A DNA stretch of 64,000 bases from assembly GCF_023016265.1 (NCBI RefSeq), contig NZ_CP095412.1, positions 1,922,001-1,986,000 of the forward strand, written 5' to 3'. This DNA is from Blastococcus sp. PRF04-17 (lineage in GTDB: Bacteria; Actinomycetota; Actinomycetes; Mycobacteriales; Geodermatophilaceae). The notes under the pieces were generated by a model. The model was not told the DNA's origin. It saw nothing but the letters and a program-made list of their open reading frames with translations, and did no database searches. Made by a program: the position numbers and the translations under genes. Shown piece after piece: positions 1-64,000 of the stretch (its first letter is position 1; each line of letters opens with the position of its first letter).

Positions 1-1445
1 ACGAAGCCGCGGTCGTCCCGGCGCACGACGCCGTCCAGCCAGCTGGTCCGCGGTGCCTGCCCCACGAACACGAAGAGTGCGTCGGCGGGGACCTCCCGCT
101 CGTCGGTGCCGGTCCGCAGCCGGAGCCGCTCCAGGCGGCGGGAGCCCATGGCTCCGGCGACCTCGGTCCGGTACTCGACGGTGATCGTCTCGGCTGCCTC
201 GATCCGGTCGATGAGGTACTTCGACATCGTGCTGACCAGGTCCCCGGAACGGACCAGCAGGGTCACGTCCGCGGCGAACTGCGAGAGGAACAGGGCGGCC
301 TGCCCGGCCGAGTTGCCGCCCCCGACCACGAACACCCGCCCGCCGGCGTGGTCGACGCCCTCGGCCCGGCCGGCGCCGTAGTACACGCCGACCCCGGTCA
401 GCTCGGCGGCGCCGGGCACGTCGAGGGTCCGGTAGTTCACCCCGGAGGCGATCAGCAGGGTGGATGCGCTCACCTCGGTGCCGTCGGTCAGGCGGACGAC
501 GGTGTACGGGTCCTCCCGGCGCAGGCCCGCCACCTCGGCGGGGACCAGGATCTCCGCGCCGAACCGGATGGCCTGCTCGCGGGCCCGCAGCGTGAGGTCC
601 GCGCCGCTGAGCCCGACGGGGAAGCCCAGGTAGTTCTCGATGCGGCTGGTCGTGCCGGCCTGACCGCCCGGTGCGTTGCACTCGAGCACCAGCGTCGACA
701 GCCCCTCCGAGGCGCCGTAGACGCCCGCGGCCAGGCCGGCGGGACCCGCGCCGGCCACCACGAGGTCGTAGGCGGACCGCTCGGCCCGCACCTGCAGTCC
801 GATGCGCTCGGCGACGGTGTGCAGGTCGGGCCGGACGAGCACCTCGCCGTCGTCGGTGACCATGACGGGCAGGGCGCCGGCGTCGGTCCGGGCCGCGTCC
901 AGCAGCAGCCGGGCCTGGGGGTCGGACTCCAGCTCCAGCCAGCGGTACGGGACCAGGTTGCGGGCCAGGAACTCGCGCAGCTCGTGGGTGCTCGCCGACC
1001 AGCGGTCGCCGATCACGCGCAGGTTGGCCGACGGCGCCGGGCGCCGCCAGGTCTCCAGCAGGTCGTCGAGCACCGGGTAGAGCCGCTCCTCCGGCGGGTC
1101 CCAGGGCTTGAGCAGGTAGTGCTGGACCTCGGCGTCGTTGATCGCCCGGATCGCCGCGTCGGTGTCGGCGTAGGCGGTGAGCAGCACGCGGCGGGCGTCG
1201 GGGTAGAGCTCGCGCGACGCGGCGAGGAACTCGGTGCCGGTCATCCCCGGCATCCGCTGGTCGACCAGGAGCAGCGCCACGTTCTCGTCGCGCAGCCGGA
1301 GCCGCCGGAGCACGTCGAGCGCCTGGTCACCGGAGGACGCCGCGACGACCTGGTAGCGCTCGGCGTAGCGGTCGCGCAGGTCGCGTTCGACGGCGGCCAG
1401 CACCGGCCCGTCGTCGTCCACGGCGAGCAGAACCGGTCGGCTCAT
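1..1445 (-). CDS. Fused response regulator / thioredoxin-reductase-like flavoprotein (3' end outside window)
   Basis: The ATG is at 1445 and the gene runs off the left edge. Residues 1-120 form a receiver domain: acidic cluster DDD at 10-12, phosphoacceptor Asp62 in LLLVDQRMPG, a Thr in VLLTAYAD and a Lys in HYLLKPWD. A pyridine-nucleotide-disulfide-oxidoreductase fold follows, with an FAD motif VVAGAGPAGLAAGVYGASEG and an NADPH motif VVGGGNSAGQAALFL. The position where thioredoxin reductase carries its CATC redox pair reads YYGAGRAE, so the active-site cysteines are absent. The domain order matches the known family annotated as fused response regulator/thioredoxin-disulfide reductase, but real disulfide reductase activity is doubtful. 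A phospho-controlled flavin oxidoreductase or sensor is more likely (inference). Confidence 0.88.
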   Translation of the reverse strand, partial: MSRPVLLAVDDDGPVLAAVERDLRDRYAERYQVVAASSGDQALDVLRRLRLRDENVALLLVDQRMPGMTGTEFLAASRELYPDARRVLLTAYADTDAAIRAINDAEVQHYLLKPWDPPEERLYPVLDDLLETWRRPAPSANLRVIGDRWSASTHELREFLARNLVPYRWLELESDPQARLLLDAARTDAGALPVMVTDDGEVLVRPDLHTVAERIGLQVRAERSAYDLVVAGAGPAGLAAGVYGASEGLSTLVLECNAPGGQAGTTSRIENYLGFPVGLSGADLTLRAREQAIRFGAEILVPAEVAGLRREDPYTVVRLTDGTEVSASTLLIASGVNYRTLDVPGAAELTGVGVYYGAGRAEGVDHAGGRVFVVGGGNSAGQAALFLSQFAADVTLLVRSGDLVSTMSKYLIDRIEAAETITVEYRTEVAGAMGSRRLERLRLRTGTDEREVPADALFVFVGQAPRTSWLDGVVRRDDRGF

Positions 1446-1547
1446 CGATCTCCCCCAGCGTGTCGGCGGTGCGGACCGGGCCAGGCAGGTGCGGACCGTA
1501 CCGCCGTCGGCGACCCCCGCAACAGCTCCCCGGCCGCCGCGCCCTGG

Positions 1548-3586
1548 TCAGCCCGGGTGCGAGGTCACCGCCCGGGTGTCCCGACGGGCCTCCAGCGCCG
1601 CGCGCAGGACCGCCCGGGCCAGGGCGACCGTCGAGTCGCCGTCGACCGAGCCGTTCTGCAGCAGGGCGAGGACGGCGGTGTCGCGCGGGCCGTCGCCACC
1701 GGCGGTCGCCCGCACCGCCTCGCTGACGGCGGACAGCGCCCGCGCGAGGGACGGCGACGGATCGGCGACGCCCAGTTCCCGGCGCCACGGCGCTCCGGGG
1801 GCGGCGTCCTCGACCAGCTGGTCGACCAGTTCGGGCGAGTGCTCCATCGCCTCGGCCAGCGAGTCGGCCCACGCGGTGACGATGGTGAGGTCGGTCGCCG
1901 GCAGCGCCGAGCCGGCCGCGGTCCGCTCGGCGCCGGCGTGCGGGACGACCTCGCGCGCCGCCGTCACGGGGTGGACGCCGGCGACCACCAGGCCCGGCGC
2001 GTTGTCGACCGGGGTCCGACCGTCGGCCACGCGCCGCCGCGCGCGGGTCGCGGCCACGCTCATCAGCACCCCGTGGCTGCCCGGGTCCATGGAGATCTCC
2101 CGCAGGCCGCGCGCCGGGTCCTTCCACATGGCCACCACCGTCGACGGCGGCGTGCCCGTCGGCCGGCTGCGCTGCACCATGCCGAGCGCCGACAGGGTCA
2201 GCACCGCCGACCCGGGGTCGTCGGCCAGCACGCTCGCGTACCGGGCGGTCCAGCGGGTGCCCAGCTGCGGCCCGTCGAGCAGGATGGTGATCACCAGGGT
2301 CGGTCCGACGTCGCGGAGCAGCTCGGCGACCTCGTCGAGACGCGCCAGGTCCTCGCAGACGACGGTGACCAGCGTCAGCCCCTCGCTCAGCTCCAGGAAC
2401 TGCAGCGACCGGCGGGGCACCTCCATCGCCTCCCACCAGCGCACCGACGGGTGCAGCGCACCGGCCAGGTGGTACTGGTTGATCTGGCTCTCGTCGAGGA
2501 ACCACCGGTGGTGCTTGTTCTGCCGGTAGTGCGACCAGCAGGTGCCGATGTGCACGCCGAGGTGCACCCAGTTGGCGGGCAACCGGTCGGCCGTGGCGGT
2601 CGTCTCCCGCACGCCGGCGAGCAGCAGGGTGACGCCGTAGCGCCCGAGCAGCGCCTCCAGCTGGTCCAGGTCGCCCGCGGGCACCGAGCTCTCGGGGAAC
2701 ACCACGGCGTCGACGCCGTCCACCTCGTCCAGGGCGCTGCGCAGCGTGCGTTCCACCAGGTCCAGGTCGAACGGCTCGGCCGGCGCGAACTCGAAGATGC
2801 CGAACGGCTCGTTCTCCGCGCGCCGCACGGAACCGGGCACGGGCCGGAAGTCCCGCTGCCGGATGCGCAGCGGCCACGGCAGGAGCAGCACGTTGGCCTG
2901 CTGCTGCCCGAGCCCCGACCTGCGCGCCGGCACCTTGTGCCAGGCGACCTCGACCTCCGGACCGCGCAGGCAGAGGTAGCGCGACAGCGAGCGGAAGGAG
3001 ATCCCACCGGGCGGCGTCCGCACCTTGGGCAGCACGCGGAGGCGGTGCGCGGGGAACCGGGACAGCGATCCGGTGCGCGCGAGCAGCTCGTCGGCCCGCG
3101 CCCGGTACCGGTAACCCGCCGTCCGTACCGGGTCCAGCGCGGCGGCGACGCCCGCGCAGGTCTCGTCGCTGGCGGCCAGCAGGGTCAGCAGCGCCTGGCA
3201 CAGCGGCCAGTCCGTGCCGTCCGCGATGTCGTCCAGCGGCGCCTCCGCCCGTTCCCGGAGCACCGCCCAGGCGTCGGCGACCAGCCCGGGGGCGGCCCCT
3301 CGGGGTCCTCGGCCCAGGCGGCCCACCGCTCCCCGGCGGCGCAGACGGCGCCGTTCCAGCCGCTGCCCAGCGGGGGCCACTGCCGGCCCGGCGGCGGGGA
3401 CACCGCGAAGCGGTAGGCGTGCGTGCGGCCGAGGACCGTCCCGACCACGGCGAAGACGTCGGCCGGCCACTCCAGGGTCGGATCGCGCAACGGCCCCCCG
3501 GTGACCTCGGCCCAGACGGACCCGATCGTCGGCGCGTTCCCGACGGTGTCGACCGGTGGCGGCACCGGGTCCAGCTCGCGGCCCAT
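1548..3586 (-). CDS. Nitrilase-fold (carbon-nitrogen hydrolase) protein, frameshifted
   Basis: I start at the ATG at 3586 (MGRELDPV), preceded by AGAGGGGA. Translation runs in that frame to about 3290, then continues coherently one frame over (GLVADAWAV...) to the stop at 1548. The joint lies in a G5 run at 3288-3292 and needs one extra base, giving about 679 aa. The middle of the protein has the nitrilase triad: Glu in VVFPESSVP, Lys in YRQNKHHRW and Cys in VVCEDLAR. The protein is much longer than a plain nitrilase (about 300 aa), with a ~200-aa N-terminal part and a ~170-aa C-terminal part that I do not recognise. It lies 73 bp downstream of the cyclase-ATPase gene on the same strand, so co-expression is likely. 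The substrate is unknown. Confidence 0.75.
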
Positions 3587-3659
3587 CGGCGGGGTCCCCT
3601 CTCGTCCCGGCCGCAAGGTACCGCCGGATGCGGGTGCCGGGGGACTCCTCGGGCCGTGC

Positions 3660-6600
3660 CTAGGGCACGACCGAGGAGGCGACCGCGGCCAGGCGGACGC
3701 TGACCGGCGCCGCGAGGTAGCGCGCGCGCAGTTCCTCGTCGGCGATCCGCGCGGCCCGGTCGCGGAGGAAGTCGGCCGCCCGGCCGGCCACCTCGGCTGC
3801 CCGGGCGTCGCCGGCGGCGGCGAGCACCTGATGGGCGTCCGCGAGGGTGCGGCCGGGCTCCACGACACCGGGCACGACCGAGTCACGGGAACCGGCGAGC
3901 ACCTCTTCGACGACCCGCAGCGCCTCCTCCAAGTCGCCCGCGTCGTGCAACGCGAGGGCCAGCACCGAGAGGCACTCCAGCCGGTCGGCCTCCAGTCCGA
4001 GCTCGGCATGCCGTCGTGCCGCCTTCCGGAGCACCTCACGGGCAGACGCGTCGCCGGCGGCCTGGAGCGCCATCCCGGCGACGAGATCCGCCCGGGCCGC
4101 GGCCGGCGGTGAGTCGTCGTTCGCGGCGGCCTCCTGCGCGGCGGCGGCGTGCGCCAGCGCGTCCTGCACCGAGCCCTCTGCCAGGTCCACGGCGGCGAGC
4201 GACGCCAGCAGATGGGTGACGAAGTAGGGCAGGGCCCGTTCACGACTCTCCCCGAGGCCTCGCTCGAGGCACTCCCGCGCCCTCCGGTGATCGCCCAGCA
4301 GGCGGTAGCAGTCCCCGAGGTTCTGCAGCACGGCCACCACCCCCTCGGCGTCGTCGATCTCCTCGGTCAGACGCAGCGCCCGCAGGCCCCCTCCAGCGCG
4401 TCGTCCAGCCGGCCCTGGTCCATGGCCAGACGCGCCAGGTTGGTGAGCATCACGCCCTCGCGGTAGCGGTGCCCCGTCGCCTGCCAGTACCTGAGAGCCG
4501 CTTCGGAGACGGTCCGCGCCTCCTCCAGGCGCCCCACATGCGTCAGCATCGCCCCCACCTGACCGTTGACCAGCGCCTCGCCCTCGGGGTCCTCGATGAG
4601 CCGGTGCTCGGCTCGGGCGGCGTCCAGGAGCGCCAGGGCCTCGTCGCTCTTCCCCTGGTTGGTCGCCACGATGCCGAGCAAGCGGAGTGCCTCGCCTGCG
4701 CGCCGGTGGTCACCGATCGTCCGGGCGGTCGCCAGCGAGCGATTCAGCAGTTCACGGGCGCCGGCATGCTCGTTGAGGTAGGCCCGGCTCCGCCCGCCCT
4801 GCATCTGCGCATCGGACTCCAGGTCACCGCGGCCGGCCTCGCGCGCCAGCCGCTCCGCCTCCTCGGCGACCGGTGCGACGGCGGGGTAGTCACCCCGGTA
4901 GAACAGCCAGCGCCCTTCGGCCAGCGCAAGCATCGCCCGCCGCTCGCGGTCGAGGTCGGTGGCGGCACCGAGCTCGTCCAGCACCGCTCGCTGTTCCGCA
5001 CGGCGCGCCAGCCGGTCGAGCACGGCCTCCCGCGCGAGCTGGACGTCGATCCACAGAGTTCGCTCCTGGGGCGGCACGAGAGCCGACGCTCGCGCGAACA
5101 ACCGCAGGGCGTCGTCGCCCGCGAACGTCCGGGCCGCGTGCCGGCCGGCCCGGAAGTACCAGCGGGCGGCGATGTCGGCGTTGCCGGCCTCCTCGTGGTG
5201 GTGCGCCACGGCGGCCGCGTGCTCGTCGGGTCGCTGGCTGCGCTCGACCACCTCCTCCAGCCACTGAGCGGCCAGCGCGTGGTGCGCCCGGCGGACCGAG
5301 CGGAGCACGCCCTCGTAGGCCACGTCGCGCATGAGGGCGTGCCGGAAGGAGAACTCGCGGCAGCCGGAGAAGCTGGAGTGCGGGCGGGGGAAGACGACCT
5401 CGCGGCTGGTCAGCCGCTCCAGCACCCGGTCCTGGTCGGGGACCATGGGGGCCAGCCGGGCGACCGCCTCGTCCCAGAAGACCCGGCCGACGACGGCGGC
5501 ACCGCCCACGACGCCGCGCTCGGGGACCTCCAGCGAGTCGAGCCGGGCCTGCAGCAGCCCGCGCAGGGTGGTCGGGATGCGGAGGGTGTCCACCGCCCGG
5601 TCGGAGATGACCCAGCCGTCCGCGGAGATGTCGAGGACCCGCTCCTCGACCAGCCACTTCACGAGCTCCTCGACGTAGTAGGGGTTGCCGTCCGCGGTGG
5701 CCACGATGCGATCCACCAGAGCCGGGGGGACGACGTCGGCCCGCTGCAGGATCTCCGCGACGAGGACCCGCACGTCGTCGTCCCGCAACGGCTCGAGGCG
5801 GAGACGTCCGTGCACCGGTGCGTCGCTCCCCCAGTCGGGTCGCTGCTCCAGGAGGATCGGCCGCGCCGTGGCGAGGACGAGCAGCGGACCGCCCCCGGGG
5901 CCCTCGCCAGGGCGGCCAGGGACTCCAGGCTCGCGGAGTCGGCCCAGTGCAGGTCCTCCAGGAGGACGACGACGGGTGCCCGCTCGCTCAGCCGATCCAG
6001 CAGCTGGAGCACCAGCGCGCTCCCGCGTCGCCGGAGCGCCTCGGGGTCGGGGCTGCCGACCGCTTCCAGGCCGGCGTCGCCGACGGCGAACCCGAGCCAG
6101 GTGGCCACCACCTCCGGCGCACCCGGTGGGCAGTCCTCACCGGCGAAGAGCTCGGCCCAGCCCTCGACCCACCGGCGCCGGACCCGGTCCGGGTCGTCGG
6201 TGGCACGGATGCCGAGCCGCTCGGCGAAGACGCTGCGCAGGAGTCCGTTCGCGACCCCCTGGGTGGCCGGGGACGCGCGACCGCGCAGCACCCAGACGCC
6301 GGTCGGCAGCTTCGCCAGCCAGGTCTCCATGTCGTGCACCAGCCGGGACTTCCCGACGCCTGCCTCACCGAGCACCGTGACGACCCGCCGGCCGCCCTCG
6401 GCCACCACCCCGGCGAACGCGTCCCGGAGCTGCCGGAACTCGGCGTCGCGCCCGACGGTGCGGGTGATGACACCCTCCACCCCCCGGGTCTCCGGCCAGT
6501 AGCCCTCCCGGTCGACCGACACCACCAGGTAGGCGTCGACGGTGCCCTCGATCCCCTTCAGCCGGAGCCCGGAGACGCGGCGGAGCCCGAACACGCCCCG

Positions 6601-7221
6601 CACGTGGCGCAGGGTCTCCTCCGACAGCAGGACGCTGCCCGGCGGAGCGGCCGCCTGCAGGCGGGCGGCACGGTTGGCGGTCTCCCCGACGACCAGGAAC
6701 TCCCGGGAGTTCTGCTCGGCCATCCCGGTGACCACCATCTCGCCGGTGTCGATGCCGACCCGGACGGCCAGGGCAACTCCGTGCGACGCCTCCACCTCAT
6801 CGCTGAGCCGCTCGACGGCGGTCACCACGGCACGCGCGGCGCGGACCGCTCGGACCGCGTCGTCCTCCTGGGCCCGGTAGAGCCCGAACACGGCCATGAC
6901 TGCGTCACCGATGAACTTCTCGACCACCCCGCCCTCGGCCTCGACGGCGGTCCGCACGGTGGCGAAGTACCGGCTCATCACCTGCTGCAGGTCCTCGGCG
7001 TCCAACCGCCGCGCCAGCGGGGTGGAGTCGACCAGGTCGGTGAACAGGACCGTCACCAGCTTGCGCTGCTCGCCGACCGACGCGGCGATCAGCCGGTCGC
7101 GCTTGTCGACCAGCGGCGCCAGGGCGGTGTTCACGACGGCGTCGCCCAGGATGCCCCGCTGGCCCTCGAGCGCGGCGATCGCCTGCTCGAGCGCGGTCAG
7201 CTCAGCGGGCTCCGGTCCCAT
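3660..7221 (-). CDS. Class III adenylate/guanylate cyclase-AAA ATPase-TPR protein, two frameshifts
   Basis: The start is ATG 7221 (MGPEPAELTAL), about 10 nt after AGAGGGG. Three reading frames join into one protein of about 1187 aa. The cyclase domain comes first: metal-binding Asp in LFTDLVDST, KFIGDAVMAVFG, and the Asn/Arg motif VGETANRAARLQ, so catalytic residues look complete. An AAA/STAND-type ATPase follows (Walker A VLGEAGVGKSRL, Walker B VVVLLEDLHWAD), then a long helical TPR region. The breaks are at 5893-5901 (C5G4 run) and about 4393-4397 (G5 run on the coding strand). Each is repaired by one extra base. Such cyclase-ATPase-TPR proteins are large cytoplasmic regulators. What it senses is unknown. 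Confidence 0.85.
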
Positions 7222-7286
7222 CCGCGCCGCGTCCCCTCTGCCGTCGGACACGCGGACCGTACCGCCGGGCGGCGCGTCCGAGGATG

Positions 7287-8030
7287 TCAGAGGGGCTGCA
7301 GCGTCCAGCCGCCGCTGGCATGGCACGCGTGCATGCTGCCGCAGACCGCCCGGAGGACGAGCACCACCCCGAGCATCTCGAGCAGTTCCTCCACCGCGGT
7401 GACCACCAGATAGCCGGCCCGATCGCCGTGGGCGGCCAGCACCTGCCCGCTGACCGCCTCGACCACCAGGGCCCCGGTCAGGTAGACCGCAGCGGCGAAC
7501 GACAGCCGACGGCGGATCAGCGACGGCAGCGACCGGCCCCCCAGGACGAGGCCGGCCAGCAGCAGGACGGCCGCGGCCGCGCCGGGCACCACCCAGACGA
7601 AGTGCAGACCCGAGCCACCGGCCACCACCGCGCCCAGGGCACCGAGCCGCTCGTGGATGCCGGCCATCTCGTCCAGCGACAGCAGGAGCAGGACGACGGC
7701 CAGGCCCAGGAAGAAGCGGCTGCGCCCGGGCGCGGCACTGCGGCTGAGCAGCCCCGGGCCGACGGCCGCGGCGCCCGCCGCCGCCAGCAGCGCGACGCTG
7801 AACCAGGTCGGCACATTGGCCTCGGAGTTGACGTCGAAGAGCGTCATCCACTCCGGCGCCTCGATGCCGGGCGACGCAGCCTCGCGGCGGTAGGCCAGGT
7901 ACCGCGTCAGCAGGCTCAGGCCGACCAGGAGAACCGCGACGCAGGCGAGGACCGCGGCGCCCGCGTCCACCGCTCCCAGCCGCAGCCCCACCGGACGGGA
8001 GGAGACGGCGTGGGCCGAGGTGTTGCGCAC
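7287..8030 (-). CDS. Polytopic membrane protein of unknown function
   Basis: Starts at GTG 8030 and encodes 247 aa. Several hydrophobic segments are visible (ACVAVLLVGLSLL, FSVALLAAAGAAAVG, FFLGLAVVLLLLSLDEMAG, PGAAAAVLLLAGLVLGG, FAAAVYLTGALVVEAVSG, AVEELLEMLGVVLVLRAV), so about six transmembrane helices. Asp and Glu sit inside the third and sixth helices, and there is a short His/Cys-rich tail (CGSMHACHASGG). I do not recognise the family. It is divergent from the APH-like gene across a region with five ATGAGA-type boxes, so it may belong to the regulon of the neighbouring two-component system. Confidence 0.65.
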   Translation of the reverse strand: MRNTSAHAVSSRPVGLRLGAVDAGAAVLACVAVLLVGLSLLTRYLAYRREAASPGIEAPEWMTLFDVNSEANVPTWFSVALLAAAGAAAVGPGLLSRSAAPGRSRFFLGLAVVLLLLSLDEMAGIHERLGALGAVVAGGSGLHFVWVVPGAAAAVLLLAGLVLGGRSLPSLIRRRLSFAAAVYLTGALVVEAVSGQVLAAHGDRAGYLVVTAVEELLEMLGVVLVLRAVCGSMHACHASGGWTLQPL

Positions 8031-8054
8031 GTCGGCGGACCGTAGTTCGGCTGC

Positions 8055-8109
8055 ATGAGACCCGGATGAGGGACACGGGTCGATGAGAAGGCCCTCATCG
8101 AGTTCTCAT
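8055..8109. promoter_or_regulatory. Cluster of five ATGAGA-type boxes, putative OmpR-family operator
   Basis: On the plus strand ATGAGA begins at 8055, ATGAGG at 8066 and ATGAGA at 8083. On the minus strand ATGAGA reads 8109-8104 and ATGAGG reads 8098-8093. The pairs 8055/8066 and 8109/8098 are direct repeats with exactly 11-bp periodicity, the usual geometry for OmpR/PhoB-type winged-helix dimers. The cluster lies between the divergent genes at 8030(-) and 8143(+). The same box recurs before the regulator's own operon and before the exported repeat protein. Binding by the regulator at 9958-10620 is inference. Confidence 0.55.
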
Positions 8110-8142
8110 CTGCGCCTGAGCGGCCCGGCCGATCGTCGAGGG

Positions 8143-9379
8143 GTGACCTGTTCGTCGCTCGCCGCCCTGGCCGCGCCCCCCACCCGAGTGGCCGCCGTCC
8201 CTCCAGCTCCTGCTCGGCGCGGCCGGCTCCGACCTGTGGTCGACGGTCCTCGCCCCGCTGGACGGTTTCCTGACGGCGCTGCGTGCCACCGGGGTGACCG
8301 TGCAACCGGACGGGGCGGCGACGGTCCAGTACTCGGCCGACGTCAGCTGGCGGAACGGGCGCAGGACCCGGGAGGCGCTCTCCGCGACGACGGGCACGCG
8401 CATCCCACCGGGTGCCGCCGTGGTGGAGGGTGACACCGGCGCCGGGCCGGTGACCGTCGCGCTGTGGCGGTGGCCGCTGGATCCGGCGCTGCCCGGCCTC
8501 GCCTGGGCGGCGTCGGCGGACGGGGTCGCCCGACGACTGACCGAGCTCGGCCTCGGCTCCGGGCCTCCCCGGCTTCGGCTGCGCTCGTACCGTCCCGGCC
8601 GGCGCGCAGTGATCGAGGCGGTCACGCCGGAGGGCACGCTGTTCCTCAAGGTGGTGCGCCCGGCCGCGACCGAACGGCTGGTCGCCCGGCACGCCCTCCT
8701 CGTCGGGGCGGTCCCGGTGCCACCGGTGCTCGCCGCGACGCCCGACGGCGTGGTCGTGCTGCCGGGGCTGCACGGAGCGCCCATGCGCACGCTGCTGTCC
8801 GGCACGGCCGGACCGCTGCCCGAGGCCGCCGAGCTGGACCGGGTGCTCGACGCGCTGCCGGCCGCGGTCGCCGATCTGGCCCCCGCCGGCCGCTCGATGC
8901 CCGGGGACGGCCTCGCGCGCGCCGACGACCATGCCCGGGTCCTGGGGACGGTCCTCGGATCCCTGCGTCCCCGGCTCGACGACCTCACCGCGCGCCTCGC
9001 CGGCAGCGACCCCGCGGCCTACGAGGCGGTCGCCGTCCACGGCGACTTCTACGAGTCGCAGCTCCTCCTGGACGGCGGACGGGTCGTCGGCGTGCTGGAC
9101 GTCGACACCGCCGGCCGCGGCCACCGGATCGACGACTGGGCGACCCTGCTCGCGCATGTCGCGGTGCTCGAGCAGGTGCTCCCCGATCCGTCCCGCGCCA
9201 GGCGTTACGCCGGCCGGCTCGAGGAGGAGGCGCTGCGCCGATGGCCCGCGTCGCACCTGCGTCCACGCGTGTCGGCCGTGCTCCTCGGTCTGGCCACGGG
9301 CCCGTTCCGCGTGCAGCAGGCCGGCTGGCCCGAACGCACCGCCGAGCGGCTGACGCTGGCCGAGCAGTGGGCCCGCTGA
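8143..9379 (+). CDS. Aminoglycoside-phosphotransferase-like kinase family protein
   Basis: The core is an APH/choline-kinase-type fold: an ATP-binding Lys in GTLFLKVVRPA, the catalytic-loop equivalent VAVHGDFYESQLLLDGG and a metal-binding DVDTAGRG. In-frame coding extends upstream of the first GTG in this frame (8294) back to about 8180 with sensible sequence. Joining it to GTG 8143 (VTCSSLAALAAPP), which follows GAGGGG, requires removing one C from the C6 run at 8176-8181. This is the only break in the window that needs a deletion rather than an insertion. The corrected protein is about 411 aa. If the run is correct, the start is GTG 8294 (361 aa). The substrate is unknown. Antibiotic resistance should not be assumed. 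Confidence 0.65.
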
Positions 9380-9380
9380 C

Positions 9381-9386
9381 ATGAGA
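9381..9386 (+). promoter_or_regulatory. Single ATGAGA box upstream of the exported repeat protein
   Basis: ATGAGA lies immediately after the stop of the APH-like gene and 90 bp before the start at 9476. It matches the boxes at 8055-8109 and 12480-12506. A partial inverted copy (CCTCAC) follows. A single box is weak evidence alone. Confidence 0.3.
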
Positions 9387-9475
9387 GACCCCTCACCCGG
9401 CTCTCCTCGACGGCTCACCGGTGACGGGCAACCTCGGTCGTGTTCCCGGACGACGACCGACGAGAGGAAGTCCCC

Positions 9476-9892
9476 ATGACCCGCCGTCCCGCCACCTGGA
9501 AGATCGTGACCTTCGGCGCCGCCCTGACCGGCCTGGGCGCCACCGGCGTCGGCCTGGCCGCCGCCGGCGACGACGGCCCGGCATCCGTACCGGCGACCGG
9601 AGTGGCCGTCGCGGCCGCCGACGGCGCCGCCCCCGCGGAGGTCGGCCCGGCGGACGCCTCGCCGGAGTCCGCGGACTCACCGAACGAGAGCGCCACCGAC
9701 ACCCCCGATGCCGGCTTCGTCGCCGGGCCGGACGACGCATCCCCCGAGTCGGCCGACTCCCCGGCGGAGAGCGCCTGGGACACGCCGGACACTGCGAGCC
9801 CGGACACCGCCAGCCCGGACATCGCCGGCCCGGACATCGCCAGCCCGGACACCGCCAGCCCGGACATCGCCAGCACCGACACCGCCGACTGA
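9476..9892 (+). CDS. Small exported acidic repeat protein
   Basis: ATG 9476 follows GAGGAAG at good spacing. The protein is 138 aa. It has a signal or anchor segment near the N-terminus (WKIVTFGAALTGLGATGVG...A) and is otherwise low-complexity, rich in Ala, Asp, Ser and Pro. The C-terminal third is a run of pentapeptides of the form ASPD(T/I), encoded by near-identical 15-bp units. An earlier region repeats ESADSP. No catalytic residues are visible. It may be a surface or envelope spacer protein. It lies between the APH-like gene and the two-component system and has an ATGAGA box in its promoter. Confidence 0.7.
   Translation: MTRRPATWKIVTFGAALTGLGATGVGLAAAGDDGPASVPATGVAVAAADGAAPAEVGPADASPESADSPNESATDTPDAGFVAGPDDASPESADSPAESAWDTPDTASPDTASPDIAGPDIASPDTASPDIASTDTAD
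9782..9886 (+). repeat. Tandem 15-bp coding repeats (ASPD-type pentapeptides)
   Basis: Units of the form GCCAGCCCGGACAT/CC repeat about seven times in frame and encode TASPD/IASPD/IAGPD. Adjacent units differ mainly at one Thr/Ile codon. Such repeats can change copy number by slippage without a frameshift. Confidence 0.75.
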
Positions 9893-9906
9893 CCGTCGCG
9901 GCCGGC

Positions 9907-9937
9907 ACGCCCCTGACGCCACCGGCGTCAGGGGCGT
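9907..9937. terminator. Bidirectional hairpin terminator
   Basis: A perfect 14-bp stem (9907-9920 with 9924-9937) has a 3-nt loop ACC. It lies between the convergent genes ending at 9892 and 9958. A partial third copy of the arm plus TTT follows at 9938-9948. Confidence 0.8.
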
Positions 9938-9957
9938 CAGGGGCGTTTCGCTGCTCG

Positions 9958-10620
9958 TCAGACCTCGGCCAGCCGGTAGCCCATGCCCCGGACGGTCTCG
10001 ATGCGGGAGGCGCCGAGCTTCTTGCGCAGGTAGCGGACGTAGACGTCGACGACGTTCGAGCCGGGGTCGAAGTCGTAGCCCCACACGTGGCTGAGCAGCT
10101 GCTCCCGGGCCAGCACCTGGCCGGGGTGACGCAGGAACGTCTCGGCGAGGGCGAACTCGCGCGCGGAGAGATCGACGGTGCGACCGTCGGCGGACGCCCG
10201 TCGGGTCCGCAGGTCCAGCGTGAGCCCGCCGCTGGTGAGGACCGTGACCTCGCCCTGCCGATTGCCCGCCAGGCGCAGCCGCACGCGGGCGAGCAGTTCC
10301 TCGAAGCGGAACGGCTTGGGCATGTAGTCGTCGGCGCCGCCCTCGAGACCAGCCACGGTGTCCTGGACGCTGTCGCGGGCGGTCAGCACGATCACCGGGA
10401 TGGTGCAGCGCTCGGCACGCAGGGAGCGCAGCACCTCGAAACCGTCGATGCCGGGCAGGCCGATGTCCAGCACCATCAGGTCGAAGTCGCCGCTGCGCGC
10501 GGCGGCGCGTGCGCTCCGGCCGTCACCGGCCACCGCCGTGGCGAAGCCGTGGGCGCGCAGGCCCTTCTCGATGAACGAGGCGATGCGGGGTTCGTCCTCG
10601 GCGATCAGCACGCGGCTCAT
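9958..10620 (-). CDS. OmpR/PhoB-family response regulator
   Basis: 220 aa from ATG 10620. The receiver domain has the acidic pair in LIAEDEPR, the phosphoacceptor Asp in LMVLDIGLPG, a Thr in VIVLTARDS and a Lys in YMPKPFRFEEL. The C-terminal winged helix has REFALAETFLRHPGQVLAREQLL and the recognition-helix region NVVDVYVRYLRKKLG. Its start overlaps the kinase stop by 4 nt (ATGA), so the pair is translationally coupled. The ATGAGA boxes with 11-bp spacing in nearby promoters are candidate binding sites. The stimulus is not evident. Confidence 0.93.
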   Translation of the reverse strand: MSRVLIAEDEPRIASFIEKGLRAHGFATAVAGDGRSARAAARSGDFDLMVLDIGLPGIDGFEVLRSLRAERCTIPVIVLTARDSVQDTVAGLEGGADDYMPKPFRFEELLARVRLRLAGNRQGEVTVLTSGGLTLDLRTRRASADGRTVDLSAREFALAETFLRHPGQVLAREQLLSHVWGYDFDPGSNVVDVYVRYLRKKLGASRIETVRGMGYRLAEV

Positions 10621-12139
10621 GACCGGCCTCCAGAGGGGGTGCTCGGCATCGGGTCGTCGGTGGGCAGTTCCGGGGTGGCGCTGTCGTCGTCGGTCCCCGC
10701 GACGTCCGGGGGTGCCAGGCGCGCGGGGACGACGAGGCTGACCGTGGTCCCGCGGCCCGGCACGCTGTCCAGCACCGCCGATCCGCCGTGGGCCGTCGCG
10801 ATGGCCTGGACGATGGACAGCCCCAGCCCTGCGCCGTCCGAGCGCCGGGCGCCGGCCGTGCCGCGGGCGAAACGCTCGAAGACCCGCTGGCGCTCGTCGG
10901 CGGGGATGCCCGGCCCCGTGTCGGAGATCCAGAACCGCAGCTCCCCGCCGGCGAGCTGGCTGCCGACGGAGATGCGGTCACCGGGCCCGGTGTAGCGGAC
11001 GGCGTTGTCGGCCAGGGCCACGAGCGCCTGGGTGACCCGCTGCGGGTCGAGCAGCGCGTCGACGCGGGCGCTGGTCTCGAGGACCCAGGAGCGGTCCCCG
11101 AGCCGGCGGACCTTGTCGAAGATCTCGCTGGTGAGCGCCTCGGCGTCGACCGGCTGGGGGCGGACGAACTGCGGCTGTTCGGCGCGGGCGAGCAGCAGCA
11201 GGTCCGAGACGATCCGGTTCATCCGGTCCAGTTCGTCGTCCACGAGCGCCACCGTCTCGCGGACGTCCCTGGGATCGGACGGGTCGAGGACCTCCAGGTG
11301 TCCCCGCACGATCGTGATCGGCGTCCGCAGCTCGTGCCCGGCGTCGTCGAGGAAGCGGCGCTGGGCCGCGACGCCGTTCTCCAGCCGGTCGAGCATCGCG
11401 TTGACCGACACGACCAGGTCGGAGAGCTCGTCCGCGCCGCGACCGTCCTCGGGGATGCGCCCGGAGAGCTCGCGCTCGGTGATGCCCTTCGCCGTGGCGG
11501 CGACGTCGCGCACCGGTCGGAGGATCCGTCCGGCGACCACCCAGGCACCGGCCGCCGCGAGGAGCACGGTCAGCGCGCCGACCCCGAGCATGATGCGGGC
11601 GGTGTGGTGGGCCGCCTCCCGTTCCTGGTCGGCGAAGTAGGCGACCACGGCCACGGCGCTGCGCGGATCACCGTCGAGCGTCACGGGGACGGCGAGGTAG
11701 CGCACCTCCCCCGCGCCGCTCTCGTACCTGCCGGACGCCGGCTCGGTGACCGAGCCGACGAGACGGGTGAAGTCGCGGTCCTCGCTGAGCAGGACCGGCG
11801 CCTCGATCCGGCTCTGGTAGCGGTACTCGCCGTCGACGTACCCGAGGAACTTCTCGTTGGGTCGGGCGAGGTTGTACGTGATGACGGTCTCGAGCACGGC
11901 GGCCACCGTGTCGAACGGCTCCCCGGTCCGGGGGTCAATGCCGGACTCGACGATCTGGCGGAACTCGAACACCTCTGCCTCGAGCGTCAGGTCCATGCGC
12001 TCGTCGGTCTCGCGGACGAGGAGTCGCCAGGTGACGAACGTGACGACGGCCAGTGCGACCAGCACGAGGAGCAGGACCCAGCCGATGATCCGGGTGCGCG
12101 CGGCACGGGGGTCCAGCGCCGAGGCCGGTTCGGTGTCAC
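10617..12139 (-). CDS. Sensor histidine kinase, frameshift near N-terminus
   Basis: The reading frame that holds all domains has its first usable start at GTG 12065, inside the first membrane helix. A natural GTG at 12139 overlaps the end of the upstream gene, and its frame joins the main frame if one base is restored in the G5 run at 12107-12111 (VTPNRPRRWTPRAARTRIIGW...). I annotate that longer form, about 507 aa. The order is TM1, an extracytoplasmic sensor region of ~130 aa, TM2 (MLGVGALTVLLAAAGAWVVA), HAMP, a DHp helix with the phospho-His in DDAGHELRTPITI, and a HATPase domain with N box ADNAVRYT, DTGPGIP and GAGLGLSIV. It is coupled to the regulator downstream. Confidence 0.9.
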
Positions 12140-12140
12140 C

Positions 12141-12446
12141 TCAGTCGTCGTCATCGCCCCCATCAACGTCGTCGTCCTCGTCGTCGTCCCCGTCGTCGTC
12201 CGGGACGGGCGGAGGGAGCACGACGTCGGTCGGTGACGCCGGGACGGTGGCGGGCGCGGACGGGGTTGCGTCGGTCGGGCCCGGAGCGGTCGGCGGCGGC
12301 TCCGGAGCCGAGGGGGTGGTGATCCGGATCGGCGACGGCAACGGCTCCCGCTGGACGGCCGCCGGCCGGAGCGCGGCCCAGCCGGCGAGGACGACGACGA
12401 GGGTCACCCCGACGGCCATCGCGAGCAGGAGTGGTCGCAGCCGCAT
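12141..12446 (-). CDS. Membrane-anchored or secreted protein with poly-Asp tail
   Basis: ATG 12446 (MRLRPLLLAMAVG) gives 101 aa. An upstream in-frame start at 12512 is possible. It has an N-terminal signal-anchor helix (LLLAMAVGVTLVVVLAGWAAL), a Pro/Ser/Thr-rich linker and an extremely acidic end (DDDGDDDEDDDVDGGDDDD) right at the stop. It is the first gene of the operon with the sensor kinase, whose start lies 1-2 nt away. The acidic tail could bind divalent cations near the sensor domain (inference). Confidence 0.6.
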   Translation of the reverse strand: MRLRPLLLAMAVGVTLVVVLAGWAALRPAAVQREPLPSPIRITTPSAPEPPPTAPGPTDATPSAPATVPASPTDVVLPPPVPDDDGDDDEDDDVDGGDDDD

Positions 12447-12479
12447 CCAGCCACGGTCGCGCCCGGAGGTTCGCCCCAG

Positions 12480-12506
12480 GTGAGAAGTCGATGAGAGAAC
12501 TCTCAT
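12480..12506. promoter_or_regulatory. ATGAGA boxes upstream of the two-component operon
   Basis: GTGAGA at 12480 and ATGAGA at 12491 are direct repeats 11 bp apart. With the inverted copy 12506-12501 they form the palindrome GATGAGAG-AA-CTCTCATC at 12490-12507. The position upstream of the minus-strand operon suggests autoregulation by its OmpR-type regulator. Confidence 0.55.
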
Positions 12507-12527
12507 CGTCACGCCGGAAACACGAAG

Positions 12528-12555
12528 GAGGGGGAGGCCGGAAGGCCTCCCCCTC
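12528..12555 (-). terminator. Flagellin gene terminator
   Basis: A perfect 12-bp stem, 12528-12539 with 12544-12555, closes a 4-nt loop. It lies 53 bp past the flagellin stop, and a moderately T-rich tract follows on the minus strand. Confidence 0.8.
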
Positions 12556-12608
12556 GTCCGGGGTCGTGCTGGAGGAACTACGGGTCCCCGCCGCCTAGCC
12601 GACCGAGG

Positions 12609-13865
12609 TCAGCGGAGCAGCGACAGGACGCCCTGCGAGGCCTGGTTGGCCTGCGCGAGCATGGCGGTGCCGGCCTGGGACAGGATCTGGTTCCGGGTGA
12701 ACTGGACCATCTCCTGGGCCATGTCGGCGTCGCGGATGCGGCTCTCCGAGGCGGTCAGGTTCTCCACCGCGACGTTGAGGTTGTTGATGGTGTGGTCGAA
12801 CCGGTTCTGGATGGCACCCAGATCGGCCCGCTGGGTCGACACCTTCTTGATCGCGGCGTCGAGGGCGGTGATCGCCGCGGTGGCACCGCTGGCGGCGGTG
12901 AAGGTCGGGGTCGCCGAGGCGATCTGCTGGGCGGAGGTGCCCAGCGCGTAACCGTTGGCGCCGGTGAAGCCGGCGACGGCCTCGGTGACGCTGAAGGTGA
13001 TGGTGGTGGCCGTACCGGCGGCGAACGGGCCGGTGGTCAGGCCCAGGGCGGCCTGGGCGGCGTTGTTCAGCAGGGTGCGGGCCTGGGCACCGGTGGTGGC
13101 GGTGCTGTAGTCCACCGAGCTGAGGTCGAAGCTCTTGCCACCGAAGTTGATGGTGCCGTCGAGCTTCTCGAACGAGGCGACGGCCACGGCGCCGGTGGCG
13201 TCGAGGTAGTCATCGCCGGCGGCGAGCTCGGTGAACAGCAGCGAGCCGGCCGCGGCCGCACCGGCGTTGGTCGTGGTGACCCGGCCGGCCGCGGCGGCGC
13301 CGTTGGTGAACGCACCCACACCGGTCACGTTGACCCCGGAGACACCCAGGCCGGCGGCGTCCATGCCGATGCCGGGCGAGCCGATGCTGACCGTGATGGT
13401 CTCCCCGGCGTTGGCGCCGACCTGGAAGAGGGACTGGAAGCTGCCGTCCAGGAGCTTCTTGCCGTTGAACGTCGTCGTGGCGTTGATCCGGTTCAGCTCG
13501 GACTTGAGCTGGCCCAGCTCCGACTGGATGGCGTTCTTGGCGTCGTCGTTGACGCCGCCGGCGTTGCTGGCCTGGACCGACAGGTCGCGCATGCGCTGCA
13601 GGATGCTGTGCGTCTCGGTGAGCGCACCCTCAGCGGTCTGCACGACCGAGATGCCGTCCTGGGTGTTGCGAACGGCGACCTTCAGGCCACCGATCTGCGA
13701 CCGCAGACCCTCCGAGATCGCCAGCCCGGCCGCGTCGTCGGCGGCCCGGTTGATGCGGAACCCGGAGGAGAGCTTCTCCAGGCTCTTGCTCATCTGGCCG
13801 TCGGTGACGGACAGATTGCGGTAGGCGTTCATCGCCGCGATGTTGTTGTTGACGCGCAGACCCAC
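12609..13865 (-). CDS. fliC: Flagellin
   Basis: 418 aa from GTG 13865, preceded by AAGGAGG. The conserved N-terminal D0/D1 region (MGLRVNNNIAAMNAYRNL, EKLSSGFRINRAADDAAGL) and C-terminal D1/D0 region (DADMAQEMVQFTRNQIL, LAQANQASQGVLSLLR) are intact. The central 170 or so residues are Ala/Gly/Thr-rich and variable, as expected for the surface-exposed domain. No other flagellar gene lies in the window, so it is monocistronic here with its own terminator. A sigma-28-like promoter candidate lies upstream. Confidence 0.95.
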   Translation of the reverse strand: MGLRVNNNIAAMNAYRNLSVTDGQMSKSLEKLSSGFRINRAADDAAGLAISEGLRSQIGGLKVAVRNTQDGISVVQTAEGALTETHSILQRMRDLSVQASNAGGVNDDAKNAIQSELGQLKSELNRINATTTFNGKKLLDGSFQSLFQVGANAGETITVSIGSPGIGMDAAGLGVSGVNVTGVGAFTNGAAAAGRVTTTNAGAAAAGSLLFTELAAGDDYLDATGAVAVASFEKLDGTINFGGKSFDLSSVDYSTATTGAQARTLLNNAAQAALGLTTGPFAAGTATTITFSVTEAVAGFTGANGYALGTSAQQIASATPTFTAASGATAAITALDAAIKKVSTQRADLGAIQNRFDHTINNLNVAVENLTASESRIRDADMAQEMVQFTRNQILSQAGTAMLAQANQASQGVLSLLR

Positions 13866-13931
13866 GGTGTTCCTCCTTGAGGGGGTTGTTCGCCCGGCTG
13901 CTTCCGTGCAACCGGGGCCTTGCTGCAGGGG

Positions 13932-13960
13932 GTTACGGCGGGTCCCCTGTGAGAGTTGAG
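13932..13960 (-). promoter_or_regulatory. Sigma-28-like promoter candidate for flagellin
   Basis: On the minus strand CTCAA (13960-13956) is followed after 16 nt by GCCGTAAC (13939-13932), which resembles the flagellar sigma architecture (TAAA/TCAA, about N15, GCCGATAA). The -10 lies about 65 nt before the GTG start. Found by eye only. Confidence 0.4.
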
Positions 13961-14267
13961 CTGAGTCCTCTGAGTTTTCTGGGACGCGTGTGACTGGCGC
14001 TGTCGTCGACGGTCACAGTCGCGCCCTGACCTGCCGATTCCGTCTCCGCACAGGTATCTGCCGTCGCCGGAAAATCTTCCGCCGCGACCCCTCGGCAGTT
14101 CTGGACGAGGCGCGGCCGCGTCGCGGAGGGCAGTGCGACACCTGTTGCGACACCCCCGGAGCGTCTAGGGTCGACGACGGGTCGAAGGTCCGGCCCGACA
14201 CCGCCCGCTCGCGCGCGCGAGCGACGTCCGGACCCTCGCGGGCCGGACCGGTTTCCGGGATCAGCCC
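13961..14267. other. Intergenic region between flagellin and STAS genes
   Basis: About 400 bp separate the divergent flagellin and STAS genes. Apart from the flagellin promoter candidate I see no ORF with coding character and no convincing RNA structure. It holds the promoter for the plus-strand STAS gene. Confidence 0.5.
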
Positions 14268-14618
14268 ATGACCGCACATCTCGACCTCACCCGCTGGCCG
14301 GCCGAACCCGGGCCGCCGCCGTTCCTGCTGTCGATCGACGTCGCGAAGGCCCGCGTCAGCCTGCACGGCGAGCTGGACCGGGAGGCCGCCCACCGCCTCG
14401 ACGAGGCGATCGGGGTCCTGGTCCACACCGCGTCACCCCGGTGGTCGGTGGACGTCTCGGCGGTCCGCTTCTGCGACGCGGAGGGACTCCGGGCGCTGGT
14501 CCGTGCGCAGCAGCGGGCACAGCGCGCCGGCCGTGTCCTCGTCGTCGAGCGCCCGGGCGGCTGCCTCCGGCGCCTGCTGCCGCTGGTCGGGATCGACCCG
14601 GCAGGCCCGCACGACTGA
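14268..14618 (+). CDS. STAS-domain protein (anti-sigma factor antagonist-like)
   Basis: 116 aa. It follows the STAS pattern: LSIDVAKARVSLHGELDREAAHRLDEAI, a central strand SVDVSAVRFCDAEGLRALV, and a final VLVVERPGGCLRRLLPLVGI. The usual D-S-(S/A)-G phosphorylation motif reads D-A-E-G, so the serine targeted by RsbW-type kinases is missing. It would then be constitutively active or regulated another way. No partner kinase gene is adjacent. Confidence 0.82.
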   Translation: MTAHLDLTRWPAEPGPPPFLLSIDVAKARVSLHGELDREAAHRLDEAIGVLVHTASPRWSVDVSAVRFCDAEGLRALVRAQQRAQRAGRVLVVERPGGCLRRLLPLVGIDPAGPHD

Positions 14619-14625
14619 CGCGCGG

Positions 14626-14979
14626 CTACGCGCCGGCGACGGGCTCCGCGGTCCGGGCGGCGTGCACGCGCGCGCGCACCCAGCCGATGAGGCAGTACAG
14701 GGCCGCGTGCCCCTCCGGCGAGGTGTGCGCCTGCTCGATCTGGGCGGCCTCGATCAGCTCGTCGCTGTCGACGACACCCTTGCGGTAGAAGCGGTCGAGG
14801 ACCTTGCCACCGGGGGTGCGGCTGGCGAAGATCCCCGCGATCCCGAGCGCCACCGGGTCGGAGACGACCAGGGTCAACGGCGGGTGCTTCATCGCAGCCC
14901 GCCGGTCGAGCAGGTTGACCACTTCGGCCATCACCTCGAGGTCCGAGGCGGGCGTCGCCGTCCTGCACGCCAGCTTCAC
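14626..14979 (-). CDS. Unknown protein, 117 aa
   Basis: ATG 14979, coding with actinobacterial codon bias, convergent with the STAS gene (8-bp gap). It is predicted soluble and mostly helical, with a C-terminal HAALYCLIGWVRARVHAART segment. No motif that I recognise. Confidence 0.6.
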   Translation of the reverse strand: MKLACRTATPASDLEVMAEVVNLLDRRAAMKHPPLTLVVSDPVALGIAGIFASRTPGGKVLDRFYRKGVVDSDELIEAAQIEQAHTSPEGHAALYCLIGWVRARVHAARTAEPVAGA

Positions 14980-15087
14980 GTCGTCCCCTTCCCCCGAGAT
15001 GTGTCTTCCCCTCTCCCGCCCATCGGCAGATCGACGGCGGGGCTTGAGTCCCCCGGGAGAGGGAGTTCGGTCCCGCGCCGCTCGCCG

Positions 15088-16753
15088 TCAGCCGGTCGTG
15101 GTGAAGGAGGGCATGCGCCGTGCCCGGGCGGCGACGGCCACGCCCGCCAGCCAGCCGAAGGTCAGCGCCGGACCGACCGTTCCACCCGGGCCGTGGTACC
15201 CCTGCCCGGTCGGCGCCGAGATGCAGTTGCCGGCGCCGTAGACGCCCGGGATGGCCTCGCCGTCGTACCCGAGGACGCGACCGCGGGGGTCGACGACCGG
15301 ACCGCCCTTGGTGTCGAGCGCCCCGCCCCCGAGGATCAGGCAGTGGTACGGGCCCTGCTCGGCGAAGGCGTGCATCGTCGGGTTCGGCTGACCCGCGTAC
15401 CGGGGTCGGGTGGCCCACTCCTTCTCGATGCGCGTCTCCCCCGGCCGTGGTCCAGGTCCACGCCGGTCGCCGCCAGCTCCCCGAACCGGGTGACCTGCGC
15501 GCGCAGGCCCTCCTCGAAGTCGCCCGCGAGGGTGAATCCCCCGGTGTGCGGCGCCAGGTCCGCCAGCCGGTCGCGCAGCCGGTCGGTCAGCTGGGCCCAC
15601 GTGTCGCCGGAGATCACGTCGACCTCTCTGTCCTCCCCGAGCGGAAGGGGGTACCGGTGCCGGCTCGGCCGCGTGTCCCGCGCGGTCGCCTCGTCGAACA
15701 CGAGGAAGAGCAGGAGGTTGGTGTACCGGCGCGAGTCGGCGTCCCAGTGGAAGTGGACCTGCCCCCGCTCGTTGTAGGGCATCTTCTCGTTCATGACGCG
15801 TCTGCCGTGCCGGTTGACGACCATCATGCTGTCGCCGAAGAGGTAGACCGCGTCCCTGAGCGTCGACCGTGTGCGGAGCGCGGCCTCGAGCACGACCTCG
15901 TCCCACCACGCGTGTCCCATGTTGCCGAGCCGGGCGCCGAGCCCCGAGGCGATCCTGACGAAGTCACCGGTCGCCTCCTCGGCGGCCGCGCCGCCGAACA
16001 CCGGGCCGCGCAGGAACGCCGCGGCCATCTCCGGGTCGTGGAGGAAGCCGCCGGTGGCGAACACGACCCCCTGTCGGGCACCGAAGACGTCCGTGGTGGT
16101 GCGGACGCGCGCCTCGACGCCGACGACGACGTCCTCGTCGTCCCGCACGACCTGCACGACCCGGGTGTTCGTCCGGATGCTGACCCCGAGCTTCTCGGCG
16201 GTCGCCTGCATCGCCTCGACGAGGCGCTGGCCACCGGTCGCGTCGACCCCGAAGCGGTAGTCCGCGGGGAGCCACATCCGGATCGACCGCCCGACCGGCG
16301 CCTCGTCCTCCGCGAAGTCGGAGTGGTAGTCGGGGAAGCCCGGCATGCAGTCGGGGTCGTACGGGATGGCGCCGGCCTCGTCGAGTTCCGCGAAGGCCTC
16401 CGAGCCGTGGTCGTACAGCGCTTCGAGCAGCTGGTAGCGCAGGGGCGACAGCCCCAGGGTGGAGGACGCCGGGTGGTACTCCGCCGGGTAGGCCACCCTG
16501 GCCATGTAGCGAAGGGCCGCGGCCCGGTCGTCGCGGAGCCCCGCTGCCCGCATCAGCGGGTTGTTCGGGATCCACATGGTGGCGCTGGACTTGGCCGTGG
16601 TGCCGCCCAGGCGGTTCGCGCGCTCGAGCAGCAGCACCTCCGATCCCCGCCGCGCGGCGGCGATCGCCGCGGCGAAGGCGCGACGCCCGAGCCGACCACG
16701 ACGACGTCGGCAACGGCGTCCCAGCCGTCCCAGCCACCGTCGTCGTCGGTCAC
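15088..16753 (-). CDS. KstD-like FAD-binding oxidoreductase, two frameshifts
   Basis: The GTG start at 16753 overlaps the enoyl-CoA hydratase stop (GTGA). Three frames join into about 555 aa, the usual size of 3-ketosteroid delta-1-dehydrogenase-type flavoproteins. The N-terminal dinucleotide fold reads ADVVVVGSG...AAAIAAARRGSEVLLLE, then KSSATMWIPNN. The FAD end motif is GVYGAGNCISAPTGQGYHGP followed by GGTVGPALTFGWLAG. The breaks are near 16674-16690 and in the G5 run at about 15440-15444, each repaired by one base. The likely role is oxidation or desaturation of a cyclic ketone or steroid-like substrate in the cluster. Fumarate-reductase-type flavoproteins are the alternative. Confidence 0.8.
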
Positions 16754-17535
16754 CGGTGGACCCAGGCGGGGGGCCGCTTCTCCAGGAACGCGGTCGCTCC
16801 CTCGGCGAGGTCGCTGCCGAGGAAGAAGGTCAGGTTGAGGAACTGGGCGGCGTCCAGGGCCTGGTTCGCCGGCAGATCGGCGAGCAGCGTGAACGCGCGG
16901 CGGCCCAGCCGCGCCGCGAGCGGGCTGGTGTGGGCGAACCAGCCGGCGTACTCCTCGGCGGCGGCCCACAGCCCGTCGGTGCCGTCGCAGACCCGGTTGA
17001 CGAACCCGGCGCGGTGCGCCTCGGCGGCGTCGAGCGGCCGGCCGGTGAGCATCAGGTCGAGCAGCAGCTTGCGGGGCACCGCCCGGGCCAGGTGGGCCAC
17101 GATGATCATCGGGAACAGGCCGGTGCGGATCTCGGGCATCGCGAACCGCGCCCGGTCGGTGGCCAGGAGAATGTCGCACATGCCGGCCAGGCCCATGCCG
17201 CCGGCGTAGGCCGGGCCGTCGACCAGCGCGATCATCGGCTTCGGGGCGTCGAGGGCGGCCTTGTGCAGGGCGACGATGTCCTCGGGCCAGGCGTAGGCCT
17301 GCTCGGCGGGCATCTGCCGCAGCTGTTTCATCTGCCGCAGGTCGCCGCCGGCGCAGAACGCCGGACCGTTCGCCGCGATCGCCACCGCCCGCACCTCGTC
17401 GTCGGCCATCGCGGCGGCCATGGCCGCCAGCAGCGCGGCCGACATGTCCCGGTCCAGCGGGTTGCGCTCCTCGGGCCGGTTCAGGGTGAGCACCGCCAGC
17501 GGCCCCCGCCGCGAGCTGACGACCGGATCAGTCAT
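16750..17535 (-). CDS. Enoyl-CoA hydratase/isomerase family protein
   Basis: 261 aa, ATG 17535, overlapping the small AtuA-like gene by 8 nt. Crotonase features: VLTLNRPEERNPLD, oxyanion-hole segments FCAGGDLRQMK and GPAYAGGMGLAGMCDI, and a C-terminal FLEKRPPAWVHR of the kind seen in this family. It is expected to hydrate or isomerise an acyl-CoA produced by the acyl-CoA dehydrogenase of the same operon. Confidence 0.92.
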   Translation of the reverse strand: MTDPVVSSRRGPLAVLTLNRPEERNPLDRDMSAALLAAMAAAMADDEVRAVAIAANGPAFCAGGDLRQMKQLRQMPAEQAYAWPEDIVALHKAALDAPKPMIALVDGPAYAGGMGLAGMCDILLATDRARFAMPEIRTGLFPMIIVAHLARAVPRKLLLDLMLTGRPLDAAEAHRAGFVNRVCDGTDGLWAAAEEYAGWFAHTSPLAARLGRRAFTLLADLPANQALDAAQFLNLTFFLGSDLAEGATAFLEKRPPAWVHR

Positions 17536-17851
17536 CCGCGATCGCTCCGTCCCCGATCTCCATGCGCAGCAGCCAGGCGTACATCACCTTGCCCAGGTGA
17601 TCGCTGCGCAGGCTCATCGTGCCGCCGCCGTCCAGGGCGCCGGTGAGCACGAAGTTCAGCGACCGGATGCCGGGCAGCTCATACCGGGTCACGGTGCCCG
17701 TCACCAGGTCGCCGTAGTGCTCGGCCACCCGCTGCTCGGTCACCTCCCGCAGCAGGATCTGGTAGCCGGCGTCGTCGTAGGCGACCAGCCCCACGTTGCA
17801 GATGTCGCCCTTGTCCCCCGACCGCCCGTGGGCGAGATCGACCACGCGCAT
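17528..17851 (-). CDS. AtuA-associated small protein (C-terminal AtuA domain encoded separately)
   Basis: 107 aa, 4 bp after the AtuA-family gene. VVDLAHGRSGDKGDICNVGL is characteristic of the C-terminal part of AtuA-like proteins, which in this operon type is a separate polypeptide. It probably forms a complex with AtuA. The biochemical role is not established to my knowledge. Confidence 0.85.
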   Translation of the reverse strand: MRVVDLAHGRSGDKGDICNVGLVAYDDAGYQILLREVTEQRVAEHYGDLVTGTVTRYELPGIRSLNFVLTGALDGGGTMSLRSDHLGKVMYAWLLRMEIGDGAIADD

Positions 17852-17855
17852 CGCT

Positions 17856-19223
17856 TCAGACCTCCAGCAGCTCGACGGACTGGGACACGTGCTCCCGGGG
17901 GATCAGGCACGACCAGATCGCGTACAGCTCCTTCAGCGGCGGCCGCGTGCCCACCCCCGCGACACCGGCCGGGCCGTTGTTGTACAGCGGCACGCTCTCG
18001 GTGAACACCTTGCGCGCCTGCTCGGCGTCCGGGCAGCGGGCGGCGTAGCGCACCACGACCTCGGGCAGCTCCGGATCCGTCGGCGGAGGCACCCGGCCCT
18101 GAAACATCGACGTGTGCCCCAGGTACTCCACGATCTCCGCGCTGCACCGGAAGTCCGCCGCGGCCAGCCGGTTCTTCAGGAACTCGATGCCCCGCCGGGC
18201 CTTGGCCGGGGCGTCGGGCCAGCTGTAGGTGAACACGATCTCCCCCACGAACCCCGCCCGGTAGCCCATGTTCACCTTCAGCGTGTCCGGGCGGGGCTTG
18301 CCCGTGCCGCCGGTGATCAGCACCCGGTCCGGCCCCACCTCCTCCAACCGCACCTGGGTGAAGTCGGCGGTCACGTCGGCGGTCAGATAATTGCCCGGGT
18401 CCAGGATCTCGTAGACCAGCTGCTCGCTGACCGTGCCGATGTCCACCCGCCCACCGGTGCCCGGGGTCTTGGTCAGCACCGCGGTGCCGTCCTCGCGCAC
18501 CTCGGCGATCGGATAACCCAGGTCCTCCAGCCCATCCACGCCCTGCCAGTCCGCCGCGTACAGCCCGCCGGTCGCCTGCCCGCCGCACTCGATCGCGTGC
18601 GCCACCACCGTCGCCATGCCCAGCCGTTGCCAGTCGTCGGAAGCCCAGCCGAACTCGTGGATCAACGGCCCCAGGTACAGGGCGATGTCGGTCACCCGGC
18701 CGCAGATGACGACGTCGGCGCCCAGCCGCAGCGCCTCCACGATCCCCTCGCTGCCGGTGTAGACCGCGGCGTGGGTCAGCCGCTCCCGCACCGTCACCAG
18801 CTCCGCGCCGGTGTCCAGATTCGTGAAGCTGACGCCGTCGTCCATCAGCCGGTCGATGTCGCCCTCGATGTCATCCCCGGTCACCACCGCCACCCGCACA
18901 CCGGACAGGCCCAGCTCCTTGCACAGCTCCAGCACCCGCTCCCCGGCCGCCCGCGGATTCGCCCCACCCGCGTTGCTGATGATCTTCACGCCCTTGCGGA
19001 CCGCCACCGGCAACGCGCCGCGCAGCAGGTCGATGAGGTCACGGGTGTAGCCGGCCTCCGGGTTCTTGGCCCGCTGCTTGGCCAGGATCGACATCGTCAA
19101 CTCGGCCAGATGGTCACAACACAGGTAATCGATGTCCGCCCGCTCGATCATCTCCGCCGCCGGCTGCACCCGGTCACCCCAGAACGCCATCCCGGCGCCG
19201 AGCCGGACCGTCTTTCCACTCAT
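17856..19223 (-). CDS. AtuA-family protein (DUF1446, acyclic terpene utilisation type)
   Basis: 455 aa from ATG 19223 (MSGKTVRLGAGMAFWGDR), after GGAGAG. The open frame extends farther upstream but that part is antisense to nothing sensible and shadows the dehydrogenase gene, so I use the internal start. Recognisable stretches are YLCCDHLAELTM, KIISNAGGANP, GADVVICGRVTDIALYLGP and IECGGQATGG. AtuA belongs to the acyclic terpene (citronellol/geraniol) pathway of pseudomonads, where its function is not well defined. No geranyl-CoA carboxylase subunits lie here, so the pathway differs. Confidence 0.9.
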   Translation of the reverse strand: MSGKTVRLGAGMAFWGDRVQPAAEMIERADIDYLCCDHLAELTMSILAKQRAKNPEAGYTRDLIDLLRGALPVAVRKGVKIISNAGGANPRAAGERVLELCKELGLSGVRVAVVTGDDIEGDIDRLMDDGVSFTNLDTGAELVTVRERLTHAAVYTGSEGIVEALRLGADVVICGRVTDIALYLGPLIHEFGWASDDWQRLGMATVVAHAIECGGQATGGLYAADWQGVDGLEDLGYPIAEVREDGTAVLTKTPGTGGRVDIGTVSEQLVYEILDPGNYLTADVTADFTQVRLEEVGPDRVLITGGTGKPRPDTLKVNMGYRAGFVGEIVFTYSWPDAPAKARRGIEFLKNRLAAADFRCSAEIVEYLGHTSMFQGRVPPPTDPELPEVVVRYAARCPDAEQARKVFTESVPLYNNGPAGVAGVGTRPPLKELYAIWSCLIPREHVSQSVELLEV

Positions 19224-19288
19224 GCTCTCTCCAGGATCGTGGTCGTGCCGAGAAGGAGGTTCGTCCGTGCGCGTGCGGCCGCTGCGGC

Positions 19289-20488
19289 TCAGACCATTAC
19301 GGGCAGCGGCGTGCGGTGGCGGTCCATGTCCTTCCAGCCCAGCGCGTCGTCGGCGATCAGGACGGCCTGGATGTTCGCCGAGCCCTCCCCCGTCTGCCAC
19401 AACTTGGCGTAGTTCAGGTAGATGCTGACCGGCAGCTCGTCGCTGAACGCCGCGCCGCCGAAGATCTCCGCGCAGGCCTGCGCGGCCCGGTTGCACACCT
19501 CGCCGGCGTAGTACTTGGCGATCGAGCTCTCCCGGGTCGCCACCGTGCCGCTGTCGTAACCGGCGGCCGCCGCGTCGACCAGCGCGCGGGCTGCGGCCAC
19601 CTCGACGGTCATGTCGGCCAGCTGCTTCTTCACCATCTGGAACTCGCCGATCTTCTGACCGAAGGCAACCCGCTGGTCGGCGTACTCCAGCGCCGCGTCC
19701 AGGCACGCCTGCGCCAGACCCACCGACCGCGCGGCCACCGACAGCCGGCCGTAGTCCATCGCGTTCATCGCGACGGCGAACCCCTGTCCCTCGGCGCCGA
19801 GGACGTGGCTGGCCGGCACCCGGACGTCGGTGAGGGTCACCGAGTTCGTCGGCATGAGCTTCCCGAGCACGCGGCACGGCACCCGGGTCGTCTGGAACCC
19901 CGGCGTCGAGGTCTCCACCAGGAACGCCGTCACGCCCTTGTGCCCGGCGGCCGGGTCGGTCTTGGCGTAGACGACCGCGACGTCGGCGACGTTGGCGTTG
20001 GTGATCCACATCTTGGCGCCGTTGATCACGTAGTCGTCGCCGTCACGGACCGCCCGGGTGCGCATCGCCCCCAGGAAGTCCGACCCTCCGTCGGGCTCGG
20101 TCATCGCGTTGCAGCCGAGCAGCTCCGCCGTCACCAGACCCGGCACGTAGCGCTCGACCAGCTCGGGGCCGCCCCAGTTGGCGATCGTCAGGGGCACCGT
20201 GGCCGCCTGCAGGTTCATCGGCGCCGACAACGGCGGATAGACCCACGCGAGGTTCTCCGCCACCTTGGCCAGCGCCCGGAAGCCGGCCCCGTTGCCGCCC
20301 AGCCGCTCCGGGAACACGCACCCGAACAGCCCCATCTCGCCCATCTGCGCGTACAGCTCGCGGGGGAAGTCCCCCTGCTCCTCCAGCTGCCGCACCCGCG
20401 GGCGCACCTCGCGCAGCCCCCAGTCGCGGACCAGTGCGCCCAGCTCAGCAGCCAGGACCTCACCGGGAACGGCCGTAGCCTGGATCAT
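19289..20488 (-). CDS. Acyl-CoA dehydrogenase
   Basis: 399 aa, ATG 20488 after a strong AGAAGGAGG. Family signatures: CNAMTEPDGGSDFLGAMRT, KMWITNANVADVAVVYAKT, YADQRVAFGQKIGEFQMVKK and AQACAEIFGGAAFSDELP. It is an FAD-dependent alpha,beta-desaturase, probably for a branched or cyclic acyl-CoA given the cluster. Electrons go to ETF. Confidence 0.93.
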   Translation of the reverse strand: MIQATAVPGEVLAAELGALVRDWGLREVRPRVRQLEEQGDFPRELYAQMGEMGLFGCVFPERLGGNGAGFRALAKVAENLAWVYPPLSAPMNLQAATVPLTIANWGGPELVERYVPGLVTAELLGCNAMTEPDGGSDFLGAMRTRAVRDGDDYVINGAKMWITNANVADVAVVYAKTDPAAGHKGVTAFLVETSTPGFQTTRVPCRVLGKLMPTNSVTLTDVRVPASHVLGAEGQGFAVAMNAMDYGRLSVAARSVGLAQACLDAALEYADQRVAFGQKIGEFQMVKKQLADMTVEVAAARALVDAAAAGYDSGTVATRESSIAKYYAGEVCNRAAQACAEIFGGAAFSDELPVSIYLNYAKLWQTGEGSANIQAVLIADDALGWKDMDRHRTPLPVMV

Positions 20489-20570
20489 GTCGCCTCCTTC
20501 TGCCGCACGGAGCGGAACAGGAATTAGATAGTTACTGCGAATACGGTTCTGAATCGGAGCGAGACCGCGA

Positions 20571-21338
20571 TCAACCGACCTGCCACCAATTGATCACCCG
20601 CGGCATCAATTCCGGATGTCTGTCACGCACCCAGTTCGCGTACTCCTGCATGTGGTCACGCATGGTCCGCTCGGCGACATCGGCGTCGCCGGAAGCAATG
20701 GCGTCGGCGATGGCCCGGTGGACCTCGAGAACGTGTTCACGCTTCTCCGGCGGAGAGAGCGCCTCGCCCACGTGCTCGAGGAAGATGTCCTCGAGGGAGA
20801 CGCTGTAGAGATCGAGCAGCGGATTTCCGGACATGGAGGCGACAGCCCGGTGGAACGGCGCCGACGCCTCGAGGTACGCGGCGTCGTCCGCCACCTCCGT
20901 GGACGTGGGATCCGGGAGGGTGCCGATGAGTTCCGTCGCCCGCCGCTGTGCCGCGAGACGTGCCATGACCGGCTCCAGGACCAGTCGGGCGTCGATCAGC
21001 TCCGCGAACGTGATGCCTCGCAGGTGGAAGAACAGCGTGGACATCCGCCCGTAGTCGCGAGTTCCCACTTCGATGACCATCGGGCCGCCATTTCGGCCGT
21101 GCTTCATTGTGATGACGCCATGCACTTCGAGAACATGCAGCGCCTCGCGCAGCGAACTGCGGCCGACGCCGTACTCCTCGACCATCTGCGCTTCGGGAGG
21201 AAGCAGAGTGCCGGGCCGGAGGTTCTCCGAGACAATTCTGTTGACGATTTCCAATGCCAGAGCTTCCGCCACCTTGGCGCCGCGTCTGATCGTGCGCGGG
21301 CGCGGACCGGTGGGGCGTGCATCTGCAGGGGTAGACAT
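20571..21338 (-). CDS. FadR/GntR-family transcriptional regulator
   Basis: 255 aa from ATG 21338 (MSTPADARP), with GGAAAG just upstream. Longer in-frame starts reach 21413 but overlap the upstream gene. N-terminal winged HTH: RPGTLLPPEAQMVEEYGVG then RSSLREALHVLEVHGVI. The C-terminal FCD-type helical effector domain has the usual acidic/His residues (LEASAPFHRAVASMSGNPLL, HRAIADAIASGD). It is embedded in the catabolic operon between the LLM oxidoreductase and acyl-CoA dehydrogenase genes, so it is a good candidate for the cluster's acyl-CoA-responsive repressor. Confidence 0.9.
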   Translation of the reverse strand: MSTPADARPTGPRPRTIRRGAKVAEALALEIVNRIVSENLRPGTLLPPEAQMVEEYGVGRSSLREALHVLEVHGVITMKHGRNGGPMVIEVGTRDYGRMSTLFFHLRGITFAELIDARLVLEPVMARLAAQRRATELIGTLPDPTSTEVADDAAYLEASAPFHRAVASMSGNPLLDLYSVSLEDIFLEHVGEALSPPEKREHVLEVHRAIADAIASGDADVAERTMRDHMQEYANWVRDRHPELMPRVINWWQVG

Positions 21339-21405
21339 GCTTTCCAGCGTATTTGCTCTGTGCATGAGTTCTGCCGATCGAGGGGCTCTGACGCCATGAC
21401 CCAGC

Positions 21406-22413
21406 TCAGGCATGACGGAGCCCCGGGAGCACCTGGGTACCGAATTCCTCCAGCTGGGCCATGGCCTCGCGGTGCGGCAGGCCGGGCCAGTGGGGCTTGA
21501 ACACGAAGTGGGTCATGCCGAGCTCGTCGCGCAGCCGGGCCAGCTCGGCGGCGCAGTCCTGCGCGGTCCCGAGGATGAACTGCTCCTCGATGTTCGCCCG
21601 CAGCTCCGACCCGTCACCGACCGGGGTGTTCTCCCCCGACAGGCCCCACTTCTTGTACGTCTCGTAGCGGGCGCGGTAGCGGTCCAGTGCCGCCTCCATG
21701 CCCGCCTCCCGGGACGGGGCGATGAGCAGCTCACGGCGCAGCGGGAAGTCCCCGCCGGTGGCCAGCCCGTGCTCGTCGCGGGTGTCGAGGAACAGCTTCC
21801 GCAGCTGCGCGAGCTCGGCGTGGGAGGGGAAGGGCGGGGCGTACCAGGCATCGCCCATCCGCGCGGCCCGCTTCACCGCGCCGGCGGCCTGCCCGCCGAT
21901 CCACACCGGCAGCCCGCCGGCCTGCAGCGGGCGCACCGAGGGCTGGGCGCCGTGCACGCTGTGGAAGCGGCCGGCGAAGTCGACCTTCTCCCCGCTCCAC
22001 AGCGCCTTCACCAGCTCCAGGGACTCCTCGAACCGGGCCACCCGGGTGCCCGGCTCCACCCCGAACGCGTCGAACTCGTGCCCGCTGTAGCCCAGCCCCA
22101 CCCCGAAGGTCGCCCGGCCGTCGGTGAGCACGTCGAGGGTGGCCATCTGCTCGGCGATGTCGACCGGATTGACCATCGACAGCAGGATGATCCCGGTCGC
22201 GACCTGCATCGACGGCGCCACCTGGGCCATGTGGGTCAGCCACGGCACCGGCTGGAAGTAGCGCAGCTCCGAGCCCAGGAAGTGCTGCCCGCACACCATC
22301 AGCTCGAAGCCGAGCTCCTCGGCGGTGCGCACCAGCTCCTCGTGCTGCCGGCGCTGCACCCGGGCGTCGACACTGGCGTCGTACACCGACGTGAGCAGGA
22401 TGCCGAACTTCAT
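21406..22413 (-). CDS. LLM-class F420-dependent oxidoreductase
   Basis: 335 aa from ATG 22413 (MKFGILLTSVYD) after GGAGAG. The longer open frame upstream is a shadow of the P450 gene. It is a luciferase-like TIM barrel: VATGIILLSMVNPVDIAEQM, GRATFGVGLGYSGHEFDAFG and PVWIGGQAAGAVKRAARMGD. It is expected to use F420 or FMN to oxidise or reduce a pathway intermediate. It lies 25 bp downstream of the P450. Confidence 0.9.
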   Translation of the reverse strand: MKFGILLTSVYDASVDARVQRRQHEELVRTAEELGFELMVCGQHFLGSELRYFQPVPWLTHMAQVAPSMQVATGIILLSMVNPVDIAEQMATLDVLTDGRATFGVGLGYSGHEFDAFGVEPGTRVARFEESLELVKALWSGEKVDFAGRFHSVHGAQPSVRPLQAGGLPVWIGGQAAGAVKRAARMGDAWYAPPFPSHAELAQLRKLFLDTRDEHGLATGGDFPLRRELLIAPSREAGMEAALDRYRARYETYKKWGLSGENTPVGDGSELRANIEEQFILGTAQDCAAELARLRDELGMTHFVFKPHWPGLPHREAMAQLEEFGTQVLPGLRHA

Positions 22414-22438
22414 GACTCTCCAGGTTTTCTGGCGGGGT

Positions 22439-23713
22439 TCATCGGGCCGGGGTGCCGAGGTCGGTGGGCAGGGACTGGATGGCCCGCAGCATGGCGCTGC
22501 CGGCGTAGGCGGGCTGGTCGTCGAGGAGGCGGGCGTCGGGGAAGCGGCGCAGCAGGGTGGAGAACACGACGTCGCCTTCCAGGCGGGCGAGTGCCGCACC
22601 CAGGCAGTGGTGCGCCCCGAAGGCCAGCGACAGGTGCTCGCGCTTGTTGGCGCGGGTGACGTCGAGCCGGTCGGGGTCGTCGAACTTGGCCTCGTCCCGG
22701 TTGGCCGCGCCCATCACGATGATCGCGGTCTGCCCGGCGGTGAACCGGGTGCCGTGCAGCTCGAAGTCCTCGGCCACGACCCGGGGCAGGTAGTGGTGCG
22801 GGGAGTCATACCGCATCAGCTCGTCCATCGCCCCGGCCACCAGGTCGGGGTGCTCGCGCAGCAGGTCCCACTGGTCGCGGTGGGTCTGCAGGGCGAGGAA
22901 GCCGTTGCCCAGCAGGTTGGTGGTGGTCTCGCTGCCGCCGAAGAGGATGAGCAGGTACATCGCGACCAGCTCGTCCTCGGTCATCACCTCCTCCTCCCGG
23001 GAGTCGAGCATCAGCTTGGCCAGCTCCGGGCCCTCCCCGGTCCGCCGCACCCGCTCCACGGTCTGCCCGACGTACTCGCGGAAGGCGTCGATGGCCTCGT
23101 CGGCCTCGCGCAGCGACTTCTCATCCAGGGAGAACAGCCGCCCCACCGCCTCCGACCACTCCCAGATCAGCTCGCGGTCGGACTGCGGCACCCCGATCAG
23201 GTCCACGATCACCCGCACCGGCAGCTTGTTGGCCAGGTGCTTCTTGATGTCCGGCTGCGGCTGGGCGACCATCTCGGCGATCAGGTCATCGACATGGGCC
23301 TGCACCGACTCCCGCAGCAACTCCATCCGCCGCGCGGTGAACGCCCGCGCCGCGATCCGCCGCAGCCGCTGGTGCTCCTGACCCTCCTTGCGGGACAGGA
23401 AATGGCTCTCGAAGTCCAGCACCTTGAAGAACACCTCGTGCTGCTCGACCGGCAGCCGGCTGATCGTGCCCTCGGCCAGCTCACCGAACCGGTAGGCGTT
23501 CTGCCGGATCGGGTACTTCCCGGCCATCACGTCCTTGACGTCGGCATACCGGGTGATCAGCGTCGCCGGCCCACCGTGCCAGCGCACCACCCCCGACCCC
23601 TGCCGCCACCGCTGATACATCGGATACGGCCAGGCGATCGTCGCCGGATCGGCAGCGAAGAACGCGGTGATCTCCTCGTCGCGGACCGAGGGGTCAGCAG
23701 CGGTGAGCGACAT
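22439..23713 (-). CDS. Cytochrome P450
   Basis: 424 aa, ATG 23713. The I-helix oxygen-activation motif is LILFGGSETTTNLLGN, the ExxR motif is MDELMRYDSP and the heme-thiolate loop is LAFGAHHCLGAALARLE with the Cys ligand. It is a soluble bacterial class that needs ferredoxin and a reductase, neither of which is in the window. Hydroxylation of the steroid or terpenoid substrate early in the pathway is likely. Confidence 0.95.
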   Translation of the reverse strand: MSLTAADPSVRDEEITAFFAADPATIAWPYPMYQRWRQGSGVVRWHGGPATLITRYADVKDVMAGKYPIRQNAYRFGELAEGTISRLPVEQHEVFFKVLDFESHFLSRKEGQEHQRLRRIAARAFTARRMELLRESVQAHVDDLIAEMVAQPQPDIKKHLANKLPVRVIVDLIGVPQSDRELIWEWSEAVGRLFSLDEKSLREADEAIDAFREYVGQTVERVRRTGEGPELAKLMLDSREEEVMTEDELVAMYLLILFGGSETTTNLLGNGFLALQTHRDQWDLLREHPDLVAGAMDELMRYDSPHHYLPRVVAEDFELHGTRFTAGQTAIIVMGAANRDEAKFDDPDRLDVTRANKREHLSLAFGAHHCLGAALARLEGDVVFSTLLRRFPDARLLDDQPAYAGSAMLRAIQSLPTDLGTPAR

Positions 23714-23794
23714 GGTGGTCTCCCTCCTGCGAGAACCGGCCGGGATCAGGAACGGCTGTTCCTGCAGCGAGCTCGTGACGGGCGGTGCTGGCGT

Positions 23795-24943
23795 TCATGC
23801 GAGTTCGAAGAGCGTGGCGTTGGCCATGCCGCCGCCCTCGCACATGGTCTGCAGGCCGTAGCGCAGGCCCTCGCGGCGCATCCGGTGCAGCAGCGTCGTC
23901 GCCAGCCGGGCGCCGGTGCCGCCCAGCGGGTGCCCCAGCGCGATCGCCCCGCCCTGCGGGTTGGTGCGCTCGGGGTCGGCGCCGGTGTCCTTGAGCCAGG
24001 CCAGCGGCACGCTGGCGAAGGCCTCGTTGACCTCGAACGCGCCGATGTCGGCCAGCGCCACCCCCGAGCGCTTGAGCAGCAGCTCGGTCGCCGGGATCGG
24101 CCCGGTGAGCATGAGCACCGGATCCGAGCCGGTGACCACCATGGTGTGCACCCGCGCGATCGGCGTGAGGTTCAGCCGGCGCACCGCCGCCCCGGAGGCG
24201 ACCAGCAGCGCCGCGGCGCCGTCGGACACCTGACTGGCGAGCGCGGCGGTGAGCCGCCCGCCCTCGCGCAGGGTGTTCAGCGACGCCAGCTTCTCCGGCG
24301 TCGTCCCCCGGCGCGGACCCTCGTCGTGCACCAGGTCACCGACCGGGGCGATCTCCTCGGCGAACAGCCCGCCGTCGATCGCGGCCAGCGCCCGGGCGTG
24401 GCTCCGCAGCGCGTAGGCCTCCATCTCCTCGCGGGAGATGTCCCACCGCTGCGCGATCAGCTCCGCGCCGCGGAACTGCGAGATCTCCTGATCCCCGTAC
24501 CGGTCCGCCCACCCCTGCCCGCCGCGCGGGTGGGCCATGCCGTGCTCGAGCCCGACCGTCGTCGGCGAGCCGATCGGCACCTGGCTCATCACCTCGACCC
24601 CACCGGCCACGACCAGGTCGCTCACGCCGGCCAGCACCGCCTGCGCGGCGAAGTGCAGCGCCTGCTGCGACGAGCCGCACTGCCGGTCGATCGTCACCGC
24701 CGGCACCGACTCCGGGAAGCCGGCCGAGAGCACCGTGGTGCGCCCGATGTTGGACGCCTGCGGCCCCATCTGCCCGACGCAGCCCCACAGCACGTCGTCG
24801 ACCTCGCCGGGGTCCACCCCGGCCCGCTCGACCAGCGCCCGCAGCACATGCGCCCCCAGATCGGCCGGGTGCACCCCCGACAACCCGCCGTTCCGCTTCC
24901 TGACCGGGGACCGCACGGCCCCCACCACGAACGCGTCAGCCAT
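23795..24943 (-). CDS. Thiolase (acetyl-CoA acetyltransferase family)
   Basis: 382 aa from ATG 24943 (MADAFVVGAVRSPV), preceded by GGAGGTAGGGG. The nucleophilic Cys is in TIDRQCGSSQQALHFA, the active-site His in NPQGGAIALGHPLGGTGAR and the second Cys in MCEGGGMANATLFE. It is full length and looks functional. It is the first gene of the minus-strand catabolic operon and probably performs the thiolytic step of side-chain or ring-product beta-oxidation. Confidence 0.94.
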   Translation of the reverse strand: MADAFVVGAVRSPVRKRNGGLSGVHPADLGAHVLRALVERAGVDPGEVDDVLWGCVGQMGPQASNIGRTTVLSAGFPESVPAVTIDRQCGSSQQALHFAAQAVLAGVSDLVVAGGVEVMSQVPIGSPTTVGLEHGMAHPRGGQGWADRYGDQEISQFRGAELIAQRWDISREEMEAYALRSHARALAAIDGGLFAEEIAPVGDLVHDEGPRRGTTPEKLASLNTLREGGRLTAALASQVSDGAAALLVASGAAVRRLNLTPIARVHTMVVTGSDPVLMLTGPIPATELLLKRSGVALADIGAFEVNEAFASVPLAWLKDTGADPERTNPQGGAIALGHPLGGTGARLATTLLHRMRREGLRYGLQTMCEGGGMANATLFELA

Positions 24944-24962
24944 GACCCCTACCTCCGCCCGG

Positions 24963-25004
24963 AACAAAGTCGGCTAAAGATATGCATACTTTGTTGAGGC
25001 CGAC
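24963..25004. promoter_or_regulatory. Inverted-repeat operator candidate before the catabolic operon
   Basis: AACAAAGT (24963-24970) and ACTTTGTT (24988-24995) form a perfect 8-bp inverted repeat around TATGCATA. GTCGGC (24969-24974) and GCCGAC (24999-25004) form another. It lies 20-60 bp upstream of the thiolase start. It is unusually AT-rich for this genome and fits a repressor site overlapping the promoter. Confidence 0.5.
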
Positions 25005-25169
25005 GGTAGGGGCTGTTGCTGCTCCTGTCCAGTGTCCGAACCGACGGGCCGGAAGGACCGCCGAAGGTCCCTCCTCGGACGGCGGTCCCGGATCCAGGCG
25101 GCGCGTTGCTGTGCTGGTCCGCAGAAGGGGGCCGACCCCATGAAGTGACGGAGGAGGAGGCGCGTCCCT

Positions 25170-25288
25170 CCGGGGGCGCAGGTGTTGTCCACTTCGCAGG
25201 CGACCACCTCATCGGCATGCCGTCCCTCGCCGACGCCGCCGCGTCAGGTGCACGTGCCGCGCAAGCAATCCTTGATCAGCTTGCGTGA
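25170..25288 (+). pseudogene. C-terminal remnant of an FAD-dependent amine oxidase/desaturase-type protein
   Basis: About 35 codons ending at the TGA at 25288 encode VVHFAGDHLIGMPSLADAA followed by SGARAAQAIL, which looks like the FAD-binding C-terminal end of flavin amine oxidase or phytoene-desaturase-type enzymes. Nothing upstream in the open frame resembles the rest of such an enzyme. It seems to be a leftover of a deleted gene. The rest of 24996-25375 holds nothing I recognise. Confidence 0.45.
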
Positions 25289-25375
25289 GAGCCGGGCGAG
25301 CACGGGGGGTGGAGGGACACAGCCCGGTCAGGTGGTGACAAGGTTCGTGACCGAGGATGTCGTCGAGGGTCGCCC

Positions 25376-25936
25376 GTGACGCTGAGAGGGAGCCGTGTCG
25401 CATCTCGGAAGGTCGCACGAAGGACCGGCGACCCCTTCGTTGTCCGAACGACTGCGGAGTCGACGTTGAGCCGGAACGGTGAGGCCGTCACGGCAGCCCA
25501 CTTCCCCGTGGTGTGGCCGGTTTCGACCCGGTGGTCCGACAACGACATGTTCGGGCACCTGAACAACGCGGTCTACTACCAGTTGTTCGACTCGGCCATC
25601 AATGGCTGGCTGGCCCGAGACGCCGGTGTGGACCCCATGACGATGCCGGCGATCGGGGTCGTGGCGGAGTCGGGATGCCGCTTTCTGGCGGAGGCACGCT
25701 TTCCTGATCCGCTGGCCGTCGGCATCGCCGTCACGCGACTCGGTCGCAGCAGTGTCACCTACGAGCTCGGCTTGCTCCGTGCGGCATCGAGCGGTGCCGA
25801 CGACCATGCAACCGGTCAGGTCGTCGCCCTCGGGCACTGGGTGCATGTCTACGTCGACCGGGACAGCGGCAAGCCCACGCCCGTTCCCGACCACATCCGA
25901 CGCCTGCTCACCACCGCGACGCGGTCGGGCAGCTGA
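25376..25936 (+). CDS. Hotdog-fold acyl-CoA thioesterase (4HBT type)
   Basis: The open frame from GTG 25376 encodes 186 aa, but conserved sequence begins near residue 44 (FPVVWPVSTRWSDNDMFGHL). A later start, for example TTG 25466, is possible. The 4-hydroxybenzoyl-CoA thioesterase signature WSDNDMFGHLNNAVYYQLFD includes the catalytic-type Asp. It probably hydrolyses CoA esters from the neighbouring catabolic cluster. It is transcribed away from the cluster and is the last host gene before the integrated element. Confidence 0.8.
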   Translation: MTLRGSRVASRKVARRTGDPFVVRTTAESTLSRNGEAVTAAHFPVVWPVSTRWSDNDMFGHLNNAVYYQLFDSAINGWLARDAGVDPMTMPAIGVVAESGCRFLAEARFPDPLAVGIAVTRLGRSSVTYELGLLRAASSGADDHATGQVVALGHWVHVYVDRDSGKPTPVPDHIRRLLTTATRSGS

Positions 25937-26128
25937 GACCGCGTCCGCGGATTCCGACGAGGTCATGCTCCGCGTGAGGGCGGGCGACACCCTGGGCGGT
26001 GTCTTGAGCAGCACCCATGCCGCCATCCGCAGCTACGGCATGCTGCCCCTGACCCTGGGCACCGGATGGAAGCCCCTGCTGCGGCGGGTAGGACAGGCAC
26101 ACGCACACACCACTGCAACCGGTCTGAA

Positions 26129-26173
26129 GGGTGGCGCTGCGGGAACTCCAACCACTGACTCCCACACTGCCAG
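26129..26173 (-). repeat. attL: decayed copy of the tRNA-Ala 3' half
   Basis: These 45 nt align without gaps to 38391-38435 with 39 identities, and the last 13 (CCCACACTGCCAG) are identical up to the anticodon loop. This is what remains of the original tRNA 3' end displaced by integration. The six mismatches fit loss of constraint. It marks the left end of the element. Confidence 0.85.
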
Positions 26174-26276
26174 GCCGTCATGATCGCGTTCGCGGCGGTC
26201 CGCCGACGTTCCGTAAGCCGTTTGACGTGCCCGTTTGAGCGACCGCGGACATCGACGCACGGGTGCGAACACCGCC

Positions 26277-26297
26277 AACTGCAACCACAACTGCAAC
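26277..26297 (+). repeat. Left arm-type repeat of the integrated element
   Basis: A 21-nt sequence containing two CTGCAAC units is repeated identically at 38322-38342 in the same orientation. Both copies lie about 50-100 bp inside the att cores, the position expected for integrase arm-binding sites. The surrounding 26174-26407 has no coding sequence that I can support. Confidence 0.7.
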
Positions 26298-26407
26298 TAC
26301 GCCCGCGGGTCCTTAACCACGCTCATTAGTTGCGACCGAGCGCGAAGGGACCACGCGCCTGCCGGTTCCCGGTCAATGAGGGAGCGCGACCACTAGGGAA
26401 TATGACA

Positions 26408-28050
26408 CTATTCTAGATCGAAGACGGGAAGCATAAAGCCCTCGTTTTTACTGCCCCTGCCGCGCTCCCTAACACTCACCAGCGCGTGAAAGTACAAGAC
26501 TCCAGCGCGCGCAACCCTTAGCGACTCAACAGTGGCAAGCTTTAGATTGTCAATGTCAAGTGTAGTTAGGGCAGTATTGGTGATTCCCTCAGCGTCGAAG
26601 AGTTTGCCACGAACTAGGCGGTGCGTACTCCGATTGCGCATTGCCTGCGCTTCCTCGTACAAGCCCCCATCCTCGAGGTCGTCTCCCAGTTCAGCCAGCG
26701 CCAAGATCCGCGAGATATCAGCACCCTGTTCGATGAGCTTGGGATGCAGGCCGGGCCAGGGGGCATTCTTTGTCGCTTTGCCGAACCAGTACTTTCGAAA
26801 GTTCACACCACCTGGGCTGTCTCCAGTCCCGAGGTACTCGTTAGTCGCTACGGCGATCTTGTCGAGCACGTCCAGTGCAGCCCGGGCACCCAACGTCAGG
26901 AAGGAGATGGGCTCTCCATAGACTGCATAGTCAAGCGTGTTGGCGTAGGTTCCCGTTTCTGCTGGATGGAGCGCCCAGCCATCAGCGCCCTGCTCGAGCA
27001 TTGCGAGGCCCTGATAGGCGGTCCGCCGAGCCGCCAGGTAATCGCTCTTGAGGACGTTGGCCGCAGCGAACACCTGCGGCATTCCTTCCTCGCCGGGCTT
27101 AGTGAACACTGCCTCGATTGAGACGTCATCGAAGCGCGGGTTGTCACTACCAAGCCCGTCCATCACGGGCGTGAGCGCGAGCCGCTCTCGAGCCACCCAT
27201 TGGACGTATGGGTCATCCGACACGGCATGTGCCAGGTGACCGTGCGATTCGATCTCCGGGAGGGCATCCCACAGTTCGGCCGCGCCCTCGCCGGCCAGTT
27301 CCACCGTCCTGTCTCGATTAGCTTGCGCGATGGCCCGGTACTTCGAGTAGACGGCTGCCAGGTGGCGGCTGGGCCGAGGCTGGACGACAGTGCTCGATGC
27401 AAGCTAGCTGCAGCGTTTCCGGCGGCGTTTCCATTTGTCGGGTCGATAGCAACCGCTTCGGCATATTGCTCGAAGGCCTCAAGCCAACGACCCGAAGTTG
27501 ACAGCATGTTGCCGAGGTTCGTGCGCGCCTGGGTTCGGTGCACGGAGTTGCTGTCCTGGGCGGCGGCCAGGAAGTCCCGCCGCGACGCGCGCAGATCCGA
27601 GCGCACGAGCGCTCGCGCTTTGTAATACTCAGCTTGACGCTGTTCCTCGGCAGCTTCCTCCCACGCACGCTTCATGCGTGCGGCCAGCAGGTTTTCCCGC
27701 GCGTTTGCGCGATTGTAGCGAGCATGACTAATCCAGGTACTCGACGCTGGAGCGGCCTCGATCAGATTGTCGAGCAGTTCGACGGCGTAGCCTAGCGCTT
27801 CTTCGTCAGTGAGATCGCTGGCGAGATTGATGAGCACACTGGTCATGTTGAGCAGCACCAGTGGCGTGTTAGGAGAGTCGAACGTCGCTTCCCGGAAGTC
27901 GAGACTCAGGCCACCAATCATTTCAAGGGCTGCGACAGGGTCTTGTTCCCCACGAGCTGCAATCGCAAAGGTTAGCTGCTCGTACGCGGCAAGTGCTTCT
28001 TCCGGGTCGGCGGCTGGTTCAACTCCGGCAATCTCCTCCTCATCTGTCAT
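26408..28050 (-). CDS. LA2681-like HEPN ribonuclease protein with TPR N-terminus, frameshifted
   Basis: I start at ATG 28050 (MTDEEEIAGVEPAAD). One base missing in the CCC at 27371-27373 joins two frames into about 547 aa. The N-terminal half has TPR-like helices (YNRANARENLLAARM, AQTRTNLGNMLSTSGRWLEA). The C-terminal half resembles the LA2681-like HEPN family, with YWFGKATKNAPWPGLHPKL and the HEPN catalytic motif RNRSTH (R-N-x3-H) in AQAMRNRSTHRLV. HEPN domains are metal-independent RNases common in abortive defence and toxin systems. The gene starts 55 bp after the TIR gene stop on the same strand. Its composition is more AT-rich than the host backbone. Confidence 0.75.
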
Positions 28051-28105
28051 CGCCGGGCGCTCCCCAGGAGGTTTACACCGACCGCGACACCTCCAAGGGC
28101 GCGGA

Positions 28106-29031
28106 TCATCTTGCCCTCCGTTCGATCTGATCAATCATCTGGTCCCAGAAATACAGGAAGAAGCCTTGGGGGCTAACACTCTCGTCGTCGCGCCTTTCGC
28201 CCAAGGCCATGTCGGTTACTTGGATCGCCGCCGTGTCCCGCTGACGGTCCCAGATGGGCGTGGCCCAACCGTTGTAGCTGTTCGCTGAATAACTGGGCTG
28301 GTCGATGCTCCAGGTCAGGCGGTGGTCACCCCAGCCGAGGCCACCCCCTTGGTGAAGTCGAGACCGTAGACGGTCTCGCCGTTGCGCTCGACCCGAATCA
28401 TCAAACGGTCGCCAAGGGGCTTAACCGTGCAGATGAATCCCCGCTCTCGAAGCTTCTTGGCGCCGTCCGTGAACTGCGTGGTCAGGTAGTCAAAGAGCCG
28501 GTCAAGCTCCTCGTACTTGCTCCAATCGGAACGCGCCACCCTGGGCAGGCGTAGCTGAAGAGCGTGTTCGACCACCGGGCCCAGCTCGGCAGGCGGTGTG
28601 CCGGCCTCACGAGACCGACCCACCTTCTGCTGCAGCTGCCGGGCGAGCTCTTCAGGCGTGTAGTCACTGGCACGTAGGTAGTTGGTGTGTGGATGCAGCA
28701 GGTCGGCCGGAACCCGGACGTTGTCCATGAGTACGGGCAAGACATAGTCGTCGCCTTGCTTGACGGCCGTCATCATGGCGGCCGAGAACTCGTCCATTGG
28801 GATCGGCTTAGCCAGGTACTCCGTCGAGATGAAGGGCACGAAGAACCGCGTCTGCGAGCTGTAGACTGCTCGCTGCTGGCGGATAAAGTTGCCACCCCAC
28901 CAGTCGTTGTTCTTATCTTTGTCATAAAAGACGTTCAGCCCTAGCGACTTGCATGCCTCGACCGTGCGCGCCACATAGTTTCGATGCTCACCGGCGAAGG
29001 ACACCGCAAGGTCGTAGGGCTTTTCGTTCAT
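28106..29031 (-). CDS. TIR-domain protein, frameshift near C-terminus
   Basis: ATG 29031. The first 140 residues are a TIR domain: PYDLAVSFAGEHRNYVART, then GLNVFYDKD, and IPMDEFSAAMMTAV containing a candidate catalytic Glu. In the original frame the protein ends at 28315 (238 aa). One base restored in the C5 run at 28344-28348 carries it on through coherent sequence (GWGDHRLTWSIDQPSYSANS ... GFFLYFWDQMIDQIERRAR) to a stop at 28106, giving about 308 aa. Prokaryotic TIR proteins commonly degrade NAD+ or make signal nucleotides upon phage infection. Its own promoter is likely, see 29038-29043. Confidence 0.85.
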
Positions 29032-29037
29032 GAAACT

Positions 29038-29043
29038 ATTTTA
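29038..29043 (-). promoter_or_regulatory. -10 element giving a probable leaderless TIR transcript
   Basis: TAAAAT on the minus strand ends 6 nt before the ATG at 29031, and no ribosome-binding site is present. Transcription would begin at or next to the start codon. I cannot assign a convincing -35. Confidence 0.45.
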
Positions 29044-29346
29044 CCGCGACGGCTGCCGTGTGGCATGTTGCCTGGATCCGCAGCCGAGTCAGGTTTCTGC
29101 GATCTTAGGGAAGGCACTCCAGTCGTCAGCGGGCCGAAGCGCGACAAGCTGAGCGCCCTGACTATTCCAAGCAAAGTGTCACCATTCGCAACAAGGTTGA
29201 GGATTTCAGCCATGCACATGCTCGCCCTCGCTTACTACACGTCCCCCTTGCGAGAACTTCCGGGTGAAGAGTCTTTGCCTCGGCGCTGCATACGGACATC
29301 TCCAGGGAACCGCTATTCCCAGTCGCGTTGTGTCATCGCCTGCCGC
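29044..29346. other. Spacer between OLD and TIR genes
   Basis: About 300 bp with mixed composition and no supported ORF. It could hold a terminator for the OLD gene or an untranslated RNA, but I see no stable hairpin or conserved motif beyond the TIR promoter. Confidence 0.4.
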
Positions 29347-31260
29347 TCACTTCGTTCGGGTCTGGTTGATGCGCTTGATCAAGCGGCTGAAGTTGTCGAG
29401 GGTGTCCTGTTCGAGGGCGTCGATCAGGGTGCTGTCGCGCAGCAGCCGGTCGGCGGGCTTGTAGTGGTCGAACTTCTTCTTCTCCAGCCGAGCCAAGCGC
29501 TCGACGATGCGGTCGCCGGGCGGCAGGTCCTCCGGCTTGTGGCTGGTGCCGAATGCGGCGTTGTATAGGCGCAGATAGTCGACCTCGGTGAACAGATCCT
29601 CGACGTCGCTGTTCGCGCGCTTGGTGACCTCCTGCACCGAGACGAGACGGTCCCTGTTCAGGCGTCCGGCCTTGATGGCGCGCTCTAGGCGACCCGTTCC
29701 CTCGGTGCCGGAGTCGATGAGGACGGTGACGTCGACATTGCTTCCGAGGAGGCTGACGAAGGCGGGGATGTTGCCCGCGCCGCCCGCGGTCAGGATGCGC
29801 CAGTCCTTATGCAGCGCGGCGCCACCGTCATCCGCAGCGCGACGGCCGATGAGGTCGAGGTAGAGCAGGTCGCTCGGACCCTCGACGAGGAGGTTGGCTT
29901 CCCCGATGAACAGGTGCTGGGCGATGTCATAGCCGAGCGCTGCCTGGAGCGGGAAGAGGCTGTCCTCGCGGACGCTGAGAGCTTCCTGGGTGACGACTGC
30001 CCCCTTCTTTGGTCCCTGGTCTTCGACGATGCGGACTCGGTCGAGGTGCTCGCTCTCCACCATGAAGGGGCTGTGGGTCGTGTAGAGCACCTGGGCGGCG
30101 GGAGCGAGGCGCTCGTTCACGAAGCGCAGGAAGTCGTGCTGGGCGCGTCCATGAAGAGTGAGGGCTGGTTCGTCAAGGAGGACGATGTAGTCCTCGTTCT
30201 TCATCTCGAACTCGGTGAAGGCCGCAAGGAACGAGAAGAACCAGCGGAAGCCGGAGGAGCGCTGGGAGAAGTTGTTGGTAAAGTGGTGCCGGGTGTCCTG
30301 GACGCGGACGTCGAGCATGTTCTTGACGACCCGAGGTCTGCCCTGAGGGTCGTTCTGGATCTTCCGGTCGAGGTCGAAGGTAACCCGAAGGTTCGGGTTC
30401 TGCCTCCAGTAGTTGAAGACTTGTTCCGTCAGGTCGTTGCTCACGGCCTCCATTTCAGATTTGCGCTCTTCGTAGTCATCTCCGCTTAGCGATTCCGGTG
30501 TGGTATTGGCCAGAGCGAGGAGTGAGCGAGCCGTCTGGTCGCTCGACGACCCTGCTCGCTCCTCTTCGGACTCGGCGAGCCGGTCGAGGTCGATGCGTCC
30601 CTCCAAGACGCTGTAGTCGCTGAAGTAGAAGAACGTCGGAGCACGCAGCAGGCTGATGACCCGCTTGATCGGCCCATTCGGGATCTTCATGGCTTCCAGT
30701 TCGCCGAGCAGGGTGTCGAGGGCGGCTTCCGTTGCGTCCTCGTCTTCATCTGTGAGCGAGTTCTTGAGGCTTCTGGCGGTCTCCTCCAGCGCGGTCAGGG
30801 TCGGCTGTCCTGACAGTCGGGGAGCGAGAGAGGCTGGGACGCCGCACGCCTGAAGCACGTTGCGGACGGCCGCCAGGTGGTCGAAGTGGATGTTCCACCA
30901 GAGCGTGGCATCGCCATACCGGCGGGAGAGGATGACCTCGTCCGACGACAGGACACCGTCTCCGAAGACGGCGCCGATCTTCTTCTTGTCCTCGGGCTCC
31001 AGCAGGAACGTGGCTGTGATTGGTGTGACCTGCTCAATGACCTTCGCCCGCTGGTCGGCGGTCTTGAGCCACCGCGGGTAGTCCTCGCTGACGCTGAAAG
31101 TCGACGGATGGGCCGGGTGGAGTCGTGCGAGAGCCGTGAGGATGGCGCTCTTGCCAGCCTCATCCATGCCCACCAGGCAGGTGACGTCGTCCTCGACTTG
31201 GATGGGGCCGCTGTCCACGATGTTGCGGAACTTGCGGACCTGGAACTGCTGCAGCCTCAC
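29347..31260 (-). CDS. OLD-family ATP-dependent endonuclease (AAA + TOPRIM)
   Basis: GTG 31260 (VRLQQFQVRKFRNIVDSG), 637 aa. Walker A is VGMDEAGKSAILTAL. The ABC-like signature region is SQRSSGFRWFFSFLAAF, Walker B DYIVLLDEPALTLHGRAQ, and H-loop TTHSPFMV. The TOPRIM nuclease follows with LLVEGPSDLLYLDLIGRR (metal-binding Glu) and VTVLIDSGTEG. OLD nucleases act alone or with partners in phage defence (P2 Old, Gabija GajA). No UvrD-like GajB is nearby, so this is not canonical Gabija. Downstream on the same strand are the TIR and HEPN genes. Confidence 0.92.
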   Translation of the reverse strand: MRLQQFQVRKFRNIVDSGPIQVEDDVTCLVGMDEAGKSAILTALARLHPAHPSTFSVSEDYPRWLKTADQRAKVIEQVTPITATFLLEPEDKKKIGAVFGDGVLSSDEVILSRRYGDATLWWNIHFDHLAAVRNVLQACGVPASLAPRLSGQPTLTALEETARSLKNSLTDEDEDATEAALDTLLGELEAMKIPNGPIKRVISLLRAPTFFYFSDYSVLEGRIDLDRLAESEEERAGSSSDQTARSLLALANTTPESLSGDDYEERKSEMEAVSNDLTEQVFNYWRQNPNLRVTFDLDRKIQNDPQGRPRVVKNMLDVRVQDTRHHFTNNFSQRSSGFRWFFSFLAAFTEFEMKNEDYIVLLDEPALTLHGRAQHDFLRFVNERLAPAAQVLYTTHSPFMVESEHLDRVRIVEDQGPKKGAVVTQEALSVREDSLFPLQAALGYDIAQHLFIGEANLLVEGPSDLLYLDLIGRRAADDGGAALHKDWRILTAGGAGNIPAFVSLLGSNVDVTVLIDSGTEGTGRLERAIKAGRLNRDRLVSVQEVTKRANSDVEDLFTEVDYLRLYNAAFGTSHKPEDLPPGDRIVERLARLEKKKFDHYKPADRLLRDSTLIDALEQDTLDNFSRLIKRINQTRTK

Positions 31261-31368
31261 GTGTACCCCCCGCGCCTCATCGCTACTGACACCACCTGGC
31301 TGGCTGCCCCCTGGCGCCAGCCGCGATCGGGCCGACCGTAACCCCAGGTAACGACAGACCAAGGCCGC

Positions 31369-31538
31369 ATGGCGATGGACCTCGAAGACCTGGCTCACCT
31401 GATGCTGCACGATCCGGATACCTGCCGAGCCAGCAGGAGTACGTCAGGCTGGATGGGGTCGCGCAGACCATGCCGCCCCCACCGCGGCACCCTGCTTGGG
31501 TGGAGCTCGCGCTTCAGGGAAGAGAGGACGCCACGTGA
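31369..31538 (+). CDS. Small protein (about 56 aa), frameshifted
   Basis: ATG 31369 (MAMDLEDLAHLMLHDP) reads into a nonsense frame. With one base restored near 31414-31417 it continues GYLPSQQEYVRLDGVAQTM to a TGA at 31536-31538 that overlaps the GTG of the next gene. The coherent sequence and the GTGA junction support a real small gene co-translated with the 173-aa protein. It is divergent from the OLD gene. No family recognised. Confidence 0.45.
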
Positions 31539-32056
31539 CCGCGCAGCAGGACTGGGCCGAGAAGCAGCTCTTCGAACCGATCGAGGACATGACGGGTATT
31601 CACACCCCTCGGCACGTGCTGGCCCGACTGTCCGCCCTGCTCTTCCCTCAGGAAGTTGTGTTCGTCGACGCGCGCTTCGAGGCGCAGGGCCGAAACGCCG
31701 ACCTGTGGCTGGTCCTCTTCACGGAGGACCTTGTAGCGGTTCTTCAGGGCAACGGCCTGAACGTCATGGCCCCGCCGAGCGCGAGCCACCAGGCGGGCAA
31801 CGTCACGGTTGTCGTGCTCGCGCGACGCGCACTTGAGTCAGTCGAGATCACCGAGGGCGGGGGCCCGGGCACGGTGGCATGGAACAGCAACCCGGAGTGG
31901 CAGACCGGCACCGAGAACCTGACCACGTGGCCGTTCGGTGGCCAACTGATGCTTCGGTACCGGGGTCGGCCAAGTCCCCTACTCCTGCCCTTTAGTGACA
32001 AAGCCAAGTTCGAGGAGTTCGTTCCGCAGCTGATGCAGGACCTGGCATCCGACTAA
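31535..32056 (+). CDS. Unknown 173-aa protein, possibly PH-like
   Basis: GTG 31535 after GAGAGGA. The sequence alternates beta-strand-like segments (ADLWLVLFTEDLVAVLQ, VTVVVLARRALESVEI, GQLMLRYRGRPSPLLLPF) and ends with a helix (KFEEFVPQLMQDLASD), a layout like bacterial PH-type domains. This is a guess at the fold, not a motif match. It is transcribed divergently from the OLD nuclease and could be part of the defence locus. Confidence 0.6.
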   Translation: MTAQQDWAEKQLFEPIEDMTGIHTPRHVLARLSALLFPQEVVFVDARFEAQGRNADLWLVLFTEDLVAVLQGNGLNVMAPPSASHQAGNVTVVVLARRALESVEITEGGGPGTVAWNSNPEWQTGTENLTTWPFGGQLMLRYRGRPSPLLLPFSDKAKFEEFVPQLMQDLASD

Positions 32057-32254
32057 CGCAGCCAGTCAGTCCGGACCGTCCGGAACCGTCCTATGCCTGC
32101 CCAGCGCCGTCGGCGCGCTCGGGTCAAGCCCACGGACGAGGACACCCGCCGGCCGACTCCCGAGTAAGTCGACGTCGACTCCAACGCCGCGTGAGCGACC
32201 CGAGCGCCACACGCGCGCCGTCGGGGAGCCTCAGGTTCGTATTGGTACCCCGTG

Positions 32255-32410
32255 AGGCTCGAAGCCGGCTGAAGCAGCCGTTGACCGCGGGACTCCCCCG
32301 CTTTCGACCGGCACCAGACCCACCGGAGACATCAAGATCACCGTGCCACACACGTCTTGCATCTGCGGTGTCGGGACTCGTTGTGATGGATAGGCAAGCT
32401 GCCGCGAGCG
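32255..32410. repeat. Dispersed element repeat, copy A
   Basis: The stretch 32321-32404 aligns with 34444-34528 (copy B) at roughly three-quarters identity, including TGCATCTGCGGTG and ACTCGTTGTGA. The part before it resembles the GCCGCCTTGAGG half of copies B and C only weakly. It lies upstream of the gene at 32493. The remaining 32057-32254 and 32411-32492 hold no supported ORF. Confidence 0.6.
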
Positions 32411-32492
32411 GGCCCCAAGGGACAACTTCAGGCATCTGCCGATCCGATCTGGGGCGCAGAGGGCGGCCAACGTCGCGGCTATCTTCACCGCC

Positions 32493-33142
32493 ATGGCGGA
32501 CTCGACGGACGGAGCCAACCTGCCCGACCAGTTCGGCGGCGAGGTCACCGACTTCGTCTTGGAAATTGTCGGTGCTGGTATCCCGGGAGCCGGGCTCGTG
32601 GCCCAGCCCTTCTTCCGAAAGGTGCGCGAGGAGTGGACCCGCCACCGCTCCACCGCCCTCCGCGCAGCGGTGAGCACGTCCGGCCTGACGCTCGAAGACC
32701 TCCGCGAGAAGATCACTGAGGACCCTCGCCTGATCCCGTTGGTTACGCGCCTTCTTTACGCGGCCGGGATGAATGGACACGACCGCACCCTCAAGGCCAT
32801 GGGAGCTGCATTCGGCCGGGCGACACGGGAGCCCGACGCGTGGAGGAGTGCGAGCTGATCCTCACCGCCATCGCCGACCTGACCGGGGATCACGCGCGCA
32901 CGCTGCAACTGTTGACTACAGAGCCGCCCGAGTTCTCAGGGACGGCCTTGATTTGGACGCCTGAATTGCTCCATCGTCGATCGGCTCTGTCCTCGCGAAC
33001 GACGATCCTCTGTCTCGCTGCCCTTGTTGCCCGCGGTTTGGTCGAGTCCACGTCTGGCTTCGGCGGCGTAACGGTTTGCCGAATCACCTCCCTCGGCTTT
33101 GAAGTTCTGGAGGTCCTCCGTGAGTATGCGGACGACGCATGA
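32493..33142 (+). CDS. Unknown protein with possible winged-helix C-terminus, frameshifted
   Basis: ATG 32493 (MADSTDGANLPDQFGGEV). The first frame stops at 32858. The next frame (EECELILTAIADLTGDHART) continues to 33142. Restoring one base near 32838-32841 gives one protein of about 216 aa. The N-terminal part is helical with a short hydrophobic stretch (EIVGAGIPGAGLVAQPFF). The C-terminal part (TTILCLAALVARGLVES, GGVTVCRITSLGFEVL) looks like a winged helix. Two overlapping genes (second start GTG 32840) are the alternative. Function unknown. Confidence 0.55.
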
Positions 33143-33272
33143 GGAGCCGCGGCGCGGTACGGACGCGGGTCTCGAGGAGGCCTGAGGGGCTACATGAGTG
33201 CTGGCTTCTTTCACCAGGCCCTCCGGGGCTTCTTCCTTCGGCACGCAGGAGTACCTGGTGTGCGGGGCGTCC

Positions 33273-34196
33273 TTAGCGGTCTCGGGAGAGCAGTCCAGTC
33301 GCGAACCACTGCACGAGCGTTATGGCCAAGGAGACAGCGACGCTGGCTTCCTCGAAGGACACATCTCCCGGCGAAGAAGGCTGCCCGCCGTGTCGGTCGT
33401 GCTGGCCGTGCCAGAGCAAGCGCATCATCCCGACGAGTACCTCTCGCGACGGAGCCCCCTCGTGCTCTCGGGCCATGGGCAGGCGCCAGTCCCCCTGCTG
33501 CTCAATGTCTCGCAAGACCGTCCCGAGCGTGGCCTTCTCGTTCTTCGGTGACACGACCGCTACTCCAGCGTCTTCCACCGCCAGGATCGCCAGCCGGTAC
33601 GCCGCGCTTGGGTTGGACTCAATGCCGTAGAGCGCCTCCCAAGCCTTCGCCAGCCTCGTTCCCGCGCGACCGGCTCGCTGCATCACCGAATCTGCGGCGA
33701 CCTGGACGCCGGCCGGGACCCGGCGGGTAAGCCCCGGTCGCCCCGCCCGCTCACCGACTTCCCAGGCACTGCGGCTGTGACGCAGCACCTCGGCGAGCTC
33801 CTCCGCCTTGGCGTGGCCGCCGTGCGCCAGCAGGTAGTCGACGATCTGTAGAGGATGCGGGTGCTCCTGCAGGGCCGCCATCGCGGCCGTCAGGTGCCGG
33901 TTTCCCATATCCAGGCTGACCTCGACGGCCCTGAGCGTCGGAAGCGGGATCCGCAGTGTCTGACACATGCGCTCGGCCAGGGCGCTGTCGAGCATGGCGA
34001 CTGAGCCGCTTCCGTCCCGGTAACTGCGACGGACGGTGATCCCCTGGCGCACCCACGCCCACATCGCGTTGGCCATCCACCCGGGTACACCGTCGTGCAG
34101 CGCGTCGTACTCGGCAATCTCCTCGTCGGTGTCGACACCCAGCGGCCGCCAGGTCTGCTCCTCCGTCACGCTCTGAGTCTGCCAAGCCGATCCCAC
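33273..34196 (-). CDS. Possible abortive-infection/HEPN-like protein
   Basis: 307 aa from GTG 34196. A start at GTG 34169 (VTEEQTWRPLG) is also possible. The C-terminal third (WEALYGIESNPSAAYRLAIL ... RLLWHGQHDRHG ... SFEEASVAVSLAITLVQWF) has the helical layout and R...H spacing of Abi-C/HEPN-like domains that count cells out during phage infection. I am not certain of the family. It is convergent with the gene at 32493-33142. Copies A and B of the element repeat lie on either side of this pair. Confidence 0.6.
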   Translation of the reverse strand: MGSAWQTQSVTEEQTWRPLGVDTDEEIAEYDALHDGVPGWMANAMWAWVRQGITVRRSYRDGSGSVAMLDSALAERMCQTLRIPLPTLRAVEVSLDMGNRHLTAAMAALQEHPHPLQIVDYLLAHGGHAKAEELAEVLRHSRSAWEVGERAGRPGLTRRVPAGVQVAADSVMQRAGRAGTRLAKAWEALYGIESNPSAAYRLAILAVEDAGVAVVSPKNEKATLGTVLRDIEQQGDWRLPMAREHEGAPSREVLVGMMRLLWHGQHDRHGGQPSSPGDVSFEEASVAVSLAITLVQWFATGLLSRDR

Positions 34197-34377
34197 AGCT
34201 CGGGATCAGATGGATCCCCGCTTGCGTTGCGAGACACCGATCTACAGCTCAGCAGCTGTCCAGGTGTCCAGCCCTCAGGCGTGTAGGCGCCAGGGCTCGG
34301 CTGGCCGACAGCGCGCGACCGTAGCCGCATCGCTCTTCCTGTCCCGGTTTCGGTTGAGCCCATGTGCGTCTTTGCCA

Positions 34378-34528
34378 GCCGCCTTGAGGAACACCCTTCG
34401 GCAGTTGGCGGAATCTCGGCACCTGCTCGTACCGACGCCGCGTCACCGGAGAACACCAAGATCACAAGCCGACACACCTCATGCATCTGCGGTGACGAGA
34501 CTCGTTGTGACGGATACGCAATGCGCCG
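34378..34528. repeat. Dispersed element repeat, copy B
   Basis: This is the most complete copy. Its left half (from 34378) matches copy C at 36018 (GCCGCCTTGAGG..ACACCCTTCG.CAG.TGGCGG). Its right half (34444-34528) matches copy A. The flanking 34197-34377 and 34529-34650 have no ORF that I can support. Confidence 0.65.
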
Positions 34529-34650
34529 CCCCCTACCCGTTCGCACGGGTCGTCCAACGAACTTGACCGGCCCACTTGCGGACGTCGTGTGACGTCGAGG
34601 AGCTTCCGCGGAGTTTCGGGGCGCGCGGGGGCTCTTTGTCGTTCGGAGCC

Positions 34651-34869
34651 CTACGACCCGCCGTTCGCGATCTCCTGTGCCAACTCGGCCAAGTCGAGGC
34701 CATCGGTGGGGCCGTAGTCGAGGTCGGCGTAGATCTTCTCGAGCTCGGCCAGGACTTCCGGCTGGGGTCGACCTGAGTGGGTCCGAGCCACTTCCTCGAT
34801 GCGCTGGAACAGGTTGCCTACGCTGCTGACTCCGTCTTCGTCCAATTCGATCCGGGCCATAGCTGTCAC
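34651..34869 (-). CDS. Small acidic protein of unknown function
   Basis: 72 aa from GTG 34869, or 69 aa from ATG 34860. It is strongly acidic and helical (LFQRIEEVARTHSG, EVLAELEKIYADLDYG, LDLAELAQEIANGG). AAGGGAAA just upstream supports GTG 34869. It lies about 110 bp downstream of the Panacea/toxin pair on the same strand and could be an accessory component. Confidence 0.55.
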   Translation of the reverse strand: MTAMARIELDEDGVSSVGNLFQRIEEVARTHSGRPQPEVLAELEKIYADLDYGPTDGLDLAELAQEIANGGS

Positions 34870-34978
34870 GTTTCCCTTCGTCGCTGGTCCTGTGGTCCCC
34901 CTACGCCCGGAAAGGTAGGCCGAAGTACCGACAGAACCGACGAGCCCCCCGACGCTCTGGGGCGTGGGTGGGCTGGTG

Positions 34979-35290
34979 TCAGATGAAAGGGCCCGTGTGC
35001 CAGCCGAAGGTGGCGCACTGGATGGTGCTGTCGACTTCGTTGATGAAGTACGAGCAGGTCACGACACGACCCAGGTTGTCCGCCGACTCGGGAATCTTGC
35101 CCCACCACAGGTTCTCGAAGCCCGGCTCGCGACGGACGCCAGCGTAGGGGTTGCGCGCTCTGGCATGGATCCAAATCCAGACGATCAGCTCGATGTCGCC
35201 GTAGCCGCGCAGCCCCTCGACGTCCATGAACTCTTCGAACCGAGGTTCAAAGTCGATGAGCCGCCAGCGGCGTGGTGTGTCTTCAGGCAC
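34979..35290 (-). CDS. Putative Panacea-associated toxin
   Basis: 103 aa from GTG 35290, overlapping the end of the SocA/Panacea antitoxin gene by 8 nt. The sequence (DFEPRFEEFMDVEGLRGYG, IVWIWIHARARNPY, VVTCSYFINEVDSTIQCATF) matches no toxin family I know. Panacea-domain antitoxins are known to be paired with many unrelated toxins, and this overlap arrangement is typical. The toxin role is inferred only from that context. Confidence 0.6.
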   Translation of the reverse strand: MPEDTPRRWRLIDFEPRFEEFMDVEGLRGYGDIELIVWIWIHARARNPYAGVRREPGFENLWWGKIPESADNLGRVVTCSYFINEVDSTIQCATFGWHTGPFI

Positions 35291-35834
35291 TCAGCTGGCG
35301 GATGCGCTCGAGGATGCGGTCGATCGAATCGGGCTGTCCGGGCTGGCCGCGGCGCTCCTCTGCCTTGGTCAGCATCTCCTGCAGACGGTCAGGGTCGATG
35401 TCCAGCTCGTCCTCTGCGGCGGCGCCTTCGCTGGAGAAGTACTCCCGCATCCACTCGATCTCGATCCGGGCGCTGGTGCCGGGTTCGCGGTCGAGATCGG
35501 CCAGCTTGTACGGCCGCTCGTTGTGCGTCATGTTGATCAGGTCGCGCGATGTGAGCGCGCCGTACCGACTGACGACGTAGCCGATCGTGTTGAGTTGCGC
35601 CTCGGACAACTCTCGTGGCTCGGGAGCTGGCGCGCCGTACCTCTCTGCGCCGTAGAACTCGGCGACGACGGGGCCATTGTCCCAGGCCTTGACCGTCTCG
35701 GTGAATAGGGGCTCCTCGGTTGCTGCCAGGTGGTGGCCCTGGCAGTAGTAGAGGAGCTTCTGGAGCTTCAGTGTTCCGATGCCGGGAAGACGGGCGCGGA
35801 GCGCTCGGGCAACGTCGTGAGCTGACACTGCCAT
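35283..35834 (-). CDS. Panacea/SocA-type antitoxin (DUF4065)
   Basis: 183 aa from ATG 35834 (MAVSAHDVARAL). The frame stays open to 35924, but the extra residues look non-coding. Hallmarks: LKLQKLLYYCQGHHLA, PLFTETVKAWDNGPVVAEFY and the tail helix RDLINMTHNERPY. This domain is known both as a proteolytic-adaptor-type antitoxin (SocA) and as the hyperpromiscuous Panacea antitoxin. It is translationally coupled to the 103-aa gene. Upstream TACAGT close to the ATG suggests a leaderless transcript. Confidence 0.88.
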   Translation of the reverse strand: MAVSAHDVARALRARLPGIGTLKLQKLLYYCQGHHLAATEEPLFTETVKAWDNGPVVAEFYGAERYGAPAPEPRELSEAQLNTIGYVVSRYGALTSRDLINMTHNERPYKLADLDREPGTSARIEIEWMREYFSSEGAAAEDELDIDPDRLQEMLTKAEERRGQPGQPDSIDRILERIRQLSA

Positions 35835-35932
35835 GCCCAAACTGTACTGAGACTCCCTAGTAGCCGGACGCCTCGGCGTGTCATCTTCGAACATGTGTGC
35901 GATATTGGCATGCGGTGCCGACAAACCGACGA

Positions 35933-35974
35933 AGAGCCCCCACCCGATGCCGTCGGGGCGGGGTGGGGGGCTCT
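35933..35974. terminator. Hairpin terminator with GC-rich stem
   Basis: AGAGCCCCCACCC (35933-35945) pairs with GGGTGGGGGGCTCT (35961-35974), with one bulged G. It is symmetric enough to work on either strand. It separates the antitoxin operon promoter side from copy C of the repeat. Confidence 0.6.
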
Positions 35975-36017
35975 GTCGTGATGCCCGCCACGGACTGGAC
36001 GCCGGAGGGCCCTTGAA

Positions 36018-36115
36018 GCCGCCTTGAGGGACACCCTTCGCCAGCTGGCGGCAACCCCGCTGCGGCAGCTCCCGCCGACGCCAAGTTCACGGGAGAGCCA
36101 AGAAGATCAAGAGGA
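36018..36115. repeat. Dispersed element repeat, copy C
   Basis: It matches the left half of copy B (34378 onward): GCCGCCTTGAGG, ACACCCTTCG and TGGCGG are in register. Similarity fades past the AAGATCA near 36102. It lies between the antitoxin operon and the zinc-finger gene. Together with copies A and B it brackets two gene cassettes. Confidence 0.6.
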
Positions 36116-36187
36116 CGCGTCTAATGCACTCGCGGTCCGCAGCGCGTGGTCACGGGTCTCTGGAGACTCGTCCGGAGCCTTGACGGC

Positions 36188-36673
36188 ATGGGAACCAGCG
36201 GCAGCCCCGAATACCGCGCGCGACGGCGGGAGCGGGAGCGGCAACGGCGTCAGCAAGTCCAGGCAACCAACCCAGAGGCCCGCTCGGGCCCGGCGGCAGC
36301 GGACTTGCAGGGTCCCGAACGGAGGACCGCGGCGACCGCCTGCGGATGGTGCGGTGGGCCGATCACTCCGGCGAGCAGGGGGCCGATCCCGAAGTGGTGC
36401 TCGGCCACCTGCCGGCACCGCGCCTGGGAGCAGACCAGGGCCGCGGCCTCGGGCCTGTCCGCGGTCGAGCTCGTCGAGCGGCGCGTCGAGGTCCAGGTTC
36501 CTCTCGTGCCCACCCGCCGCGACTGGCCCAGGCTGCTCGGTGAGCTTGTCGGCCAGCTGAACGATGGGCGGGTCTACGACCGCGACCTGCCCGCCCTGGC
36601 GCGGGCCTTGGAGCCCGTACTGGAGGCCTACCGGAGACGTGCACACCTCACGGGCGCCCTCGACGTGCGCTGA
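36188..36673 (+). CDS. Zinc-binding protein near excisionase
   Basis: 161 aa from ATG 36188 (MGTSGSPEYRARRRERERQR). The N-terminus is very basic, then a Cys4 zinc site (CGWCGGPITPASRGP then KWCSATCRHRAWEQ). The rest is helical. Proteins of this layout occur beside integrase and excisionase genes in actinobacterial elements. A DNA-binding or replication accessory role is possible. The start is uncertain since no clear ribosome site is seen. Confidence 0.6.
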   Translation: MGTSGSPEYRARRRERERQRRQQVQATNPEARSGPAAADLQGPERRTAATACGWCGGPITPASRGPIPKWCSATCRHRAWEQTRAAASGLSAVELVERRVEVQVPLVPTRRDWPRLLGELVGQLNDGRVYDRDLPALARALEPVLEAYRRRAHLTGALDVR

Positions 36674-36850
36674 ACCTGAGACTCCAGGACGTCTCCAGTT
36701 GGCAGGAGGCGGTCGCTCGAGTCTCCAGTCTCCCGCGTCAACGACCGCAATCCTCGGCTGGAGACGGACTGGGGACGTTCGGCAGGCCACGCCCCCACCG
36801 TCGTGCGGCAGCCTTCGCAGCAATGCGCGACTGATCCGGGAGATGTCGAC

Positions 36851-37093
36851 ATGGGTAATCCGCAGCCGCTCCGGGAGGTCATGGCCTCCGATCGGCTCCT
36901 CCTCACGCCCGAAGATGCCGCGAAGATCCTCCGCGTCGGTCGCACGACGGTGTACGCGCTCATCAAGAGCGGGGATCTCCGTCCCGTACACATCGGCCGC
37001 AGCTGCCGACTCACCCGCGCCGAACTCGAGCGATACGTGAACCGGCTTGAAAGTCCCCAGGCCGGTCCACAGCCTCCTCCGGATGCCGCGTGA
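36851..37093 (+). CDS. xis: Excisionase-type helix-turn-helix protein
   Basis: 80 aa from ATG 36851. It is a MerR-like single HTH domain: LLLTPEDAAKILRVGRTTVY, ALIKSGDLRPVHIGRSCRLT, RAELERYV. It lies directly upstream of the integrase on the same strand, the usual place of recombination directionality factors. Confidence 0.85.
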   Translation: MGNPQPLREVMASDRLLLTPEDAAKILRVGRTTVYALIKSGDLRPVHIGRSCRLTRAELERYVNRLESPQAGPQPPPDAA

Positions 37094-37167
37094 ATCCACA
37101 GCGCGCCTACGCATCGGCTGAGCGGTCCCTCAGACTGAGCCTCCTGCAGAGCGCCGAGGGGTAGCGG

Positions 37168-38700
37168 ATGGCGGGACGCGCGTCGAACGGCGAGTCGACG
37201 ATCTACAAGGGCGCCGACGGACGCTGGCACGGTTACGTCTCCGTCGGGTTCACGCTCGACGGCAAGCTCGACCGCCGGCACGTCAGCAGCAAGAGTCGTG
37301 GCGTCGTGGTCGCGAAGGTTCGAGACCTCGAGCGCAAGCGCGACTCCGGGACGGTCGGCGAGACGTCGACCCCGACCGTCGCCTGGTGGCTCGAGCACTG
37401 GCTGACCACAATCGCCCCGCGCCGGGTGCGACAGCGAACCTTGGAGAGCTACGAGTCCGCCGTCCGCAGGCACCTCATTCCCGGCATCGGCCGGCACCGC
37501 CTCGACCGGCTGCGTCCAGAGCACCTCGACCAGCTCTACACCGCCCTGCTCGACGACGGCTACTCCCCCGCATCCGTGCTCCGGCACCACCGCATCCTGT
37601 CCCGGGCCCTCACCGTCGCCGTCCAGCGCGGCCACGTCCCGCGCAACGTCGCCGGCCTGGTCGACCCACCCGCGCAAAGACCCAGCGACATCGCCACCGC
37701 CCTCGACCTCGGCGAGGCCCGCGCCGTCCTGGAAGCCGCCGTCTCCGTCCGCAACTCGGCCCGCTGGACCGTCGCTCTCGCTCTCGGCCTGCGCCAGTCC
37801 GAGGCGCTCGCGCTGCAGTGGAAGGACATCGACCTGCTCAACAGCACCCTGACGGTCCGGCGCAGCATCCACCGCGTCCGCGGCGGTGGCCTGATCTACG
37901 AGGAGCCCAAGAGCAAGCGCAGCCAGCGCACCCTGGCCCTCCCGCTACCGCTCGTCGCCGCCCTGCACGAGCACAGGGCCGCCCAGCTCGGCCAGCGGAT
38001 GCTGGCCGGCTCTGAGTGGCACGACGAGGACCTGGTCTTCCCCCAGCCCAACGGCCGGCCGATCGACAAGAAGACCGACTACGACGACTGGACCCGGCTG
38101 CTGCAGCAGGCCGGCGTCCGGCACGTCCGCCTGCACGACGGACGGCACACCGCCGCCACCCTGCTGCTCAGCGAGAACGTGCACCCGCGGGTAGTCATGG
38201 AGCTGCTGGGCCACAGCCAGATGCGCACGACCATGGACATCTACAGCCACGTCATGCCGGCCCTCGCGAGGGAGGCTGCGGACCGGATGGGTGCCCTACT
38301 GCTCTCAAGTAAGGGCAGACAAACTGCAACCACAACTGCAACCAGGCGCGAAGCGGTCGAAGGGCAAGTAGAAGAAAGCCCTGCTCAGATGGGTGGAGCT
38401 GAGGGGACTCGAACCCCTGACCCCCACACTGCCAGTGTGGTGCGCTACCAGCTGCGCCACAGCCCCTTGCCGGCCCGGTCTGGTGCGTCCGAGCCGGGAG
38501 CAACTGTACAGGCCGGGCCGCTCGCGACCGCGCAGGGGTGGCGACACCCGGCGAGGGTGCCGCCACCCAGGTGCGGGCTCCTCATCTCTGCTTCATCTGG
38601 CCGATGCGGATGTTGTTGCCGAACGGGTCGCGTAGGCCGAAGTCGATCCCGTAGCCGCGGTCGACCGGCTCCTCGGGCAGGTCGACTCCCCTGGCCTTGA
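37168..38700 (+). CDS. int: Tyrosine integrase; ORF runs through attR and the tRNA
   Basis: ATG 37168. It has an AP2-like/SAM-like N-terminal arm- and core-binding region, then the catalytic domain with Arg in ALGLRQSEALAL, HxxR in LHDGRHTAATLLL, a further conserved His in LLGHSQMRTTMD and the nucleophile Tyr in MDIYSHV. The natural protein is about 400-430 aa. In the integrated state the frame continues through the arm repeats, antisense across the whole tRNA (residues ...TRTPDPHTASVVRYQLRHSP) and into host DNA to 38700. In the excised circle the C-terminus would be different. Confidence 0.92.
   Translation: MAGRASNGESTIYKGADGRWHGYVSVGFTLDGKLDRRHVSSKSRGVVVAKVRDLERKRDSGTVGETSTPTVAWWLEHWLTTIAPRRVRQRTLESYESAVRRHLIPGIGRHRLDRLRPEHLDQLYTALLDDGYSPASVLRHHRILSRALTVAVQRGHVPRNVAGLVDPPAQRPSDIATALDLGEARAVLEAAVSVRNSARWTVALALGLRQSEALALQWKDIDLLNSTLTVRRSIHRVRGGGLIYEEPKSKRSQRTLALPLPLVAALHEHRAAQLGQRMLAGSEWHDEDLVFPQPNGRPIDKKTDYDDWTRLLQQAGVRHVRLHDGRHTAATLLLSENVHPRVVMELLGHSQMRTTMDIYSHVMPALAREAADRMGALLLSSKGRQTATTTATRREAVEGQVEESPAQMGGAEGTRTPDPHTASVVRYQLRHSPLPARSGASEPGATVQAGPLATAQGWRHPARVPPPRCGLLISASSGRCGCCCRTGRVGRSRSRSRGRPAPRAGRLPWP
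38322..38342 (+). repeat. Right arm-type repeat of the integrated element
   Basis: An identical 21-nt copy of 26277-26297 with two CTGCAAC units, inside the integrase 3' end and about 50 bp from the attR core. Confidence 0.7.
38391..38435 (-). repeat. attR: element-supplied tRNA 3' half
   Basis: 39 of 45 positions match attL at 26129-26173. It covers the acceptor 3' strand, T arm, variable loop and anticodon 3' stem of tRNA-Ala, so the element restores a functional tRNA upon integration. Crossover is expected in the identical 13-nt segment at 38423-38435. Confidence 0.85.
38394..38466 (-). tRNA. tRNA-Ala(GGC)
   Basis: A 73-nt cloverleaf: acceptor GGGGCTG with CAGCTCC plus discriminator A, D arm GCGCAGCTGGTAGCGC, anticodon stem CCACA/TGTGG with loop CTGGCAG (anticodon GGC), and T arm with GGTTCGAGTCC. 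CCA is not encoded (CCC follows). It is the integration site of the element at 26.1-38.4 kb. Confidence 0.95.
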
Positions 38701-39019
38701 GCTCGACGTGGGTCTTGTAGGCGTCGTCCGTTCGGAAGAACAGCGTGCCGCCCGACGCGCCCTTGGTGAGCAGCGCGCGCACCTCGGCCGCCGTCTCTTC
38801 ACTCAAGGCCGGCGGGCCCGGCCGCTCGAGCAGGATCTCCCGGTCGGGGGCGCCGGGGACGTTGACGGTGAGCCACCGCATGAAGCCGAGGTCGGCGTCG
38901 GTGTGCACCTCCAGGCCCAGCTTGCCCACGTAGAAGTCGAGCGCCTGGTCCTGGTCGAGGACGTAGATCTGCGTGATCCCGATGTTGTTCAGCATGGCCG
39001 CAACGCTAGGGACGCTCAC
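38582..39019 (-). CDS. VOC/glyoxalase-family protein
   Basis: 145 aa from GTG 39019, which overlaps the AraC-type gene stop (GTGA). An ATG at 38995 is the alternative. Glyoxalase-like betaalphabetabetabeta repeats: QIYVLDQDQALDFYVGKLG, EILLERPGP, DPFGNNIRIGQM. It is a metal-dependent dioxygenase, isomerase or resistance-type fold of unknown substrate, regulated by its operon partner. Confidence 0.85.
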   Translation of the reverse strand: MSVPSVAAMLNNIGITQIYVLDQDQALDFYVGKLGLEVHTDADLGFMRWLTVNVPGAPDREILLERPGPPALSEETAAEVRALLTKGASGGTLFFRTDDAYKTHVELKARGVDLPEEPVDRGYGIDFGLRDPFGNNIRIGQMKQR

Positions 39020-39429
39020 TTCCCACGCGCTTCTCCGAAACTGCTCGGCCTCAGCCAGGCCATCGCGAAGCAGGAGGGCACGTCGGGCAGCGGCCCCCGC
39101 CGGCGGTAGTCGCTCGGCGGCTCGCCCACGACGTCCCGGAAGACCCGGCTGAAGGTGCCGAGCGACGTGAACCCGACGTCCATGCAGATGTCGGTCACCG
39201 ACCGGTCGGTCGACCGCAGCAGGAACATCGCCCGCTCGACCCTGCGCCGCTGGAGGTAACGATTGGGCGTCTCGCCGAACGTCGCCCGGAAGGTGCGGAT
39301 GAAGTGCGCCTCCGAGACGTAGGCGATCCGCGCCAGCGTCGGCACGTCGAGCGGCTCGGCGTACCGGCGGTCCATGACGTCGCGAGCACGCAGCATGCGG
39401 AGGTTGGTCTCCTCCACCGCCCGGCTCAC
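39016..39429 (-). CDS. AraC-family regulator (HTH domain only)
   Basis: 137 aa. A double HTH of AraC type: LARIAYVSEAHFIRTFRATF and VTDICMDVGFTSLGTFSRVF. There is no N-terminal effector domain, so it is a short member of the family. It is coupled to the VOC protein gene, which it probably controls. Confidence 0.9.
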   Translation of the reverse strand: MSRAVEETNLRMLRARDVMDRRYAEPLDVPTLARIAYVSEAHFIRTFRATFGETPNRYLQRRRVERAMFLLRSTDRSVTDICMDVGFTSLGTFSRVFRDVVGEPPSDYRRRGPLPDVPSCFAMAWLRPSSFGEARGK

Positions 39430-39453
39430 GAACCGGATCGAAGCACGTCCGGA

Positions 39454-40248
39454 TCAGAGGTGGACGCCGCGCTCGCGCAGCCAGGTGACCGGGTTGATCC
39501 GCTCGCCGTCCTCACCGCCGCGGTGCACCTCGAAGTGCAGGTGCGGGCCGGTCGACTGGCCGCGGTTGCCCAGCAGCGCGATCGTGTCACCGGCGTCCAC
39601 GTACTGCCCGGGCTCGACGAGGATCTCGTCCATGTGGCCGTAGACCGTGACGTCGCCGTTCTCGTGGAGGATGTAGACGGCCAGGCCGAAGCCGCTGGCG
39701 GCGCCGGCGCGCAGCACCACGCCGTCACCGGCGGCGTACTCGGGTGTGCGCATGGGAGCGGCGAGGTCGATGCCGTGGTGGAAGGTGCCCCAGCGCGGCC
39801 CGAAGCCACTGGTGAGCCGCGCTCCGGCCACCGGCAGCACGAACTTGGGGCGGGCGGCCTCGATCGCAGCGGCCTCCGCCTCGGCGCGGGCGGCACGCGA
39901 GGCGGCACGCGAGGCGGCCACCTCCTGCAGCCGGGCCTGCGCCTCGGCGACGGTGACCGACGCCTGCGGCTTGACCTCGAGGTTCTCGTCCTCGCCGCGC
40001 AGCGCCTGCTGCGCGTGGAGCACCGACGTCGCCTCGGCCGAGGCCGCCGGGGCTCCGGTGAGGCTCAGGCCGGCCGCCGCGACGCCGCCGGTCAGCAGCG
40101 CGGCCAGCAGGAGGGCGGGACGGCGCGGCGCGGAACCGCGGGGAGGGCGGGCCGGGCGACCGGAACGCGTTACCGCGCCTCGACGGCGGGCCGGACGGAC
40201 GGCGTCCAGGAGGTCGGTGACGGCCTCCGGGGCGGAACCTGCGTCCAT
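39454..40248 (-). CDS. M23-family peptidoglycan endopeptidase
   Basis: 264 aa with a long N-terminal region, a membrane/signal segment (ALLLAALLTGGVAAAGLSL) and an Ala/Glu-rich coiled-coil segment (QEVAASRAASRAARAEAEAA). The C-terminal LytM domain has the zinc ligands: first His and Asp in FHHGIDLAAP, then VYGHMDEI and GPHLHFEVH, all present. It is expected to cleave peptidoglycan cross-links or act in cell separation, outside the membrane. Confidence 0.92.
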   Translation of the reverse strand: MDAGSAPEAVTDLLDAVRPARRRGAVTRSGRPARPPRGSAPRRPALLLAALLTGGVAAAGLSLTGAPAASAEATSVLHAQQALRGEDENLEVKPQASVTVAEAQARLQEVAASRAASRAARAEAEAAAIEAARPKFVLPVAGARLTSGFGPRWGTFHHGIDLAAPMRTPEYAAGDGVVLRAGAASGFGLAVYILHENGDVTVYGHMDEILVEPGQYVDAGDTIALLGNRGQSTGPHLHFEVHRGGEDGERINPVTWLRERGVHL

Positions 40249-40710
40249 GCACCTGCCTGTCGCCTCGAGGGGAAGACGGCCGATCCGACGTGGTTCGGCT
40301 GTCCGTCATACAAACATTCCGTGACGCGTTCGTGACCGGGCGTCCGGCGCGTCTGCCGGGACACGCCGCGCGACCTGTCCCACACTGCTCACGAGTCACA
40401 GCTGTTACTGACACGGATGTCATTCCCGCTCGCGCGCTCTGCCCGCCAGTGGTCCTGCTCACGATGCCCGGCGCGGCGTACACCCGAGCGGGTGGCGGCC
40501 CGTTTGAGCAGGGGGCGCAGCGGGCAGGATGGTTCTCCCGGCGTGAAGAAATCGCGCCCGCTGCGACAGTTGAAGATTCGATGTCGCGCGCGCGGTTGGA
40601 CGCCGGACCCATTGCGCGGGGAGCCGCTGGACCCGTGTACTGCTGATCCACCGTCGGCCCGTGACTGGGACGGCCGCGATGAGCCGTGCCCACGACCGAG
40701 AGACGGAGGG
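40249..40710. other. Divergent intergenic region
   Basis: 462 bp between the M23 peptidase and the polyol operon. I looked for a c-di-AMP (ydaO-type) riboswitch, often found before such peptidases in actinobacteria, and do not see its conserved core. No supported ORF. Confidence 0.4.
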
Positions 40711-42293
40711 ATGCAGTTGACCCAGCTCCACACCTACTCGCCCCTCCCCTGTCCGCAGGACTGCCGCGCACCCCCGACCTGCCCAACGTCGCGGCGGTCG
40801 CCGACACCATCCGCCCGCTCTCCGACGAGACGCTCGCCCAGCACGGCAACCAGGTCCTCGTCCCGACCTACGACCGCTCGCTCCTCACTCCGGCCGTCGT
40901 CCACTTCAGCGTGGGCGGGTTCCACCGGTCCCACCAGCTGCTCTACTTCGACGAGGTCGCCGAGCGCGGCATCAGCACCGGCTGGGGCGTGGTCGGCGTC
41001 GGCCTGCACAGCCGGAACATGAAGGACGCCCTCGCGCCGCAGGACCACCTCTACACGGTGGTCGAGCGCAGCCCGGACGGCGAGCGGGCCCGGGTCGTCG
41101 GCGTCATGATCGACTACCACTTCGCCCCGGACGACCCGGCGACGGTGCTCGACGTCCTCACCGATCCGCGCACCCGCATGGTGTCGCTCACCATCACCGG
41201 CAGCGGCTACCGGCTCTGCCCGCAGACCGGCGAGTTCGACCCGGCCGACGTCGACATCCGCTGGGACCTCGAGCACCCGGACCAGCCGCGCACCGTCTTC
41301 GGCTTCATCGTCGAGGGCCTCGACCGCCGCCGCCGGGCCGGCCTGCCGCCGTTCACCGTCGTCTCCTGCGACAACATGCACCGCAACGGCGACTGCGCCC
41401 GGTCGGCCCTGGTCGGCTACGCCCGGCTCCGCGACGAGGTGCTGGCCCGCTGGATCACCGACCGGGTCGCCTTCCCGAGCAGCATGGTCGACCGGATCAC
41501 GCCGCACACCACGCCCGAGGAGCGCGAGGCCGTAGCGCAGCGCTACGGCGTGCAGGACAACTGGCCGGTGATCACCGAGCCGTTCTCCCAGTGGGTCATC
41601 GAGGACGACTTCTGCAACGGGCGCCCGCCACTGGACCAGGTCGGCGTCCGCTTCGTGCCCGACGTCGCGCGCTACGAGCTCATGAAGACCCGGCTGCTCA
41701 ACGCCAGCCACTGCGCACTGGGCTACCTCGGCTCGCTGGCCGGCTTCACCAGCATCGACCAGGTCATGGCCGACCCGCTGTTCGCGACCTACGTCGCCCG
41801 CATGATGGACGACGAGGTGACGCCGCTCCTGCCGCCGCCCGACGGCATCGACCTCGCGGAGTACAAGCGCACGCTGCTCCAGCGGTTCGCCAACCCGGCG
41901 ATCGCCGACACGCTCTCCCGGCTCGCCCGCCGCGGGTCGACCAAGATGCCGCACCACCTGCTGCCCACTCTGCGGCAGGCCGTGGCCGAGGACCGGCCGC
42001 ACGGGCTGCTCACCCTCGCGGTGGCCGGCTGGTTCCGCTACCTGCGCCGCACGGACGAGTACGGGCGGCTGATCCCGATCGACGACCCCCGCGCCGACGA
42101 GCTGCAGGCGCGGGCCGCGGCCGGGGGCACCGATCCCCGACCGCTGCTGGCCGACCGGACGATCTTCGGCGACCTGGCCGAGCATCCGGCCTTCGTCGCC
42201 GAGCTCGAGCAGGCGCTGGAGCGCATCGAGCGGGACGGCGTCCGGGCCGCGATGACCGGCGCCGTGACCGGTTCGGGAACACTGCGGTCGTGA
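40711..42293 (+). CDS. Mannitol dehydrogenase-family polyol oxidoreductase, frameshift near start
   Basis: ATG 40711 after ACGGAGG (MQLTQLHTYSP). One missing base in the C4 run at 40746-40749 connects it to the main frame (LSAGLPRTPDLPNV...), about 527 aa. The family Rossmann start VVHFSVGGFHRSHQLLYFDE and the signature KTRLLNASHCALGYLGSLAG are present. It is an NAD(P)-dependent dehydrogenase acting on a ketose or ketose phosphate to give a polyol. It leads an operon with a HAD phosphatase, a TagF-like polymerase and a nucleotidyltransferase, so it probably makes a polyol for a cell-wall polymer. Confidence 0.87.
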
Positions 42294-42340
42294 CAGGAGC
42301 CGCAACCCACCCCCAGAACACGCGAGAGGAGCAGACCCGA

Positions 42341-43102
42341 GTGAACGCCGACCCGAGCCCGCTGCTCGAGCGGGTGCAGGTGCTGCTCTGCGACGCCGAC
42401 GGCAACCTCTTCCCCTCCGAGGAGCCGGCCTTCGACGCGTCGGTGGAGGTCACCAACGCCTTCCTCGCCTCGATCGGCAGCACCCGCCGGTTCACCGCCG
42501 AGGAGCTGCGGCTGGCCGCCACCGGCATGAACTTCCGCACCACCGCGCTGCACCTGGCCGCCGCCGAGGGCGTCGAGGACGTCGACGTCGAGCCGTGGGT
42601 CCAGGAAGAGAGGCGGGCGGTGTCGGAGCACCTCGCCCGCACCCTCCGCCCGCACCCCGCGACCTCGGCCGCGCTGACGCTGCTCGCCGAGCACCTGCCG
42701 CTGGCCGCGGTCAGCTCCAGCGCCTTGGTGCGGCTCGCCGGCTGCTTCACCGCCACCGAGCTCGACGACCTCATCCCGGCCGACCGCCGGTTCAGCGCCG
42801 AGGACTCGCTGCCCACGCCGACGAGCAAGCCCGACCCGGCCGTGTACCTGCACGCCTGCGCCGAGCTGGGCATCGCCCCCGAGGCCGGCCTGGCCGTCGA
42901 GGACTCCGTCGTCGGCGTCCGGTCGGCCGTGGCCGCCGGGTGCCCCACGATCGGCAACCTGCTGTTCGTGCCGCCCGCCGAGCGGGCCGAGCGGGCCGCC
43001 GCGCTGGAGGCGGCCGGCGTCCTGGCCGTCGTCTCCTCGTGGCAGGAGGTGGCCGACCTCCTGCTGCCCACCTCCGACGTCCTGACGGGAGCCGCGCGGT
43101 GA
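42341..43102 (+). CDS. HAD-superfamily phosphatase (beta-PGM-like)
   Basis: 253 aa from GTG 42341 after GAGAGGAG. The HAD nucleophile motif is LLCDADGNLFPSE, the Ser in LAAVSSSALVRL, the Lys in TPTSKPDPAVYL and the acidic motif AVEDSVVGVRSAVAAG. Likely a sugar- or polyol-phosphate phosphatase or mutase of the operon. Its stop overlaps the next start (GTGA). Confidence 0.88.
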   Translation: MNADPSPLLERVQVLLCDADGNLFPSEEPAFDASVEVTNAFLASIGSTRRFTAEELRLAATGMNFRTTALHLAAAEGVEDVDVEPWVQEERRAVSEHLARTLRPHPATSAALTLLAEHLPLAAVSSSALVRLAGCFTATELDDLIPADRRFSAEDSLPTPTSKPDPAVYLHACAELGIAPEAGLAVEDSVVGVRSAVAAGCPTIGNLLFVPPAERAERAAALEAAGVLAVVSSWQEVADLLLPTSDVLTGAAR

Positions 43103-44241
43103 ACATCGTCTACAGCGCCTTCCGCGGCCACTTCTCCGACAGCCCCCGGGCCATCTACGAAGCGCTGCTCGCCCAGGGACCGGACTCCCCCGCGGCCGGG
43201 GCGACCCACACCTGGCTGGCCGCGCCGCACCTGCAGGCGACGTTCCCGGCCGGCATCGCGACCGTCGAGTTCGGCTCCCCCGAGTGCATCGCGGCGCTCG
43301 AGGCGGCCGACCTGGTCGTCTCCAACGACCACATCCCCCTCGACTGGGAGAAGAAGGCCGGCGCGACGTACCTGCAGACCTGGCACGGGACGCCGCTCAA
43401 GCGCATCCACAACGACGTCCTCTGGGCGCCCGAGGGCCGGCTGGCCTACCTCGAGCACGACATCGCCCGCTGGGACCTGCTGCTCTCGCCCAACACGGCG
43501 AGCACCGAGCGGCTGCGCAAGGCGTTCGGTTTCTCCGGGCCGATCCACGAGACCGGCCTGCCGCGCAACGACCTGCTCAGCAGCCCGCAGCGCGACCAGG
43601 TTCGGGCACAGGTCCGCGCCGACCTCGGCATCCGCGACGACCAGACGGTCGTCCTCTACACGCCGACCTGGCGCGACGACCTCGTCTTCAACAAGACCGG
43701 CCCGCAGGACTTCGAGTTCCCACTGGACCTCGACGACTTCGGCGCGCGCCTGGGCACCGGCCACGTGCTGCTGCTGCGCCTGCACAACATGGTGATGGAC
43801 CGGCTGGAGGTCGCCGAGGGCTCGGTGGTCCGTGACGTCTGCAGCCATCCCGACATCCGAGACCTCTACCTGGCCGCGGACCTCATGGTCACCGACTACT
43901 CGTCGACCATGTTCGACTTCGCGATCACCGGCAAGCCGCTGCTGTTCTTCACCTACGACCTGGACTACTTCCGGGACGAGCTGCGCGGCTTCTACTTCGA
44001 CCTGGCCGAGGCGGCCCCCACCCCGCTGCTGCGCACCAGCAAGGAGATCGTCGACGCGATCGCGGAGATCGACGACCTGACGGCGCAGACGCGCGACCGG
44101 TACGCCCGGTTCCGCGAGACCTTCACCCACCTGGAGGACGGGCACGCCACCGACCGCGTCCTCCAGCTGCTCTTCCCCGGCGCACCCGCGTCCGGGTCCA
44201 CCGGAACGACCGAGGGAGATGAGAACCGTGCGGAACGCTGA
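43099..44241 (+). CDS. CDP-glycerol/polyol glycerophosphotransferase (TagF-like)
   Basis: 380 aa from GTG 43099. Teichoic-acid polymerase signatures: YLQTWHGTPLKRIHND, LPRNDLLSSPQR, VVLYTPTWRDD and DLMVTDYSSTMFDFAITGKP. It transfers glycerol- or polyol-phosphate from a CDP-activated donor to a growing chain on the inner membrane face. It is shorter than full TagF and close to the catalytic core alone. Confidence 0.92.
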   Translation: MNIVYSAFRGHFSDSPRAIYEALLAQGPDSPAAGATHTWLAAPHLQATFPAGIATVEFGSPECIAALEAADLVVSNDHIPLDWEKKAGATYLQTWHGTPLKRIHNDVLWAPEGRLAYLEHDIARWDLLLSPNTASTERLRKAFGFSGPIHETGLPRNDLLSSPQRDQVRAQVRADLGIRDDQTVVLYTPTWRDDLVFNKTGPQDFEFPLDLDDFGARLGTGHVLLLRLHNMVMDRLEVAEGSVVRDVCSHPDIRDLYLAADLMVTDYSSTMFDFAITGKPLLFFTYDLDYFRDELRGFYFDLAEAAPTPLLRTSKEIVDAIAEIDDLTAQTRDRYARFRETFTHLEDGHATDRVLQLLFPGAPASGSTGTTEGDENRAER

Positions 44242-45052
44242 CCGGCTTCTGACCAGTGCACTGAAGGGCCGTTCTTCCTCGAGAGCCTCGCGCCTGCACG
44301 CCGCTCCCGCGCCGTTGCAGGTGGTGATCCTCGCGGCGGGCATGGGCACCCGCCTCGGCCGCGACCACCCGAAGCCGCTGACGCCCCTGCAGGACGGCCG
44401 CACGATCCTGCGCCGCCAGCTCGACGGGCTGCGGGCGGTGCTGGGCCCGGAGGTGCCGATCACCGCGGTCGTCGGATACCGCTGCGAGATGATCATGCAG
44501 GCCGCGCCGGACCTGACCTTCGCCTACAACCCCGACTTCGCGGTCACGAACACGTCGAAGAGCCTGCTCCGCGGGCTGCAGACCTCCCGCGACGGCGGTG
44601 TCCTGTGGCTCAACGGCGACGTCGTCTTCGACCCGGCCGTGCTCGAGCTCGCGCTGCCGAGCCTGAAGGCGGACCAGAGCTTCGTCTGCGTCGACACCAA
44701 CACGGTGGCCGACGAAGAGGTCAAGTACACCCTCGACGGCGACGGGTTCGTCCGCGAGCTCTCCAAGACCGTCGTCGGCGGGCTGGGCGAGGCCGTCGGC
44801 ATCAACTTCGTCTCCGCCGCCGACAAGGCCGCACTCGCCGAGCACCTGACCGCGTGCGACGCCAACGACTACTTCGAGCGCGGCATGGAGACCGCGATCG
44901 AGCACCGGGGCCTGCGCTTCCGGCCGATCGACATCTCGCAGTTCGCCGCGGTCGAGGTCGACTTCGAGACCGACCTCCAGCGCGCCAACACCCTGCTGCC
45001 GGGCGTCCGCACCGCGACGGCGCTGGACGGGGTGGCCGCCGAGGCCGGCTGA
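44228..45052 (+). CDS. NTP-transferase (polyol-/choline-phosphate cytidylyltransferase type)
   Basis: I use GTG 44228, 9 nt after GGGAG, giving 274 aa and a 14-nt overlap with the TagF-like gene. ATG 44219 is also open. The nucleotidyltransferase motif QVVILAAGMGTRLGRDHPKP and metal site VLWLNGDVVFDP are intact, with a conserved ending FRPIDISQFAAVEVDFETD seen in LicC-type enzymes. It would form the CDP-polyol used by the upstream polymerase. Confidence 0.88.
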   Translation: MRNADRLLTSALKGRSSSRASRLHAAPAPLQVVILAAGMGTRLGRDHPKPLTPLQDGRTILRRQLDGLRAVLGPEVPITAVVGYRCEMIMQAAPDLTFAYNPDFAVTNTSKSLLRGLQTSRDGGVLWLNGDVVFDPAVLELALPSLKADQSFVCVDTNTVADEEVKYTLDGDGFVRELSKTVVGGLGEAVGINFVSAADKAALAEHLTACDANDYFERGMETAIEHRGLRFRPIDISQFAAVEVDFETDLQRANTLLPGVRTATALDGVAAEAG

Positions 45053-45074
45053 CCGACGTCCCCTCCCGGTCGGC

Positions 45075-46157
45075 TCAGCCGACCGGGACGGGATCGGTCG
45101 CGCCGCTCGGGGTCGTTCCGCTCGGGCGAGGGGTCTCGCGGAACCGCCGCACGGCGGCGATGCCGCCGGCCACCAGCCCGAAGCCGAGCGTCACGAGCAG
45201 ACCGACGGCGATCCGGGCGGCGAGCTGCGGCCCGCCCGACAGGGCGTTCGCCGACCAGAGGACGTCGACGTCCGGCAGGCCCTGCACCAGCAGCAGCCAG
45301 CCGAGGACGACGGCCATCAGGCCGGCCATGGCACCGCGCCCGCGCAGGGCGGCGCGGAACCCCAGGCCGGCGACCAGCGCGGCCAGCAGGGCCGGCATGG
45401 CGGCCGACAGCAGCGCCCCCGCGTGCGAGGAGAGCGACTCCGGCGGCGCGGGCGTGGCCGCGGCGTGCCACACCGCCGCGGTGGCACCGGCCACCAGCAG
45501 CACGCCCAGCGGACGCGGCGTACGGGCCAGCAGCCCGGCTGCCAGCGCGACCAGCACGAGGCCGACGTGCACCGGCCAGACCAGCCACGGCGGGGGCGGC
45601 GGGGACCAGGTCAGCACGCCCTCGATGGCGATCGGGGTCCGGCCGTGCAGCACCGGCACCGTCCATTCGAAGACCGTGTGCTCCGCACCCGGATCGGCGG
45701 CCACCTGCGGCGGCAGCTGCTTCTCGCTCATCCAGTGCGTGCGGTGGTCGTGCCAGACGTAGGCCGACTTCGTCGACACCTTCTCCCAGTCCGGCGCCGC
45801 CCCCTCGCGGGCGTGGGCCGGCACGTCGACCAGGGCGAACCGGTCGAGGTTGACGTAGGTCGCGGCGCTGTTGGCGTTGCGCCAGACGCCGTCGGGCCCG
45901 ATGCGCAGGTACGGCTCGCCGTCGTAACCCGGCACGACCACCTCGGTGGCGGTGTCGTTGGCCAGCTCGATCTCGTCCCCGAACTGCAGGACCCGGACCC
46001 GGATGCCGGGCACGTCCGGGGTCACCGAGGTGACGCGGGCGTCGTAGTTGCTGCCAGCCGCCCCGCCCCCGACGTGCGCCGCCGCCGGGCCGGCCACCGA
46101 CAGCGTGGCCAGCACGCCGAGCACGACGACGAGCAGCCGGGCCGGCGCCCGCCTCAC
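45075..46157 (-). CDS. Exported multi-TM protein of the copper operon
   Basis: 360 aa from GTG 46157, overlapping the SCO stop (GTGA). It has a signal peptide (LLVVVLGVLATLSVAGPAAA) and a mature N-terminal His (AHVGG). A ~180-residue extracytoplasmic domain with WHDHRTHWM follows, then about five TM helices. The His-rich motif and the operon suggest a role in copper delivery or sensing. I do not know a named family. Confidence 0.75.
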   Translation of the reverse strand: MRRAPARLLVVVLGVLATLSVAGPAAAHVGGGAAGSNYDARVTSVTPDVPGIRVRVLQFGDEIELANDTATEVVVPGYDGEPYLRIGPDGVWRNANSAATYVNLDRFALVDVPAHAREGAAPDWEKVSTKSAYVWHDHRTHWMSEKQLPPQVAADPGAEHTVFEWTVPVLHGRTPIAIEGVLTWSPPPPPWLVWPVHVGLVLVALAAGLLARTPRPLGVLLVAGATAAVWHAAATPAPPESLSSHAGALLSAAMPALLAALVAGLGFRAALRGRGAMAGLMAVVLGWLLLVQGLPDVDVLWSANALSGGPQLAARIAVGLLVTLGFGLVAGGIAAVRRFRETPRPSGTTPSGATDPVPVG

Positions 46158-46816
46158 GCCGCGCCCGCCACCACGGAGAGGTCCGCGGCGATGTCGCGCG
46201 CGGTGTTGCCGGCGTCGAAGGCGACGTGCGCCTCGTCGTCGGTCCCGTACAGGAGCAGCAACGACGAGTGCAGCCGGCCCTGGTCCTCCGCCAGGGGCAC
46301 GCCGGTGGCCAGCTGCGCCCGGTCGATCGCCTCCTGGTCGCCGGTGAGCCCGGTGAACCGGATGGGCAGGTCGGCGTCGAAGCGGCCCAGGTACTCGGCG
46401 AGCACCTCCGGGGTGTCGGTCGCCGGGTCGGTGGTCACGAAGATCATCTGCAGGTCGTCGGTGACCGCCGGCTCCAGCCCGCGCAACGCGACGGCGACGT
46501 CGGCCATCGTCGTCGGGCAGATGTCGGGGCAGTTCGTGTAGCCGAAGAACAGCAGCGTCGGCCGGCCGGCGGTCTCCTCCCGGAAGTCGAAGGTTGCCCC
46601 GGTCGTGTCGGTCAGCGTGAAGGTCGGGCGCCGGTACGGCTCGGCCAGGTCCAGGCCCGCATACCGGTCCCCCGGCCCCTCCAAGGTGGCCACGCCTCCC
46701 GAGTGGCCACCCGAGTGGTCGTGCCCCGACTCCGCCGCCGGCGCCTCGCCGCCGCACCCGGCCAGCGCCACGCCGGCGGCGAGCAGGAGGGCGGTCAGGT
46801 AGCGCGGTGAACTCAC
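46154..46816 (-). CDS. SCO1/SenC/PrrC-family copper chaperone lipoprotein
   Basis: 220 aa. It has a lipobox (LLLAAGVALAGCGG), a His-rich stretch (SGHDHSGGHSGG), the copper-binding CxxxC in GYTNCPDICPTT and the distal His in GRLHSSLLLLYG. It assembles the CuA site of cytochrome oxidase or acts as an extracellular thiol/copper protein. Its ATG overlaps the YcnI stop (ATGA). Confidence 0.93.
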   Translation of the reverse strand: MSSPRYLTALLLAAGVALAGCGGEAPAAESGHDHSGGHSGGVATLEGPGDRYAGLDLAEPYRRPTFTLTDTTGATFDFREETAGRPTLLFFGYTNCPDICPTTMADVAVALRGLEPAVTDDLQMIFVTTDPATDTPEVLAEYLGRFDADLPIRFTGLTGDQEAIDRAQLATGVPLAEDQGRLHSSLLLLYGTDDEAHVAFDAGNTARDIAADLSVVAGAA

Positions 46817-47532
46817 GACGACACGGTACGTCGACCGGCCCGCCAGCCGAGGACGACGCCGGCGATGCCGGTGAGCAGCGCGACGATCGCGACGAAGAGG
46901 GCCAGCGCGCCCGGGTTCTCCGCGGCCGCCTCGGCGTGGGAGTGGTCGCTGTCGGTCGCCGCCGTCCCGGTTCCGCTGTCCGAGGCGAGCGTCAGCACCG
47001 GGGCGGGGCGCTCGGGCTCGCCCTGGCCCTCGACGGTGGGCTCGATCCAGGCGGCCTCGGTGCCGTCGCTGTAGAGCTGCACCGTCGGGAACGAGACCGA
47101 GGCCACGTCGGGGAAGGGACCGCCGGAGAGCGCGAACTCCTGGAACTCGCCGGGCGCGATGCCGGCGCCGTCCACGGCGCGGAACTCGACGACCGACACG
47201 TAGGAGGTGATCTCCTGCCCGTGGTTCTCGAGCGGCTCGTCCAGCGCCGCCGTGGTCAGCGTCGCGGTCCAGCCGGGCACGGGCTGGGTGCGCAGGGAGG
47301 CCAGTGCGGCCTCCTCGGGGATCTGGATGCGCAGCCCGACGGTCGACGCCGCCTCGCTCTCGTTCGGCACGCGGAAGGTCAGCTTGCCGTAGCCGCCGGG
47401 GGCGGCGTCCTGCGACGAGACGGTCACGTGGGCCGACGCCACCCCCGCCCAGGTCACCACGGCGGTCAGGACGGCCACGACGACGACGGTCAGGCGGGCA
47501 GGGGCACGACGGACGGACACGGAACTCCTCAT
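46813..47532 (-). CDS. ycnI: YcnI-family copper-binding membrane protein (DUF1775)
   Basis: 239 aa from ATG 47532. After the signal peptide (TAVVTWAGVASA) the mature protein begins with His (HVTVSSQDAAPGGYGKLTF), the copper ligand of the family. VPNESEAASTVGLRIQIPE follows. A C-terminal TM helix (LFVAIVALLTGIAGVVLG) anchors it outside the membrane. It lies between CopC-CopD and SCO. Confidence 0.93.
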   Translation of the reverse strand: MRSSVSVRRAPARLTVVVVAVLTAVVTWAGVASAHVTVSSQDAAPGGYGKLTFRVPNESEAASTVGLRIQIPEEAALASLRTQPVPGWTATLTTAALDEPLENHGQEITSYVSVVEFRAVDGAGIAPGEFQEFALSGGPFPDVASVSFPTVQLYSDGTEAAWIEPTVEGQGEPERPAPVLTLASDSGTGTAATDSDHSHAEAAAENPGALALFVAIVALLTGIAGVVLGWRAGRRTVSS

Positions 47533-47563
47533 GGTTGGGACCAACGGGACAGAGCGGGGCCGC

Positions 47564-49327
47564 TCACCGCACCGGGAAGGTGGTGCTCGCCGTGGTGGCG
47601 GTGAACTCGTCGAGGCGGACGCTGACCGACAGCGTCCAGGTGCCGGCGCCCGGAATGGCCGTTCCGTCACCGACGTAGTGGCCGGGACCGGCGGGCTGGA
47701 GATCCACGTCCAGCGGACCGATCTCCTGCGCCTGCTCGGTGAGGCTGACGTCGAGGTCGGCCGGCTGGGTCAGCCGCCCGGTGTCGTCGAACAGGTAGAC
47801 GTGCAGGGTGTTGGGTCCGGGCCGGGCGGGATCGAGCGAGATCTGCACGCTGCCCGACGGGCCGGCCCTGCCCTCCAGCGGCAGCACCACGTCGACCGGC
47901 TCGGCGACGGCCGACCGGGCCGGCGGCGTGCCGACCAGGACGGCCGACAGTGCCAGGATCGCCGCCGCGACGACGACCTCCACCAGGACCGACCGGCGCA
48001 GTGCCGGCACGTGCTCCGCGGCGCTCTCCGATTGCAGGTGCTCGCGCACGGCGGCCGGCCCGTCCTGCGCCGGCGGGCCACCACCGGCGTTGGCGAAGGC
48101 GTGCGCGGGAAGGCTGCGCCGGGGGCCCGGCCGCGAGCGGCGGACGCCGAGCCGCTGCTGCACCCACACCCGCGAGACGCCCGCGGCGGCGAGCACGACC
48201 AGCACCAGGACCAGCTTGGCGACCAGCACCCAGCCGTAGGTGGTGAAGAACAGCCCGGTGGGGGACTCCACCTCGCGGACCGACTGGACGACGCCGCTGA
48301 CGACGAGGGCGGACACCGAGGCGAACGCGAGCCGGGAGTAGCGGGGCACCGCGGTCGCCAGGTCGTCGGCGGGCGTGCCCGGCCGCAGCACCCCCGCGAG
48401 CAGGCCGGCCAGCCCGCCCAGCCACACGGCCATCGCCGCCACGTGCACGACGGTGACCGCGACCGCGAGGCCCGGCCACGGCCCGGCCACCGGGTGACCG
48501 ATCGCGGCGGTGCTGACGACCAAGCCCGCCGCGAGCAGCCCGCCGGCGACGACCGCCGGCAGCGTCGGCGCGTCGCCCCGCCAGGCGGTCCGCAGGAGGG
48601 CGGCCAGCGCGAGGGCGAGCCCGAGCCGGGCCAGCAGCACCCAGCCGGCGGCCGACGACGCGGTGGCGGCGAGCAGCGAGGTGTCGGCGATCGAGCCGAG
48701 CCCGGTGGCCGCCGCGTATGGCCCCTGGAGCAGGAAGCTCACCGCTGCGGCGACCGCGACCGCGAGCGCGCCCCCCACGGCGAGCCGGCGCAGCCGGTCG
48801 GCCGCCCAGCCGGCCGGCCAGCACACCAGGACCAGCACGGGGACGCCGATGGCGAGGGCGAGACCCGCGAAGCCCACCCAGCGGGCGATGGGCAGCGCCG
48901 TGGCGACGAGCGGGTCGGTGGGATCGACGGCCGTGCCGGCGGCGACCAGGTCCGCGTCGCCGACGGTGAAGGAGAACGCCCCGGAGATGGGGTGCGAGTC
49001 GGCCGAGACGACGCGGTAGGTGAGCAGGTAGCCCTGGTCGTCGGGCAGTTCGCTGCGCGGGACGACGGTCACCGTTCCGCCGTCGACGGAGGTCTCCGTC
49101 AGGTGCACCGTGCCGTCCGAGTGGATCAGGCGGGCGTAGCCGGCGCCCAGCGAGACCGGCTCGCTGAAGGTGAGCGTGATCTCGTCGGGCGCCTCGTCCA
49201 TCCGGGCCCCCTCCGCCGGGTCGGTGGCGACGAGGGTGGCGTGGGCCGCGGCCGGCCCTGCGGTGAGCAGACCGAGGAGCAGCCAGCCGGCGATCAGGGG
49301 GACCAGCAGCGCGGCCGAGCGTGTCAC
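47564..49327 (-). CDS. CopC-CopD fusion copper resistance/transport protein
   Basis: 587 aa from GTG 49327, overlapping the anti-sigma stop. After the signal peptide comes CopC: AHATLVATDPAEGARMDEAP with mature N-terminal His, and the second copper site SADSHPISGAFSFTVGD. A CopD-like membrane domain follows with about eight helices (GHPVAGPWPGLAVAV, HVAAMAVWLGGLAGLL). The last ~130 residues are an extracytoplasmic Ig-like domain like that of YtkA proteins (VDVDLQPAGPGHYVGDG-type). It mediates periplasmic copper capture and import. Confidence 0.92.
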   Translation of the reverse strand: MTRSAALLVPLIAGWLLLGLLTAGPAAAHATLVATDPAEGARMDEAPDEITLTFSEPVSLGAGYARLIHSDGTVHLTETSVDGGTVTVVPRSELPDDQGYLLTYRVVSADSHPISGAFSFTVGDADLVAAGTAVDPTDPLVATALPIARWVGFAGLALAIGVPVLVLVCWPAGWAADRLRRLAVGGALAVAVAAAVSFLLQGPYAAATGLGSIADTSLLAATASSAAGWVLLARLGLALALAALLRTAWRGDAPTLPAVVAGGLLAAGLVVSTAAIGHPVAGPWPGLAVAVTVVHVAAMAVWLGGLAGLLAGVLRPGTPADDLATAVPRYSRLAFASVSALVVSGVVQSVREVESPTGLFFTTYGWVLVAKLVLVLVVLAAAGVSRVWVQQRLGVRRSRPGPRRSLPAHAFANAGGGPPAQDGPAAVREHLQSESAAEHVPALRRSVLVEVVVAAAILALSAVLVGTPPARSAVAEPVDVVLPLEGRAGPSGSVQISLDPARPGPNTLHVYLFDDTGRLTQPADLDVSLTEQAQEIGPLDVDLQPAGPGHYVGDGTAIPGAGTWTLSVSVRLDEFTATTASTTFPVR

Positions 49328-49968
49328 GCGGTCACCCGTCGGGACACCACGGCCCGTGGTTGCCGGCTGCGCCCGCGCCAGGCCACGACGGCCACCAGGC
49401 CGGCGCCGGCCAGGAGCAGCAGGTGGGCGACCGCCCGGTCGAGGTGCACGTGGCCGGCGCCGAGGTCGGCCACGGTGACCGGTACGAGCAGCGCCGCGAA
49501 CGTGCCGAGGAACGGCAGCGCCCCGGCCGCCAGCCGCGGCGCCGCCGCGACGGCGAGGAAGGCGGCGGCCACGCCGAGGTTCCACGCACCGGTCTCGTGG
49601 GCCATGTGCACCGGCGCGCTCATCGCCCCGGCGCCGGTCGTCAACGTCGGCCAGGCCAGACCGGCCTGGGCCACGCCGACCGTGAGCAGGGCCAGGCGCA
49701 GTGCCGTCGCGGCCAGCCGGGCGCGTGCGGCGGAGGCGCTCCCGGGCAGCTCGCGCGGCAGTGCGCCGAGCACGGCCGCCGTGAGATCGGGCACAGGAGC
49801 CGCCGGCGCGAGCCGGGCGCGACGCGTGACCCGGGCGGCCTGCTCCGCCCAGCCGGCGCAGTCGGCGCACGCCGCGAGATGGGCGTCGAGCTGCGCGGCA
49901 GGCATCCCGAGCGGCTCGCCGTCGAGCCTGGCGGAGATGGCCTCACGGACCGAAGGTGGGCACGGCAT
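49324..49968 (-). CDS. Anti-sigma factor with zinc finger and multi-TM domain
   Basis: 214 aa, ATG 49968. N-terminal anti-sigma zinc-binding motif HxxxCxxC (LDAHLAACADCAGW), then about five TM helices. It is divergent from the ECF sigma gene across only 69 bp and leads the copper operon, so it probably holds the sigma factor inactive at the membrane and responds to copper or envelope state. Confidence 0.85.
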   Translation of the reverse strand: MPCPPSVREAISARLDGEPLGMPAAQLDAHLAACADCAGWAEQAARVTRRARLAPAAPVPDLTAAVLGALPRELPGSASAARARLAATALRLALLTVGVAQAGLAWPTLTTGAGAMSAPVHMAHETGAWNLGVAAAFLAVAAAPRLAAGALPFLGTFAALLVPVTVADLGAGHVHLDRAVAHLLLLAGAGLVAVVAWRGRSRQPRAVVSRRVTA

Positions 49969-49976
49969 GCCGTATT

Positions 49977-50004
49977 GGTCGTCCGCCGGGGCCCTCTGGT
50001 TCCC
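49977..50004 (-). promoter_or_regulatory. ECF-type promoter for the copper operon
   Basis: GGGAACC (50004-49998) and CGACC (49981-49977) are separated by 16 nt, like the GGAAC...CGT/CGA consensus of ECF sigma factors. The -10 ends about 9 nt before the anti-sigma ATG, so the mRNA would be leaderless or nearly so. It implies that the sigma factor activates its own anti-sigma and copper genes. Confidence 0.5.
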
Positions 50005-50037
50005 ACCGCTTGCGGGTCGGTAGGCGAACATGGGGAC

Positions 50038-50604
50038 GTGGACGACCTGCAGGGCATCGCGGAGGACGCCGCGGGCGGCGATCCGCTGGCTGCCGCGGCG
50101 CTCGTCCGAGCCACCCAGACCGACGTCTGGCGGCTGTGCGCCGCCCTGGGCGATCCCGGGTCGGCCGACGACCTGACGCAGGAGACCTACCTGCGCGCCT
50201 TCGGCTCGCTGCACCGGTTCGAGCACCGGTCGTCGGTCCGCACGTGGCTGCTCGCGATCGCGCGGCGGGTCTGCGCGGACGCCGTCCGCTCCCGCCGGCG
50301 CCGGCGGCTCACCCTCGTCCGGGACACCGCTGACCTCGAGCTCCTGGCGGCCGAGGGCGGGCCGGACGACTCCGTCGGCGAGGGTGCCGCCGTCGCCGAC
50401 CTGCTGTCCCGGCTGGACCCCGACCGGCGCGAGGCGTTCGTCCTCACCCAGCTCCTGGGGCTGCCCTACGCCGACGCGGCCGAGGTGGCCGGCTGCCCCG
50501 TCGGCACCATCCGCTCCCGAGTGGCGCGCGCCCGCGCCGACCTGGTCCGAGACCTCGCCGGAGTGAGGACCGCCGACGAGGAGGGCGACGCCGCGCACGC
50601 GTGA
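50038..50604 (+). CDS. ECF sigma-70 family RNA polymerase sigma factor
   Basis: 188 aa from GTG 50038. Region 2: DVWRLCAALGDPGSADDLTQ, ETYLRAFGSLHRFEHRSSVR, TWLLAIARRVCADAVR. Region 4: REAFVLTQLLGLPYADAAEV and CPVGTIRSRVARARADLVR. It resembles SigC/SigK-type regulators of metal or redox stress. It is divergent from its putative anti-sigma and the copper operon. Confidence 0.94.
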   Translation: MDDLQGIAEDAAGGDPLAAAALVRATQTDVWRLCAALGDPGSADDLTQETYLRAFGSLHRFEHRSSVRTWLLAIARRVCADAVRSRRRRRLTLVRDTADLELLAAEGGPDDSVGEGAAVADLLSRLDPDRREAFVLTQLLGLPYADAAEVAGCPVGTIRSRVARARADLVRDLAGVRTADEEGDAAHA

Positions 50605-50708
50605 GCGCCCGCAGGTACCTGGTACCGGCGGCGGCACCTATGCTGCCCGACGGCCCCGTGCCGCCCGTGGCGTCCCGGCCGTTCACCTTCCCGAGACGGA
50701 GCCGACGC

Positions 50709-51326
50709 GTGCCCTTCAGCCTGACGCCCAAGGACTCGAGCTTCTATCCGCTGTTCGCCGCGTCCGCGGAGAACCTCGTGGCCGCCACCGACGTCCTCGG
50801 CGAGTTCATCCACGACCACGCCCGGCGCGCCGAGCTGGCCGCGCGGCTGCGCGACCTGGAGCACGAGGCCGACCAGACCACGCACGCGATCTTCCGGCAC
50901 CTCAACACCAGCTTCGTGACGCCGTTCGACCGCGAGGACATCTACAAGCTCGCCAGCAACCTCGACGACGTCATGGACTTCGTCGAGGCCGCCGCGGACC
51001 TCGTCGTCCTCACCGGGCTGGGCACCCTTCCCGCCGAGATGAGCCAGCAGGTCGCCCTCCTCCAGCGCTGCGCGCAGACGACCGCCGAGGCCATGCCGCG
51101 GCTGAGGACGCTCAAGGACCTCTCCGACTACTGGATCGAGGTCAACCGCATCGAGAACGAGGCGGACAAGCTCTACCGCCGCCTGCTCTCCCGGCTCTAC
51201 AGCGGCGAGTTCGACGCCCTGGAGATCCTGAAGCTCAAGGAGGTCGCCGACCAGCTCGAGGAGGCGGCCGACGCCTTCGAGCACATCGCCAACGTGGTCG
51301 AGACCATCGCGGTCAAGGAGTCCTGA
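50709..51326 (+). CDS. DUF47 family PhoU-like protein (Pit accessory)
   Basis: 205 aa from GTG 50709 (MPFSLTPKDSSFYPLF). All-helical, PhoU-like, with acidic metal-binding pairs (RDLEHEADQTTHAIFRHLNT, TPFDREDIYKLASNLDDVMD, NRIENEADKLYRRL). It lies 16 bp upstream of pit. The pair is typical for bacterial phosphate uptake, where DUF47 controls the low-affinity Pit transporter. Confidence 0.93.
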   Translation: MPFSLTPKDSSFYPLFAASAENLVAATDVLGEFIHDHARRAELAARLRDLEHEADQTTHAIFRHLNTSFVTPFDREDIYKLASNLDDVMDFVEAAADLVVLTGLGTLPAEMSQQVALLQRCAQTTAEAMPRLRTLKDLSDYWIEVNRIENEADKLYRRLLSRLYSGEFDALEILKLKEVADQLEEAADAFEHIANVVETIAVKES

Positions 51327-51342
51327 CCCCGGTGTACCGCTG

Positions 51343-52344
51343 ATGGATCCGGCCTTCCTCGGGCTCGTCGTGATCATCCTGGTCGCGCTGGCCTTCGACT
51401 ACACCAACGGCTTCCACGACGCGGCCAACGCGATCGCCGTCGCCGTCTCCACCAAGGCGCTGACGCCGCGGGTGGCCCTGGCGCTGGCCGCCGTGATGAA
51501 CCTGGTCGGCGCGCTGCTGTCCACCGAGGTGGCCAAGACCGTGGGCGCCGGGATCATCGAGCCACCGGAGGGCGCCGGGGGTCTGGAGATCGTCTTCGCG
51601 GGGGTCGTCGGCGCGATCGTCTGGAACCTGATCACCTGGTGGTACGGACTGCCGTCGTCGTCCTCCCACGCCCTGATCGGCGGCCTGGTCGGCGCCGCCC
51701 TCGCCGCGGCCCACTCGGTGCAGTGGATGGGCGTGTTCGAGAAGGTCATCGTCCCGATGATCGTCTCGCCGCTGGTCGGCTTCGGGCTCGGCTACCTGTT
51801 CATGCTCGCCCTGCTGTGGGCGTTCCGGCGGTCCCACGTCGCCAGGGCCAACCGCAACTTCAAGCTGGCGCAGATCGTCAGCTCGGCCACGATGGCGCTG
51901 GGCCACGGGATGCAGGACGCCCAGAAGACGATGGGCATCATGACCCTCGCCCTGTTCACCGCGGGGGAGATCGACACCTTCGAGGTGCCGTTCTGGGTGG
52001 TGCTGTCCGCCGCGGCGGCGATCGCGGCGGGCACCTACGCCGGCGGTTTCCGGATCATGCGGACGATGGGGCGCCGGATCATCCAGCTGACGCCGACCGG
52101 CGGGTTCGCCGCGCAGACGGTCGCCTCCAGCGTCATGGTCACCACCGCCACCGTCTTCGCCGTCCCCGTGTCGACGACGCACATCACCACCACGTCGATC
52201 ATGGGTGTCGGCGCGACCCGGCGGCTGTCGGCGGTCCGCTGGGGCGTGGCCGGCAACATCGTGGGCGCCTGGATCGTGACCCTGCCGGCCGCCGCGGCCG
52301 TGGCAGCCGTGACCTACTTCCTGACCGACCTGGTCGTGGGGTGA
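51343..52344 (+). CDS. pit: Inorganic phosphate transporter, PiT family
   Basis: 333 aa, polytopic. The duplicated family signatures are visible: FDYTNGFHDAANAIAVAVST in the first half and SATMALGHGMQDAQKTMGI in the second, plus GLPSSSSHALIGGLVGA and VPVSTTHITTTSIMGVG. It couples phosphate uptake to the proton or cation gradient. Confidence 0.96.
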   Translation: MDPAFLGLVVIILVALAFDYTNGFHDAANAIAVAVSTKALTPRVALALAAVMNLVGALLSTEVAKTVGAGIIEPPEGAGGLEIVFAGVVGAIVWNLITWWYGLPSSSSHALIGGLVGAALAAAHSVQWMGVFEKVIVPMIVSPLVGFGLGYLFMLALLWAFRRSHVARANRNFKLAQIVSSATMALGHGMQDAQKTMGIMTLALFTAGEIDTFEVPFWVVLSAAAAIAAGTYAGGFRIMRTMGRRIIQLTPTGGFAAQTVASSVMVTTATVFAVPVSTTHITTTSIMGVGATRRLSAVRWGVAGNIVGAWIVTLPAAAAVAAVTYFLTDLVVG

Positions 52345-52353
52345 GATGACCGC

Positions 52354-53775
52354 GTGACCGGCGCCACCGCACCCGCGCCGGTCGCGCTGGGCACCGCTGC
52401 TGGGCGCTGGCTGGTGGCGGTCACGGTGCTCGCGTCGGGCATGGCCTTCCTCGACGGGACCGCCGTGCAGGTGGCGCTGCCCGCGATCGGCCGCGACCTC
52501 GAGGCCAACCTGTCGGGGCTGCAGTGGACGGTCAACGGCTACACCCTGGCGCTGGCGGCGCTGATCCTGCTCGGCGGATCGCTCGGCGACCGCTACGGGC
52601 GGCGCCGGGTGTTCGTCATCGGCGTGGTCTGGTTCGCCGCCGCCTCCCTGCTGTGCGGCCTGGCGCAGAACACCGGGCAGCTCGTCGCGGCCCGGGCGCT
52701 GCAGGGCATCGGCGGCGCGCTGCTGACGCCGGGCAGCCTGGCGCTGATCCAGGCCTCGTTCCGTCCCGGTGACCGCGGCCGGGCCATCGGGCTGTGGTCG
52801 TCGCTGTCGGGCATCTCCGCGCTGATCGGCCCCTTCCTCGGCGGGCTGCTGGTCGACGCGGTGAGCTGGCGGCTGGTCTTCCTCATCAACGTGCCGATCG
52901 CCGTGGTCATCGTCGCGGTCGCCGGCCGGCACGTGCCCGAGAGCCGGGACGGCGGCCATCACGGCCGGTTCGACGTCGCCGGCGCGGCACTCGGCGCCGT
53001 CGCGCTCGGCGGCGTCACCTACGCGCTGATCGCCGGGGCGGACACCTTCGCGCGGACCGACGTCGTCGTCTCCGCGGCGCTCGGCGTGGCCGCGGCGGTC
53101 GGCTTCGTCGTCCGTGAGCGGGCGGCCGCGGACCCGATGCTGCCGCTCGGCGTCTTCGCCGACCGTCAGTTCACCGGCGCCAACCTGTCGACCCTCGCCG
53201 TCTACGGCGCGCTGGGCGGGAGCGGCCTGTTCCTCGTCCTGCAGCTGCAGAACGTGCTCGGCTACGGCGCCACGGCGGCCGGGGCGGCGATGCTGCCGTC
53301 GATCCTGCTGCTCACCCTGCTCTCGCCCCGGGCCGGGGCGCTGGCCCAGCAGATCGGCCCGCGGCTGCCGATGACCGTCGGCCCGCTGGTGATCGCCGCG
53401 GGCACGCTCCTGCTGGCCTGGGTGGACGGCGACGCCCCGTACGTCGTCGAGGTACTGCCGGGCACGGTGCTGCAGGGGCTGGGCCTCGCCCTCACCGTGG
53501 CGCCGCTGACCGCCACCGTGCTGGGCGCGGCGCCCGACGCGATGGCCGGCGTCGCCAGCGGCGTCAACAACGCCGTCGCCCGCGCGGCCCAGCTGCTGGC
53601 GGTCGCGGCCCTGCCGGTCGCGGTTGGCCTCTCCGGCGACGACTACACCGACCCGGTCGCCTTCACCAGCGGCTTCTCCACGGCGATGATCATCTGTGCG
53701 GGGCTGTTCGCCGCGGGCGGGCTCACGGCCTGGTCGACGATCCGGTCCGACGTGCTGCAGACCACATCCCGCTGA
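52354..53775 (+). CDS. MFS drug efflux transporter, DHA2 (EmrB/QacA) family
   Basis: 473 aa from GTG 52354, 9 bp after pit. Motif C/D-type start LASGMAFLDGTAVQVALPAI, motif A GGSLGDRYGRRRVFVIG and antiporter motif LLTPGSLALIQASF. About 14 TM helices, as expected for proton-drug antiporters. The substrate is unknown. Confidence 0.93.
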   Translation: MTGATAPAPVALGTAAGRWLVAVTVLASGMAFLDGTAVQVALPAIGRDLEANLSGLQWTVNGYTLALAALILLGGSLGDRYGRRRVFVIGVVWFAAASLLCGLAQNTGQLVAARALQGIGGALLTPGSLALIQASFRPGDRGRAIGLWSSLSGISALIGPFLGGLLVDAVSWRLVFLINVPIAVVIVAVAGRHVPESRDGGHHGRFDVAGAALGAVALGGVTYALIAGADTFARTDVVVSAALGVAAAVGFVVRERAAADPMLPLGVFADRQFTGANLSTLAVYGALGGSGLFLVLQLQNVLGYGATAAGAAMLPSILLLTLLSPRAGALAQQIGPRLPMTVGPLVIAAGTLLLAWVDGDAPYVVEVLPGTVLQGLGLALTVAPLTATVLGAAPDAMAGVASGVNNAVARAAQLLAVAALPVAVGLSGDDYTDPVAFTSGFSTAMIICAGLFAAGGLTAWSTIRSDVLQTTSR

Positions 53776-53810
53776 GTGAGACGTGTTGTGAGCAATCCCG
53801 ACCGATCTGG

Positions 53811-53816
53811 TAGACA
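53811..53816 (+). promoter_or_regulatory. -10 box before the leader peptide
   Basis: TAGACA ends 7 nt before GTG 53824, so the leader ORF is probably the first thing transcribed (leaderless). TTGTGA at 53786-53791 is a possible but long-spaced -35. Confidence 0.4.
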
Positions 53817-53823
53817 TAGCGCC

Positions 53824-53907
53824 GTGGCAGAGACGACGGTGCTCCTCGTGGGGCGCATCCATGTCGACCTGCTGCGCGTCTGCGCCAGCCGCTGTCCGGG
53901 CCGCTGA
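53824..53907 (+). CDS. Cys-containing leader peptide upstream of the sulfite exporter
   Basis: A 27-aa ORF reads VAETTVLLVGRIHVDLLRV followed by CASRCPGR. The core R-x-HVDL-x-RV..S..C matches the small putative leader peptides found before sulfur-metabolism genes in actinobacteria. Two Cys codons near the end allow ribosome stalling when Cys-tRNA is scarce. A GC-rich hairpin region (GCGCCTGAGGCGC, 53916-53928) follows before the exporter gene. Confidence 0.75.
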   Translation: MAETTVLLVGRIHVDLLRVCASRCPGR

Positions 53908-53997
53908 CTCCCGCGCCTGAGGCGCTCCCCTGCTTTCCGCCGCGCTGCGCCCTGCCCGCGCGCGCCCGCGGTCCCCTGAGACTCGGAGTTCAGTCCC

Positions 53998-54999
53998 GTG
54001 AAGACCCTTGTTCTGCTCGCCCTCGTCGGCCTGGGTGCGCAGCTCGTGGACGGCAGCCTGGGCATGGCCTACGGCGTCACCTCGACCACCCTGCTGCTCG
54101 CCATCGGCACCAGTCCCGCGGCCGCCTCGGCCACGGTGCACCTCGCGGAGATCGGGACGACGCTCGCCTCGGGCCTCTCCCACTGGAAGTTCGGCAACGT
54201 CGACTGGAAGGTCGTCGCCAAGATCGGCCTCCCCGGCGCGATCGGCGCGTTCGCCGGCGCGACGTTCCTCGCCAGCCTGTCCACCGCGGTCGCGGCCCCG
54301 GTGATGTCGCTGATCCTCCTCACGCTCGGCGTCTACATCCTGGTGCGATTCACGCTCCGGGGCATCGACCGCCGGCACCTGGGCAAGCCGATGCGCAAGC
54401 GCTTCCTCGGCCCGCTGGGCCTGGTCGCCGGCTTCGTCGACGCCACCGGCGGCGGCGGGTGGGGCCCGGTCGGCACGCCCGCCATCCTGGCCAGCGGCCG
54501 GATGGAGCCGCGCAAGGTGATCGGCTCGATCGACACTTCCGAGTTCCTGGTGGCGCTGGCTGCCAGCCTCGGGTTCCTGTTCGCGCTCGGCTCGCAGGGC
54601 GTGAACTTCACGTGGGTCGCAGGGCTGCTGATCGGCGGCCTGATCGCCGCGCCGATCGCCGCGTGGCTGGTCCGGCACATCCCGCCCCGGCTGCTCGGCT
54701 CCCTGGTCGGCGGCATCATCGTGCTGACCAACACCCGCACGCTGCTGAGGAGCGACTGGATCGACGCCGCCGACGGCACCCGCTACCTGGTGTACGGGGC
54801 GATCTACCTGATCTGGGCCGCGGCCGTGGTGTGGTCGTTCATCGAGTACCGGAAGGACCGCGACCTGGAGTCGGCCGAGGCCGTCTCCGCCCTGGCCGAG
54901 CGCAACGCGGTGGCCGAGCGCAACGTGGGGACCGAGCAGGAGGCCGCGCCCGTCGCCGAGTCGGTGCCGGCCGGTCGCCCCAGCGCCCCGCGCGACTGA
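53998..54999 (+). CDS. TauE/SafE-family sulfite/anion exporter
   Basis: 333 aa from GTG 53998. Two repeats with polytopic character: GLGAQLVDGSLGMAYGVTST with the conserved G-G-S region, and LVAGFVDATGGGGWGPVGTP in the second half. About eight to nine TM helices and a charged C-terminal tail. Linked to sulfur by the leader peptide, so sulfite, sulfonate or thiosulfate is a likely substrate. Confidence 0.92.
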   Translation: MKTLVLLALVGLGAQLVDGSLGMAYGVTSTTLLLAIGTSPAAASATVHLAEIGTTLASGLSHWKFGNVDWKVVAKIGLPGAIGAFAGATFLASLSTAVAAPVMSLILLTLGVYILVRFTLRGIDRRHLGKPMRKRFLGPLGLVAGFVDATGGGGWGPVGTPAILASGRMEPRKVIGSIDTSEFLVALAASLGFLFALGSQGVNFTWVAGLLIGGLIAAPIAAWLVRHIPPRLLGSLVGGIIVLTNTRTLLRSDWIDAADGTRYLVYGAIYLIWAAAVVWSFIEYRKDRDLESAEAVSALAERNAVAERNVGTEQEAAPVAESVPAGRPSAPRD

Positions 55000-55011
55000 C
55001 GACCGCATGCG

Positions 55012-55032
55012 GGGATCAGGTGACCTGATCCC
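55012..55032. repeat. Perfect palindrome 1 flanking a hairpin
   Basis: GGGATCAGGT-G-ACCTGATCCC, 10 bp arms with a 1-nt centre. A second palindrome with the same core lies at 55077-55093. Together they enclose the terminator hairpin at 55036-55071. Confidence 0.8.
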
Positions 55033-55035
55033 GCA

Positions 55036-55071
55036 GCGTCCTCCCTCACCGCAGAACGTGGGGGAGGACGC
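55036..55071. terminator. Hairpin between convergent genes
   Basis: GCGTCCTCCC (55036-55045) pairs perfectly with GGGAGGACGC (55062-55071). It lies between the stops at 54999(+) and 55079(-) and probably serves both genes. Confidence 0.75.
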
Positions 55072-55076
55072 TCGAC

Positions 55077-55093
55077 GATCAGGTCACCTGATC
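55077..55093. repeat. Perfect palindrome 2
   Basis: GATCAGGT-C-ACCTGATC. It shares its 8-bp arms with palindrome 1 and overlaps the last codons and stop of the SDR gene (55079). Confidence 0.8.
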
Positions 55094-56074
55094 ATCGCGG
55101 ACGCCGGCGAGCAGGTGGGCCTCGATTTCGAACGGCAGGCCGGGTTCGGGGCGGTGCGCCGCCCTGGGCGGGCGCCCGTCTGCCCGCAGCCAGGCCCACG
55201 TGTCGGCCACCGAGTCGCGCAGCGGGCGGCTGGGCAACCCGAGCTCGCGCGCACGGGAGGTGTCGACGTCCCAAGCCGTGCGCGCCACGTCGGCCGGCAG
55301 CCACAGCGGCAGGTGCACCCACGGCTCGACCCCGGCGGCCAGCAGCGCGGCCTCCGGCACCGGCACCCACTCCGCGTCGCTGCCGGTCACCTCGCGGCAG
55401 AGCTCCAGCAGCCCGCCGAGCGTGCTCATGCCGGTCGGCCCGGTCGCGTTCACCGCGCCGGAGAGTCCGCGCTCGACCGCCTCGATCAGCCACTCCGCCA
55501 GGTCCCGGGCGTCCACCGCGGCGATCGGCTGCTCCAGTGCATCCGGGACGACGACCCGGCCGCCCCGGGCGATGCGCTCCAGCCACCAGCCGAGCCGGTG
55601 GATGGGGTCGTACGGGCCGATGATGAGCCCGGCGCGGGCGGTCAGGAACCGATCGCCCAGCGCCGCGCCCAGGATCCGCTCGCTCGCGGCCTTGATGGGG
55701 CCGTACTCCTCGTCGTCCGTCGTCCAGGTCGGCTCGTCGTCCTCCCGACCGATCGGACCGGGCGGCCAGTTCGCGTAGGCGTTCAGGCTGCTGACGAAGG
55801 CGTAGGCGCGGACGTCGCCGAGCACCTCGGCGGCGTTGCGGGCCGCGGTGCGCGTCTGGCACGACGTGTCCACGACCAGGTCGGGCGTCCCGTCGGCCAG
55901 CGCCTTCGGGAGGGCGTCGGGGTCGTCGCGGTCGCCGTGCAGGGGACGCGCTCCTTCGGGGGGCTCCCCCGAGACGCCGCGGGTGAAGGTGGCGACGTCG
56001 TGGCCGCGCTCGAGCGCCGCGGAGGCGACGTGCCGGCCGAGGAAGTGGGTGCCGCCGAGGACGAGGAGCCGCAT
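55079..56074 (-). CDS. NAD-dependent epimerase/dehydratase-family (extended SDR) protein
   Basis: 331 aa. Rossmann start MRLLVLGGTHFLGRHVASAA (GxxxFxG-type), then VDTSCQTRTAARNAAEVLGD, FVSSLNAYANW, and the YGPIKAASERIL active-site Tyr-x-x-x-Lys. It acts on a nucleotide sugar or isoflavone-reductase-type substrate. It does not share an operon with its neighbours. Confidence 0.88.
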   Translation of the reverse strand: MRLLVLGGTHFLGRHVASAALERGHDVATFTRGVSGEPPEGARPLHGDRDDPDALPKALADGTPDLVVDTSCQTRTAARNAAEVLGDVRAYAFVSSLNAYANWPPGPIGREDDEPTWTTDDEEYGPIKAASERILGAALGDRFLTARAGLIIGPYDPIHRLGWWLERIARGGRVVVPDALEQPIAAVDARDLAEWLIEAVERGLSGAVNATGPTGMSTLGGLLELCREVTGSDAEWVPVPEAALLAAGVEPWVHLPLWLPADVARTAWDVDTSRARELGLPSRPLRDSVADTWAWLRADGRPPRAAHRPEPGLPFEIEAHLLAGVRDDQVT

Positions 56075-56137
56075 GCGCTCACTCCAGCCGAGCCGCTCCC
56101 CCGCCGTCCAGCCGGTTCGCGGCCGGCGGAATCGGGT

Positions 56138-56629
56138 TCAGACCGCCCGGCGGTACTCCGGCACCTGGGGCAGGGGCGTGGACCGCGCGGCGGCGAGCAC
56201 CATCTGCGGCGAGCGGGGCAGCCCGCGCCGCGTGCACAGCCGCAGCGCCCGTGCGCCGGTGAGGACGTCGGTCTCCGGCGGCACGACCAGCAGGTCCGCA
56301 CGCCGCAGGCCGCCGTCCCAGGTCAGGCAGACCACGCCCGGATCCATGCTGCGGAAACCGCCGGTGCGCACCACCCGGTCCTGGACGAGGAGCTTGCGGG
56401 GCACGGTCGACCACGCGTCGAGGGGGTAGGTGAACCGCTCCACCCGCACGCCGCGGCGGTCGAGCTCGGCGATCAGCTCCGGCAGCTCGACGGCGAGGTC
56501 CCGGCAGCGCGGGAACCACGCCCCGTCGAAGGCCGAGGCCCCGTCACCCGCGTTCTCCCGAAGACTCACCCGGACGTCGATGCCGCCCCGGAACCCACCG
56601 CCCGGAGCCGTTCGGGTGATCGTCGTCAT
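56138..56629 (-). CDS. DUF5994 family protein
   Basis: 163 aa from ATG 56629 (MTTITRTAPGGGFRGGIDVR). Pattern typical of DUF5994: FDGAWFPRCRDLAVELPELI, VERFTYPLDAWSTVPRKLL, RADLLVVPPETDVLTGARAL. Function unknown. Members are common in actinobacteria, often in several copies. Confidence 0.8.
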   Translation of the reverse strand: MTTITRTAPGGGFRGGIDVRVSLRENAGDGASAFDGAWFPRCRDLAVELPELIAELDRRGVRVERFTYPLDAWSTVPRKLLVQDRVVRTGGFRSMDPGVVCLTWDGGLRRADLLVVPPETDVLTGARALRLCTRRGLPRSPQMVLAAARSTPLPQVPEYRRAV

Positions 56630-56793
56630 CAGCGCTCGGCCGCCTCTCGTTCCTCGACACACGGACCCATCGGCAACGTATGTCGAGGTCGGCGCCCGGC
56701 TCGCGCAGGCGGATGCGGGCGGGTCGCCGTCCCCCGGCCCGTCGTCACGACCCGTGCCCACCCGGCCACGGCTGCCCTTCCCACCCCCGGAGA

Positions 56794-57999
56794 TGATCAT
56801 CGGCGAATGGCTGGGCCCGACGGCCGCGGAGTCAACCGGTTGTTGCAGCGCCCCTGCTAGCCCGAGGGTGGCGCGATGCCCGGCGGACGACTGACACACG
56901 ACGAACGGCTGCGGATCGAGACGTTGTGGAGGGTGGGCCGATCGATCCCTCAGATCGCTGAGCACATCGGCCGGCACACCTCCACGGTGTGGCGCGAGCT
57001 GAACCGCAACCACTCCTACCGGCACGGCCCCAAAAACCCCGCCGGCCGGCACGGCAGCAGCGGCGGTCCGGGCCCCGGCGGGCTCTACCGGTGGGGCTAT
57101 CTGGCCGACCGTGCCCACGAGCGCGCCCGACTGCGGGCGCTGCGGCCTAAGCGGGCCAAACTGGCCGTCCGCGGCCCGCTGCGCGCAGAGGTGCTCCGTC
57201 GACTGAAGAAGCGGCACTCGCCGCGGCAGATCGCCGACCGGCTTCGCCGCGAGCATCCCGGGCAGGCAGCCTGGAGCGTGTCGCACGAGACCATCTACAA
57301 GGCCATCTACGTGCAAGGCCGCGGCAACCTGCGCGCCGAGCTGGGGAACCAGGTGGCGCTGCGCTCCGGCCGCGCGCACCGGCGCAGGCGACCCGCGGCA
57401 GGCGGCGCGGTCCGCTCGGCACGCGCCTGGATCACCCCGGACTTTCACCTCTCCGCCCGCCCCGCCGAAGCCGCCGACCGGGCGGTGCCCGGGCACTGGG
57501 AGGGCGATCTCCTCGTCGGCGCCCGCGGCTCCTCGGCGATCATCACCCTCGTCGAGCGCAAGACCCGCTACGTGATGCTCGGCGCCCTACCCGACTCGCG
57601 CGCCTCCGAGCAGGTCATCGCCGTGCTCTCCGCCCTCGCCCAGCGGCTGCCCGCCCACCTGCGCCGGTCACTGGCCTGGGACTGCGGTCCGGAGATGGCC
57701 GCCCACGCCCGATTCCGGGTCGCCACCGGCTGCCCGGTGTTCTTCTGCGACCCCCACTCGCCCTGGCAACGCGGCTCCAACGAGAACACCAACCGGCTGC
57801 TGCGCGACTACTTCCCTCGCTCCAGCACCAACTTCCGCACGTGGCCCCAAGACGCCCTCGACGCCGTCGCCGACGAGCTCAACGAACGCCCGCGGATGAC
57901 CCTCGACTGGCAAACTCCCGCCGAGGCGCTCAACCAGCTCCTCGCTGCAACAACCCCTTGAACCCGCCGGCGTGTCGGACCACCACTCGCCGATGATCA
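56794..57999 (+). mobile_element. IS30-family insertion sequence, 1206 bp
   Basis: The 57-nt left end (56794-56850) and the inverted right end (57999-57943) both begin TGATCATCGGCGA and end GGTTGTTGCAGCG, with scattered mismatches between. One intact transposase gene fills the element. I do not see a clear target duplication. The right end is only about 20 bp from the typA stop. Confidence 0.88.
56876..57961 (+). CDS. IS30-family transposase
   Basis: 361 aa, ATG 56876. The N-terminal HTH is typical (GRSIPQIAEHIGRHTSTVWR, ELNRNHSYRHGPKNPAG). The DDE core has PGHWEGDLLVGARG (Asp), LAWDCGPEMAAHARF (Asp) and SPWQRGSNENTNRLLRDYFP (Glu), all catalytic acids present. The C-terminus ends within the right inverted repeat. 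It looks active. Confidence 0.95.
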   Translation: MPGGRLTHDERLRIETLWRVGRSIPQIAEHIGRHTSTVWRELNRNHSYRHGPKNPAGRHGSSGGPGPGGLYRWGYLADRAHERARLRALRPKRAKLAVRGPLRAEVLRRLKKRHSPRQIADRLRREHPGQAAWSVSHETIYKAIYVQGRGNLRAELGNQVALRSGRAHRRRRPAAGGAVRSARAWITPDFHLSARPAEAADRAVPGHWEGDLLVGARGSSAIITLVERKTRYVMLGALPDSRASEQVIAVLSALAQRLPAHLRRSLAWDCGPEMAAHARFRVATGCPVFFCDPHSPWQRGSNENTNRLLRDYFPRSSTNFRTWPQDALDAVADELNERPRMTLDWQTPAEALNQLLAATTP

Positions 58000-58019
58000 C
58001 CGTGAGCTGGGCGGCGGGA

Positions 58020-59924
<1,905 letters not shown>

Positions 59925-60124
59925 CTCAGGAGATTCGGGGAGGCCGCTGCGTCAGCTCGCGGCATCTGGTGTAACGGCCGCCGGACCGGCGACCTTCCCA
60001 GGGTAGTCGCTCCACGGGCGGGGGCCGCCCGCTGCGACGGGCCGACCACCCCGAACGTCACCCCGACGGCCGGGAGGGTGACCAGACTCACCCGCAGCGC
60101 CCCCTGCGCGGATAGCCTGCGCGG

Positions 60125-62241
60125 GTGGGCGGCCGGGTTGCCGGGGATCTCGCCGCCCGGCTCGGCCGGGCGACGGCGGGCACGTTCGTGGGCCGGGCCG
60201 CCGAACGCGAGCTCGTCGCCGCGTCGCTCGCCGGGACGCCGGACTTCGCGGTGCTCTTCGTCCACGGCCCCGGCGGGATCGGCAAGAGCGCGCTGCTGCG
60301 CCGGATGGCCCTGGACGCCGAGGCTGCCGGCGTCACCCCCGTGGCCGTCGACGCCCGGACGTTCGCGCCCCACCCCGAGGGCTTCCTCGCCGCGGTGGGC
60401 GAGCAGCTCGGCGTCCCGGCGGACGAGGACCCCCTCCCCGTCCTGCAGGACTGCGGCCGGCTGCTGCTCGTGGTCGACACGTTCGAGCGGTGCGCGGGGC
60501 TGCAGGGCTGGCTGCGCGAGCGGTTCCTGCCGCGGCTCCCGGCCGACGCGCTCACCGTGATCGCCGGGCGGGAGCCGCCCGAGGCCGCCTGGCGGTTCGA
60601 CCCGTCGTGGGAGGGGCTGCTGCGGGCGGTGACCCTGCGCAACCTGCCACCGGACGACGCCGGGCGGCTGCTCGCCGCGCGCGGCGTCCCGCCCCGCCTG
60701 CGGGAGTCCGCGCTGGCGCTCGCCGGTGGGCACCCCCTGGCCCTGTGCCTGGTCGCCGAGGCGACGGCGCGGGACGGCGCCCCTGCCGCACTGCCGGACC
60801 CCGGAGCGCCTGACCTGCTGCGTCCGCTGCTCGAGCGGATCGTCGACGAGGCGCCGTCCCCGCGGCACCGCGCGGCGCTCGAGGTGTGCGCGCACGCGCG
60901 GGTCACCACCGAGTCCCTGCTGCGCGCCGTGCTCGGCGGCCCGGGCAGCGACGAGCTGTTCGCGTGGCTGTCCGCACGGTCCTTTGTCGAGCGGGCCACC
61001 GAGGGCCTCCATCCGCACGACCTGGCGCGCGACGTCCTCGACGCGGAGCTGCGCTGGCGGGACCCCGACCGCTACGCCGATCTGCACCGGCGGATCCGGC
61101 AGTACCTGGTCGACCGGCTGCGCCGGAGCCCGGCGGACGGGCCCCGGATCTGGCGGGATCTCATGTTCCTGCACCGCCGCAACCCGGTGTACGCGCCCTT
61201 CATGACCTGGGACGCCGACGGCGGCTTCTACGAGGACGCCGCCGGCCCGGGCGACCGTGCGGCGGTGGTGGCGATGACCCGCGCCGCGGAGGGGGAGGCG
61301 TCGGCCGCCGTCCTGGAGCACTGGCTCGACCGGCGGCCGGAGGGCTGCCGGGTGTACCGCCGGGCGGGGCGGTCCGAGCCGGCCGGCTTCGCGCTGCACC
61401 TCGCGCTGAGCTGCCCGGATCCCGCGGACCTCGCCGCCGACCCGGTGGTCGCGGCCGCCTGGTCGCACGTCGAGACCTCTGGCCGGCTCCGCCCGGGCGA
61501 GCACGTCGACCTCCTGCGCACCTTCGTCGTCCCGGGGGCCTACCACCGACCCTCGCCGGTCATGGACCTGATCCAGGTGACGTGCGCGCACTCGTGGACC
61601 ACGCGGTCGGGCCTGGCGATGTCCTTCCTCGTCCTCGCCGAACCCGCGTTCTGGGCGGCCCAGATGGCCTACATCGAGCACTCCCCGCGGGCACCGCGAC
61701 CGTCGGGGACCGGACGTTCACGCTCTTCGCCCACGACTGGCGCGCCATGCCCGTGGCCGAGTGGTTCGGCCGGCTGGCCGACCGCGAGCTGGCCGGCGGC
61801 CCCGCCGCGGTGCCGCGGAAGCCCGAACCGGCCCGGCTGCTCGCCGTGCTGTCGGAGCAGGAGTTCGAGTCGGCCGTCAAGGACGCGCTGCGCAACGCCC
61901 GCCGCCCGGCCGACCTGGCGCGCAACCCGCTGTGCCGATCCCGCCTCGTGACCGACGCCGCGCGCGGCAGACCGGCCGCCGAGACGCTGGCCGACCTGTT
62001 GGTCGCGGCGACCGACACGCTGGCCGCCGACCCGCGGGACGCCAAGCTGCACCGCGTCGCCGCCACCACCTTCTTCCGCGGCGTGCCCACCCAGGAGGCG
62101 GCGGCCGAGCGCCTGGGGCTGCCGTTCTCGACCTACCGCCGTCACCTCGGCGCGGCGATCGAGCGGATCACCGCCTGGCTGTGGGAGCGCGAGCTCCCCG
62201 GGCCCGGGCAGGAAGTGAGCAGCGACCGACCTGTCGGGTGA
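60125..62241 (+). CDS. P-loop (STAND-type) ATPase with C-terminal HTH, frameshifted
   Basis: GTG 60125, about 705 aa after restoring one base near 61681-61690 (CCCCGCGGG), where coding moves to the next frame (GDRTFTLFAHDW...). The N-terminal ATPase has P-loop FVHGPGGIGKSALLRRM and Walker B CGRLLLVVDTFERC, followed by helical winged-helix segments. The C-terminus (EAAAERLGLPFSTYRRHLGA, AIERITAWLWERELPG) resembles an HTH in a sigma-4/regulator style. It is likely a signal-responsive transcription factor. The ligand is unknown. Confidence 0.75.
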
Positions 62242-62289
62242 GCAGTCGCCCGTCGGACCGTGGCCTCCCCATCACCGGAGGAGGACCCG

Positions 62290-63621
62290 ATGTCCGAGCA
62301 CACCGACCACGCCGTCGTCGTGGGGGCCAGCATGGGTGGACTGCTGGCCGCGCGCGTCCTGAGTGAGACCTACGCCTCGGTCACCGTCGTCGAGCGGGAC
62401 CGTCTCGGGGAGGATGCCGCGCCGCGCCGCGGCGTCCCTCAAGGCCGGCACGCGCACGGCCTCCTGGCCCGGGGCCGCGAGGCGCTCGAGGAGCTCTTCC
62501 CGGGGCTGACCGCCGAGCTCATCGGACTCGGTGTGCCGTCGGTCGACCTCCAGGCCGGGTTCCGCTGGGTGAACGGGGGCCGGCTGCTGCGACAGGCGCC
62601 GTCCGGGCTGCTCGGCCTCGGCGTCAGCCGGCCGCTGCTCGAGGCCCGCGTCCGGGCGCGGGTCCGTGCGCTGCCGGACGTCGAGATCGTGGACGGCTGC
62701 GACGCCCTGGGCCTGGCGGCGTCGGCGGACGGCGACCGGGTCACGGGGCTGCGGGTCCTGCGACGCGACGCCGACAGCAGTGCACAGGTGCTCTCCGCCG
62801 ACCTGGTGGTCGACGCCACCGGCCGGGGCTCTCGAGGACCGCAGTGGCTCGCGGCCCTGGGCTACCCGGAGCCGGAGGTCGAGCAGGTGCACATCGGCCT
62901 CGCCTACGCCTCCCGGTCCTACCGCCGCGACCCGTCCGGGCCGGAGGGCGCGGCCGTCGCCGGGACGGTTCCCAATCCGCGGGGTGGCGTCATGATCGCG
63001 CAGGAGGACGACCGCTGGATCGTCACCTTCGGCGGGATGCTCGGCGACGTCCCCCCGTTGGACCACGACGGCTACACCGCCTACGCGGCCACGCTGCCGG
63101 TCCCGGCCATCCACGAGGTGATCCGGGACGCCGAGCCGCTGTCGGACCCCCGGCTCTTCCGCTACCCCGCCAGCTCGCGACGCCGGTACGAACGGCTGCG
63201 CCGCTTCCCTGCCGGCTACGCGGTCTTCGGGGACGCCGTCTGCAGCTTCAACCCGGTGTACGGGCAGGGCATGACCGTCGCCGCGGTGGAGGCCCTCGCG
63301 CTGCGGGCCTGCCTGGCGGAGGGGACGGACGGCCTGGCCCGCCGCTTCCTCCGGGCCGCGGCGCGGGTCGTCGACATCCCGTGGGACATCTCCGTCGGCG
63401 CGGACCTTCGCTTCCCCGAGGTGGCGGGTGCGCGCACGGCCAAGGTTCGGGCGGTCAACGCCTACCTCGAGCGGCTGCACGTCGCGGCCGAGAGCGATCC
63501 GGTCGTGGGGCGGGCCTTCCTCCGGGTGGTCAACCTGATGGACCGGCCCGAGAGCCTCATGGCGCCCCGGATGGCGCTCCGGGTCCTCCGCGGCAGCTCC
63601 CGCGCGCGTCAGCGCGGGCTG
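62290..63621 (+). CDS. FAD-dependent monooxygenase-type oxidoreductase
   Basis: ATG 62290 after CGGAGGAGG. FAD motif AVVVGASMGGLLAARVLSET, the second motif DLVVDATGRGSRGPQWLAAL, and GD motif FPAGYAVFGDAVCSFNPVYG then GQGMTVAAVEALALRACL. It resembles 2-polyprenyl-6-methoxyphenol hydroxylase/LasC-like epoxidases. The uncorrected frame runs off the window without a stop and overlaps the next gene antisense. One restored base near 63600 gives a stop at 63619-63621, about 444 aa, which I consider likely. The end is tentative. Confidence 0.75.
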
Positions 63622-63955
63622 ATCGCCGTCCCCGGTCGGTCGGCCACCGCGAACGTCACCCCCGCCGAGGCGAGGACGACCAGGGCCACGGCGACCCACG
63701 CCGCCAGCCGAGCCCGATCGCCAGCACGTGGGCGAGCACGAACGCACCGAGGTAGAGCCCGGCGAGGGCCACGGCGGTGGCGATACCTCTACGGCGCAGC
63801 CAGAGGACGCCCGCCGCCACCCCTGCGGCGGCGAAGACGGCACCGCCCAGCGCCCGGACGCCGGTGCCCTGCGCGATGCCGAAGCCGGATGCGAGGCCGA
63901 CGGCCACGAGGAGGGCCGAGGGGAGGCGGTTGCGGACGAGGGACGCGGTCGACAT
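63609..63955 (-). CDS. Small multi-TM membrane protein, frameshifted
   Basis: ATG 63955 (MSTASLVRNRLPSALLVAVG). Hydrophobic segments: PSALLVAVGLASGFGIAQG, GGAVFAAAGVAAGVLWL, ATAVALAGLYLGAFVLAHVL. One restored base near 63698-63712 continues with a fourth helix (AWVAVALVVLASAGVTFAV) to a stop at 63609, about 115 aa. It is convergent with the FAD oxidoreductase. No named family. Confidence 0.65.
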
Positions 63956-64000
63956 GTCGCCCAGTCTCCCCGTCGACAGCACGAGGGCCCCGGACGGAGG

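What the first reader, a model, noticed from the sequence alone, without database searches (positions are those of the whole stretch)
40711..45052. Compact four-gene polyol-phosphate polymer operon
Polyol dehydrogenase, HAD phosphatase, TagF-like polymerase and a LicC-like nucleotidyltransferase are tightly overlapping. Together they could make a polyol, activate it with CTP and polymerise it. The dehydrogenase is of the mannitol type, so the polymer may contain mannitol, arabitol or another polyol rather than glycerol or ribitol. The phosphatase would be at odds with activation of a phosphate unless it edits or recycles intermediates.
Basis: partly seen in the sequence, partly recalled or inferred. 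Interest (0 to 1): 0.5.

Follow-up and report, generated by a model that had tools for sequence, protein, structure and literature searches.

The report
Switchable glycerol-phosphate operon with polyol module
Four neighbouring genes in a soil and rock actinobacterium look like a teichoic-acid-type enzyme pair that activates and transfers glycerol phosphate, plus a removable two-gene module that makes a free sugar alcohol; relatives without the module have a transferase that differs around its active site.

Summary
The four genes are real: MDH (mannitol-dehydrogenase family), HAD phosphatase, TagF-like transferase, LicC-like nucleotidyltransferase. "Make a polyol, activate it with CTP, polymerise it" is not supported: MDH is of the free-polyol type, the operon has no kinase, and TagF carries the proline (P99) that a published structure links to glycerol-phosphate rather than ribitol-phosphate donors. 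In 87 relatives' loci TagF and LicC are always both present (once fused), HAD in 55. Presence tracks the TagF tree (2 changes), not the LicC tree (14), at the same chromosomal site. Eight TagF sites differ in both of two independent comparisons (1.7 expected), most beside the catalytic histidine loop; LicC shares none. A Kribbella genome holds all four genes; a distant TagF locus has a LicC-like gene, a glycerol-1-phosphate dehydrogenase and MDH. Best reading: LicC makes CDP-glycerol, TagF transfers glycerol phosphate, MDH-HAD make a free polyol used by TagF, probably as acceptor (confidence 0.4). No chemistry was tested; LicC's nucleotide and substrate are inferred. New variant of a known kind.

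The parts
40686..42293 (+). MDH: long-chain polyol dehydrogenase of the mannitol-dehydrogenase family, 535 aa; start (GTG 40686) uncertain
   Evidence: PF01232 9.7e-48, PF08125 4e-53; PDB 7rk4 'mannitol 2-dehydrogenase' 3.5e-139, 1lj8 4.3e-121, mannitol-1-phosphate dehydrogenase 1.7e-16
41685..41711 (+). MDH motif K334-N339-H342
   Evidence: invariant in 14 rows; lines up with K..N..H of 1lj8; catalytic role recalled
42341..43102 (+). HAD-IA phosphatase, 253 aa
   Evidence: PF00702 2.9e-9; HAD-SF-IA-v3 over cut-off; D18, D20, K163, E187, D188 invariant in 13 rows
43099..44241 (+). TagF-like phosphotransferase, catalytic domain only, 380 aa
   Evidence: PF04464 1.1e-86; model pLDDT 82.5, Z 36.6 to TagF 3l7k
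43381..43395 (+). TagF W95-H96-G97-T98-P99: catalytic His and donor-pocket proline (TagF H444/P447 equivalents)
   Evidence: meaning of Pro/Gly from PMC10299916
43330..43458 (+). TagF residues 78-120: most of the sites that separate loci with and without MDH-HAD in the pooled comparison
44219..45052 (+). LicC-like nucleotidyltransferase (proposed CTP:glycerol-phosphate cytidylyltransferase), 277 aa
   Evidence: PF12804 9.2e-17; model pLDDT 81; Foldseek PntC ranks 1-7, IPCT 8 and 11, GlmU 9, LicC 12-13
43099..43102 (+). HAD/TagF overlap of 4 bases
44219..44241 (+). TagF/LicC overlap of 23 bases

Best explanation
The core of the operon is the TagF-LicC pair. LicC joins CTP to glycerol phosphate to give CDP-glycerol (inferred). 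The TagF-like enzyme transfers glycerol phosphate from it to an acceptor hydroxyl (family shown, substrate inferred). MDH and HAD are a separable module: HAD removes the phosphate from a sugar or polyol phosphate, and MDH reduces the ketose, giving a free polyol such as mannitol or arabitol (inferred; identity unknown). In loci that carry the module, TagF most likely uses the polyol as acceptor or chain starter, giving a glycerophospho-polyol or a glycerol-phosphate chain on a polyol. Where the module is missing, TagF differs around its active site and would use another acceptor, with LicC unchanged. Shown by sequence: gene families, co-segregation, same locus, site pattern. Not shown: any reaction or product.
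For: (1) TagF and LicC are both present in 87 of 87 family loci read and fused in frame in G009 (645 aa). (2) P99, the glycerol-type donor residue, in the window, in 30 of 30 rows without the module and 31 of 54 with it (the other 23 Met, none Gly; rule from PMC10299916). (3) Fold order: TagF Z 36.6 and Cps3D 32.1 (glycerol phosphate) above TarL 28.3 and CroT 27.4 (ribitol phosphate). (4) Presence of HAD: 2 changes on the TagF tree against 14 on the LicC tree, 83 rows. (5) 8 sites shared by the two comparisons (30 sites in g9, 22 in the other genera), 1.7 expected; LicC 1 and 0 sites, none shared. (6) Both forms at the same site. (7) Whole operon in Kribbella (L224); TagF divergent from MDH-HAD in L222 and L226. 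(8) L239: TagF, a LicC-like gene, glycerol-1-phosphate dehydrogenase (NF002022, 1.3e-77), MDH and GDPD together. (9) No TagD-type enzyme over cut-off in the own genome.
Against: Met at position 99 in 23 of 54 module-bearing rows breaks the proline rule. In the g9 comparison only 12 of 30 sites lie in residues 1-125, so the clustering near the catalytic loop holds for the other genera (20 of 22) and the pooled set (10 of 11) but not there. The separating sites may line the donor pocket, not the acceptor groove: position 105 flanks loop 4. The LicC-like gene of L239 is only 29% identical, and its dehydrogenase is under the NF002022 cut-off (261 of 413 bits). LicC's nearest structures are a phosphonate and an inositol-phosphate enzyme and its best profile hit is GlmU, a uridylyltransferase, just above LicC, so even CTP is inferred. 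A sub-cut-off TagD-like protein exists (58.6 of 165.4 bits). Read by eye, L226 and L239 lack the module-type residues at 80, 105 and 117 despite an MDH neighbour, and Kribbella lacks the one at 105. MDH-HAD occur without TagF or LicC in the stretch held in 25 of 80 named loci.
Confidence: 0.4

Rival explanations
1. One reading: MDH makes a polyol (phosphate), LicC activates it as a CDP-polyol and TagF polymerises it; HAD edits or recycles. A variant follows the CDP-mannitol route: LicC makes a CDP-ketose and MDH reduces it.
For: Presence of HAD co-segregates with TagF; position 99 is Met in 23 of 54 module-bearing TagFs, so the donor pocket may differ; CDP-6-fructose reduced to CDP-mannitol or CDP-glucitol is a known route (PMC10918830, abstract and passages).
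Against: LicC does not follow the module (0 pooled separating sites; 14 changes on its tree); no kinase among the four genes; free-polyol-type MDH; a phosphatase would destroy the substrate; window P99; in the known route the reductase is PF01370 and the cytidylyltransferase PF01128, not the families here.
Confidence: 0.17
2. MDH-HAD is a metabolic passenger (polyol catabolism or osmolyte synthesis) with no biochemical link to TagF-LicC.
For: MDH-HAD with no TagF or LicC in the stretch held in 25 of 80 named loci (some cut by contig ends) and as second copies in the family; L219 adds a P-loop kinase and a second MDH, which looks catabolic.
Against: Presence follows the TagF tree, with residue changes at 8 shared sites; linkage recurs outside the family and in another gene order (L224, L222, L226).
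Confidence: 0.22
3. LicC activates something else: phosphocholine, inositol phosphate or a phosphonate.
For: Foldseek PntC ranks 1-7, IPCT 8 and 11, LicC 12-13; profile hit to LicC 1jyk (2.4e-6); one relative outside the family lies beside a LicD gene (L151) and one beside a CDP-alcohol phosphatidyltransferase gene (L141).
Against: In the family TagF with glycerol-type residues is always in the locus; no PEP mutase over cut-off in the own genome (whose 14 control genomes had none over it either); GDPD genes beside LicC relatives and G1PDH beside a LicC-like gene.
Confidence: 0.15

Closest known systems
TagF / TarF teichoic acid glycerophosphotransferases (PF04464; S. epidermidis TagF 3l7i-m)
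   Same: Fold and catalytic residues; 33% identity over 353 residues, Z 36.6; Pro at the donor pocket.
   Different: Catalytic domain only (380 aa; TagF chains have 729 residues); far below the TarF equivalog cut-off (236.6 of 550); I noticed no teichoic chain-starter or export gene beside the operon, but did not search for them.
H. influenzae b Bcs3 (TagF-like CroT + HAD phosphatase CrpP + CriT), PMC10299916
   Same: A TagF-like transferase working beside a HAD phosphatase (passages and section 11 read).
   Different: CroT uses CDP-ribitol and has Gly at the donor pocket; CrpP removes the phosphate of a transferred ribose phosphate; a CDP-ribitol synthase (Bcs1) supplies the donor.
CDP-mannitol / CDP-glucitol pathways (Mnp1-Mnp2; HS5.18-HS5.17), PMC10918830
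   Same: A cytidylyltransferase and an NAD(P)-linked reductase that supply an activated polyol.
   Different: Reductase PF01370 acting on CDP-fructose, cytidylyltransferase PF01128; the word phosphatase does not occur in that paper.
Wall teichoic acid cassette exchange in B. subtilis (PMC8753576) and L. plantarum alditol switching (PMC3511166)
   Same: Backbone-type genes exchanged or switched within a lineage (abstracts read).
   Different: In L. plantarum the tarIJKL cluster is needed for the alternative backbone; here the nucleotidyltransferase stays and a polyol module comes or goes.
Glycerophosphoinositol / di-myo-inositol-phosphate solutes (IPCT-DIPPS; GCT of Rodrigues 2017)
   Same: An NTP-transferase-type cytidylyltransferase plus a transferase and a phosphatase give a phosphodiester (recalled; IPCT structures found).
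   Different: Transferase there is a CDP-alcohol phosphatidyltransferase, not TagF (recalled). Rodrigues 2017 could not be read; known only from the reference list of PMC8262930.
Bifunctional mannitol-1-phosphate dehydrogenase/phosphatase MtlD
   Same: Pairs an MDH-family domain with a HAD phosphatase.
   Different: A fusion; our MDH and HAD score 28.5 and 20.9 bits against its cut-off of 800.

Membership tests
PF04464 CDP-glycerol glycerophosphotransferase (TagF-like) | Pfam gathering score | tested here: met
   291.5 against 22.1 bits
PF04464 CDP-glycerol glycerophosphotransferase (TagF-like) | WHG histidine and second conserved histidine | tested here: met
   H96 and H229 in 84 of 84 rows
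Glycerol-phosphate (not ribitol-phosphate) subgroup of TagF-like enzymes | Pro at TagF 447 position | tested here: met
   P99 in the window; but 23 of 54 module-bearing relatives have Met
TarF / TarB / TarL equivalogs | NCBIfam cut-off | tested here: not met
   236.6/550, 43.8/500, 76/1000
TagF polymerase proper | N-terminal domain before the catalytic domain | tested here: not met
   380 aa, aligned to TagF residues 353-719
Long-chain polyol dehydrogenases (mannitol dehydrogenase family) | PF01232 + PF08125 and KxxxxNxxH | tested here: met
D-arabinitol 4-dehydrogenase DalD | NCBIfam equivalog cut-off | tested here: not met
   309 of 600 bits
Mannitol-1-phosphate 5-dehydrogenase | NCBIfam equivalog cut-off | tested here: not met
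   64.4 of 368 bits at best
HAD-IA phosphatase | motifs I-IV | tested here: met
   D18, D20, S126, K163, E187-D188 invariant in 13 rows
LicC phosphocholine cytidylyltransferase | close similarity to 1jyk; substrate phosphocholine | tested here: inconclusive
   profile E 2.4e-6 over 94 positions; fold rank 12, 16% identity; substrate untested
TagD-type (HxGH) glycerol-3-phosphate cytidylyltransferase in the same genome | TIGR01518 cut-off | tested here: not met
   best 58.6 of 165.4 bits, elsewhere in the genome
CDP-mannitol system Mnp1/Mnp2 | PF01128 cytidylyltransferase + PF01370 reductase | tested here: not met
   LicC-like: PF01128 20.7 under the 27 cut-off; MDH is PF01232/PF08125
Wall teichoic acid pathway | TagO, TagA, TagB, export, wall attachment | not tested
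   genome-wide only PF04464 was searched (2 copies)

The most novel reading that the evidence does not exclude
A TagF-family enzyme uses a small free polyol, made by a dedicated phosphatase-dehydrogenase pair, as acceptor for glycerol phosphate, giving an undescribed glycerophospho-polyol (a desiccation-type solute or the starter of a wall polymer) in Geodermatophilaceae, Kribbella and perhaps Solirubrobacteraceae; lineages switch the product by losing the polyol module and changing the same TagF active-site residues, while the CDP-glycerol enzyme stays fixed.
Probability: 0.22. Interest if true: 0.7.

Novelty: new variant of a known kind. Interest (0 to 1): 0.5.

Why it matters
The listing (Geodermatophilaceae with teichoic or wall-polymer terms) showed no paper on teichoic-type chemistry in these rock- and desert-dwelling bacteria. 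The locus gives a natural experiment: one nucleotidyltransferase, two transferase types, and a polyol module whose presence predicts the transferase type. That makes acceptor or donor specificity in TagF-like enzymes testable at a handful of named residues, and gives a concrete product class (glycerophospho-polyols) to look for by mass spectrometry or NMR.

Tried and rejected
Phosphonate reading: suggested by the PntC fold match; no PEP mutase over cut-off in the own genome (28.4 of 319.55 bits; none of its 14 control genomes was over it either). Set aside.

Catabolic fructuronate/mannitol enzyme: best NCBIfam score is fructuronate reductase (361 of 603 bits), below cut-off; best solved relative is called mannitol 2-dehydrogenase. 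Not excluded, least of all for the pairs without TagF.

Recent origin in one strain: rejected.

Single module-bearing clade in the TagF tree: rejected (AU p 0.0076; 5.3e-9 for LicC). With outgroups presence needs 3 changes; the simplest history is one gain before the Kribbella/family split and two losses in the family. One outside row (L139) lacks the module, and long branches make the deep part unsure.

Site statistics: the hypergeometric p (8.7e-5) treats sites as equally changeable, so it is optimistic. I chose residues 1-125 after seeing the sites; counts there are 10 of 11 (pooled), 20 of 22 (other genera), 12 of 30 (g9), and 3 of 16 and 2 of 8 in the two control splits. LicC: 0 pooled, 1 in the g9 comparison, 2 for all module-bearing rows against g9 module-less rows, 0 in the other genera; 20 and 26 in the controls.

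Promoters and terminators: no sigma-70-like site; 1 terminator-like site inside MDH on the other strand, 0.8 expected. Uninformative.

Phylum-wide searches: TagF in 14 of 396 genomes, HAD in 4 of 396, the own genome counted; at most 4 and 6 candidates per genome were scored, so absences are weak.

Named loci: the 80 are the best 80 of 213 relatives; of the 3 with MDH, HAD and TagF I looked at L222 and L226 only.

Literature: the listings showed no paper on this operon; they cover the held open-licence library only. Seen of each paper: passages and section 11 of PMC10299916; abstract and passages of PMC10918830; passages of PMC11666461 and PMC8262930; abstracts of PMC3511166 and PMC8753576; all others as listings.
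Full report
WHAT IS THERE. The window lies in a 4.59 Mb one-contig genome. The scan with the HAD alignment names its close relatives as Geodermatophilaceae (Blastococcus, Geodermatophilus, Modestobacter, Trujillonella; the own record may be left out there). Genus codes g1 to g12 are the tool's; g9 I take as Modestobacter because G084's contig has the length of the Modestobacter altitudinis contig. On the + strand are MDH (GTG 40686-42293), HAD (42341-43102), TagF-like (43099-44241) and LicC-like (44219-45052). Junctions: 47-base gap, 4-base overlap, 23-base overlap.

THE PROTEINS. MDH is of the long, free-polyol type: 468 bits to a mannitol 2-dehydrogenase and 63 to mannitol-1-phosphate dehydrogenase, with its K..N..H motif. 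HAD keeps its motifs and resembles hexitol and sugar phosphatases weakly, all under their cut-offs. TagF is one PF04464 catalytic domain. Its model (pLDDT 82.5) matches TagF at Z 36.6, Cps3D at 32.1, TarL at 28.3 and CroT at 27.4: glycerol-phosphate enzymes above ribitol-phosphate ones. LicC is a PF12804 protein. Its model (pLDDT 81) is nearest to PntC (ranks 1-7) and IPCT (8, 11), with GlmU (9), a thymidylyltransferase (10) and LicC (12-13) close behind; by profile GlmU comes first and LicC second. So CTP as its nucleotide is likely, not shown.

A CORE AND A MODULE. Of 112 family genomes, 89 have a TagF match at E 1e-20 or better and 58 a HAD match. I read 87 operon loci: all have TagF and LicC, 55 have HAD, 54 of these MDH too (in L086 the contig begins inside the operon). 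One of the 32 without HAD, L105, is cut by a contig end. In G009 TagF and LicC are one protein of 645 aa, which ties the two functions. Both forms lie at the same place: beside the M23 peptidase side on the left and a gene of the copper-gene side on the right in g1, g2, g3 and g11, and beside LeuS and an F420-type oxidoreductase in g9, wherever the stretch was long enough to tell; the one g4 locus showed neither (flank names are mine by eye). So the module comes and goes in place.

TWO TREES DISAGREE. On the TagF tree of 83 rows the presence of HAD needs 2 changes (shuffled mean 24) and genus 7; on the LicC tree presence needs 14 and genus 5. With two doubtful rows kept (85 rows) the numbers are 4 and 9 against 14 and 6. 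The 18 module-less TagFs of g1, g2 and g3 form one clade with full support across three genera, which suggests exchange of TagF while LicC stays with its lineage. With outgroups the simplest history is an old module lost twice in the family; long branches make the deep part unsure.

WHERE TagF DIFFERS. Eleven sites separate rows with and without the module. Split by the two losses, the g9 comparison gives 30 sites, the other genera 22, and 8 are shared (78, 80, 105, 108, 116, 117, 120, 245; 1.7 expected, p 8.7e-5 on an optimistic model). Position 80 is S in 18 of 18 and 11 of 11 module-less rows, P in 45 of 54 module-bearing ones. In residues 1-125 lie 10 of 11 pooled sites, 20 of 22 in the other genera, but only 12 of 30 in g9; a genus-only split gives 3 of 16. 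LicC has 0 pooled sites, 1 in g9, 0 in the other genera, none shared. Seven of the 8 shared sites flank the catalytic loop W95-H96-G97-T98-P99 in sequence. [quoted passage not shown]

THE DONOR. PMC10299916 reports that a proline (TagF P447) flanks the small glycerol pocket and that glycine there gives room for ribitol. The equivalent residue here is P99: Pro in the window, in 30 of 30 module-less and 31 of 54 module-bearing rows, Met in 23, Gly in none. A distant locus, L239, has TagF divergent from a LicC-like gene (29% identical), a glycerol-1-phosphate dehydrogenase (NF002022 1.3e-77, though 261 of 413 bits), an MDH, and GDPD beside TagF. LicC relatives in other families lie beside GDPD (L146, L148), LicD (L151), a CDP-alcohol phosphatidyltransferase (L141; same order in L142-L144 by eye), TagF (L139, L140) and an ORF with GT2 and TagF domains (L149). 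This points to LicC as maker of an activated alcohol shared by varied transferases, glycerol being the best guess; phosphocholine and inositol phosphate remain possible.

THE MODULE ELSEWHERE. Of the best 80 of 213 relatives of HAD, 48 loci hold all four genes, 25 MDH+HAD only, 3 MDH+HAD+TagF, 3 HAD only, 1 HAD+TagF+LicC; some stretches end at contig ends, so missing genes may lie beyond. Kribbella sp. ALI-6-A (L224) has all four at 52, 63, 64 and 65% identity. A Solirubrobacteraceae MAG (L226) and a Frankiaceae MAG (L222) have TagF divergent from MDH-HAD. So the link is found outside the family and in another gene order, while the pair also occurs without TagF.

MECHANISM. A phosphatase plus a reductase give a free polyol; activation by CTP needs a phosphate. 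Since LicC is indifferent to the module and TagF is not, the simplest joint reading is that the module feeds TagF's acceptor side. This is inference at confidence 0.4; the TagF-LicC glycerol-phosphate core alone I would put near 0.6.

NOVELTY. TagF-like transfer, a HAD partner (Bcs3), CDP-mannitol routes and exchange of teichoic gene cassettes are known. The combination, with a come-and-go polyol module at one locus, a transferase that differs with it and a nucleotidyltransferase that does not, is a new variant. The open-licence searches made listed nothing on it.

Noticed in passing
window 36803-38700 and tRNA-Ala at 38392-38466 (-): An integrase-like ORF (37168-38700, by eye) overlaps a tRNA-Ala gene, with a small excisionase-like ORF before it; genes from about 29 to 38.7 kb have lower GC3, so an integrated element may end just left of the operon's neighbourhood. 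A similar integrase ORF lies near the operon in relatives L014 and L022.
   Followed up: no
L003 8757-10993 (own genome C1 around 646 kb): The genome's second TagF-like gene (56% identical) follows a gene of unknown family that appears split over two frames (8757-9440 and 9131-9925); Pfam found nothing in the second piece.
   Followed up: partly
L212, L217: Two Blastococcus genomes keep an MDH-HAD pair (about 65/63% identical) without TagF or LicC near LeuS and the F420-type gene, where g9 genomes have the operon: possible remnants of a second operon.
   Followed up: partly
   Followed up: no
window 42392-42406 and alignment A3: The 11 operon HADs in the alignment read DADGN where two family copies without TagF read DADGT; copies without TagF outside the family can read DADGN too. 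The effect on the phosphatase is unknown.
   Followed up: no
L141-L144: In 8.5-9.6 Mb genomes of another family a LicC relative (61-62%) is directly followed by a CDP-alcohol phosphatidyltransferase gene (tested in L141), near a weak MatE match (below cut-off) and a Gmd-like gene (by eye): perhaps another pathway that uses the same activated alcohol.
   Followed up: partly
L219, L221: MDH-HAD loci in Frankiales MAGs continue with a P-loop kinase of the nucleoside/nucleotide kinase family (NF006743 over cut-off in L219; by eye in L221), and in L219 with a second MDH.
   Followed up: partly
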